Positions 1-64,000 of a stretch of 64,000 nt of DNA are shown here, in pieces. Each line of letters opens with the position of its first letter. The stretch's first letter is position 1. The notes beneath the pieces are model-generated. The model had not been told where the DNA came from and made no database searches. It saw nothing but the letters and a program-made list of their open reading frames with translations. Made by a program: the position numbers and the translations under genes. Source of the stretch: Rhizophagus irregularis (lineage: Eukaryota > Glomeromycota > Glomeromycetes > Glomerales > Glomeraceae). The stretch is taken from NCBI RefSeq assembly GCF_026210795.1, contig NC_089446.1, positions 2,633,001 to 2,697,000 of the forward strand. Direction: 5' to 3'.

Positions 1-134
1 AGGTTTTCCTTTTAGTTTCATGTACAGTTACAATATGTACAAGTTGCGGTATAATGTCTTCTAGATTGTTGCTGGCCTTTTATCATGTATTCCCACACAT
101 CCGAAAATGGACGACCTCTATCTGGATTAGACAT
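1..134 (-). pseudogene. BED-type zinc-finger N-terminus, truncated relic
   Basis: Reading down from the ATG at 134-132 gives a start like SNPDRGRPFSDVWEYMIKG, then a CxxC pair (TCTYCNCT). This is the usual opening of BED-finger proteins related to hAT transposases. The frame meets TGA at 20-18, where the family normally has the Trp after the CxxC pair, and another stop soon after; the DNA then leaves the window. Only the first half of the finger is visible (second Cys/His pair missing). An upstream in-frame ATG at 200 would add a hydrophobic stretch, but that looks like leader sequence. Most likely a dead transposase copy; a split gene with an intron here is possible but less likely. Confidence 0.45.
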
Positions 135-200
135 AATTAAGGTAGCAAGAAACTGGAGAAATAATAAGTAAGAAACGAGAAAATAAATTTTGAAAGTCAA

Positions 201-720
201 AAAAAAATAACGAGGAAAGGGGGAAAGAAATGTTGAAGTTTATCAAAAATCTACAGCCTGTGTAATCGATCAGCTGGAATTCTGAATGTCACTATCTTAT
301 TTCTGATTGCGTAGCAAATTTTTTTTATTTCGGTTTTTTAAATCAATTTTTAAATATTTTATCTTTTTTTCAAATTTTTCTAATCATTTTTTTATTTTTT
401 TTATTTTTATTTTTATTTTTTTATATTTTTTGTTTAATAGCGCCTCCAGGAATTCATTTTATTAGGTTTGCTGCTAAAACTTATTTACTTAGACATTCTG
501 GAGCAGTAATTATGAAAAGAGGGAATTGGAAATTTTCGATTTACTGATTTACTGATATCGATAATCTACATGTAGGATTCTTAATCGAGTCAATGTTCGG
601 TAATTCAATTATGATCGATCACACGTGATCGATAATTCAATTTTTATTTTTAAATGGAATAATATTGCCGTAACACAGCGATCGATTCGACTATTCTCCA
701 ATTAAAGACATCATTTAAAA
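201..720. other. AT-rich intergenic DNA
   Basis: T-rich low-complexity sequence (300-430) and unique AT-rich DNA with several ATCGAT words. No open frame, repeat structure or RNA gene recognised. Confidence 0.5.
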
Positions 721-1490
721 GACAAAATAGATTGGACCTTCACCAAAGAATGGATTAATTATAATCCTCTTGACGTCATCACCAGCGAAAAACTATCGAA
801 AATCCAGGGATCACATATTAAAAAATGCAACTTTATCTACCCAACGGCGGACATACAACAGCGAAATTACCCTAAGTTATATCCTCCGAACACGCTCCCG
901 CGTACGCAATGTCAACTACTTCCCGACGATAATGAACACATAGGCCTCTGTAGAGTGCACAGAGATTTTTGTCGTAATTTATTGATCAAATACAAACACA
1001 TATTGTATGACACCATCAAAGATATTAATGACGCTCCTTTGCCTTCTATAATGGAAACAATCGATAACTCACCTATGTTTTCGACTAATTTGAACACTAC
1101 TCTTTCCAAAAATCACCCACTTTATTTGTTAATACACCATTTAACCCCAAAAGACCTATCTTGTATATTTATAAATTTTGTGCGAAAGAAAAAGCTCGTT
1201 ATCAGGCTTTTCACTCTTTCATGAACTGTATCACATCAGAGATAGATACTCATATATGGAATAATAGACGCCAACATTTCAAAGAATGGGAAAAACTATT
1301 GGGATCTCCATGAGGAAAAAGAAAACTTACCGCAAGCGATACTCCCAGCACGTCCCTATTCAGAGTGGATCTGATGGTTCTGCTCCTCAAGTAAAAACAA
1401 GGCTGTTCGCCACGCTAACGTTAACCACCATCCTCCATCTCTCCCGTACGACCGTTTGGGGGTACTACACGACCCTATCATGGGAATCCC
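721..1490 (+). pseudogene. Non-LTR retrotransposon (LINE-like) protein, C-terminal relic
   Basis: One frame from about 721 reads continuously to 1224 (for example YPTADIQQRNYPKLYPPNT, then DDNEHIGLCRVHRDFC). A second frame carries on with NCITSEIDTHIWNNRRQHF and EWEKLLGSP to a TGA near 1313. A third frame starting near 1312 continues with KKKTYRKRYSQHVPIQSG. The order and wording match the C-terminal region of LINE-type proteins common in Rhizophagus genomes (my recollection of that family; not searched). At least two frameshifts and one stop make it non-functional. The reverse transcriptase core is not present, so the copy is 5'-truncated, as is typical for LINEs. Confidence 0.5.
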
Positions 1491-1891
1491 ATAAGGATAA
1501 CTTTTTTTTCGATAATATAAATTTATTTTCTTTTTTAATTATTCTATTTTAATCACGAGACCCATCATTTAGATAGTTTAATTTTTATGTCACTCCTATT
1601 GTATAATCTTTCCCGGCTTTAGGCTGACTAGTTCCGCAGGCTGCTCCCGTTTCTCTTCATCTTCAAGACCAGGTATAAAAATAAAAATAAAATATTTTTA
1701 TTTGTGAAACTAGTTTTATTACTTTCGTAACGTGAAATGTTAAGTTTTAATAATTAATAAATTATTTTTTTTTAAGACAAAAGCTTAACTACTATTAAGC
1801 AAAGAAGCTGGAGAATTTAATGGTATGTTTTGAATTTAAATGAAATACTGTATATATTTATTATATTTTTAACTGACTATTATTTTTATAG

Positions 1892-2378
1892 GTACGATTC
1901 CGGTTTTGGATTAAATCTCATTTTCGTGATCCTCGATCTCAAATTCCAATTTATGAAGAATTTTCTTACGACGTGGTTACTAAAAAATTATAACCGATCA
2001 ACGGCTCATAGCCAACGAACGTTATTGTTCCATGGTACAAAAATTAGTTGTAATAATCCTCAACGATTTATTGGGAATAATAATTTTTGTTTATTTAGTT
2101 GTGGTATGTGTGGTATAATACAAAATGGTAATCAAGGAAAATATAGTAGATTTAACGGAAGTAAGTACTGATCTTTTTTAAATAGAGAGAGTGGAATTGA
2201 AAGTCTTTTTTAGAAAAAAATTAATTATTATTTATTATTTTTTATTTTAGGAATGTGGTTTGCTAATAATTCTGCCATATCATTGGGTTATTGTGGTTTA
2301 TCAACTTTTAGAACTATGTTTAATTGTACTCCTTTTTCTTCTAAAAATTCTTACTCATCTGTATATAGAATGATTTAG
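1892..2378 (+). pseudogene. PARP-like catalytic domain gene fragment, frameshifted
   Basis: After an acceptor (TATAG, 1890-1891) one frame reads VRFRFWIKSHFRDPRSQIP and on to a stop near 1983. The neighbouring frame continues with RTLLFHGTKISCNN, CGMCGI and KYSRFNG to a GTAAGT donor at 2161. An intron (2161-2250, GT...AG) keeps phase into MWFANNSAISLGYCGLST and a stop at 2376-2378. HGT, a Cys-containing middle, and (RF)xG-MWFANNSAIS resemble the H-G-T and FG-GIYFA-S-K signatures of PARP-type ADP-ribosyltransferase domains seen in fungi. The frame jump near 1980 suggests a pseudogene; an upstream exon probably ends at the GTATGT donor at 1823. The family call is tentative: no profile search was possible. 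Confidence 0.35.
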
Positions 2379-3924
2379 CCATAATTAGTAAGTCTTTTTT
2401 AAGTATAAAATAAAATAATATAAATTATAAATCATATATTAAATAAAATCAAGGTCAAAAACGTTCGGCTATTACACAATTGGTACAAACCCCTTAAGAA
2501 AATGGTAAATTTGAAATTTTTTAATAGAAAGGTTAAAATTTAAATTTCTGGATTAGGAAGATTAGGAGGACTCGGAGGATTGCTTGAGTATTCTTTATAG
2601 GAATTGCTTCAACTAACACATTAAATCCATAACCATCTATTTTAAAATTACCATTTGTAGTGATAATAAGAGAATTTCCTAACAATAAAAATTTGTCTCA
2701 ATTAGGGATGATATTTAATACATAAATCCATTTGTATAAATTACCGTATATAGCTTCGTTATGTTGTTATAATAATAAAAAAAATTTGCGAATATAAACT
2801 ATATGGAGATATATTAATTAATTAACCAGTAAAATCTCAAATTTTAATGTCAACTACACGGTTTTATTAAATTTTAGCGAAAAAAAATTTTTTGTGAAAT
2901 TATTTAATTGATCGATGATCCTTTCCCAATTAATTGATCGATAAAAGATTAATTGACAAATCTACAAATTTAAATTCCCTATCTACATGTATCATATGAT
3001 ATAAATAGTGGAATATTTGCGGAATATTTGCGGAATTGCGGAATACTTGCGGAATTGCTGATAATTGCTAATTACGGAATTGCGAATAATTCAACTTCAA
3101 AATTCGCAATGTTCCGCAATACCGTAAATCGCAATTATTCCGCAATTACCTATTTGCGGCACCATCCTTAGATTCAGGATATTGGAATTTAGGATTCAGG
3201 AAATTAGACTTCAGAAAATAGGATTCAGGAAATAAGGATTCAGGAAATTGTATATTTCAGGAAAATATTCAGTTCAAAAAATTGGCATTTAGGTAAATGA
3301 CTTTGGGAAAAGATATATTCAGAAAAAAAGGCATTCAGAAAATCATACTGTAACCTTCTAGAACATTTAGATTATCTAAGACAGACTATTCAAAAAAATA
3401 TTTTAGCAATTTAATAAAATTAATTTGTTATTTTACTTTTATTTTAAAAAGTAAAAATTTTTTAGAATATCTAGGACAACTAAGCATATTTTTTTAAGGT
3501 AGATTTTTTATAATAATAGTAGTAACAACTTTTTATTTTAAATTACTTGGCATATCTAAAATTTCTTAATTAGCCTAAAATTACTTAAGTGGATCTTTTT
3601 GAGATTATCAACTAACTAAATCAGCTTTTCCTGATAAAATTGATTCTTTGATCTATATTTTTTGCATGCTCATTGTAAAATCTATATCTGGAATTAGTCA
3701 ACTTATCACATTTTTTTGTAAAAATCTTACTTAGAATTACAATAAACTTTATATCTTTCTACTTAATAGTATCCTTAATTGCATACTGACTTTTTGTATA
3801 ATATAATATGTTTTTTGAATATGTTTGTTCATTAGAAAAATTATTATATTTTTCTTTAAATTATTTTCAAATAGAATTATATTAGCGTTTGTTATGTATA
3901 AAGATATTTGGTTATTACAGTCGC
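2379..3924. other. Intergenic DNA with short repeat clusters
   Basis: No gene. On the minus strand about 2678-2563 a 38-codon open stretch reads NSLIITTNGNFKIDGYGFNV; it looks protein-like but I do not recognise it and it has no clear ends. At 3008-3160 words around TTGCGGAAT recur on one strand and then reversed (CCGCAAT), forming a loose inverted repeat. At 3165-3330 the phrase GGATTCAGGAAAT recurs about seven times. The rest is AT-rich. Confidence 0.4.
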
Positions 3925-4338
3925 ATCTCCATTAGTGCTCCGAACGAGTCGAGTTGAGTCGAGTCGATTATTGAACAGAATCATACTCGACTCAGAAAAA
4001 TTGAGTTGAGTTGAGTCGAGTCAAAATTACAATAATTTTAGATTTGACTTGACTCGACTCATAAAAAGCATTAAATCGAATCAATTTGAATCAATTCGAG
4101 TCTAACTCTGAGTTTGAGTCAAGTCGAGTTGAGTCGAGTTTAAACTGAATCAGACTCGAATTTTTTATATTTTTTCATTGTAAAGTGTAAATGATTTATA
4201 TAGATTATTTATATTATTAGTTATTCTTTATTTAATAAAATAATGTAAATATCAAACATTAAAAGTTAAAACATATTACAAATTTATATTGATTATATTA
4301 TATAAAAGTATTTATGTAAATAAAAAATTATTATAAAT

Positions 4339-7119
4339 TTATAATTCCGCTTTCCACCAAGACTTTAAGCACATATACGCCCGGATTGTTTCAGCTGAAA
4401 GACTGCATCTTTTTTGTGTCACAAGATCGATTCTACCAGAAAAAGCTCTTTTAACAGGAACACTAGTCACTAATGTTAAATATAAAATAAATATTAAATA
4501 AAATATTTTTAAAACCAATAACTGTAGTTTTAATGGTTTATTAAAGGTATATTTACCAGGAATAGTGAGGTAATCTCGAGCCATTACTGCCAAGTGAGGG
4601 TATTGAGGTTCGTTTAACTATAAAAAATAATATATAAAAAATAAAAATTAATATAAAATTAATATAATTAATACAAAATTATTTAATTTTAATCATACTG
4701 TACCTTCCACCATTCTAGTATATTAATTTCTGCAGACAAAACCAAATATCCAAGAAACAATTCTAGTTCATTTTCATTTGTTGAACATCTTTTTTTATAT
4801 ATATAATGAAATAGGTTATCGTTAAGCTCATTATTTCAATCTGATTCAATAGTCATTGATGGTGAAGATGCATATTGTGTGTTATATATATTAAAAACAC
4901 TTGTTCGTATTTCAGTAATGTATTTTTCTTCCCAATCATTATCTTTATAGTATTGAAGTTTTAATTGGGGATCAAGAACTAAAAAAAAATATTAAAAAGT
5001 TAAAATTAAAAGAAAAAATACAATATTAACATAGAAATATAAAAAATATACCTGTAGATATATTATACACTAAGGCGAATGTATAGTGGTAATATTTTTA
5101 AATTTTTTTCATAGCATTTTTTGCCGCTATTTTTATAACTTCATTTGTATTTTTGTTGGTTTGAAGATCTTTGATCTCATCCATAAGTCAATTATAAACT
5201 GGCACGGAGTTTGAGATTGTTGGGAATCGCGAATGAGAAATATGATTTGTAGCATGAGAAAATATCTAATATAATTATAAAAATTAAAAATTAATAGGAC
5301 AATTACATATAAATTTACATACTCATATAGTTACATATCAGGGTTCAACAAGAAAAGTTCGCGTGAACTTTTCTTGCTATTGTTCGAAGTATATCATTTA
5401 TTAAAGTAATCAATTAAACAATAGTAAGAAAAATTCGCTCGAACTTTTCTTAAAATAATAAATCTTACATGTAATAAATTTTTAATTTTTTCCAATAATT
5501 TCCATTCGGAATCTACTAACTCACATTTTCTTAAATCTCTATTTGCTGTTATAATGTTATCCAAAGCCTAGTATAATTAAAATAATTAAATAGTAAATAA
5601 TACAATTTATATAAAAAAATTTTATTAATAATCATTATTAATAGTAAAAAATTACCTTTCGTAATTCACAACTTCGTTCTATCATCGCGTAAGTTGAGTT
5701 CCACCTTGTTTTCACGTCGGATATAAGTTCTTTGTTTGGAAGGTGAACAGCTTCACATTGACGTGCCAATTTCTCTCATTTTTGGGGGATGCGCAAATTT
5801 TAATAATAAGTTTGCGAAGCTATAGATATAAGATATAAATATAATATAAAATCAGTTAAATTTTATAATGATATAATTACATTAACAATTTAACCTAAGT
5901 ACCTAACCTTTGGAATTACTTCAGTTATTTCATCAGTATCATTTAAAAGTACGTTTTCATTTTCCATATATCCAACTTTTAAACTAGAAAGAGCTGCTTG
6001 TGCGGTAAGGTTAATGATATGAGCCAAACATCAAACGTGATTGTTTTTTGTGGTAAAATCTATACTCCTCTCTTGACAAACCGATTCTAGTGACTTCATT
6101 AAAGTATCATTATTAGAAGCATTATCCGTTGTACATGCTATAATCTATTATTTTCCATAAAAATAATTTGTATTAAATAAATTATAAATAAATAAAAAAC
6201 AATAAAGAATTAATGATTATTATATCAATATACTTACTTTAGTAAGAATTCTCATATCATCACAACATTGGATAAAAGTTTGAAATAGATTTTCTCCAGA
6301 ATGTGGGCCAGATAATTTACAAAAATCGATCAAAATTTCTTTTAATTCCCAGTTTTTGAAAATCCAATGCACTATAATTCTGAGAAATGGAAGGAAGTTT
6401 GAAGAAGTCCACGCATCAAGTGTAAATGCAAGATGACCTGGAGCATTCTATTAATATTTTAATGTGTTAATATTTATGAGAATTATTAAATAAAAAATAG
6501 AGGTACCAAAAATATCTGTAAAATATTTTGAATTTTATTTCTCTCTTCCTTAAACACATTTATAATATCATTGCGGGCTGTATCTGCTGATATAGTTTTA
6601 ATATTAGGGAATAATAATCAAAATATTTTTTGAAGTTGTTCATTTTCTACAACTGTAAAGAGTTGATCATCACAGACGATCTATTTAGTGATAAATTCAC
6701 GAAATATTATTGCAGTATAACGCTAAATTTTTATTAATAATTTTTATTTATCGTTAAATATTGTATAAATGTATAATTTAAATGACTAATATAAAAAGCA
6801 GAAAGGAAATAAACTTACTGGTATTTCTTTCGTAACAAACTTATCCATTTCACCAGTGCTTTCTGCTTCATGTTCAACTTTACTGAAATGTTTCGTTTGT
6901 GAAGATTTGTTGTGTTTCCGCTAGCTCGCTTATACTTAGCGCTTAATTATTTAAATTGACACAATTTTATATACAAAAATGATTAAAAATATATTATAAA
7001 CAATATACTCACTCGCAGTAATTACATTGGGCTTTTGTTGATTTCTCAACCAACGTAAAATGAGACCAAATAGTACTAGTAGTTCATGAAGAACCACTAG
7101 AATTTAAATTTTTGGTCAT
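4339..7119 (-). pseudogene. hAT transposase, decayed multi-exon gene
   Basis: ATG at 7119. Exon 1 encodes the first half of a BED finger (WSHFTLVEKSTKAQCNYC) up to a GTGAGT donor at 7012. The next exon (about 6943-6823) gives AKYKRASGNTTNLHK. Later exons give the RNase H-like core (FTLDAWTSSNFLPFLRIIVH, near 6450-6380), a conserved region with CTTDNASNNDTLMKSL and CLAHIINLTAQAALSSL (6135-5960), KTRWNSTYAMIERSCELRK (5735-5657), and the C-terminal dimerisation region (SVPVKRAFSGRIDLVTQKRC, ending LKSWWKAEL and TAA at 4339). Damage: in-frame stops after SGSS, in FITK-stop-IVCDDQ, HV-stop-CLAHI, PQK-stop-EKLA, VYN-stop-LMDEI and ESD-stop-NNEL, plus frameshifts after TNLHK and near 5788. Several stops fall where related proteins have Trp or Arg. 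Non-functional. Confidence 0.8.
5350..5451. mobile_element. 102-bp MITE inside an intron of the hAT gene
   Basis: The left arm starts AAGAAAAGTTCGCGTGAACT and the right arm, reverse-complemented, starts AAGAAAAGTTCGAGCGAATT. The match runs about 35 bp with four differences, ending in the shared CTATTGTT. Each arm also contains its own smaller palindrome (AAGTTCGCGTGAACTT). It lies in the GT...AG interval between the hAT segments ending NLLH (donor near 5466) and starting IFSHATNHISHS (acceptor near 5266), so it would be spliced out. Target duplication not clear. Confidence 0.6.
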
Positions 7120-7470
7120 TTTAAACTGATTAACATATAAATTGGGAAGTTGTAATACTTAAAGGAAAAAAAATTGATATAATCAATATAAAAAAAGATC
7201 GTTATGGATAATCTAAAAAATTTACGTATTATATATCAATTTCAATTTGGGTCACACAAGTCAAGTCGATTTCGATTTCAAATCGAAATTGACTCGACTC
7301 GTGACTAACTTGTGACTCAACTTGTCATATCAATTTGGGAAAATTATCAAATCAAACTCAACTCAACTCAACTCAACCAACTCGTGAGTCAACTCGATTC
7401 GTTTCAGAGCACTAATCTCCACAAGTGCACTTTCTATAAATGCATCTTCTCTCTATATGCATGTTATGGC

Positions 7471-9425
7471 TAAGGTTGCTTGCCGAAACTAGGAGGTTTT
7501 GGCGGGATGGCGTATGCGAAACTGCCGAAACTAGTTTTGCAAAATTGGTCTAAAATGTTGAAATGCCGTAACTGCCGAAACCTACTGAAACTGTCTAAGC
7601 TGCTGTAACTGTTTCGGCGTAGTACATTATATGATATACATATAGTTTCAGCAACATTATGAATTATGATTAATTTCGGCATAGATTTTTTTTTTTGACG
7701 CAATGCCGTATTCAGCCGTATTGAATTTATATAGACGTAATTGCTGAAATTTGCCGAATTTATCGAATTGTCAATGATTTATGCCAATCTGATACAGGAA
7801 AGTTAGATTATCAGACAGATTGCATAGTACAAATCATCTAATGATCTTTTTTTTCTTGTATTGAGGTTTCCGGACAAAAATTATGAGGTAAAGAACTAAG
7901 GAGGGTCCAGACAGAAAGTTTTTATTTAAAAAATGTAATAGTTTATTTTTCGTTTTGTAGGGTTGCCGGACAAAAAGCACAACCAGACTTTTGAAGTAAG
8001 AAAGGACCGGAAAAAGGTCCATTTTAATAAATTTATTTATTTTTTCTTTATTGTAAGGTTGCTGGACGAAAAACATGACCGGACTTTGGAAATGAGATAA
8101 GGAAGGGTTGAGGGAAAGATTTTTCGTTATTTTTTATTTTAATAAATTTAACTAATTTATTTTTTTCTTTTTTGTAGTGTTGCCGGACGAAAAACATGAC
8201 CGGACTTTAGAATTTAGGTAAAAGAGGGGGCTGAGGAAAGGTTTTTTGTTATTTTATTATTTAATAAATTTAACTTATTTATTTTTTTCTTTTTTGTAGT
8301 ATTTCCGGATGAAAAACATGACCGGACTTTGGGATTTAGGTAAAGGAGGGGCTGAGGAAGGTTTTTCATTGTTTTTTTATTTAATAAATTTAACTTATTT
8401 ATTTTTTTCTTTTTTGTAGTGTTTCCAGATGAAAAATATGACCGGACTTTGGAAATGAGGTAAGGAAGGGTTGAGGGAAAGATTTTTCGTTGTTTTTTAT
8501 TTTAATAAATTTAACTAATTTATTTTTTTCTTTTTTGTAGTGTTGCCAGACGAAAAATATGACCAGACTTTAGAATTTAGGTAAAAGAGGGGCTGAGGAA
8601 AGGTTTTTCATTGTTTTTTTATTTAATAAATTTAACTTATTTATTTTTTTCTTTTTTGTAGTGTTTTTGGACGAAAAACATGACCGGACTTTAGAATTTA
8701 GGTAAAGGAGGGGGCTGAGGAAGGTTTTTCATTGTTTTTTTATTTAATAAATTTCTTATTTATTTTTCTTTTTGTAGTATTGCTAGACGAAAAACATGTA
8801 CGGATTTATAAATTAAGGTAAGGAGGACCGGTGAAAGTTTTTCGTTAATTTTTTCATAATTTATGAAAAACATGACCAGACTCTTAAAATTAAGGTGAGG
8901 GAGGGTCAGAGAAGGTGTTTTCATCATTTTTTTTTAATAAATTTAATTGATTTTTTTTTCTTTTTGTAGGATTGTCAGATGAAAAAATATGACCAGACTT
9001 TTGTAATCAAGGTAAAGTACTGGGAGAAGAGTTTCGTTATTTTTTTTTTTTGATAAATTTAATTAATTTATTTTTTTTTATGTAGAATTCCCAGAAAAAA
9101 AATCACAACTGTTGCATTTGTTAGGATTTTTCAATAATAATATTATTATTAGAATATTACAACGTTGTTTATTTACATATAAATTTATTAGAGATTGAAA
9201 TTAAAAATAAAATATTAGGAATGCTGTAATTATGCCGAAATTCATATAAAATATTATTATTTATTATGCCGAAACTACGGATAAACTCATTATAAAGGTT
9301 TTGCAAATTTTGGCAGTTTCACAAGTTTTGGCAGTTTGGCAGTTTCGCAGTTTCACAGTTACGGCACTATATGTGGAGTTTCTCCTTTCGGCATTAGGCC
9401 AAATAGGTTTCGGCAGGCAACCTTA
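7471..9425. mobile_element. Non-autonomous DNA element with 8-bp target duplication, carrying an intron-like array
   Basis: GTTATGGC occurs immediately outside both ends (7463-7470 and 9426-9433), a perfect 8-bp target duplication. The ends are inverted repeats: left TAAGGTTGCTTGCCGAAAC, right (reversed) TAAGGTTGCCTGCCGAAAC. Subterminal zones (7480-7620, 9290-9420) are full of TGCCGAAACT/AGTTTCGGCA words. No transposase frame is present. The interior, about 7850-9100, is a tandem array of about twelve units described separately. The 8-bp duplication points to hAT-type mobilisation. Confidence 0.8.
7850..9100 (+). repeat. Array I: tandem intron/exon-like units, period about 120 bp
   Basis: Acceptor-like TTTTTTGTAG is followed by a conserved 40-nt block at 8178, 8300, 8420, 8541 and 8662 (next at 8778), spacing 116-122. 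A typical block begins TGTTGCCGGACGAAAAACAT and ends GACTTTAGAATTTAG, directly followed by GTAAAAG, GTAAAGG or GTAAGGA. Upstream of each acceptor lies AATAAATT-TAACT-AATTTATT (or a close variant): an 8-bp stem whose loop holds a TAAC branch-point-like word. Outer units at 7866, 7962, 8058, 8865, 8970 and 9085 are more diverged. Forty is not a multiple of three and ACATGACC gives TGA in one frame, so joining all blocks cannot give a long protein. Confidence 0.7.
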
Positions 9426-9433
9426 GTTATGGC

Positions 9434-11171
9434 TTAGTCCTAAGCTAGGGATTTAGAGCTAAGTACACATCCTCGCTTTATGTTCTACATGTGCATATAA
9501 TTCTGAATTCTGGGTATATTAGAATATTTTCTATAAATGCATTCACGTGATAATTATATAATATTGACCAATTATCAATAGTTATTTAGTTTTTTAAAAT
9601 AAATAAATTTGACAATTTACATTTTTTTGAATAAAAAATATTTTTCAATCTTTTTAATTTTATTAAATTATTTTACATCACAAATCATTTTTGTATGTGC
9701 AATTCTTTCATTAAAATAAAAATATAAAATAAAAGTGAATTTAAATAAATATTATCCAATTATTAATATTGATTTTTCTATTGGCTGTTCTTTAAATATA
9801 CATCCTACTTAACTGCATGTGCATGGCCAGGCCTCAGATGTATACACTTATGAAGGTGCGACTGTATAAATATTACACATATGCTATGTATATTTAAAAT
9901 AAAATATTTTTATATATATTGAAGTATAATCTGATTTTATGTATTAACAGTGCTGATGTTGCATTTATTTACTGCATTTATAGATAACTTTTTGTAATTC
10001 ATGTTTTCAAATTAAATTAGCTTATAAGATTGTTAAAAATTTTTTTTATTCAATTTTATTTTCGCAATATACTGACTAATTACCTTATTTCTTTATAATC
10101 AATTATAACCTATTAAGTAGTTTTTAATTATATATTCATTAAAGTAATAAATTTTCTCATAAACATTAAATAACTTATATAAATTATCTGATCTAATATA
10201 TTAATAATAGATCATAAAAACATAATGCTAATTTGATTTGAAAGCAAAGATCAACTTTTTTATAATAATAATGACTTAGTTATTACACAAAATCTGATTA
10301 GTTGATCTGTACCTTATGATTTGAGTTATGAAAAAGTTGCTAGGAATTGACTAGAAACTAAAAAAAGATCTTATGATTAGATCTAATTCATTAATTTTAT
10401 TCTTTTATACACATTTTTTTAACTCACATTACATATCTTAAATAGTATAATAATTACTTTTAACTGCATTATATATTATAAAATATCCTTCTAGCAATAT
10501 TTTTACTTGATTTGTTATTCTTTTTTCTGTTTCTTTTTTATTAAATTTTTAGTTTTTCTTTAAAATTCAGTCAACTTTCAGTAGATATACTTTATTAACA
10601 TCACTAAATAATAAATAAATAAATAGGTAAGTAATCTCTATTATTTTTAATATAATAAACTAAGTGTAGAATATATTATTATATAGTTTAGCTATTTGCT
10701 ACATCTATTAATATGCCAAGTTATTATTAATTATTCTTTCCTATTCTATATTGTATATATGATTCAAATATTAAAATATTAGTTATTACAATTAATTTTA
10801 TCTGATTTTTGCATTCCATTTCTTTATTTAATTTTTTCTTTAAATAAATTTCTAACTCTTTTTTATTTTTCTTTCCATTTAGCACTATCTTTTTAAATTG
10901 TAATTTTTTTACAAGAACTTGTTTTGTAAGATATTCTGGTTGAATATTTATTGCAATAGTAATTACATTAATTACTACTATCTTATGCATGCTGTAGAAT
11001 CAACCTTAAGTTTAGTATTATGATATATATTGTATAGTTCTATAAAGAGTAATCAAAAGAAAATACTTGGTTTAATGTAACAAAAAAATCTTTTTATTAA
11101 AATGATGGACAACTGTCCTATTAAATCTAAATTTTTATTTACTTTTGGTATACTACAATGTAAAAAGTATT
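9434..11171. other. AT-rich intergenic DNA
   Basis: No gene or element supported. A minus-strand open frame of 87 codons at 10990-10727 is Lys/Ile-rich with no recognisable motif and sits in low-complexity AT sequence; I treat it as chance. Confidence 0.45.
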
Positions 11172-11639
11172 TTATAATGCTAAAAAAAAGAATACGAAAA
11201 AGATAAAACTAATCAAATTGGAAGTATTCCAGAAGCCGTCAATAGAGTTGAGCATAGCAGCTGTGTAATAATGGTTAGAGTCATCCTTGATTGCAGCTGC
11301 GGAAGTGTCAGGAGAGGCAGCATGATTAGTGGCTGTGTCAGCAGGAGCGTGCATAAAAGTATCTAAAAAAGAAGTAACAGAAGGAGGAGGAACAATCGTA
11401 GTATTAGCAGGAGTAGAGGGAGTAACGGTAGGTGCAGGTTCGTCAGTGTCCATAGCATCATCAGCGGTTCTAACACACTTGGTAGTAGCTGGAGGAGGGG
11501 AATGATTATCTTGACGTAAAGGAACTTAAGCAGGAGAAGAGGAACCAGAAGAGCGAAGGTTCCTAGCAGCAGAAGTTTTAGTTTTATTAGCTTGAAGGGA
11601 ACATTTAGCGGTCTTTCCCTTGTTAACAGACATATTCAT
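11172..11639 (-). pseudogene. Retroelement ORF1-like N-terminus with premature stop
   Basis: From ATG 11639 the frame reads MNMSVNKGKTAKCSLQANKT, then ARNLRSSGSSSPA, stop (TAA at about 11528-11526), then VPLRQDNHSPPPATTKCVRT and ADDAMDTDEPAPTVTPSTPA. The Ser/Thr/Pro/Ala-rich, basic start followed by an acidic ADDAMDTDE motif resembles the N-termini of retroelement-encoded proteins abundant in Rhizophagus (recollection, unsearched). The stop fits a single C-to-T change in a Gln codon. The frame ends in a hydrophobic tail (SFIFFVFFFLAL) at 11172 that is probably read into flanking DNA, so the copy is truncated. The next gene starts divergently 198 bp away. Confidence 0.45.
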
Positions 11640-11837
11640 ATAGGAAAACGGGATCTGAGTTATTAACACAAAAAAAATGTGCACTATATATAAAAATAAA
11701 AATGATCGACATTGAATTATTTTATCCCGGGAAATCCAGATTTCTCATAACATGTACTACTGTACTACAAAGATAAGTACTTTAAGTTCGAGCAATTTGT
11801 TCGAAATCGCTTTTTGAATTAAAATAATTTACAAAAA

Positions 11838-14290
11838 ATGTATTTGATTTCAGTGCCTAATCTCCCTCCAGTTTTTTCTGTTACTATTGGACCCCATTAT
11901 TATAAAGCAAATGTGACAGCGGATACTATGGTAGAGCTATTGCTGAAATGCTTTAAAACTTATATTAAAGATGAAATTCACGACTATAATCTTAATTATT
12001 GCGGAAAAGTCTTACAAAATACTGATACTCTTAAAAATTTAGGAATAAAGGTTGGTGTTTATATGAAATATTTATGTAACTGTTAATGATAGATAGAATG
12101 TAAAGAAAAGTATTACTCGTGCAATGTTATTGAATTATTCTTTTTTATTCTTAGGAAGGAGACTTTATCAGTGCAGTTCAAATTCCATTTAAACTTTATG
12201 TGAAAACGCAAGATGGAAAAGCGATAGAGCTCCTACTAATGCAAAATAACACTATCCATGAGATTAAACGAATGGTTCAGGAACGTGAGGGCATCCCTGA
12301 TTATAAACAACGTCTTTTTTTTGATGGAAAACGATTGGATGATAATACCATCTTAAAAACTTATAATATTCAAAAAGGGTCAACATTGGAGCTAATTTTA
12401 ACAACAATTAAACTTTATGTGAAAACTCAAGATGAAAAAGCGATAGAACTCTATCTAACGGAAAATAACACTATCCATGATGTCAAAGAAATGGTTCAGA
12501 AATGTATAGATATTCCTGTTCATAGACAATGCTTTCTCTTCGGTGGAAAACAATTGGATGATTCTAGCACCATGAAATGTTGTAATATTCAAAACGAGTC
12601 AACATTGGTGTTAACTACAACTTCATTTAAACTTTGCGTGAAAACGCAAGATGGACAAATTGTAGAAATTTATGTAACTGAATATAACACTATCCGTGAG
12701 GTTAAACAAATGATTCAGAAATGTGAAGGCATTCCTATTAATAAACAATGTCTTTATTCACTTTTATATAGAAAGCAATTGAGTGATTCTAATACCTTAA
12801 AATATTATGGTATTCGAGAAGGGGCAACATTGGAGCTACTTCTAGCTATTATAGTTCGTGTAAAAACATTATCCGGCAAAATTCTTACTTTGTCAATATG
12901 CGACAATAGCTCCATTTTCCCTCGAGAATCATGGAATGAACCAACATTACATCTCGTACTTAGATTGCGCGGAGGAATGTTTGATGAAACTAGTGGGCGT
13001 GTAGATTTCAATGCGTTGCCATCACTCATGCAATATATGCATGTTCCTGAGAGACATCTAGTACATGACAAAGTTCACGCCGGTATTGCTTGTAATTATT
13101 GTGGCAAAAGTGAATGGAAAGGAGCAAGGTAAATAATTAGTTTAATCAACTTTTTTATGGACATTAGAAATATCTATTTCATCCCTTTTGTATCGTTTTG
13201 CTTTCACAGATATAAGTGTTCAGAATGTTTTGATTATGACTTGTGTGATGATTGTATCAAAATGTCCAAACTGCTTCATGACGTGCAGCATAATTTTTCG
13301 GAATTATTGGATCCAGAAAATCAAAATGACTTTCCAAAAGTTGTTCCCGTTAACCCAGTTACCATCGTACCAATACTTCCAACAAAAAAAGAAGAGATGT
13401 TAAATTTGCTACAAGAAGAAGAAAAGCGAAGGGTTTCACCAGAATTACAACAAAAATATTACGAGGTTGGAAGTGATCCCACATCCGGAAAGGACTGGAT
13501 GGATGTTACTGATCAAATGCAACATGAGTTGGTTCGAGAATTTGGTTACTCGGATGAGGCTGTAGAATTATTACGACGTGCTCCACAACTTTACAAAGGT
13601 AAAAAAGGGATTGTTCTTTTTTTTTTTTGCTATTACATTAACATTTTCTTATTGCTTACTTTATTTTCAGATGATCCTGCATTTCAAACAACTCAAGTAT
13701 ATGTTCGTAACAATATTGCTTCTATTGGAAATCTCAAAGAAGGAATGCCAGCACCTGACTGTTCATTAGTTCCCTTAAATAATGATAAAACTATAACTCA
13801 ATTGCGCTCACTTTACCAACCGGGACGACCCCTTGTTCTTCTTGCTGGATCACATACCTGTCCTTTATATCGATACATATCTCATGTGCTCAACGACATT
13901 TATAAAAAATATCGAAAAGATGTAGACTTTTATATGATTCAAATTCGTGAAGCACACGCCAGTGATGTTTGGCCTATTGGTAATATTGTAAATGTTAAAG
14001 AGCATCGTACATTAGAAGAACGGTTGACAGCTGCACGTAATATGGTTGAAGCTACTCATCTTAAGATTTCTGTATTAGCAGATACAATGGATAACACTTT
14101 CTTAAAGTTATATTCACCTTGGCCATTCCGATTCTTTGTAATTATGGATGGTAATTTTAAACTTGTCGGAATGCCAAAGGAAGCACGTTATGATACAACG
14201 GATCTAGTCAACTGCTTAGATGCTCTTTTGGATGAAAAATCACCCGAGTCTAAACCAGATACTCCATTGCATAAAAAAAGAAGAATATAA
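11838..14290 (+). CDS. Ubiquitin-repeat / ZZ zinc finger / deiodinase-fold fusion protein
   Basis: Four exons: 11838-12050, 12155-13128, 13210-13598, 13671-14290, all GT...AG with matching phases; 731 residues. Residues about 10-80 are a divergent ubiquitin-like domain; 83-155, 156-228 and 229-303 are clearer ubiquitin-like repeats (KLYVKTQDGKAIEL, EGIPDYKQRLFFDGKRLDD); 304-345 is a shortened fifth one (about 42 residues) ending LHLVLRLRGG, the exact ubiquitin tail, followed by Met346. A ZZ-type zinc finger follows (C384, C387, C399, C402, C408, C411). Residues about 540-710 match the iodothyronine deiodinase/thioredoxin fold: RPLVLLAGSHTCPLYR with Cys589 (TGT) where animal enzymes have selenocysteine, EAHASD at 619-624, DTMDN at 663. 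The C-terminus KKRRI could be a nuclear signal. If deubiquitinases cut after Gly345, a ZZ-deiodinase protein is released. Function is inferred only. Confidence 0.85.
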
Positions 14291-14296
14291 TTATAT

Positions 14297-14382
14297 ATTA
14301 TTGGATGATTAAACTATATAATAGTCTAATAGCGGCACGTAGTGCCGCATTAGACTATTATATAGTTTAAATCATCCAATAA
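14297..14382. repeat. 41-bp-arm palindrome just after the fusion gene
   Basis: Arms of about 41 bp (left starts TTATTGGATGATTAAACTAT; the right arm reversed is the same with one extra T and one missing A) flank a 4-6 base loop. It starts six bases after the stop codon, so the transcript end should fold into a very stable hairpin. ATTATTGGAT recurs inverted at about 14440-14450, so the palindrome may be the left part of a small MITE of about 150 bp. It may influence 3'-end formation of the upstream gene. Confidence 0.7.
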
Positions 14383-14944
14383 TAATATTATCGGTTTGAC
14401 GGGACCGTTCATGCAATTTTTTTAATAAACCCCCGTTGCTATCCAATAATTTTATTATTATGCTAATACATAGTAATATGAGATAACCGACCTAAATAAC
14501 AATTATGTAAAATGAGGATAACTGATTAACAGTATTGATATGAAAATTTTATATTATATATAGTTAACTATTTTATTTTTACATATTTATATATACATGT
14601 ATTATTTTTTATATCTATAAATAAAGGGTTATTAACGAAAATTCAGTAGTAATGATATATTATAAACTAAGCTAACTAATTATAAACATTTTTATTTTGA
14701 GTGCAAGTGTTAGAGATCACACTTTATTCTTATTGTTCGTTTGTACCATCAAACTTTCTGCTTACAAAACTCTCAATTTTCTTATATACTGTAGTAAGTG
14801 TAAGAATTGATTCTAACAATGAGTGCCTTCTGCCGGAATTTCTTATATGGGTATACCATTTCTTTTATATGATGGATCTTTAAGTAATCAGATACAAATA
14901 GAATATAGTTAATATATTGCAGGTGTGATTAAATGAATTTGCCC
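14383..14944. other. Intergenic DNA
   Basis: Includes a less AT-rich stretch (14390-14450) with GACGGGACCGTTC and a CCCCCGTTG word, possibly part of the small element starting at the preceding palindrome. No gene seen. Confidence 0.4.
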
Positions 14945-15240
14945 TTTTTGGTTATTCTAAATTATTGATTTGTTGTGGCATTAAGGCAATAACATCAAAA
15001 ATGGAGTAGTCCAAATTCTCCCATTCTTCACTTAGTGCAGCTTTAAATTTACCTATTGTTTTAAGAAAGATCTCCTGACTCTGAATATTGTCTTTTAACT
15101 GCTTCCAAATGTTCTCTATCAGATTTAAATCAAAGGAATTGGCTGGTCAATCAATAATCATAATTTTATTCTTCTTTAACCAATCTTTAGTTATTTTTGC
15201 AGTATAAATAGGTACATTATCTTATTGAAAAGATGCAACA
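14945..15240 (-). pseudogene. Tc1/mariner transposase C-terminal relic
   Basis: The minus strand reads GSVASFQ-stop-DNVPIYTAKITKDW, then KKNKIMIID-stop-PANSFDLNLIENIWKQ, then KDNIQSQEIFLKTIGKFKAA, ending NNLE-stop. QDNVPIHTA and WPANSPDLNPIENIW are hallmarks of the Tc1/mariner DDE region, so the family is clear. Stops sit at Gln and Trp positions and two Pro codons have become Phe and Leu: all are C-to-T or G-to-A changes. The N-terminal half is missing or unreadable up to about 15540. Dead copy. Confidence 0.7.
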
Positions 15241-15599
15241 CTTCCTATTAATTCACAAACTATATGATGAAATGGATGAAATGTTTATTTAAGATTCTAA
15301 CATAAGTATTTAAATTAATTTTTTCATTTCCTTTTTTATTTTTATCATAAAAATTAATGGCCCTTTTAACTCTTCTGTATAACATTCTTACTTTTAAAAA
15401 TAGATGCCAAATATTTAAAATTAAACCTTTTCCCTATATATCTTTAAACTTTTATTTGTCATAACTACTTTCCAATCTCAATACTTGATTTATTAGAAAA
15501 AAAATAACTTATATTACTAGGAAATGGAAACCATTGTAAAGTTGGAGCAAAAAATTTTGTATAAAAAATTTTAAAATTTTTATTTATTTAAACACTATC

Positions 15600-16015
15600 C
15601 TTCTTTTCCCAATTTACCTTTAAAGTCTGGTATATTCAAGAAATCTGGAAACCCTAGAAAAAAAATAAGAAATGAAATATTAGAAACATTTCTTTAAAGT
15701 CAAATAAATAAGAAAAGCCTTCTTCTCTATTTTATTTTAAAGACTGGCGTGTACAAAAAACCCAGCGTTCCCAGAAAAAAAAATAAAAAATGAAACGTTA
15801 GAAACATTTTTTTAAAGTCAAACAAATAAAAAAAACCACCTCTTTCTAATCTACTTTTAAAGTCCGATATATACAAGAAATCCAGAAACCTTAGAAAAAA
15901 AAATAAGAAATAAACCGTCAGAAATATTTCTTTGAAATCAAATAAGAAAAAAAATATACTTACTATTCCGCCGAAACCTAAAAAAAAAATAAAAAAAAAG
16001 ATTGTTTATTTTTGA
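15600..16015 (-). repeat. Array III: intron/exon-like tandem units on the minus strand
   Basis: About 3.5 units, period about 115-120. Read on the minus strand, unit 1 has a T-rich tract and TTTCTAG (AG at 15655-15654), a 36-nt block from 15653 to 15618 starting GGTTTCCAGATTTCTTGAAT, then GTAAAT. Unit 3 has TTTCTAAG and a block from 15889 ending GACTTTAAAA. Before each acceptor is a hairpin with a branch-point-like loop: AGAAATG..TTCTAAT..CATTTCT, AAAAATG..TTCTAAC..CATTTTT, AGAAATA..TTCTGAC..TATTTCT. Stem changes are compensatory. The phrase CGGACTTTA is shared with Array I. Confidence 0.6.
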
Positions 16016-16218
16016 TGTAGCATGAAATTTCAATGACACGCTTTGTGCAGATCAATCAAAAATAACACATGCGGACAAACGGACTTCGCCACGTAATCTA
16101 ATATGTCGTTAAAGTTTATAAACATATATAATCCTTCACTTCGCTCTGGACAATAATATATAATTAATTCCTATTGGTCATATTATGTGATCAAACTTTC
16201 TCAAATTAACACATAAAA

Positions 16219-16515
16219 AGGACCCCGGATATCTCCAAAACAGGTCATAAGTCACACTTTCGGCAGATTGGTCCATTTTTCAGGGGCTCAAAAAATCGTT
16301 TTTTGTAAATATCTCGGCATCCAGTGGTCCAATTTTGATGAACTTTTTTTTAAATTGTAGAGCTAAATGAGGGCTACAAAATATAAAAAAGTTCATTAAA
16401 ATTGAATTACTGGATACTGAGATATTTACAAAAAACGATTTTTTGAGTTTTAGCAAAAAGGGGTGTTTTTGGCCAAAAGTCCATTATGACCTTTATATTA
16501 GATATCCGGGGTCCT
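16219..16515. mobile_element. 297-bp palindromic MITE with 8-bp target duplication
   Basis: ACATAAAA lies directly outside both ends (16211-16218 and 16516-16523). The ends are inverted repeats (AGGACCCCGGATATC). Inside, a second inverted pair (CAAAAAATCGTTTTTTGTAA with AGATATTTAC and AAAGTTCAT words) makes almost the whole element foldable on itself. No coding capacity. The duplication length suggests hAT-type mobilisation. Confidence 0.8.
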
Positions 16516-16523
16516 ACATAAAA

Positions 16524-18971
16524 TAAAACAATTTATTAACTTTATTTATTTTCTCAAGAAATTACATTTTTACAATCATATTTTTTAAAATTGGAATTAC
16601 TATGTTATAATTTTACTTACTGAAAACTATTATTTCCTAATTATTCTGATATTATTTCTGAAATCTCCCAATGTAATTTATATGTAACTTACAAAACTTA
16701 AAATGTAACTTATATCAAAATTTTTTAAAATACTGTAATTATACAACCCTATGTATCTGTTTAGCAGTTATTAGACTACAACTCAATTTCAATTTATTAA
16801 TAATTTTATATAAAAATTTATGTCAATTTTTAGTAACTTTATTAATAAATTTATTTTTTTATTATTATTGAAAATAGGTAGGATTCCACTTACTTCTAAT
16901 AGAACTCTTCTCACAAAATTTCAAATTTACTAGTAATTTTACCAACTTTTTCTGTCTCATAATTTTACTTTATATATAATGTAATCTTTTAAAATTATAT
17001 TGAATTTTACCTTAAATTTTAAAGACTTAAATTTTCTTTAAAAAATATTTAATATTAAATAAAGTATTTTACAATAGTTTAAAATTTTTTTAAACATTTA
17101 TTAAATTCTTATTAATATAATATTTTATTATTTTTATTACTATAAATAAATTTTAATATAAAAAAAATACAAAATATAATTTGCAAATTATTAAAAATCC
17201 AGTGATCAGATTTTGATAAATTTATACCATCTTATTAAAATAATTTTAATGGTAGTAAAATCATCTAAGTTTAATATTGATTGAAATAAGTTTTAATAAA
17301 TTTTATTAATTAATTAAAAAATTATTAAAAAATTTTCTATGCTAAAATAAAGTAAAATTAGTTATTTAATATAAAAATAATACTGAGAAATTACAAAATT
17401 TTTTAAAAAAATTTATGGACTTATAATTTTCTTCTCTTTTACCCCACTACTCTTTTATTCTAAAGTTTTTTATATAGATTTTTGTCTTTATAATTTGTTA
17501 AAATTTGAATTTGTTATACTATCATATTTAAAATATATCTAAGTTTATTTATATTTTGATATTTAAAGTTATTACATTATTACATTTAAGTTTTATTATA
17601 ATTTTGTTATACCGTCACATCTAAAGTTTTTATAAACTTGTTATACTATTACATCTAATTCTTTTTATAAACTTGTTATACTATTACATCTAAACTATTA
17701 TGTATTATTTATTACAATTAAAGAGTAAATTTTCATGTTATATTTATTTATAATATATAATTAGAATCCTATAATTAAAATCATATATTACTAATTTAAA
17801 AGTAATATTTTTTAATAGAAATACAAATATTTTATGATATAAAAATTTTTCATGTTATGGCAAATTTTTTTTTTTAATATTTTTATAATTTATGTTTTTA
17901 TAATTTAATAAAAAATAAAATTTACTTTTTGTTTATAATCAATTTATTCTTATTTAATTTATAAAACATTAATTATATTTCATAATTTAATTTATTTTTA
18001 TAATTTAATTATAAATAAATTTAGGCAAGTTTATTAGAATATAATAGTTGAATTTATTATGCAATTTTAAATTTATTAAAAAGCCTTTGATTTGCTTTAT
18101 TCAATAGTTTAAAAATTACACATTTTAGTTGAATAGTTAATAAGAAATTACATCTTAAATTTAACAATTAATAATATTTTATTGTAGAATTAATTTAAAA
18201 AAGTTTATTAGAATGTAGTAATTGAATTTATGCAATTTTAGATTTATTAGAAAGTTCTTGATTTGCTTTATCCAATAGTATAAAAACTGCATATTTTGGT
18301 TAGATAGTTAATGAGAAATTACACTTCAATGTTTAGTAATAAATAAAATATTAATGTAATTAAAAAAAAAATTTTAATATAATAATAAATAATAAAAAAC
18401 TTTTAATATAATAAATACAATAAATAACAATTAGTAACTAAATTTTTTAAAACTAAAAGTTTGATTTGTATAGAGTTATGTAAAAAAAATATGTATAAAG
18501 TTAATAATAAATATTTGCAGATTATTTATAAGTTATATTATTTGTTTAAAATAAAACTAAAGAAAAAACTCGTATATAAGATGCTATTTACTTCAGTAAA
18601 CTACTTATATAAGTATAGTGTATTAACCAAAAAGGTGGTCTCATAAGTAAAGAGAAATTTAATATTTTTTATTTTTACTTTTGAATATATAAAAAAGCAG
18701 GAATTCTATTTTCTTTGTGGTGCAGTTTAATTTAATGTTGATGTATAATAAATACTTTTTTTTAATATGAATTGAAGTGAAAGGAAATAATAGGCAGAAT
18801 ACTTATAAAAAATATCATATAGATCCTTATAATTATTTTTGTGAAAAATTAATAATTCCGGAAATAAAAATTATCAGGAGTATTGGTGTAAATTTTACAT
18901 TTCTTGTACCCCTATTTTCTTTTCATAATTTTCATAATTTGCAAAGATATCTTTTAATAGTAATAGTATTA
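16524..18971. other. AT desert with a local tandem duplication
   Basis: Extremely AT-rich, no gene. Between about 18020 and 18345 a segment of about 170-180 bp occurs twice in tandem (both copies contain TTGATTTGCTTTAT and GAGAAATTACA/AAGAAATTACA words) with many differences. At 17560-17700 ACTTGTTATACTATTACATC recurs twice. Open frames at 18461-18646 and 18777-18977 have no protein-like features. Confidence 0.5.
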
Positions 18972-20292
18972 CAGTAGGCGATCAAAAGTATACGGACATT
19001 TTGATTTGCCAAAATTATGCCGATCATTACACAATGACATAATATAAACAATACATCATTTAACGCTTAATATCATAATGAAAAATGCCACAGTGTTTTT
19101 TTTTTAGTAATAAACATTCACCAAATATGAGGCCACTCATTCCCAAAACCTGATATGCGATTATTTATGGTTATAATTGTGGTCAATCGGGTCGTATGAT
19201 TGCAGAAAAATTGGGGTGTGGTAAAACTGCTGTTTATGATGTACTTAAACGTTTTCGTGAAACTGGCTCTTTCACACCAAAAAAAAAATCAGGTCGGCCA
19301 CCACTCTTTAACTCACCAACGCGACAAGAACTCAAAGCTTTTGTTCAAGAAAATGGTGAAAATCGTTGACTCTGTTCAAAAAAGATTGCAACTGTTTGGA
19401 CAGCTCGTAAAAAGCAACCTGTTTCCGCAAGTACCATACGCCGTAACCTTAGAAAGGTTGGACTTCGTGCCTGTATTCCCTGTCGCAAACCTGCAATGAC
19501 AGAAACACATCATTAGGCTCGCCTTGAATGGGCTCTTGCTCACAGAAATTGGACAACGAGAAAATGGAGAAGTGTGCTTTTTTCCGATGAAAGCACTTTT
19601 ACTCAGTTTCAACAAGGTCGTCAGGGAAAGGTTTGGCGTGAACCAGGAGAAAGATTGAATCCTGATTGTGTTGCAGTTACCGTAAAACACAGCCCTAGCA
19701 GAATGTTTTGGGGTTGTTTTTCCTGGCGTGAACTTGGACCAATTGTTCCGTTAAAAGGTTCAGTTACAGGTAAAACCCATGCTAAAATTATTCAAGATTA
19801 TGTCATACCTACTTTGGATGAGCATTTTCCATGTGGTAATGGAATTTTCCAAGAGGATAATGCTCTGCCACATCGTTCAAAGTCGCTATGGCCGCCCGTA
19901 AAGATGCGAAAATTGTAGTGCTTCAATGGCCAGCACAAAGCCCCGACTTAAACCCTATTGAGAATATGTGGGCAGAAATGAAAGCAATGGTGTGTCGTCG
20001 TGATCCACCACCATCTAATATCCAAATGCTTGAGAAGTATGTTAAAGATGCATGGGACGATATTCCTCCAGAATATTTTAAAAAATTAATTGACAGCATG
20101 CCACGCAGAATTGAAGCGGTTATTGCTGCAAATGGATATAATATTAATTATTAATATATAATTTTTTTTTACATATAATTAATAAAGGACAATCAGATTA
20201 ATATATTTACTTAATAATTTTTATTTTTATTATATTATTTTATTATGAAATTTTTATTTTAAAAATGTCCGTATACTTTTGATCGCCTACTG
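18972..20292 (+). mobile_element. Tc1/mariner element with perfect terminal inverted repeats
   Basis: The left end begins CAGTAGGCGATCAAAAGTAT and its full 29-31 bp reappear inverted at 20263-20292. TA flanks both ends (18970-18971, 20293-20294), the standard target duplication of this superfamily. Length 1321 bp, holding one transposase frame. The perfect ends imply a recent insertion, although the gene is already broken. Confidence 0.93.
19127..20154 (+). pseudogene. Tc1-like transposase with three stops and a frameshift
   Basis: The frame from ATG 19127 reads MRPLIPKT-stop-YAIIYGYNCGQSGRMIAE (helix-turn-helix region), TGSFTPKKKSGRPP, TIRRNLRKVGLRACIPCRKP, then LFSDESTFTQFQQGRQGKVW (first catalytic Asp region), MFWGCFSWRELGPIV and FQEDNALPHRS (second Asp region). 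A one-base shift follows near 19880, after which the neighbouring frame gives QWPAQSPDLNPIENMWAEMK and ends ANGYNINY at 20154. Stops: TGA 19151 and TGA 19367, both at likely Arg (CGA) codons, and TAG 19514 at a likely Gln codon. All three fit single C-to-T changes. About 340 codons, normal for the family. Confidence 0.88.
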
Positions 20293-21585
20293 TACATCTG
20301 TAGATTGAACTTCATATACATGTTTTTAAAATAGGGCTATATTAATAAAATATACTACTCTAGGTTATTTTTAAAAAAAGCTTTTTATTTTATATATCAC
20401 TTTATCTCAGTATGCCTGTGAAGAAAAAGGCAGATCTGCAAAAATAATCATATATTGTTCTTTTTCATTCCATTCTAATATTATGATTTATAAAACTCCT
20501 TTGGCTATGTAAATCAGGAAAATCTTTTTATTAATAACTTATCTTGCATAATCATGATGCGCTAAAAATAATATAAAACATATGGCGTAGTTACTGTGAA
20601 GAAGTATGGAGATGATGTACTTACTGCACATAATATTTAGTATTAACAACCACTCAACTTGACTAAATTTTTTAATTTATTTTGAACAATTAAATATAAA
20701 ATTTTTTTAAGATGTAAAAGTGTAATTTAAAGGACGTTGATAATAAATTTTAGTATTTTACAGTTGCATTATAGACAAAATGAATATTAATTACGAAACA
20801 ATGGAAAATATTATAGGTATGATATTTATTAGGTGACTTTGTACCGTACCTGTAAGATTAGTTGTATTTATATAAATACATCCAGAGAAGCAGGTACGGC
20901 AATTGGAGAAGCATACAGATTAAAATTTCATACCTAAATAACAATAAAGCACAATACCGCAATAAAGACTCATAACACCTTTAATAAATCGTTATTATAA
21001 TAGTACGATCAGGTATGATCTAATTAATGTTGTTATGTTACGATTGGTTATCTGATTTAATTTAGTTGAATTCGATAAAAGGAATGATAAAAGAGTTCTA
21101 TAATTATCAAGTTTCAGGAAATTTTTTTATAAATTAACGCTCTTCTACGTTCAACTTCATTAGGAGGTATGGGATAGATAACAATTTTTGCATGTATATA
21201 AATGCAAAGTATCAAATAAATTTACACAGTAAATAAAATAAAATTGACGATTTTATTATTGGCTGGACCCAATTTGAACTAATGGTCTCCGTAAATAGTT
21301 GTAAATCCAAAAGTCAAGTAAATCCATAATACTATAATAGTGTATGTAGTATTTACAGCCAATTTACATCTTACGTTCATAATATTACAACCGCTAAAGG
21401 TTGTAATTCGATATATAATAATCGTTACCAACTTTAATTTGAACACCTTTTGACTTCTTTATACAGTATATTCGATAGTAGTATACACATACGGTTAAAA
21501 ATTTCAAAACAAACAAACATACCATAACTGTTACACTATATTATACGTAAAGATATTTATCGAATTATCATACATTCGTACCTAT
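20293..21585. other. Intergenic DNA
   Basis: No gene recognised. A short frame at 20780-20813 (ATG AAT ATT...) ends at a GTATGA donor-like site but has no convincing downstream exon. The rest is unique AT-rich sequence. Confidence 0.35.
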
Positions 21586-22012
21586 ACTCCATTTTTACCG
21601 ACATGAAAAATTACCTAACTTCATTTCACTGAAATTGCCATTTTACCAACATGAAAAATTACTCGACTTGCCACCATTGTTAAAATAAATAAATTCATTA
21701 CTTAGCTGCGCCTCGCTTACTGCTACATGATAAATAATTATTACTTATTCGGTGAAAATTTTTACTGATTAGAAAGTGACAAAATGTAAATAATTATATA
21801 TAATAAAATGAAATAATTAAAAGATATTTTCAAAAAACTTTAATGAAAGGCAAAATTTCATGATACTTACTTATCGACAAAATGGCTATCGGCAAAAATG
21901 GCGATTCGTTGAAATGATATCGAGAAAATGTGATGTCGATGAAGTGGCAAGTCGGCAAAAGTGATGTTAATAAATTATATATCGGTAAAACAGGTGTCAG
22001 TAAAAATGAGTG
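21586..22012. mobile_element. Decayed MITE of about 430 bp
   Basis: Ends ACTCCATTTTTACCGACA and (reversed) CACTCATTTTTACTGACA match at 15 of 18 positions. Subterminal words such as TCGGCAAAAATGGCGA, TGGCAAGTCGGCAAAAGTGA and their reverse complements repeat inside. No coding frame. Target duplication not obvious. Confidence 0.5.
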
Positions 22013-22475
22013 AACATGTTTCGTTGTATCGTACCATAACTATTTATTTTAATGTTCCTATTAACGATCACTCGATTTTTGATACATCATGATGGGTTAT
22101 CATTTTTTTTTTCACACTGGAATTATTCATTGATAACATCAATCGACGACCATCATTGTAAAATTTAAAAATTATATATAATTAATTTATTAACCATAAA
22201 AAATAATATTAATTCATATTCACATACAAAAATACTAAATAAAAATATAATTAAATTTATCTATAATGTTATTAAGTAACTAAATATAAATTAATAATTA
22301 TGAAATATATTTATAATTTTTTTTTTTGTTATTTTTGATAATCTTTATCTTCGTATTTTTCTTCAAGTTTTTCTTCTTTGTGTTTCCTTTTTATTTTACT
22401 ATTATAATTTACTTCAAACATTGCTCTTAGGATAATAAAAAGGATCGAATATTAAATATAATTACCATCTAATCG

Positions 22476-23684
22476 TTAATTATCACTTGTAGGAGGTTTA
22501 TAATCGGGTGGCTGCGATGGAACTGGCATATTTACAACATATGATGATGGATCAGGAAACCCACCTCCAGCGGTAGGATAAGCTGGAGGGCCAGTTAATT
22601 GTGGTGTTATCACATTTGGAGGAGCGCCACTTCCATAATTTGAAGGGATAGCGCCACCTTCTGGACCAAAACTACTAAAAGCTTCCTGTTGTACTTGTTG
22701 TACTTGATTTTCTGAATAACTTTTAAAAATGTTACTACCCGAATTTGGGGGTGAAAAATAACCCGGACCATTTGGAACTGGATATGGTGTATGACCTGGA
22801 GGTCCTGATGTCGGTCCCTTAAAATCACGATCATTTTAGAGTGTATATATGAAATATTCTCGAATTATTGATTTAAAAATTTCTCTTACTTGATTCTTAA
22901 AATTCATTGATAAATGAATTTCTCCAGCGGGCTTTCCACTAGGACGTGTAATATTAAACCAATTATCAACATGACCTTGTTGAAAAACTTCATATAATGG
23001 TACAGCAGCTCCTCCTATGTGAATAAGTGATTAAGTTAAATATTTTCTCCAAAAAAAAAAGATACATATATATATATACTAATTGGTAAACAATTTTACC
23101 TATTAAATCATCATTACTACTAACATCATCAAGTACTTCAATATAAAGTTCATATCGACCTTCTAAAACATCGCTAAAAATAATATCAATTTAATCGTTA
23201 ATATACGATTATAATCTAAGGGAATAAATTAAAAATCTTTGAAATATTTTAATAAATCAATATCAAATCACAAGATTTAAACGTGAAATAACAAAATGAA
23301 CATAATAAATCAAATTTACATACAAGTTGAATTTTTCGTTCCAAGTTGCTCCACTTCCAGCATTCTGAATAGCACAAGTTTTTTGCTTATTATGTTTGTC
23401 CAAAGATAAACAAACATAAGGGTTCGTTTTATCTATTAATATATTAATACTATTATTTAAATAAATTTATTACAAATATTTATTATTTATTATTCTATGA
23501 AAAGTTAAATAAAAAACGATACGTACCAAAAAAATCACTTTCTTTAAGTTTTTTACTTTCAACTTTAATTTCGACCCAAAATAAGCAGTGAAAAATTATC
23601 AATAAATAGCTTAACAAATGAATAATGAATAAGTTAAATAAGTGAAAATTTACCAACAGTTACTTCTAATTGACCATAAGGCAT
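22476..23684 (-). CDS. C2-domain protein with Pro/Gly/Gln-rich tail
   Basis: Six exons on the minus strand: 23684-23654, 23562-23527, 23432-23324, 23173-23100, 23014-22890, 22817-22476. All introns are GT...AG and phases match; 717 nt, 238 residues. Residues 1-122 form one C2 domain: MPYGQLEVTVVESKKLKESD, then DKTNPYVCLSL (Asp20/Asp23 region), GSGATWNEKFNFDVLEG, YIEVLDDVSSNDDLIG (Asp74, Asp75, Asp80, Asp81) and FNITRPSGKPAGEIHLSM. The acidic loops suggest calcium-dependent phospholipid binding. From 126 the tail is low-complexity and rich in Pro, Gly, Ser and Gln (YFSPPNSGS, QVQQVQQEA, ending PPTSDN). No membrane segment. Probably a soluble membrane-recruited adaptor; the partner is unknown. 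No damage seen. The acceptor of exon 2 (AAAG at 23563) was chosen because it preserves phase and the C2 pattern. Confidence 0.88.
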
Positions 23685-23802
23685 ATTGATAAAAAACTTT
23701 AATTTTTTTAATGAATTTTCGATTCTCATAAATTTATAATTATTGTACAACCGATGGACAAATAGCGTGTAATCGTGCAGGGAAAATAGTGTGATGTAAT
23801 AT

Positions 23803-23808
23803 CACGTG
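23803..23808. promoter_or_regulatory. CACGTG palindrome upstream of the C2 gene
   Basis: ATCACGTGAC lies about 120 bp before the C2 start codon. CACGTG is the E-box bound by bHLH factors such as Cbf1-type proteins in fungi. Position is suggestive only; the hexamer occurs elsewhere in the window (for example 617, 44321). Confidence 0.2.
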
Positions 23809-24218
23809 ACACAGGGCTGTAATTTCAAAATAAGTAAGAACCAGTGCGGAATCTAAAATTGACTATTTTTGGTCGGATAATTTTTTTAAAAGGATCTTAT
23901 TATAGTAAAATCATACAAATTATTCATATGATGGCAAAAATTGTAGTTTTTTGAAAGAGTAAAAGGTTTTATTATTCTTTCAACATCATCTAATACTAAT
24001 CACGAGATTATTATTATACGAGCAGAAGATGCAAATTCCGGTTTTATGTAATCTCGTTACTAAAGCATTCCGGCAATATCAATACAACCTTCGTTTTTTT
24101 GGTAATAATGTGAAATATACTTTACTTTATTTGATTAACTTATACAATTTTTATATGTCAATCAAAAATGAACAAGTTGGCAATTCTCTAACGCTACCAT
24201 TAAACTACTACAGAACTA

Positions 24219-24328
24219 TACATTCTGCCCAAATTATTTTGGGCTACCGTAATTATTATTTTGGCACTTTACATAGTCATATAAACTGAATGAATTACAG
24301 CATCCCAAAATAATTTGGGCAGCATGTA
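24219..24328. mobile_element. 110-bp MITE, TA-flanked
   Basis: The left end TACATTCTGCCCAAATTATT and the right end (reversed) TACATGCTGCCCAAATTATT match for about 27 bp, through TTTTGGG. The ends start with TA, fitting Tc1/mariner-type mobilisation. It lies within an otherwise meaningless open frame (24029-24289). Confidence 0.7.
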
Positions 24329-26380
24329 TATACTGATCCATCCTATTACAGGATCACGTTTCATTTCATTACGTGGTAATTAGTTAAACTTCAAGTATGA
24401 AAAGCCATCTCTTTGATACCCTCCCTCATTAGATGTAAAATAAAGCGTCAAGACATGAATGATAATGGAAAGGCCGAAAGGGGGTCCATTTTTTTCATAA
24501 CGTAGTACAGTATATTGGATAATTTTCAAAAATTATGTTTTAACATCAAATATTGACTGAATTTAAATTTTAAATTTCCTGTATCTAATATCAATTTCAG
24601 TAAAGCTAACTTGTGCGTCGACAATTGCTGGAGTTCTCTTTATTTTTCATGCTCTCAACTCCCAACTTTTGGGTATATCATTCTTTTCGTCTGTCAAAAT
24701 TCAAGAGAATAAAGCGGTAAATAATAAAATAAAATTAAATATTTTACCTCAAAAAAAAATTATTGGTTAAAATCTATGTATCCACCTGCGGGCTGCGGCT
24801 AGGTTATACCGATTTTCCTTCAGAATTTTTCACCCTTTCATGAATTTAACTTCCGTATTACAAAGAGGTTATCAAAAATCCCAGATTTACACACAATTTC
24901 CCAATTGAAAGGTACATAAAAATAGATTTCATTCATCTTTCTATATCCCTATTTTAGTTGAACAACTTTGGGATTAGATTATTGGGTGAAACCATGGGAG
25001 TAAATCCATTGGAATTCGACCCCCAATAACTTCACCAAAATAAGTGGTGTTACCCATTAGGTAGGGCCGAACCAACAAATATTTATGTACACGCAGTTTA
25101 AATTCGTAATACATCATCACTCCTTTCTTAATGGATTCAATTTCCTAATTTAAGCTATAACATTCATTCATAATTACAAAACCTTTTTAGGGGATAATTA
25201 TAATATATTCTTTTTTCAATTATTGGTCGATAAGTCGAATAAAAATCTTAACAATAATAATTTTTACAATTAAAAATGCTTTAACGTTTTAAAAAATAAA
25301 ATAAAATAAATAAAATGAAATGAAAAAAATGAAACACTCAAATATATGGCACAGTTTTAGATAACCATGAATAATCGGAAGCTGCGGAATTGGCTGTGAC
25401 AAGGGGGTCCTTAAAATAAAAATAAATAAATAAATAACGGAATTAAAGTACCGTATAAAATATTCTTTTTTAGGTTTTAGAAAGTAAGTCCATAGAATTT
25501 CGAAAATGTCGATCATTTCTTTCGATTCTTTCTGACCGAATTTTCTTTTGTGGCATTTTCAGCCGTGATTTACAGAATGAATTTTTTTTTATTTATTTTG
25601 CGCAGTTATGTAACGCGCAGTAAAAATTGGTGAAACCCAATACGGTTAGATCATTATCGTTTTTATAAGGGTAATTTTATTGGCCTTAATAGCTATAACA
25701 CTTAATTGGGGTTTATTATACCAAGTGAAATCGATAATTTGATTACATATATTTACTTTGTATGTGTATGTATTGTATATATGTATATATTGTATATAAA
25801 AAAAATAAAATATTTCTTAAATCAAAACTTATAAAGTAGAAATTGTATAATTTATTTGGGTTAAAAATAAAATTTGAATCAAAATGTTCGTTCATATCCA
25901 ATATAATAATCTTAAAAAAAAAAAGGAAAAAGAGAGAGAATATACAGTATCATATATATATATATGCATATATACATATATAATAAAGAAACTATTTAAC
26001 AATGACAGGTGAAGAAAGAAAAAAATCTACAAAAAAGATAAAAATATACAGATAAAGAAATATATAGAAGTATATATATAATATATATGTAAATTGTGAA
26101 TGATATAAAATCCGTAGTTGAAATTGTTCATGAATTTGGTTATCTAATTCTATAATTTAATGATTGACTAAAATTGTCTATATGCGACTTAAAATCTGAA
26201 ATGAGGTTGTTGTCTACTGCGAAATTATAAAAATTGTTCAAGTTTGAATGAAATTATTGCCAATTTTAAACAGATGATGCCAAAAAAAAATAAAAAATAA
26301 AAAAAAATCGAATGCCAATTAAATAATTATATCCTTGTAGAACTAATATAGACTTCGTTACAATATACGTGTTATTTGTA
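24329..26380. other. Intergenic DNA downstream of the HMG-box gene
   Basis: Unique, mixed-composition sequence at 24560-25100 (less AT-rich than average) with no open frame I can assign. TATATA/CATATA microsatellite stretches lie at 25750-26100. Nothing else supported. Confidence 0.4.
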
Positions 26381-27265
26381 TTATATTTGTTGCATCCAAT
26401 ATTCTTCGTTAAAATAATCCATGGGATGATAATATAATTGATCTATTGGACCCATTTGACCCATTTGACCCATTTGACCCATTTGACCTATTTGATCTAA
26501 TCCAACAGGGATTGTGTAATCTAGAGTATTATCCGGAACAATTTGCTGCTGTTGTTGTTGAGGAATGTTAAGATTAATCTTAGGAATGTCACATGTTGTT
26601 TCTTGATTTTTCTGTAATTTGACCTTAATCTTTCTTTTTGACTTTAGATTAGAATTATTATTTTCCGGATTAAAATGCTTCCATGCGGCTTTATCTCTCT
26701 TAGGTTGATATTTATATTTGGGGAACATTTTTTTATGCATTTCAGCCACTTCCTTACCTAGTTGCTTATATTCTTCTCTTTCACCTTGAGAGAGACCTTT
26801 CCATATTTTTCCAATTATCTGGGAGAATTGTCTTTCGTTATAATCAGATAAAGCAGGAGTTTGATTCTTCTGGTCATGTGCAATCTTACGGAAAAGAATG
26901 AAATTATTTGATGGTCTTTTAATATGCCCATCCGAAGCATGGAACGGATTTTTGTTGATAAATTCTACGGCAGACATTGGAGGTGGAAACATTCTTAAAA
27001 GTCTTTTTACATTATTAAGTTGTTCCATCGGTACAAATAAATCTTCGTTGTCGCTAACAGTTGGTGAATTACAACCGGAAGAACAACTAGTGGATGCAGC
27101 GTCACTACTAGTTGAAGGTGAGTGAGGAGCGAAAAGAAAGCTAGTATCAATTGTATCAATTGAAGGAGAATGAGGAAGAATTAGAAGAGAAGTATCAGAT
27201 GTTGGAATAATAAGTGAATTATTTTCACTATGAATAGAAAAAGCTGGAGTATGAAAATTTGTCAT
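26381..27265 (-). CDS. HMG-box protein (MATA-HMG type), 294 aa
   Basis: Single exon, ATG at 27265. Residues about 1-75 are Ser/Thr/Pro-rich. Residues about 114-190 form an HMG box of the fungal MATA type: HIKRPSNNFILFRKIAHDQK, then SDYNERQFSQIIGKIWKGLS, GEREEYKQLGKEVAEMHKK, FPKYKYQPKR. The N-F-I-L-F-R, I-W-K and Y-K-Y-x-P positions expected for minor-groove binding are present. Residues 200-225 are basic (SKRKIKVKLQK), then comes a short Gln run (residues 236-241) and four GQM repeats (from a 9-bp tandem repeat, 26448-26490), and an aromatic acidic end (YFNEEYWMQQI). Likely a nuclear sequence-specific DNA-binding protein; this class includes fungal mating-type regulators but is greatly expanded in Glomeromycotina, so a mating role is not implied. 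Confidence 0.88.
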   Translation of the reverse strand: MTNFHTPAFSIHSENNSLIIPTSDTSLLILPHSPSIDTIDTSFLFAPHSPSTSSDAASTSCSSGCNSPTVSDNEDLFVPMEQLNNVKRLLRMFPPPMSAVEFINKNPFHASDGHIKRPSNNFILFRKIAHDQKNQTPALSDYNERQFSQIIGKIWKGLSQGEREEYKQLGKEVAEMHKKMFPKYKYQPKRDKAAWKHFNPENNNSNLKSKRKIKVKLQKNQETTCDIPKINLNIPQQQQQQIVPDNTLDYTIPVGLDQIGQMGQMGQMGQMGPIDQLYYHPMDYFNEEYWMQQI

Positions 27266-30200
27266 TGTTTGAATATTCTGTAATTTTATTGATTTTATTT
27301 TTGTGTTTAAAAAAAAAACTGAGATTTATTATTATTATATTTATTTCTTGTTTGTTATTTTCTTTTTTTTATTTTTTTTTGAGAAATCCATGGCGATATT
27401 TATACCTTTTTTTACAAGAATGTGATTAATGTGATGATTGATTGCTGTGTAATGAAGATTTTAAACAATTATTTTAGGAAATTTTTGAATCAAAAAATTC
27501 TATTATGTATAATTGCTGATCAATAATATATAACAGGAATTTACAACTCCGGTGCCTGAGTAAGAGGCAGTTTATATTATTCAATCCCGGTGTAACTCAT
27601 TGTTAAATTACTATTTTATCTTTGAAACCTATTAAATGTTTTGTTGAACAGAAATACAGAATATTCAGAAATTTTCAGAATAATTTTAAAAATATTCCAA
27701 ACATTCTTCGAAGAAGAGTATCAATAACCTTTTCTAGTTTAATTTATTCAAATATTTTAAAGCTGAATTCTCGAAATTTTCTGTTTTAGGACGATAATGT
27801 TTGAAATGTTGAAACCCGGGTATTGAGATTGTTTATTAATTTCATGAAATTTTCACACGCTTTCAAAAATGATTTACCAAAGTGTTATTCTTTTTTAACG
27901 TATATCGAAATTTTCTATGTAAATACAATTTAGGAATAATATTATAGAAAAATTTGCATGTATTTTTTTTAAAAAAACACATATATATATTTTTCAAATT
28001 GACTTATAATTAAATTATATATATATTTTTTAAATTGACTTATAATTAAATTATATATTTTTTTAGAATAAAACACATATTTTTTAGAATAAAACACATA
28101 TTTTTTAGAATAAAGTACATATTTTTTAAAATAAAGTATATATTTTTTAAATTAAAGTACATATTTTTTTGAAATAAAGTACATATTTTTTTAGAATAAA
28201 ATACATATTTTTTAATATATATTTTTTTTAAAAAAAATATATTACACACATATATACGCATGTATATTAAATTTCTTTACGAATAGAAAAAAAAGCAGGG
28301 ATTGAAAAAAAAAATTTTTTTTTTAAAAGACCTTCCCGAACGAAAGGAAATGTTCTATTTGTTTGTTTATCTTTTTTTTTCAAATGGAAACACTGCAATT
28401 TTCATGATTTTTTTTTCTCATTTAAAAAAACAAATATTATTCCTGGTAACAGAAAAATGAAAAATTCCAGAAAAAAAGAAAATAATATTTACGCCTAATT
28501 AATTACAATACATGCAATCTGGTTAATTAACATAATTTGTCAAAAAAAAAAAAAAATTATGCGCCAAGAAAGTTTCAGTTAATCATGTCTTTTTCTCTTT
28601 CAAAAATATTAATTAATTATTTGATATACTTTTTTAATATCATTGTAAATCGAATATGTAAAAAAAAATCCTTGATACTTTTCTTTTCTAATCATATGAA
28701 TTTTTTCTATACAAATATAGTAGTTAATTAATTATTGGAAAATTCTAGTGCAATCCTTCTTGCTTTTGCAGATTCCAAATTCAGTAATTTGCACAACCAA
28801 CGTGCTGTTGGAACATTCTTTTGCTTCTATTAGGTAAGGTGATAATAAAGAAAGGGTGATACAAGAGTGATATGGTATGCGGTAATACAGTACACCCAAT
28901 CTAGCATCTGATTGAATGCTAACATTTTACATAATCTGAGTAAATAAACCTTAACTGCGGCAATTTTTTTTTTTTTTACAGTACTAATAGATTATAATCT
29001 TTAGAAAATGATTCTTTTTTAAGGAAGATCGAAGAATTTTCTTTCCATGAAAATTTCGGCGGCGTTTTCTATTCATTATAATGTTATTAAGAATACTTCT
29101 AAACTTTGATATAAATTACTTGATATAGAGCATTTAGATAGCATATGATCAATTTTATGATCAATTTTAAAAAGATAACGAAGATCAAAAAGGAAGAAAT
29201 ACTTAAAAATAAAAATTTTGGCGTAAAATTGTCGGTGTTCTCTTCTCCGTTATTCATTTAACTTTAAAAATACTATACAAATCTTGATTTTGATACGTGA
29301 ATAACTCAAAATTTTTTTTTCTTCGTGTCTCTTTAATGTATTGTAACAATAACTTGCCTTAATCCAAAATTCATAAAATTTCATAAAATGGCGTTTTTTA
29401 TTGTTTCATCTATTTTGAAATTTAAAAACGATATTTTAATCATGATAAGGCAATATGATAAAATGATAAAAAGAATATATATATAATGAATTTAATTGGT
29501 TTTCTTTCATCCATGACTTTATTTGGAAAATCCCGCATTTATTTATAATACGGTATGATCTAATTATAATACGGTTAAATATTTTATACGTATATAATGT
29601 AATAAAATTTAAACATATATTTTATGCATAAAATCATATATATATCGCGACTTATGATAACGTTCTAAATCATTGTATCATTCATGTATAATAAAGTAGA
29701 AAAAGGTTAAATCTCGACCTTGATTTTAATGAATAAGCTTTGTAACTTTTAATATTTACGGTAACTTTTTTACGCCGAACATGCCGAACATCCCGAACAT
29801 AATATGAATTCGAGGGAAAAATTAATAAATTAAGATATTTCATTTTGCCAATATACTAAAAACGAAAAACAAAGGTTGAAATAAACAGGTTTATAATATT
29901 TTTGTACTTATAATAATAATTGAATATTAAATATTTTTTTTAAAAAATTAATATATAATTTTGTCTAGAATCTTCGTAATTTATTATATGTATTTATTTA
30001 TGTATATTTATATAGATATTTACAATTCGGGAAATTTCAAAATTAACCGTGCTTATCATCTTGGGGAAATGGGGTCCCTGGCCTAAAACTTAAAAGTATT
30101 TATAATATTCTTTATTTACCTCATATCCTTTGACGCGTTATATCTATCCGCAATATCTAAACCCAAATTGGATTGGTGCAATTTTTAAATGTTAAACATT

Positions 30201-31085
30201 ACACAAAGGTAACAGAAATACAAAAATGACACATTCGAATCTTTCATGATGATTATTATGATTATTAGGTAATTGTTAACCTATTAAACAATATTTATCC
30301 TAGAAGTACAATAGGTAAAACAATAGAAATATTTTGTTATAATATTAAAAAAAAATTATTTGTTTATTTTTCCCCTTTTTGTTTTAAAGAATTTTTTCTT
30401 AAAAAAAAAAAGGTTAAAATTATTTTTTGGTCTTATCCAAAAGATTGTTTATTATTATATTCTTCGTCACAAAAATTCGCGTTTTGCATTGTAAACATGA
30501 TCTTTTGTTCGGAGCTTTAATTCCAGGCCACACATTTATGATAAATTTAAATTAATCAAATCAATTGTCAAAATAGTCAATCTTAATGTAATTAGAGTCA
30601 AATTAAAGTTTATCAATTATTTTTTATGGTGACACAACATTGTGTTACAATTATTATGTATTGAGTTTCCCTTTTATTTTTTTTTTACTTTCCGACTTTT
30701 TTTTTTAAACAAAAAAAAATTGACAAATAATTACAATTTCTATCATTTAAACTTCTTTTCTTGTAAACATATTTTAATTTTTAATTTATTTAAAAAAGTT
30801 TTTTATTTTTTGATTGGTGCGATGATCAATTTTAAACTCCGAAATTCAAAAATTAAAAATTATTTTTTTTTTAAAAGTCCAATAACAATAACCCCAATTC
30901 TGGAATGATTTTCACACAAGTTTTTATTTGGTATGATCGAAATTAAAGAATCGGAAAAATTAGGAAATTTCTGCATTCCAATGATATATTTTTTTTGTTA
31001 TAATCTTATGCTTTGATGTTAAATTAGAATAGATTGAATTAAAAGTGTGTGTCATTTGATACTACATCTAAGCCAGAATATAATA
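27266..31085. other. Intergenic DNA, mostly AT-rich
   Basis: Apart from the minisatellite at about 28060-28215, nothing is firmly supported. At 28772-28833 a 62-nt open block follows TTTTGCAG and precedes GTAAGG; it could be an exon of an unknown gene but no partner exon is visible. The open frame 30642-30908 is low-complexity. Confidence 0.4.
28060..28215. repeat. Minisatellite, unit about 20-22 bp
   Basis: About eight copies of a unit like ATATTTTTTAGAATAAAGTA. They create a chance open frame on the minus strand (28261-28046) whose peptide simply repeats the unit. Confidence 0.75.
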
Positions 31086-31373
31086 TTAAATTTCTTTTTC
31101 ATTATCTTTAACTGAGGAAAATAACGTAAATTTAAAAATCAGCTGATCATCGCACATGCACACTGCTACTGTAATTAACCTTTTGCCTATTGGTCTTGGT
31201 TTCCAAATATATTCATACACTGATACACGTGAGTCAATGAGCATTGTGTAACCACAACAAGACAAAATAAAATCGCTATCGTGTAAGGAGATTATTAATG
31301 CGAATGCAAATATTTTATCCGAAACTTGGTTAACTGCAATGTATCCCCATTTTAACAGAAAAAGATTATTCAC
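31086..31373 (-). CDS. Unrecognised protein-like open frame, probably an exon or relic
   Basis: A 95-codon frame with complex composition unlike the surrounding AT-rich DNA: VSDKIFAFALIISLHDSDFI, CCGYTMLIDSRVSVYEYIW, KPRPIGKRLITVAVCMCDDQ, ending SSVKDNEKEI and TAA at 31086. There is no ATG at its start (the first codon would be GTG), so it is either the last exon of a gene whose upstream exon I cannot find or a truncated relic. Alternating hydrophobic and polar residues suggest beta structure. No motif lets me name a family. Confidence 0.3.
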   Translation of the reverse strand: MNNLFLLKWGYIAVNQVSDKIFAFALIISLHDSDFILSCCGYTMLIDSRVSVYEYIWKPRPIGKRLITVAVCMCDDQLIFKFTLFSSVKDNEKEI

Positions 31374-32291
31374 AATGAAAAATTTAATGGACTTTTCATT
31401 ATTTATTACAATAAAGATGAATGCAATTTTTGATTCTCCCCCTTTTTTTATTTTTAAATTTTATTTATTTTTGTTCAGAAAGTGGTCCAATAATATTATT
31501 CAAAATATTTTACATTGTTTTTAGTATCAAAAGATTTTGTTAACTTTACACTTAATAGATTAGTTAGAAATGATGATGTTATCCACATGACAACATCGAT
31601 TGGAAGGTTTACATTGATTTTAATAACGTATAACAATATTCTCCTGTGCTTTTGGCAAAAAAAGATATTCTATAATCATTTAAATAAGGTTAATTGGAAT
31701 GTAAAATAGATATCAGGGTTCTGAATTCGTTCATCAATCGAGGATTAAAACAAACAATTATTTTTGAAATCTGTGACACAAATATATATATTATATTATT
31801 TTTATTTTTATTTTTTTTCTTTTGATTTTATAGAAAAATTAAGCAGTGCCTAACTTTAATTGGAAATATTGGTAATATATGCAGACAGAAAAAAAGCTTA
31901 CAAAGTATGAAGGTAAGTAAATATTCTTTGACGCGCCATTTGAGTGCATATTTCTTTCTTTACCATAAAAATTAAAAACACTTAAATATATATTAAACTG
32001 TACGAACAAAGTGACTTTTTTTTCTGCTCCTAAAAATATCCTCTAAAATGACTATTACGCTACACGAAGAAAAGCCACTAGTCTATGAATTTGATTGTAT
32101 TCAACTGTAAAAAAATATAAATATACATATTTTATTAATATTCGGTATAATAACGTCTATTCAAGTATAAAAACGCTCAATTTTCTCCCTGGTGTTCTTA
32201 CAATTTAAATCTAGATCTCATATAAATTACAAAAAAAAAAAAAAAAGACTTTCCTCTATTTATAAAAAAAAAAAAATTACGATATACAACT
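31374..32291. other. Upstream region of the second HMG-box gene
   Basis: AT-rich. A 79-nt open block (31834-31912) is framed by TTTATAG and GTAAGT and reads KIKQCLTLIGNIGNICRQKK, an exon candidate without visible partners. A-runs at 32232-32246 and 32267-32277 directly precede the HMG start. Confidence 0.3.
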
Positions 32292-32939
32292 ATGTTCGCA
32301 AGAGAAACTCACTTCGTAAACGGATTCCTAAATCAATATGGTCCCGATTTTTATAAATCGTTAAAGGACACCAACCTTCCTTTACGTACTCCACGTAAAA
32401 AGAATGGAAAAATTCCACGACCCCCTAATTCGTTTATATTGTTTAGACAATACGTTTCTGAATACGCAAAAAGACGTGGATTGACATTTGAATACGAGAA
32501 TGAGCAAATAGTTTTAAAATCTAGCCAAGCGTATTTGGGAAAGGTTTCATCTTGCCTTTGGGTAAACCTTCCCATTGATACAAGACTCATTTTTAAGCAA
32601 ATGTCCGAAACGGTCAAATATTTTCACGAGCTAAATTACCCCGAATACAGATATAGTCCGAACAGACAAGCACATATTTTTAAAGCAGGGAGGAAATTTA
32701 AAAAATCAAAACCTGTGAAAGTAGTCTCCGAGGAAACGATCCCACAGACTAATATTTTGAATCAACAAAATTTCAACCACCTTAACCAACCTATGACTCC
32801 CATTAATGACCAATATTTGGGAGCTGATTACTCTATTTTGACCGAATACACTTTTACGGCGACGCTTCCTAGTCAATCCTTGCATCCATATTATTATAAT
32901 ATGTACAATAATTTCTTCATTAACGAATTCGAATTTTAA
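32292..32939 (+). CDS. HMG-box protein (MATA-HMG type), 215 aa
   Basis: Single exon. Residues about 40-122 form the box: KIPRPPNSFILFRQYVSEYA, then KRRGLTFEYENEQIVLKSSQ, AYLGKVSSCLWVNLPIDTRL, FKQMSETVKYFHELNYPEYR, YSPNRQ. The N-terminal PRPPNSFILFR and C-terminal YPEYRYSP are canonical; the middle helix is less so, with about ten extra residues (LTFEYENEQI) between helix 1 and the SxxLGxxW-like part. After the box a basic patch (KAGRKFKKSKPVKV) is followed by an Asn/Gln/Tyr-rich tail. Likely nuclear DNA-binding protein. Codon usage and the lack of breaks suggest an active gene. A different subfamily from the protein at 26.4-27.3 kb. Confidence 0.85.
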   Translation: MFARETHFVNGFLNQYGPDFYKSLKDTNLPLRTPRKKNGKIPRPPNSFILFRQYVSEYAKRRGLTFEYENEQIVLKSSQAYLGKVSSCLWVNLPIDTRLIFKQMSETVKYFHELNYPEYRYSPNRQAHIFKAGRKFKKSKPVKVVSEETIPQTNILNQQNFNHLNQPMTPINDQYLGADYSILTEYTFTATLPSQSLHPYYYNMYNNFFINEFEF

Positions 32940-46376: not shown

Positions 46377-46771
46377 TAAACATAAGTTATATAGATTTAC
46401 AAAAATTGTAAAATTCTTAATTTTTTGAAAAATTTAAGTCATATATTAAAAATATTTCAATATTAAGTGATTGGATTTTTATAATCTTAGATTCAATAGA
46501 ATCATCTTATTAAAATAATTCTAATAATAGTAATTTTATGCTTGTAGAATAGATATTTGATATGTAATTATACTTTAAATATCCAGAATTATCTTATGAT
46601 ATTTTATAATATGGTAATTAGAATTTTATGATTATTAGTTCATTGGATTTGTCTCATTGAGATAATTCAAATGATAGTAAATTTATAGTTATTAGAATAA
46701 TATTGATCATGTTATGCTATTTTTAAGTTTTATAGATGGTATAACAAAAATCAATAAATTTATTTATACAA

Positions 46772-46953
46772 TACAATCAACTCTTATTATAACGAACACT
46801 TAGGAGTGCAGGCACTGAAAACTTCGCTATAATTTATAGTGAAGATTTTAAGAGATTTAATTGGATAATTCATTATAGCGAAGGGAAATTTATTATAATT
46901 GTCTAAAAAATTCACTATATCGAGGGTTCTTATTTATATCGAGTTTGATTGTA
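46772..46953. mobile_element. pogo/Fot-type MITE, about 180 bp
   Basis: The left end TACAATCAACTCTTATTATA with AACGAACACTT and the right end (reversed) TACAATCAAACTCGATATAA resemble the CAGTCAACTCTCGATATAACGAAC-type ends of pogo/Fot/Tigger elements. TA at both sides. No coding frame. Confidence 0.6.
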
Positions 46954-47054
46954 GGTGATTTCATATTTCTAAAAAATTTTAAAAAAATATGAAGCATGGA
47001 AATTTGTTTATTATGTATATAAAAACAAAATTATAAATTATTTGCATTACAGTT

Positions 47055-47857
47055 ACAGGTCAAAAAGTGAAAAATTAGGCATTAATCAGTCACCAATTGG
47101 TCACCAATCAGATAGTTAATTGGTAACTGATTGGTAACTGATTTGCATTTTTGCCAAATACTGTCACCAATCAGGCAGTTTGCTAACTTTTGACCTACTG
47201 TATAGCGCTGCATACAATATCCCTTTGTAATAGTAGTATCTCCTTTAAATAGTACCAGGGTATTATTCAAATTCATATTTGGGTATTTTTAAAAAATATC
47301 CTGGTACTAATCAAAATTTGATTTTGAATAATATCCCAGATACTAATCATATTCTGACTTAAAATTAATCAAATTTATGCACTAATTTATTTAATTATAA
47401 CAAAATCAAATGTACCTCCCTTCCAATATACCCCCTTTTAATAAGTATCTCCTCCTATAAGTATCTCCTTGTACTATTCAATCTAATAAAGACTTTCTTG
47501 AATATAAGACTATATGTAGCGTTATATAGTAGTGATCAGAAAAAGATGAAATATAGCTCATTGGAATCATTTCAATAAGATGAATCTAATAGTAGTAAAA
47601 TTGCATTTTCAGAATTAATACTTGATGAGAAATTAAGTAAAATATAAAAATAAAAATATATCTATTAACTATTAATTCTGGAAATGCAATTTTACTACCA
47701 TTAGATTTGTTTTGTTGAGATGATTCCAATGAGTTATATTTCATATTTTTCTGATCATTGGGTCAAAAGTTAGCAAACTGTCTGATTGGTGACAGTATTT
47801 GGTAAAAATGCCCGATTGGTGACTGACTGATGCCTGATTTTTTACTTTTCAACCTGT
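47055..47857. mobile_element. Element with long complex inverted repeats
   Basis: The left arm (47055-47205) begins ACAGGTCAAAAAGTGAAAAA and the right arm reversed (47857-47758) begins ACAGGTTGAAAAGTAAAAAA. Both contain GTCACCAATC and ATACTGTCACCAATCAG and end CTAACTTTTGACC. The left arm is about 45 bp longer because TTGGTAACTGA-type words are repeated. The centre holds a smaller inverted pair (AGTACCAGGGTATTATTCAA and its variants). No gene: the open frame 47276-47082 is a by-product of the repeats. Confidence 0.65.
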
Positions 47858-48464
47858 GATACATTAACATATAATGATCCATATAATTTTGGTAAAAATA
47901 ATAAGTGTTCACATAACATTAATCACCTTCTATAGTTAATAGAAACAACTACAAAAATCTATAATTTACATATAACTGACAGTACTTTATCATTAAAATA
48001 TAATAATCAAATATATTCTATGAGTTTATTTATTTAATTAACAATTATTTTTAATTATTTTTAGTTTAATAAATTTAAAATTAGGTATAAAATTAGCTAT
48101 TTTAAGTTTATATTTAAAGAGTTTTCAAAATGGAATAATAATGTTATTACAATTCTTTTTTGACAAATATATAGTTTATATATGATATTTGATTTGAAAA
48201 AAAATGAAACTTTTGGCAAATTTTAATTAGATTTTTTTTAAAAGCTTTAAATATAAAATAATTTTACATATAGATTTAATAGGATCCCGAACAATACTAA
48301 TACAACTCACATTGGAGTTTGCGTAGAGTTTATATTAAAATTTTCAAAAGTTGCGTATTACAGAAGTGTTTTTAAAATTTTACTAGTGTTCACCTGTTGT
48401 CTACAACAACAGTTAATATGTAATTCCGGCCAGAATTAAAAGATCTGCAAAGAATTTCCTTTTT

Positions 48465-48645
48465 TGGAAATTTGAGCAACACAATTTTTTTAATTTCTCT
48501 GAAAAGTAACAGAAGACAAAATTTCCTTTTTTGGAAATTTGCGTAACCGACAATTTCCTTTTATGGAATCCTGTGTAACCCAAAATTTCAGTTTTTCGCC
48601 AGAAATAAAATTTCCTTTTTTGGTCTTGTGTAACATTGGCGACGA
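48465..48645. repeat. Imperfect repeats with palindromic TTTCC...GGAAA words
   Basis: AATTTCCTTTTTTGGAAATT recurs at about 48467, 48522 and (shortened) 48555 and 48608, each followed by a GTGTAAC/GCGTAAC-like word; spacing about 35-60 bp. They open a chance frame on the minus strand (48670-48413). Confidence 0.55.
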
Positions 48646-48923
48646 ATAGGAGTAGGGTTACACAATTCAAATGACTTATTTATATGGTTAATCTAAACAT
48701 AACGCCCACGTGATTGCAGTGTTTTTAAATAGATAGATTATTCTACATATCCCTATTTTTAATACAACCAGTAATTCAATTTTAATAAAATTTATATCAT
48801 TAGATTCATCTCGATGAGAGAATTTTAATGATAGTAAAATCGAATTCCTAGCTTCAATATTAACAGAATTATGTCATAAAATATATTTTTACTTTGGTAC
48901 TTAAAGTTTACTTGTGAGTTATA

Positions 48924-49103
48924 TTAGGGGAGTTACATATATTACGTAATATTTAGTTTAATATAAATTTACTCCCCCCTTTGTCAAATTTAATAACCAA
49001 TCAAATTATAATATTTATAAATTATATATTTTATTAAGTATAACGTAAGATTTTGGTTACCCCTCCCCCTTTAATAATTACGTAATATCTATAAGCTCCC
49101 TTA
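48924..49103. mobile_element. 180-bp MITE, second copy
   Basis: Same family as 38814-39000: left TTAGGGGAGTTACATATATT, the internal CCCCCCTTTGTCAAATTTAA block, CCCCTCCCCCTTTAATAATT, and a TAAGGGAGCTTATAGATATT end when reversed. Confidence 0.65.
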
Positions 49104-50973
49104 GTATTATTCAGGATCCTATTTAATTAATTGAAATTTTTTGTTATAATTTAATAGAAATATGATTACAACTAAATTTTATTATTAATTACAATTTGCA
49201 ATTTATAATTACAATTCTAAATTTTTATATAACTATAATTTTGCAACTATTTAAAAAATAGAATTTTAAATTTAAAATATATTTATAAATTAAAGATAAT
49301 TAAAATAAACAAAAATAAAAATATATAAAATAAAAATAAAAATTAAATAAAATTAAATAAAATTAGAAAAAAATATATATATAAATAAAAATTTTTTTAA
49401 CTATCATTAAATGTGATGATTATTGATGACTAAAATTATAATGATTAACCAACATTAAAAAAATATAGTACCAGTAAAAATTGATAATTTTGGTTAACAG
49501 TGATATTTCTGATGATTTGAAGTAAAAATCTAAAAATAAAATAGAAAAACTAATAAAATATAAAAAAATAGATTTTAAAATTTTAAAAAACCTAAAACTT
49601 ATCAATTTACTAAAATACTTAAATTAAAAAATTTATAAAAAAAAAGTTTATTATTTTTAAGAATCTAAATATATATATATATATAAAGTTAAAAAATATT
49701 AAAATATTAAAAAATAATAAAAAATAATAAAAAAGAATTAGTATTTATTATTATTTAATAAGCAAATAAATCATATTAACTGAAATAAAGTAATTTAATA
49801 AATTATTATGTATTCTATTAGATTTTACTTTCTTTTATAATATTTTTTTACAAAAAATTTATTTAAAAAATGCATTCTTTTAAAATTCTTTTTAAAATTA
49901 AAGTTAATAAACTATATTAAGAAATAAAATATATATAATTTTATATAAAAAACAATTTTTTCAATGTTAAAAAGGTAAATATTCAGATAATTTTTACTTA
50001 AAATACAAAAAAAAACCAGTTTTTTTATTTTTTAATTAGTTTGAAGTATAATAAAAAACTATATTTTTTTCTTTTACTTATATCATGTTATTATTTTACA
50101 AATATTTTAAGAAAGATTATAAATAAGTTAAATACTATTTTTAATATTTTTGACAATTTGTAACTTGAAAAATAAGAAATATCAAATTTATCTAAAGTAA
50201 ATTGCCTAAACTTTTTTAAAATCTTACAGTTAATTTCTTCAAAATTTTACTATAATTTTATTATAATTTTGATAAAGTTTTAGAATTTTAACATTTATAA
50301 TAAATTTTACTAGGTTTTACTTTTTTTAAAGTTTTGCCAATTTTTAATAAACTTTTATATAATTTTACTAGTAAAGTTTGCTATTTCAGAATTTTACCAA
50401 CTTGTCAAAGTCTTTTAATTTCTTCAACAATATTAATTTTAATCAAAATTAAGATTTAATTATTACTAATACTAGTGTCTAGTATAAATTATAAGAAATT
50501 TTAATTATATAATTATAGTTTAGTTTAGATGATTTTATTTATATATATAAAAATTAAAAATTTAAAAAGAAATTAATGCAAAGATGAAAAAGTCAGCTAA
50601 CAAATTTAAATTAGTGGTCAATAAATTAAATAAAATAGTAAGTTCATATTAAATAGCTGAATATTTAACAAGAAAGATTATTGGTCAAATTTTTAGAGCT
50701 TTTATGATGAGTCACCTTTAATCTTAAGGTGACAAGTCAGTCTTTTTCTTTAGAAAGGACAGTATATTGATAATATTTAAATTAATTTAGAATACTTTAT
50801 TTTATTTTACTTTTATAAATATATTATATTACTTTAACATTATTATTTACAAATAAACATGATTGTACTTTTACAAAGAAAAAAATAAAAATAAAAATAA
50901 AAATTAAAAATTAAAAATTTATATAAAATTTATATATAGTTTTGATTAATTAAAAATTTTATTATAATTATTA
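49104..50973. other. AT desert
   Basis: Only A/T-dominated sequence with homopolymer runs; no gene seen. At 50705-50760 a short ordinary-composition stretch (GAGTCACCTTTAATCTTAAGG, broken palindrome around CTTAAGGTGAC) may be a transposon scrap. Confidence 0.45.
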
Positions 50974-51138
50974 TAATTTAAAGGATTAATTTTACATTCA
51001 CCTCCGGTGAATTTCACCTTGATCTGCAATGCATTAAAATTTTAAATTTACCCTGGTGAAATTCACCAGGTGATTTCATATTACACAAACGCGTAGCGCA
51101 TATTTTGTTTTTTGCTTTCTTGTAGTATTATTTCCAAA

Positions 51139-51271
51139 ATGGCTGGAACTTCTTTAAGGTAAGATTTTTTTTTTTCTTATTACTTCGCTAGTTTAATGTT
51201 CTTTTTCTCTTATGCTAACTTGTTAACTTGTTTTTCAGAAAACAATTTCAAATAACTTCAAGAGGTTTAAG
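51139..51271 (+). other. Start codon block and 33-nt microexon-like block inside element A
   Basis: After TTTCTTGTAG (to 51125) comes ATGGCTGGAACTTCTTTAAG (51139-51158) followed by GTAAGA. The next acceptor TTTTTCAG (to 51238) precedes a 33-nt block (51239-51271), again ending TTTAAG with GTAAGA after it. Spliced, they read MAGTSLR-KQFQITSRGLR in one frame, with identical phase at both donors. Branch-point-like GCTAACTTGTTAACTTG lies before the second acceptor. No third block is recognisable in the minisatellite that follows, so this is the start of a gene, a decayed array, or chance. Confidence 0.35.
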
Positions 51272-51539
51272 GTAAGACTCACTTTTATTGCTAGTATTTT
51301 GCTATTTTATTGTTTTCTTTATTGAAAATAATACTAACAGTTTCTTTTATTTTCTATCATCACTTTATTCCCTTTTCATTTTCTATATCCATTTCACTCC
51401 CTTTTCATTTATTTGCTATTATTTTTTTCGCTCCTTTTGTTTTTTATTATTTCATTATTCCCTTCGCCTCCACCCTTCGCCTCCATTTTATTTTTCTATC
51501 ATTCCCTTTGCTCCCATTTTGTTTTTAATTATCCTTTTT

Positions 51540-52320
51540 ATTTATCATCGTCCCTTTCGCTCCCATATCATTTTTCATCACTCCATATCGCTCCATATCA
51601 TTTTTCATCACTCCATATTGCTGATTGCTCCATATCGTTTTTCATCACTCCATATCATTCCATATCGTTTTTCATCACGCCATATCGCTCCATATCATTC
51701 TATATACTCCATATCATTTTTCATCACTCCATATTGCCCCATATCATTTTTCATTACTCCATATTTCTCCATATCATTTTTCATCACTCCATATTGTTCC
51801 ATATCGTTTTTCATCACCCATATCATTTTTCATCATTCCATATCGCTCCATATCATTTTTTTCATCACTCCATATCGCTCCATATCATTTTTCATCACGC
51901 CATATCTTCCCATATCGTTCCATATTGTTTTTCATCACTCCATATCGCTCTATATCATCTTTCATCACTCCATATCGCTCCATATCGTTCCATATCATTT
52001 TTCATCACGCCATATCGCTCCATATCATTCTATATACTCCATATCATTTTTTATCACTCCATATCGCTCCATATCGTTCCATATCATTTTTCATCACTCC
52101 ATATCGTTCCATATCGTTCTATATCGCTCCATATCACTCCATATCATTTTTCATCACTCCATATCGCTCCATGTCATCTTTCATCATTCCATATCGCTCC
52201 ATATCGGTTTTCATCATTTCATATCGTTCCATATCATTTTCCATCATCTCCATATCATTTTTCATCACTCCATTTCGTTTTGCAACATTCCATTTCATTT
52301 ACATCATCCCATTTCACTCC
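51540..52320. repeat. CATATC-based minisatellite, about 0.8 kb
   Basis: Alternating phrases ATCGCTCCATATC and ATTTTTCATCACTCCATATC in variable order, unit multiples of about 13-15 bp. Low in stop codons on the plus strand, so three overlapping frames (51288-52430, 51413-52450, 51625-52377) stay open together; all are repeats of ISFFITPYRS-like or SSLHIAPYH-like words and are not taken as genes. Confidence 0.85.
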
Positions 52321-53039
52321 CATTTTGTTTTTCATTATCCCTTTACTCCAATTTCATTTTTCACATTGTCTTTTTAATTTCATCATCCACTTCATCCCTT
52401 TTTTACATATTCATTTCTTTTCCGTCATAAAATTATTAATTGTTAACTGAATTATAAAGGATTATATATCTTATGCATTACTATAGATTTTAAATTAATA
52501 AAAAACTTTGAATAAAAACGTGTAAAAAAGTTTTTCTATTGACCATTTAGCATGAACTTATAAAGTTTTATTAACGAAAAGTTTCTTTTTAAATTACAAG
52601 AATATACATAACTTTAATTAAACTATTACACCCATCCACTAACCATTTAATCTAACATAAAAATTTGAAGTTACGTAATTACCGATCTTAGCAAAATTTT
52701 AATATAATAATAAATATCACGTGATATGGTGAAATTCACCTCCCGGAGTCCTCCGGTGAATTTAACCTCCGGTGAGCGTTAAAATGATCCTAATTTAAAA
52801 TACATTTATTATATTAAAATAGAAAAATCTATAATTTTATTGAGTGATCTTAACGCTCACCAGTAGTGAAATTCACCAGGAGTAAATTTCACCAGGGGTA
52901 AAATTCACCAGAGGTAAAGTTCACCTATTTATTAAATTTTAAATTTTTTTGTTTTAAAAAAACTAATAATTTTATTAATAAAAGTATATATAGTTTAAAT
53001 ATGTCAATATATTATACAATAATTTAGAAGTTAGTATTA

Positions 53040-54660
53040 TTATAAAAAATGGGATAAATAGTTTTTATACTGCTAAACAACTTTCAATTAATAAAGGAAG
53101 TTGATTTCATGCGACCAAAGTGGTAAAATTACACTCTAAAGTTCATAGTAAATGGAAAAAAAAATCAAAAGTTAGTACCATTATGAAAAATGTAGGTTTC
53201 TCTATATGTATTATACATACACCCATGAAAATTAACATACAAGTAGTTTCAACCTTGCTGAACAATTTTTAATTAATTTAGAAAGTCGATTTCATTTGAC
53301 TAAAGTGGTGAAATTACACGCTGAACCCAATAAATAAAAAAAGAAATCAAAAGTTAGTACTGTTATAAAAAACGTAGGTTTCTCCATATGTATTATATTT
53401 ACACCTATGAAAATTAATATACAAGTAGTTTCGACCTTGCTGAACAATTTTTAATTAATTTAGAAAGTTGATTTCATTTGACTAAAGTGGTGAAATTACG
53501 CGCTGAAGTTAGTAAACAGAAAAAAAAAATTCAAAATTTAGTACCATTATGAAAAATGTAGATTTCTTCATATATATTATATTCACATCCATGAAAATTA
53601 ATACACAAGTAGGTTCGACCTGGCTGAACATGTTTTAATTAATTTAAAAAGTCAATTTCATTTGACTAAAGTGGTGAAATTATGCTCTAAATTTAGTAAA
53701 TGGAAAAATAAAAATTTGAAAGTTAGTACTGTTATAAAAAATGTAGATTTCTCCATATGTATTATTTCTACACCTATGAAAATTAATATACACATAGTTT
53801 AAAGATGGTCATTGGTTCTACCGGTCCTACTCAGTTCTGGACCGGTCAGTCCCAGAACTTGTAGGACTGGATTACGGTCTTTCATTTTTTTTGGCGCAGT
53901 AGGATCAGGCCTGAGACTGACCTAGTCTTTGTATCAGTCTTTATATATAAGTTATTACATGCATATTGAAACTTTGCCTTATTTCTAGAAAAGACTGTCT
54001 CCAAGGAAAAAAAAGAAAATTAACGTTAATAAAGTATAATAAATCTGTCTTTATACATGTTATTTGCTTATAATATACGTCTGGACTGGAATGGTTCCTG
54101 GAAGACTGTTCCTAGTAAAGTAATAGAAAAAAATTATTATTTGCGGAAAAAAGAAAAAGACTGATCGGTCTTAAAAAGACTGCAGTCCTTAGAGCCATTC
54201 GGTGGTCTTATTGTACGTGTTACGCAAAGACTGACGAGTGCCTACACCAAGACAGACTGGTCCGTCTTTTTAAGGTGTAGACTAAGCTGAGACCATAGTC
54301 TTTTAGGACCGATAACCATTTTTAATGTAGTTTCAACCTAGCTGAACATTTTCCAACTAATTTAAAAAGTTGATTTCATTTGACCAAAGTGGCGAAATTA
54401 TGCTCTGAAGTTAATAAATAAATAAAAAAAAATTGAAAGTTAGTACTGTTATGAAAAATATGGGTTTCTTTATATATATTATACTTACACTTATAAAAAT
54501 TAATATACAAGTAGTTTTGACTTCATTAAACAACTTTCAATTAATAAAAGAAGTTGATTTCATTTAACTAAAGTGATGAAATTATGCTCTAAAGTTATTA
54601 AATAAAAAAATATAAAACTTTGGAAGTTGATAGTATTATAAAAAACAAATTTCTCTATAA
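53040..54660. repeat. Tandem repeats of about 180 bp inside element B
   Basis: Six or seven diverged copies; each has AAAGTTAGTACTGTTAT(A/G)AAAAATG-like, GTTTC-CCATATGTATTAT, AAATTAATATACAAGTAGTTT and TTGACTAAAGTGGTGAAATTA phrases. Copies start near 53040, 53170, 53350, 53535, 53712, 54430 and 54620; the series is interrupted at 53801-54325 by another insertion. Confidence 0.75.
53801..54325. mobile_element. Insertion of about 525 bp within the 180-bp repeats
   Basis: The ends are inverted and related (AAAGATGGTCATTGGTTCTA; reversed right end TTAAAAATGGTTATCGGTCC). Flanks CATAGTTT and TGTAGTTT look like a diverged 8-bp duplication: removing the insert plus one flank restores the normal repeat unit length. 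The interior is full of GGACCGGTC, AGACTGGTCC and GACTG words, much richer in G+C than its host. Confidence 0.6.
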
Positions 54661-54888
54661 ATTTTATTTCTAATTTATGAAATTGAGTTGTATAGGCTAA
54701 ATAATATATTTGGAAAGAAAGTTACAGTTTAAAAAAATTCACAAAAAAATTTTTATTTACATGTACAAAATTGTAAAACGTAATACAAATATTAAAAATT
54801 GTATTAAAATACTGGTGAATTTCACCAGAGGTAAAATTTACCACTGGTGAATAACCACTGGTGAATATAAAATTAATCCAATTTTATT

Positions 54889-55371
54889 ATATTATATTAT
54901 AATTCATGTAATTTTTACAAATATTTAATAATTACATTTAAAATTGAAATTAAAATAAAAAAATAAAATTAAATGAAATTAAAATAAAATTAAATGAAAT
55001 TAGATGAGATTAAAATAAACTAAAATTTAAAATTAAATAATTAAAATTAAAGTAAAAGTAAAATTAAACAGTAAAAATAAATTATAAAGTCAAAGTCAAA
55101 ATATAAAGAAAATAAAAAAAGAAAAAACCTAAAAAGAAATAAAAAAAACTTTTTAAAAAAATAAAAAAATAAAAAAAAATTCCAATAAAATCTAAAAAAA
55201 AATTTAAAGAAAAAATTTTGGCCAAAATAAAAGAAATTCAAATAAAAAATAAAAAACTAATTAATTATTATAAAGAAATTAGACTTTTGAAATTTTAAAA
55301 AATTTGAAAATTAAAAAAAATTTACAAAAAAAAATGGATAATTAGAGAATAATAGTAAAAAAAAAAATAAA
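54889..55371. other. A-rich intergenic DNA
   Basis: AAATTAAAAT-type low complexity. The open frame 55241-55047 is a poly-Phe artefact. Confidence 0.5.
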
Positions 55372-56005
55372 TATGGTGCACACAATCTAAAGTCATCACT
55401 TTTTATTATGTGATTTCAAATGAATAGAAAAAAAAATTTAATCAATATTTTTTTAAAAAACTTTCTGTAATATTGTAGTTTAAATAGTATACTTTTATGT
55501 AATAGAGAGTTTTTTCAAATTGAATTACTATAGCATAAGATATATAGTAAGTTTTAATTTTGGTTATTTTATTATATTTTAAATAAATTTGGAGGAATTT
55601 GGCCAGTTTAATACTAATATAATGCAGGCCAAATTTTATAAACTGGCTTAAATTAAAAATTAATATAAATATTTTTGTTTAAAATAACTGAATAAGAATT
55701 ATTTATCTATAAATTTTATTTTTTTTTTGAAATAAATTAAATATATATTTATTATTATTAATGAATATAAAAAAATTTAATGGATATCACAATTTTATAT
55801 ATAATAAAATTTCTAATAATATGAATTTATAAATCATCTAGAATTAATATTAATTCTGGCTAAACAATTAGTATTTTATTCTACAAACCCACCTATATAG
55901 TATATATATGATAAGTAAATATTAACCAATGAAATTTGCTCATGTGATTTTATAAAACTTGGCCAAAAAATAAAAAAGTGGTGGCTTTAGACTATGCGCA
56001 CCATA
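55372..56005. mobile_element. TATGGTG-ended MITE, 634 bp
   Basis: Left TATGGTGCACACAATCTAAA and right (reversed) TATGGTGCGCATAGTCTAAA continue with (G)TCATCAC/(G)CCACCAC. TA at both ends. Third member of the group with 38107 and 40724, more diverged. Confidence 0.6.
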
Positions 56006-57949
56006 TTAAAATAAAAAACTTATCTTTAAAAGTAAAGTTATTAAAAATATTAAAAAATATTAAAAAATATTAAAAGTTATTAAAAAAATATTAAAAGATA
56101 TTAAAGAATGTTAAGTTAAAATTATCTATTTTATATGTAATATACTTATTGAGTTACAATAACTATTTAGAGTTATTATAAAATAGTTTACTATATATAA
56201 TTTTATTTTATTTTTAACTTTAATAAACTTATAAATGCACTGTAGTTATAAAAAAAAAATTAAAAAATATTATAACTTAAAAAAAAATTATTTATTATTT
56301 AATAAATAAATAAACAAAAAATTTAATCAGATAATATTATCTAATTATTTATTACCTATATATGTTAAATAAATTTATACTGTATAATAAAAATTAATAA
56401 GTGATATTATTTAGATAATTTCATTTTAAATGCAAATTAGTTATATTTATCAAATTTCATATAAATTTAATATATTAAAATAATTTTAAATAATAAGAAA
56501 TTAGTTTTTAAAAAAAAGTTTGATAAATCAAAAGTTTATTATATTATAAGTTTGTTATATTAAAATCAAACTGTAGTTTAAATTTAAAATTCCAAATTTT
56601 TAATTTTTTTTTTTCAAATACTTTATTAATTATATAAAATAAGTATATTATACCAAATTTTAATCTCAAATCCAAAATTTTATAAATAATAAAATTGATA
56701 ATTATAATTACTACATTAAATTACATCAGTAAGATTTTGGGCGGTGTATACTTATGTTAATTAATGCCAAATTGCCAATTGACACTAGTGTTGTTTAACG
56801 CTGTCACCGGCACCTGCCATATACCGATAGATGACAAAATCCTAACATTTATAATTATATATGTCCTTGCTTGGTTTAGATTTTATCATTTTAATTTATT
56901 CAAAATTTTAAACTGCGATAATTTCTCTTAATGCTTTCATAACTTCATTATTTGTTTATTAATTTTATTTTAAATATTAATTTTATCAATTATTAAACGT
57001 TTTCTAATATGAAGCCATATTAGTAACTCTATATTAACAACTAATACAATTATTAATTATCATTATGTTTCCTAAATCCCCAATATTATTACCAATTTCA
57101 AGTTGAAACTTGGTCCCTTTTAATTAACTCCAAAACCTCAGTCTTAAATATCTTTTTAAGTTACTGCAGTAAATTGATTATCTCTCGATTATCCATCTAA
57201 AACTTAATATTTTCCATTTGTAATTTATCATTTCCATTACAATTTATCATTTTCCATGACAATTTATCATTTTCCATTACAATTTATCATTTTCCATAAC
57301 TTGTCCAAACTGTCCATCATAATTTGGTATTATCCATAATTTGTCTATTCCATAAGTTAAATTGTCAAAGTCCTCCTAATATTATATCATTTCATTAACG
57401 TGATAATAATCTATTTATACTAAACTAATAATAACTAAACTAATAATATAAATAATTATCAATAACTGAACTATAAATAAATAACTAACTATTGTACAAC
57501 TATAATAATGTATTTTTTAATTATTTCGGTTAAATATTCTTCCATTGGCTGAATGTTTATCTATATTCCATTCGGTATATTATTCATCCTTCAGGTAGTT
57601 ATTCTTCTGATCACATGATTATCTTGATATCTAGAGTTACAACGCTTTAAAATATAGAAAAACTAACCCTATAATAACCAACACTATTAAAAAACGTGTA
57701 TAAAATTGCAGATTAGTGTTAAATGACACGTATCATGTGTTAATTGATTTGTATTGTACAATAAACATATAGTATTGAAAAATACATCTATTTACGTATA
57801 TATTTTAGTTGAAAAACGCATAAAAAAGTATTGATTTATACATTTATTTACATGAAAATACGCATTGTTTATTATTAAATTATCTAATTATTTAACTAAT
57901 GTAAATATCTAATGTAAATCTATATACATATAATGAAATAAAAAAATTA
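56006..57949. other. AT-rich intergenic DNA with a 20-bp tandem repeat
   Basis: At 57215-57300 a unit like CATTACAATTTATCATTTTC is repeated about four times. At 56730-56850 a less AT-rich segment (GGCGGTGTATAC, CTGTCACCGGCACCTGCC) has no open frame. No gene supported. Confidence 0.4.
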
Positions 57950-59940
57950 AGTTTTTGGAAGTACCAATTTCCAGGTACCCGATTTAAAGCCCTTTTGCTG
58001 GATAATTGTTTTCATGTTTTCACTGATTTTTGTAGATTGTTAGAACAAATTGCACTAATCAAAAAATATCTTGCTAAAAATTCTATTTGGAACTTACAAA
58101 AAAAAAGAAAAAAAAATATTAAAAATAATAATAAAAAAAATAAATAAAATAGTCTCATAAAGAAACTTACGGTTTCAGTTCCAATACATTGATTCGAAAC
58201 TTTAGGACCTATAATAAAAATAAAAAAAAGAAACATTGAAAAAGTTTCTTATAAAAAAAATAAAATAAGTTTCATTTTAAAATTCGAAACTTACCATCCT
58301 GAAGGCAGAACTAATTATAATTCATTTCGCCTTGCTGGTATCTCTTCTATGCTTAGTGCCATAAACTTCATAACAACCATCTTAAATATGCGAACTCTGG
58401 ATATTTCATTACACCGTATGCCTCTGTTTGCATGAGCTGTATTAGTGACAGTCATTCTATTATTATTATCTTTACCAGTTCTAGCAGGTAGCTATTTCTA
58501 TCTCTTTCACAACGAATTAACGAAATTTGCAGTTTAAGCATTCCCAACGCATTTCAACGCGTTTCAGATTTAAAACCTACAAAAGAAAGTAAAATAGAAA
58601 TGTTAGCTAGCGTTTCTAATTAAATAAATGAAAAAAAAAACAATTACTTCACAATGGGATGTTGTGAAACTTATATTTCAAACGTTTTCGGTGCATTCCC
58701 AATTCAAGATAACACTCCGATCTGATCCTACAAAAAAGATAAAGGAGATGTTAGTAAACGTTTCCTAATAAAAATTTTAAAAAAAATAAATTTTAAAAGG
58801 TTTGAAGTGAATCTCTTCAAAACTTACCATCTGATACTAAACCAACGAATTCTATTATATACCTAAATAAATAAAAGAAAAAGGAAATATTAGTAAACAT
58901 TTCCTAATTTTTAAAAAAACAAACAAATAACGGTAATTTCGTAATAAAACGTACAAAACTTACTGTTTCAGAACCTGTATCCAATACCGGATATTCTTGA
59001 ACCTACAAAAAATAAAGGATCAGTTAGAACGGTTCCTAATAAAAATTCTATTTTAAAAAGTTATTTAAGTTTTATAACGAAACAAAACTTATCCAACCGT
59101 TCATCTGTTCTGAACACTTTGATCCTACAAAAATGATAAAGGGAATGTTAACAAATAAAAATTAAAAAAAAAAAATCAATTTTAAAAGTTTTGAAGTGAA
59201 ACTTTTCAAAACCTACCATTCTACTACTATATCTAAGATCTGAAGTTAAACACCTACAAAAAAAATTATAGGAAACATTAGTGCCGTTTCCTAAAAGAAA
59301 TTAAAATTTTTTTTTAAAAAAGTTTACCATTTCATTTTCCAATCGAATACGCCAAGTCTTACAAAAAAAAATTATAGGAAACGTCAGTTTCCTAAACTAA
59401 AAGGATTAAAAAAATATAATTTACAAAAGTTTTAAAGCTTTCGAAACTTACCATTTGAAAAACGGGAAAATAAAAGAAAAGGAGAGAATGAAAAGGAAAG
59501 GGAGTAATGAAAGAGAAAGAGAAGGGAGGAGGGGAAATAAAAGGAAAGGAAAGGAGAAAAAACAAAGGGCGAAAAAAGAAATTTTTAAAAAAAGGTTAAA
59601 AAAAGTTTTGAAGCAAATGCTTCAAAACTTACTATTTTGAAAATGGAAGGAAGGGGAGAAAGCGAAAAGAAAAAAGGAGAATAAAAGAGAAGGAAAGGGG
59701 AGAATAAAAAGGAAAAGAGAAGCGAAAAGGGAAGGGAAAATGAAAGGGAGAAAAAAGAAATTATAAAAAAAAACTTAAAAAAGTTTTGAAGCAAATGCTT
59801 CAAAACTTACCATTTGGAAAATGGGAGAAAAGGGAAGGGGATAACAAAAGAGAAAAAGAAGAGGAGAATGAAAAGGGGAAGGAGAGAATGAAAGAAAGAA
59901 AAGGAAAGTCGTGAGAAAAAAATTAAGCTTTTGCTAAAAA
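57950..59940 (-). repeat. Array IV: intron/exon-like tandem units on the minus strand
   Basis: Minus-strand acceptors (T-rich tract plus GTAG, TTTAG or GTAAG) precede blocks starting at 59357, 59253, 59124, 59002, 58862, 58727 and 58576; spacing 104-151. Blocks end ...ATG or similar, followed by GTAAGTTTTGAAG or GTAAACTT. Between donor and acceptor lies a hairpin with a branch-point-like loop: AGGAAAT-GTTTACTAAT-ATTTCCT, AGGAAAC-GGCACTAAT-GTTTCCT, AGGAAAC..TTTACTAAC..TCTCCT. Donors at about 59806 and 59630 are embedded in AAGTTTTGAAGCA-TT-TGCTTCAAAACTT stems. At 59455-59930 the pyrimidine tract is expanded to a nearly pure purine/pyrimidine strand split in three units of about 180 bp. Open frames inside (58236-58012, 59455-59640, 59803-59585) are by-products. 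Confidence 0.65.
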
Positions 59941-60096
59941 AAGCTTAATTTTTTTTTCGCAATACTGCAGCACCGCAGCAGGCGTAGCAGTAATTATTAA
60001 TTCAATATCACATAATATACATGATATGTAGATTTATATAAATAGGGGGCTTTTTCCTGAAATTTTTTTTTATATTTTTTTTTAATAGATGTATAT

Positions 60097-60590
60097 GTTG
60101 TGCCTCAAATTGATTCTTGCCTCAGCTGACAGCTGACGCACCTCAGATTAAAATCATCACCTGACGCGTCTCATTTGAATCGTATAAATTTAATCTACTA
60201 TAAATAAACTTTTTTCTATTAATTAAATTGCCTTCATGTTATAAGTAAATATATTTGTCACAATAATGTACACATATTCTGAAATTTTTATACAATTTTA
60301 ATTCATATTAAATATACAATGCGAATATATTTGGAAAATTTGCATTATAAACACATTTTTAAATGAAGATTTCAAAAGCAATCATGAATCCAATTGATCT
60401 AAAATTTTAGAATTGAATATTTGAAAATACAGCAAATAAGTTTTATTAATAATCAAATGTACATTAGATTAGAAAATTTAATGCTTAATTATAATCAATT
60501 TTTTATTGTAAAGTGAGGCACGTCAGGTGGCGATTTTAATCTGAGGTGCGTCAGCTGTCAGCTGAGGCAAGAATCAATCTGAGGCACAAC
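60097..60590. mobile_element. 494-bp MITE with about 80-bp inverted repeats
   Basis: Left GTTGTGCCTCAAATTGATTC and right (reversed) GTTGTGCCTCAGATTGATTC; the match extends about 80 bp with a handful of differences and includes CAGCTGACAGCTGACGCACC. AT-repeat flanks hide the target duplication. No coding frame. Lies between the two divergent arrays IV and V. Confidence 0.8.
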
Positions 60591-61459
60591 ATATATATGT
60601 GCTTATATATACATATATATATATCTATTAACTTTAATACTTTATGAAAAGCCCCTCCTCTATAAATAGGTAGAGGTCATAAAATACCTATAGGGGAAGA
60701 GCCATTGCTGCCCCTTTCGTCTATTTTATAGTGATAAAAAGAGGAAGTCTTCAGTAGTAAGGTTTAATGTGTATTTATATATATTAATTATTAATATTAA
60801 ATAACACAATATATATATTAAATTACACCTGATATTAAAAAATCTCTATAAAAAGTATTTATATTTAAAATATAATTAAAAACTTTTTAAAATATATTTA
60901 AAATATACTTAAAATATATCACTGGTCGAAATCAAAACTTTTGACCGTTAAGAGCTTTCGGCATGATTTTTGCCGATTGGTCATATGATTCGTCACATTT
61001 TTTGACCAATGGCAAAAATCGGTAAAATCAATTACAAATTGACTGATACTGATTGTTAAACAAAAGCTTGTTCAGTCTTTTGGTGGAAAATCAACTTATA
61101 CTGATTGATATACGAAAAATTGTTCCTTTAAGATCATTCAGTAAATTATGCCGATTGGTCATATAAATCGACACAATTTTGCCAAATTTGCCAAATTGGT
61201 AAAAATTGGCAATAATTCGGCAAATCAGTTGTTGAAATCATCAGATGATTAAGATCGACATTTTACAGAAACTTTTTTAAACTTTTTAAACTTTTCGCAT
61301 CCTTTCCTCCCTCTCTTTCGTCCTTTTCCCTTCCTTTTTTTACACCTTAGTTCTTCACATAAATGTACACATTGAATTCGGTAACTTTTTATTAAATTAA
61401 AAAAGTTTCGAAATTTCTTTAAAAAAACGTTTTTTAACGTTAAAAAACGTTTCTTTTTT
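60591..61459. other. Region between arrays IV and V
   Basis: At 60955-61210 the phrases TGCCGATTGGTCATAT and ACAATTTTGCC/GGCAAAAATCGG recur twice, direct and inverted, probably a transposon remnant. The minus-strand frame 61551-61249 overlaps the first array units and is not considered a gene. Confidence 0.35.
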
Positions 61460-64000
61460 ATACTTTTAGTGAAGAAAATCAGTTCCGGCTTGAATACCGA
61501 TATTACAGGTAAAGTTTTGAAAAATTTCGAAACTTTAAAAAAAAAAAACATTTTTAGATAAAAACGTTTCTTTTTTATATTTTTTGCAGGAAATCGGTTC
61601 CAGTGTGGATACCGTTTCTCTAGATAAAGTTTTGAAAGATTTTTGAAACTATCTTAAAAAAAAACGTTTTCTAACTAAAAAACGTTTTTTTTCATTTATT
61701 ATGGTAGGAAATCAGTTCCGGCGTGGATACCGTTTCCCTAGGTAAAGTTTTGAAAAAAATTTTCGAAACTTTCTTTAATAAAACGTTTTTAATAAAAAAA
61801 CGTTTTTTTTTATTATTTTTTTATATAGGAATTCGGTTCCAGCGTGGATACCGATATTCCAGGTAAAGTTTCGAAAATTTTCGAAACTTTAATAAAAAAA
61901 CGTTAAATATTAACGTTTTTTATTATATTTTTTTGTAGGGAATCGGTTCCAGCGTGAATACCAAATCCTAAAGTAAAGTTTCGAAAATTTTCGAAACTTT
62001 AATATAAAAAACGTTAAATATTTAACGTTTTTTTTAATTTTTTTGTAGGGATATTGGTTCCGGCGTGGATACCAAATCCCAAAGTTAAGTTTTGAAAAAA
62101 AAGTTTCGAAACTTTCTTAAATAACGTTTTTTAACAAAAAAAAACATTTTTTTTTTATTTATTTTTGTGGGAAATCGGTTCCGGCGTGGATACCGTTTCC
62201 TAGGTAAAGTTTTGAAAATTTTCGAAACTTTAATATAAAAAACGTTATATTTAACGTTTTTTTTAATTTTTTTGTAGGGATATCGGTTCCGGCGTGGATA
62301 CCGAATCCCAAAGTTAAGTTTCGAAAAAAGAATTTCGAAACTTTCTTTAATAAAACGTTTTTATACTAAAAACGTTTTTTTTTTATTATTTTTTATATAG
62401 GGCTATCGGTTCCAGCTTGGATACCGAAACCCAAGATAAGTTTCGAAAAATTTCGAAACTATAATAAAAAAACTTCGTAAGTTCTTTGATTTTTTTTATT
62501 TTTTTTTTAATAAAATATGAACGGTTAATACTAACCGTTCTTTTTTACTTTTTTTTTTAGTTTCGGCACTCGGGTGGGCTTCCGAAGTACAGAAATCCAA
62601 AGATTCGTAAGTAGTACGAATTCTTTGGATTTTTTTTTGTTTTTTTTTTAAATAAAATATGAACGGTTAATACTAACCATTCTTTTTTACTTTTTTTTTA
62701 GGTCAGCTCTCGGGTGACTTCCGAAGAATGGAAAAATGGAAAAAACCAAGTTTCGTAAGTTCGAAACTTGGTTATTTTTTTTTTTGTTTAATTTTTAATA
62801 TTATGAACGGTTATTAACCGTTCTTTTTCTTTTATTTTTTATAGGTGGGAGGGGCTTCCGAGTTCCGAAGAACGAAAAAAAACCAAGATTCGTAAGTATA
62901 TATACGAATCTTGGTTTTTTATTTTATTTTTTTTTAATTTTATTAACGAACGGTTACTAATAACCATTCGTTCTTTTTTTAGGTTCGGTGGACTTCCGAA
63001 TTCCGAAGATCAGAAAAGAACCAAGATTCGTAAGTATATACGAATCTTGGTTTATTTTTTTGTTTTATTTTTAATATTACGAACGGTTACTAATAACCGT
63101 TCCTCTCTTTTTTTTATAGGTCAGGTGGATTTCCGACGAATAGATGAACCAAGATTCGTAAGTACAAATACGAATCTTGGTCTTTTTATTTTTATTATAT
63201 TTTTTGATTTTTTTTTCTTCTATTTTGTAGGTTTTGGCATTCAATTCTTGAGCGTTGGATATATGGGTAAGTTTTGAAGTAAAACTTCGAAACTTTTTCT
63301 AAAAAAAATTATTTTAATTTTTTTTTAATTTTTTTTTTCTATTTGTAGGTTCGACTTTCAGTTCTTGGGCTTTGGATTTATGGGTAAGTTTCGAAGTGAA
63401 ACTTCGAAACTTATTTTAAAAAAAGATTTTTTTTTAATTTTATTTTAATTTTTTTTCTATTTTGTAAGTTCGACTTTCGGTTGGGCTTTGGATATATGGG
63501 TAAGTTTCGAAGTAAAACTTCGTAACTTATTTTAAAAAAATATATTTTTTTAATTATATTTTAATCTTTTTTTTCTACTTTGTAGGTTTCGACTTTCGGT
63601 TGGGCTTTGGATATATAGGATAGTTTCGAAGTTAAAACTTCAAAACTTTTTAAAAGAAATTTTTTTTAATTGTTTCTTTTTTCTATTTTGTAGGTTCGAC
63701 TTTCGGTTGGGCTTTGGATATATGGGTAAGTTTCGAAGTAAAATTTCAAAACTTTAAAAAAAATTGGTATTCTTAATTGTTTCTTTTTTCTATTTTGTAG
63801 ATTTCTTTCAGCTCTAGGGCATTTGGATATATAGGTGAGTTTCGAAGTGAAACTTTGAAACTTTTTAAAAGAAATATTTTTTTAATTGTTTCTTTTTTCT
63901 ATTTTGTAGATTTTGACTTTCGGTTCTTGGGCTTTGGATAGGTGAGTTTCGAAACTTTGCTTTCTTTTCAAAACTTTAAGAAAATTTTTAATTTTTATTT
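61460..64000 (+). repeat. Array V: at least 21 intron/exon-like tandem units, running off the window
   Basis: Blocks after (T)n-TAG start at 61470, 61590, 61708, 61829, 61939, 62049, 62170 (acceptor decayed to TGG), 62278, 62401, 62561, 62702, 62845, 62983, 63120, 63231, 63349, 63468 (GTAA), 63586, 63694, 63801 and 63910. Three subfamilies: 5' part with blocks like ATCGGTTCCGGCGTGGATAC and AACGTT hairpins; middle (62561-63160) with (T)TCCGAA blocks and GAACGGTTA..TAACCGTTC hairpins holding TACTAAC or TACTAAT; 3' part with TTCGACTTTCGGTTGGGCTT blocks and only the donor hairpin. Donors are GTAAAG, GTAAGT or GTGAGT and lie in or beside stems, for example AAGTTTCGAAGT-GAA-ACTTCGAAACTT. Block lengths 32-47 nt, mostly not divisible by three. 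Confidence 0.72.

Follow-up and report, generated by a model that had tools for sequence, protein, structure and literature searches.

Tandem exon–intron arrays with hairpin introns as probable cargo of terminal-inverted-repeat transposons in Rhizophagus irregularis

We analysed a 64,000-nt stretch of the Rhizophagus irregularis genome (NC_089446.1, positions 2,633,001 to 2,697,000; hereafter the window), in which four tandem arrays of miniature introns (A to D) had been predicted from the letters alone. Arrays D and A are probably the cargo of non-autonomous terminal-inverted-repeat (TIR) transposons, CACTA-like and hAT-like, respectively, and array C is probably kin to another array-bearing family. 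We give this reading, within which we infer splicing, origin and use from the DNA, a probability of roughly 0.65; it rests on the ends of the elements and the target duplications beside them, on empty sites and dispersed copies, on a transposase element with the same ends, and on the repeated unit with its covarying stems (Table 1).

The units consist of a T-rich tract, TAG, a block of ~34 nt and a GTRAG donor at or in a hairpin, and many have a second hairpin presenting CTAAC. Units were counted under a strict rule (a T-rich tract, then [TC]AG, 20-66 nt and a GTRA-type donor), with the chance level taken from 300 dinucleotide shuffles per array and from reverse-strand counts. Array A (7.85-9.1 kb, +) contains 8 such units (shuffle mean 0.36, max 2) and array D (61.46-64.0 kb, +) contains 10 (mean 0.71, max 3), while the reverse strands of A, B, C and D contain 0, 0, 0 and 0; A and D are thus far above chance. 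Array C (57.95-59.9 kb, -), with 4 units (mean 0.69, max 4), equals its shuffle maximum under this rule, and further units are visible by eye. Array B (15.6-16.0 kb, -), with 1 unit (mean 0.12, max 2), is too weak to claim on the window sequence alone; it has 73 matches elsewhere, constituting a dispersed repeat family. All four predicted arrays are therefore present, strongly so for A and D, but at the shuffle maximum for C and weakly for B; enrichment of the unit spacing over shuffles, set beforehand as a test, holds for A and D. The expectation of a hairpin in every array is borne out in D1, D2 and C, and in D3 clearly for the donor hairpin, but not in A, where shuffled sequences folded as well as the five introns examined (mean z +0.08). 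The description of the array sequences as mostly unrelated was only partly right: three A exons align to one C-family exon with scores of 28, 25 and 25, against maxima of 24, 25 and 21 in 2,000 shuffles each.

Table 1. Features in the window (positions within the window unless a contig is named)
Feature	Position	Strand	Basis or remark
Target-site duplication GTTATGGC, left copy	7463..7470	.	element A flank
Element A, hAT-like TIR transposon, 1,955 bp, carries array A	7471..9425	+	19-base ends TAAGGTTGCYTGCCGAAAC, one mismatch
Array A, ~10 units, exons mostly 40 nt	7850..9100	+	exons, nhmmer, strict rule
Target-site duplication GTTATGGC, right copy	9426..9433	.	element A flank
Array B, 3-4 degenerate units, homologous to L055	15599..16154	-	weak; putative element, type not assigned
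Array C and leader, diverged end-less relative of the CACAGGTC-ended family (L048, L044, L030)	57950..59990	-	homology
Element D, CACTA-like TIR transposon carrying D1, D2 and D3	60920..64000, 500 bases more past the window; right end C18:2697500	+	ends, target duplication
Left terminal inverted repeat of D, CACTGGTC	60920..60927	+	3' partner in L007
Array D1, ~10 units, ~34-nt exon and two-hairpin intron	61402..62504	+	exons, 10 nhmmer hits, folds
Example D1 intron: GTAAAG donor at base of the first of two 12-bp hairpins, then T tract and TGTAG	61863..61938	+	fold z -5.6
Array D2, 5 units	62561..63230	+	exons, nhmmer, 3' hairpins
Array D3, 7 units, donor hairpin GTAAGTTTCGAAG...CTTCGAAACTT	63231..64000	+	exons, nhmmer

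CACTA/CMC transposons have CACT-type terminal inverted repeats and make a 3-bp target-site duplication. Element D, 3,581 bp in length, has the ends CACTGGTC...GACCAGTG and a 3-bp target duplication, TAT; its array continues beyond the window, where the last exon and an AATAAA-like signal lie in L007. In D2, the donor GTAAGT sits in a hairpin loop, with the end of the exon paired to the intron, and a branch hairpin presents TACTAAC/CTAAT. We considered 16 CACTA-like array-bearing loci. Both ends could be read in 5, and in all 5 the 3-bp duplication is perfect (TAT, TTA, ATA, ACT and TTT); 4 of the 16 have no recognisable end. The CACTGGTC/GACCAGTG ends occur in D, L010, L011 and L045, and homology borders around D-type loci are sharp. 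At two loci, the empty site restores a reading frame: 99 aa for L045, and 266 aa with an integrase core for L048.

The same ends as those of D, L010 and L011 also bound an 8.4-kb element, L053, which contains a tnp2 transposase (Transposase_21, E 1.9e-11) and no array. A matching 3-bp duplication was not found at its flanks (GTG/GAA). L053 was rejected as the source of the arrays: it has no match to the D1, D2, D3 and A unit models, it lacks the donor and branch patterns, and the three candidate introns that a rule picks out within its transposase region show no structure (z 0.6, 2.6 and -0.5).

An 8-bp target-site duplication is typical of hAT transposons, and one is present in 3/3 A-type copies (GTTATGGC, AATATAAC and CTCACTGC). 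In array A, an A/T-only hairpin can be seen around TTTAAC. The C-family ends are CACAGGTC rather than CACTGGTC/GACCAGTG; within the window, no ends were found for the element of C itself. The idea that D interrupts C was rejected, as the 3 kb following D yielded no C sequence. We also looked for terminal repeats accompanied by duplications and obtained a 16-bp pair with TGC in L046 (one copy looked at), a low-complexity pair only in L044, two weak pairs in array B, nothing in L047, L030 and window C, and 0 in 8/8 array-free control stretches. The amplification mechanism can be named in part, because two of the four arrays ride TIR transposons and the third is homologous to a family with transposon-borne members; the proposal that all arrays share one mechanism stands to this extent, but the fourth array is unassigned. 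The transposon setting of the first two had been missed in the original prediction.

The units look splice-competent: like spliceosomal introns, theirs run from GT to AG and contain a branch word and a pyrimidine tract. The acceptor-block-donor pattern gave 407 matches versus 4 in the backward control; genome-wide, the donor-hairpin pattern gave 725 versus 0 and the branch-hairpin pattern 625 versus 5. Three inner stem pairs covary, as counted on related sequences, and 0 of 5,000 shuffles scored as high. Among the strong 3' hairpins, the branch word lies at the loop in 53/83. GC content is 0.40 in exons and 0.19 in introns. By contrast, 16 ordinary introns of cpn60-family genes (boundaries rule-called) fold no better than shuffles, and hairpins were accordingly rejected as a general trait of introns in this genome. 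The pattern counts with their controls, the covariation and this contrast bear out the view of the units as amplified introns with one grammar. Besides A, the fold z is weak in several arrays (C4, -0.62; C21, -0.70; C13, -0.83), and when the units of D1 and of D3 are aligned, the acceptor columns look poorly kept, partly because local matches end early.

Such arrays could be passive, a captured unit having multiplied as an ordinary internal tandem repeat whose splice signals were inherited, whose hairpins are DNA palindromes made or mended by repair and whose splicing, if it occurs at all, is useless. We looked in three young-copy pairs for selection acting on the splice sites of individual copies and found none: the donor GT changed in 6/58 cases and the acceptor AG in 2/60, compared with 53/1,165 exon bases, so that no splice-site constraint is seen in single copies. 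An equal pace of change in the splice sites and the exons of young copies agrees with passive multiplication, as does the presence of the grammar in array A without significant folding; moreover, the A and C-family exons look related, and a common origin could thus explain the shared layout. Against it, stems remain paired across many families although their sequences differ, and the same layout recurs with either of two donor arrangements and in elements whose ends are of two kinds. We regard this explanation as unlikely, though one to be taken seriously. A link to silencing seems to us improbable. Here, dense introns with hidden splice sites would stall the spliceosome and give rise to small RNAs, or the hairpins would themselves be small-RNA precursors. 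Abundant small RNAs are described from young regions of this genome (PMC10234402), and repression through cryptic introns is described for fission-yeast lncRNAs (PMC7229227); however, the stems are short, about 8-16 bp, and the published R. irregularis miRNA-like cluster is of another kind. Seven of its 10 mature sequences lie in L017, and we rejected it as the same thing on the basis of tRNA-like B-box words, seen by eye, and a different grammar. No Rfam family matched at the gathering threshold in 5 sources (97,904 bases).

That the transposons carry microexon or repeat-effector genes coding for protein is largely disfavoured, and we consider it very improbable. Exon lengths fall in every class modulo 3 (78/27/57 of 162), with 0 mod 3 the commonest, as a coding array might show. 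In four of 14 arrays joined in silico, the stop-free stretches exceeded those of shuffled exons (L007, 105 aa; L008, 80; L026, 80; L029, 71; p about 0.01-0.04), but L014 has no stretch >34 aa across its 25 exons, compared with 71 in shuffles, and none of the three frames of the last D exon is free of stops. Differences of one or two bases between adjacent homologous exons also speak against coding. The microexon gene family that had been suggested is unsupported for most arrays, since exons occur in all mod-3 classes and frames are broken; we therefore rejected coding for most of them on exon length, frames and joined exons, leaving L029, L026, L008 and L007 apart. SP7-like effectors were rejected on gene structure: as described in PMC11333574, they share one common intron located before the repeats, whereas here an intron follows every repeat and the frames break.

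According to the transposon-cargo reading, the founding exon-intron unit would have been captured by a transposon and would have grown within it by tandem duplication, and the array elements would be mobilised by transposase in trans. On transcription, every short intron would be spliced out locally, because its hairpins would bring the donor and the acceptor of that same intron close to its branch point; the product would be a multi-exon, non-coding RNA. With low confidence, we suggest that the array serves the transposon, as a densely and locally spliced interior may lower insertion harm or visibility to silencing in transcribed DNA, and single inserted copies would be free to decay. A bolder possibility, which we find doubtful, is a kind of DNA transposon whose life cycle draws on the spliceosome of the host: a selected, structured non-coding array, present in at least two superfamilies, would be spliced to a small RNA, leaving insertions tolerated or unsilenced.

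About two thirds of R. irregularis transposons are described as unclassified (PMC11075540), and uncharacterised unclassified repeats are put at 24% of the genome (PMC8647823); the grammar and the known ends that go with it could be of use in sorting part of these. The arrays provide hundreds of varied natural copies of a minimal intron with donor and branch point in hairpins, and thus a test set for RNA structure in intron definition. They also point to a possible way for transposons to multiply introns.

No transposon cargo of tiny exon-like blocks and hairpin introns was found in the literature searched. Non-autonomous CACTA (CMC/EnSpm) elements are similar in their CACT-/CACA-type ends, 3-bp duplications and the tnp2 transposase of a same-ended element, but here the interior consists of tandem exon-intron units with covarying intron hairpins, and the C family has CACAG ends rather than CACTA/CACTG. 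Element A resembles hAT in its 8-bp duplication and short inverted ends in 3/3 copies; it differs in its interior array, and its putative class is read here from ends and duplication. Schistosome micro-exon genes likewise contain long series of very short exons, but these are coding and keep the frame, whereas here every mod-3 exon length occurs. Fungal introner-like elements, to which the arrays had been likened, are described as near-identical single introns across unrelated genes (PMC4457414); the resemblance holds insofar as spliceosomal introns are multiplied, but the present introns stand in tandem, with tiny exons, within larger transposons that have their own ends. The soybean element Tgm-Express is likewise a CACTA element with an exon- and intron-bearing cargo, which is alternatively spliced (PMC1947982); as described there, that cargo consists of host gene fragments, whereas the cargo here is one repeated, mostly frame-ignoring unit.

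The genome searched for all genome-wide counts comprises 146.7 Mb in 32 contigs, and the window occupies C18:2633001-2697000 in it. The original prediction gave the four arrays of the window (A–D) a common grammar of T-rich tract, TAG, short block, GTAAG-type donor, hairpin with a CTAAC/CTAAT-like word in its loop, and next T-rich tract. By unit counts, A and D stand far above shuffles and the reverse strand, C reaches only the shuffle maximum and B is barely visible. The acceptor-block-donor pattern (TGTAG, 20-50 nt, GTAAGTTTYGAA) has 407 genome matches vs. 4 when reversed, the donor hairpin (GTAAGTTTYGAA...TTYRAAACTT) 725 vs. 0 in the backward control, and the branch hairpin (AAACGTT-N1-4-CTAACGTTT) 625 vs. 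5 backward, a few self-complementary places being scored on both strands. By eye, 8 of 10 hand-picked branch-hairpin places sit in runs of at least two units; the remaining two (L032 and L033) have one unit each in the stretch read. Two donor layouts occur: in one, GTRAG sits at the base of an intron hairpin; in the other, the exon end pairs with the intron and the hairpin so formed has GT in its loop, as seen in sub-array D2 and in L039, an array elsewhere in the genome.

Unit models match 10, 5, and 7 units in sub-arrays D1, D2, and D3, respectively, and array D terminates beyond the window with a final exon and then an AATAAA-like signal. Genome matches number at least 274 for D1, 185 for D3, 114 for A, and 73 for B. 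Among eight further loci picked from D3 matches and typed with the unit models, L008, L009, and L010 contain all three sub-arrays; L013 and L015 have D1, then D3; L014 has a single weak D1 match, then D3; and L011 and L012 have D3 only.

For the donor hairpin, 89 distinct examples were typed from the genome-wide donor-pattern list. Moving inward from the fixed pattern, the first three positions are paired in 76/85, 56/79, and 31/45, which 0 of 5,000 shuffles reached, a figure that cannot be taken as a probability because the hairpins are mutually related; at pairs 4-6, pairing is no higher than in shuffles. The variable pair within the pattern (C-G 39, T-A 21, T-G 20, C-A 9) is weak evidence, its counts being close to those that CpG decay would produce. 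Across 162 rule-called introns, the mean 3' hairpin score is 8.8 vs. 6.4 in shuffles; 83 have strong 3' hairpins, whose loops carry a [CT]TAA[CT] or CTGAC word in 53. Folding z, computed by region over 115 introns, is −2.42 in D and −2.25, −2.99, −2.93, and −2.45 on contigs C27, C10, C5, and C15; it is −1.10, −0.83, −0.62, and −0.70 on C1, C13, C4, and C21, +0.08 in A, and −2.00 for the one intron of window array C. Control introns of cpn60-family genes (n = 16) give −0.08, with 1/16 below −1.5. Exon GC is 0.40 vs. 0.19 in introns. From signals, spacing, composition, and covarying structure, we infer that the units are probably spliced; the hairpins could then restrict every donor in a tandem array to the acceptor that belongs to it, an idea of our own.

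Elements were assigned by the hallmarks of CACTA and hAT transposons. Homology among D-type loci ends at sharp borders. Homology defines 16 CACTA-like array loci (window D, L006, L008-L015, L029, L030 with L049, L044, L045, L048, and L052): both ends were identified in five, with duplications TAT, TTA, ATA, ACT, and TTT; a single end in seven (L006, L008, L009, L013, L015, L029, and L044); and no end was recognized in four (L012, L014, L030/L049, and L052). The genome search returned 17 exact CACTGGTCGAAATCATTT ends, at least 8 of which have, among the matches listed, a correctly oriented D1/D3 match within 4 kb (contigs C5, C9, C10, C11, C12, C17, and C27, and one on C29). In L045 (6.1 kb), an L039-type array and then a D1-type array lie between CACTA-like ends. 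L048, of the array C family, has ends CACAGGTCGAA...TTCGACCTGTG. Window C has leader blocks in common with this family (about 71-89% identity), and no element ends were found for it within the window. L053, an 8.4-kb element with D-like ends, contains Transposase_21 (at least 155 genome matches); L010 and L011 align to the first 287 bp of L053 at 86-90%, with no such match to D, and D, L010, and L011 all align to its last 161-169 bp at 85-93%. No array was found within L053, and its flanks (GTG/GAA) show no target duplication.

Element A, the hAT-like carrier of array A, is bounded by inverted ends of 19 bases that differ at one position, and an 8-bp duplication flanks it; two sister copies have inverted ends and an 8-bp duplication likewise. 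Allowing ≤1 mismatch, 1,242 matches to the end pattern of element A were counted. These greatly outnumber the arrays identified, so the majority need have no array beside them. The sequence shows that arrays D and A are carried by transposons. One C-family exon aligns with three A exons at scores of 28, 25, and 25, above or at the maxima over 2,000 shuffles (24, 25, and 21); on the evidence of these short exons, hAT-like and CACTA-like elements may have exchanged units. Excision in silico restores a 99-aa frame at L045, on the strand of the array, and a 266-aa frame with an integrase core at L048, on the opposite strand; six other emptied sites, including L043, cut at the wrong left end, give frames of ≤51 aa.

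Neighboring features of the window (coordinates within the window)
Feature	Position	Strand	Description
Foldback element	60099-60589		~490 bp; inverted ends TGTGCCTCA...TGAGGCACA; interrupts array C leader
Stretch with inverted ends	about 16220-16515		~300 bp; GGACCCCGGATATC...GATATCCGGGGTCC; adjoins array B; by eye
Two adjoining open frames	12155-14290	+	Pfam: first, three ubiquitin stretches; next, ZZ zinc finger and deiodinase-family domain
Open frame with HMG box	26381-27325	-	Pfam
Tandem repeat	53071-53800		182-bp unit, four copies
Tandem repeat	51557-52256		30-nt TCCATATC-type repeat, about 23 copies

Homology of the array C leader to L027/L028/L030 breaks at 60085-60096 and resumes at 60591, around a foldback element that looks like a MITE; the stretch beside array B is probably another. 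The segment at 32226-32939 (+) resembles the HMG-box frame by eye and has no Pfam match. Elsewhere, L017 (C13:2230500-2240400, 9.9 kb) holds in a row seven of ten published R. irregularis miRNA-like sequences (PMC6399891). By eye, their hairpins contain tRNA-like words (GGTTCAATT, B-box-like), so these seven loci may be tRNA-derived. One 24-nt small RNA published for R. irregularis has a single exact match in the genome.

Lengths of 162 exons, modulo 3, are 0 in 78, 1 in 27, and 2 in 57. When exons were joined in silico in the 14 arrays with at least five, stop-free runs exceeded those of shuffled exons in four (p about 0.01-0.04: L008, L026, L029, and L007, which holds the last exon of D past the window end) and were no longer than in shuffled exons in ten, although the joined sequences are incomplete because exons were rule-called and some units missed; in L014 the longest run is 34 aa vs. 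a shuffled mean of 71. We read most arrays as non-coding, with coding possible for those four. In unit alignments, conservation of the donor G and T is 0.88 and 0.97 in D3 (exon mean 0.72) and 0.77 and 0.85 in D1 (exon mean 0.77); acceptor columns look poorly kept, partly because local matches stop short. Among three young-copy pairs (D/L008, A/L042, and A/L043), changes affect 6/58 donor GT, 2/60 acceptor AG, and 53/1,165 exon bases, with no constraint seen on the splice sites of single insertions. Any selection would fall on copies that remain mobile.

Titles and abstract openings in the open-licence literature yielded no paper describing such arrays, and the main text of two R. irregularis transposon papers (PMC11075540 and PMC8647823) has no word beginning with "intron" or "splic". 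We conjecture that the arrays serve insertion tolerance, silencing escape, or no role at all. Mirtrons and micro-exon genes were among the known systems with which we compared them, by the hallmarks of each.
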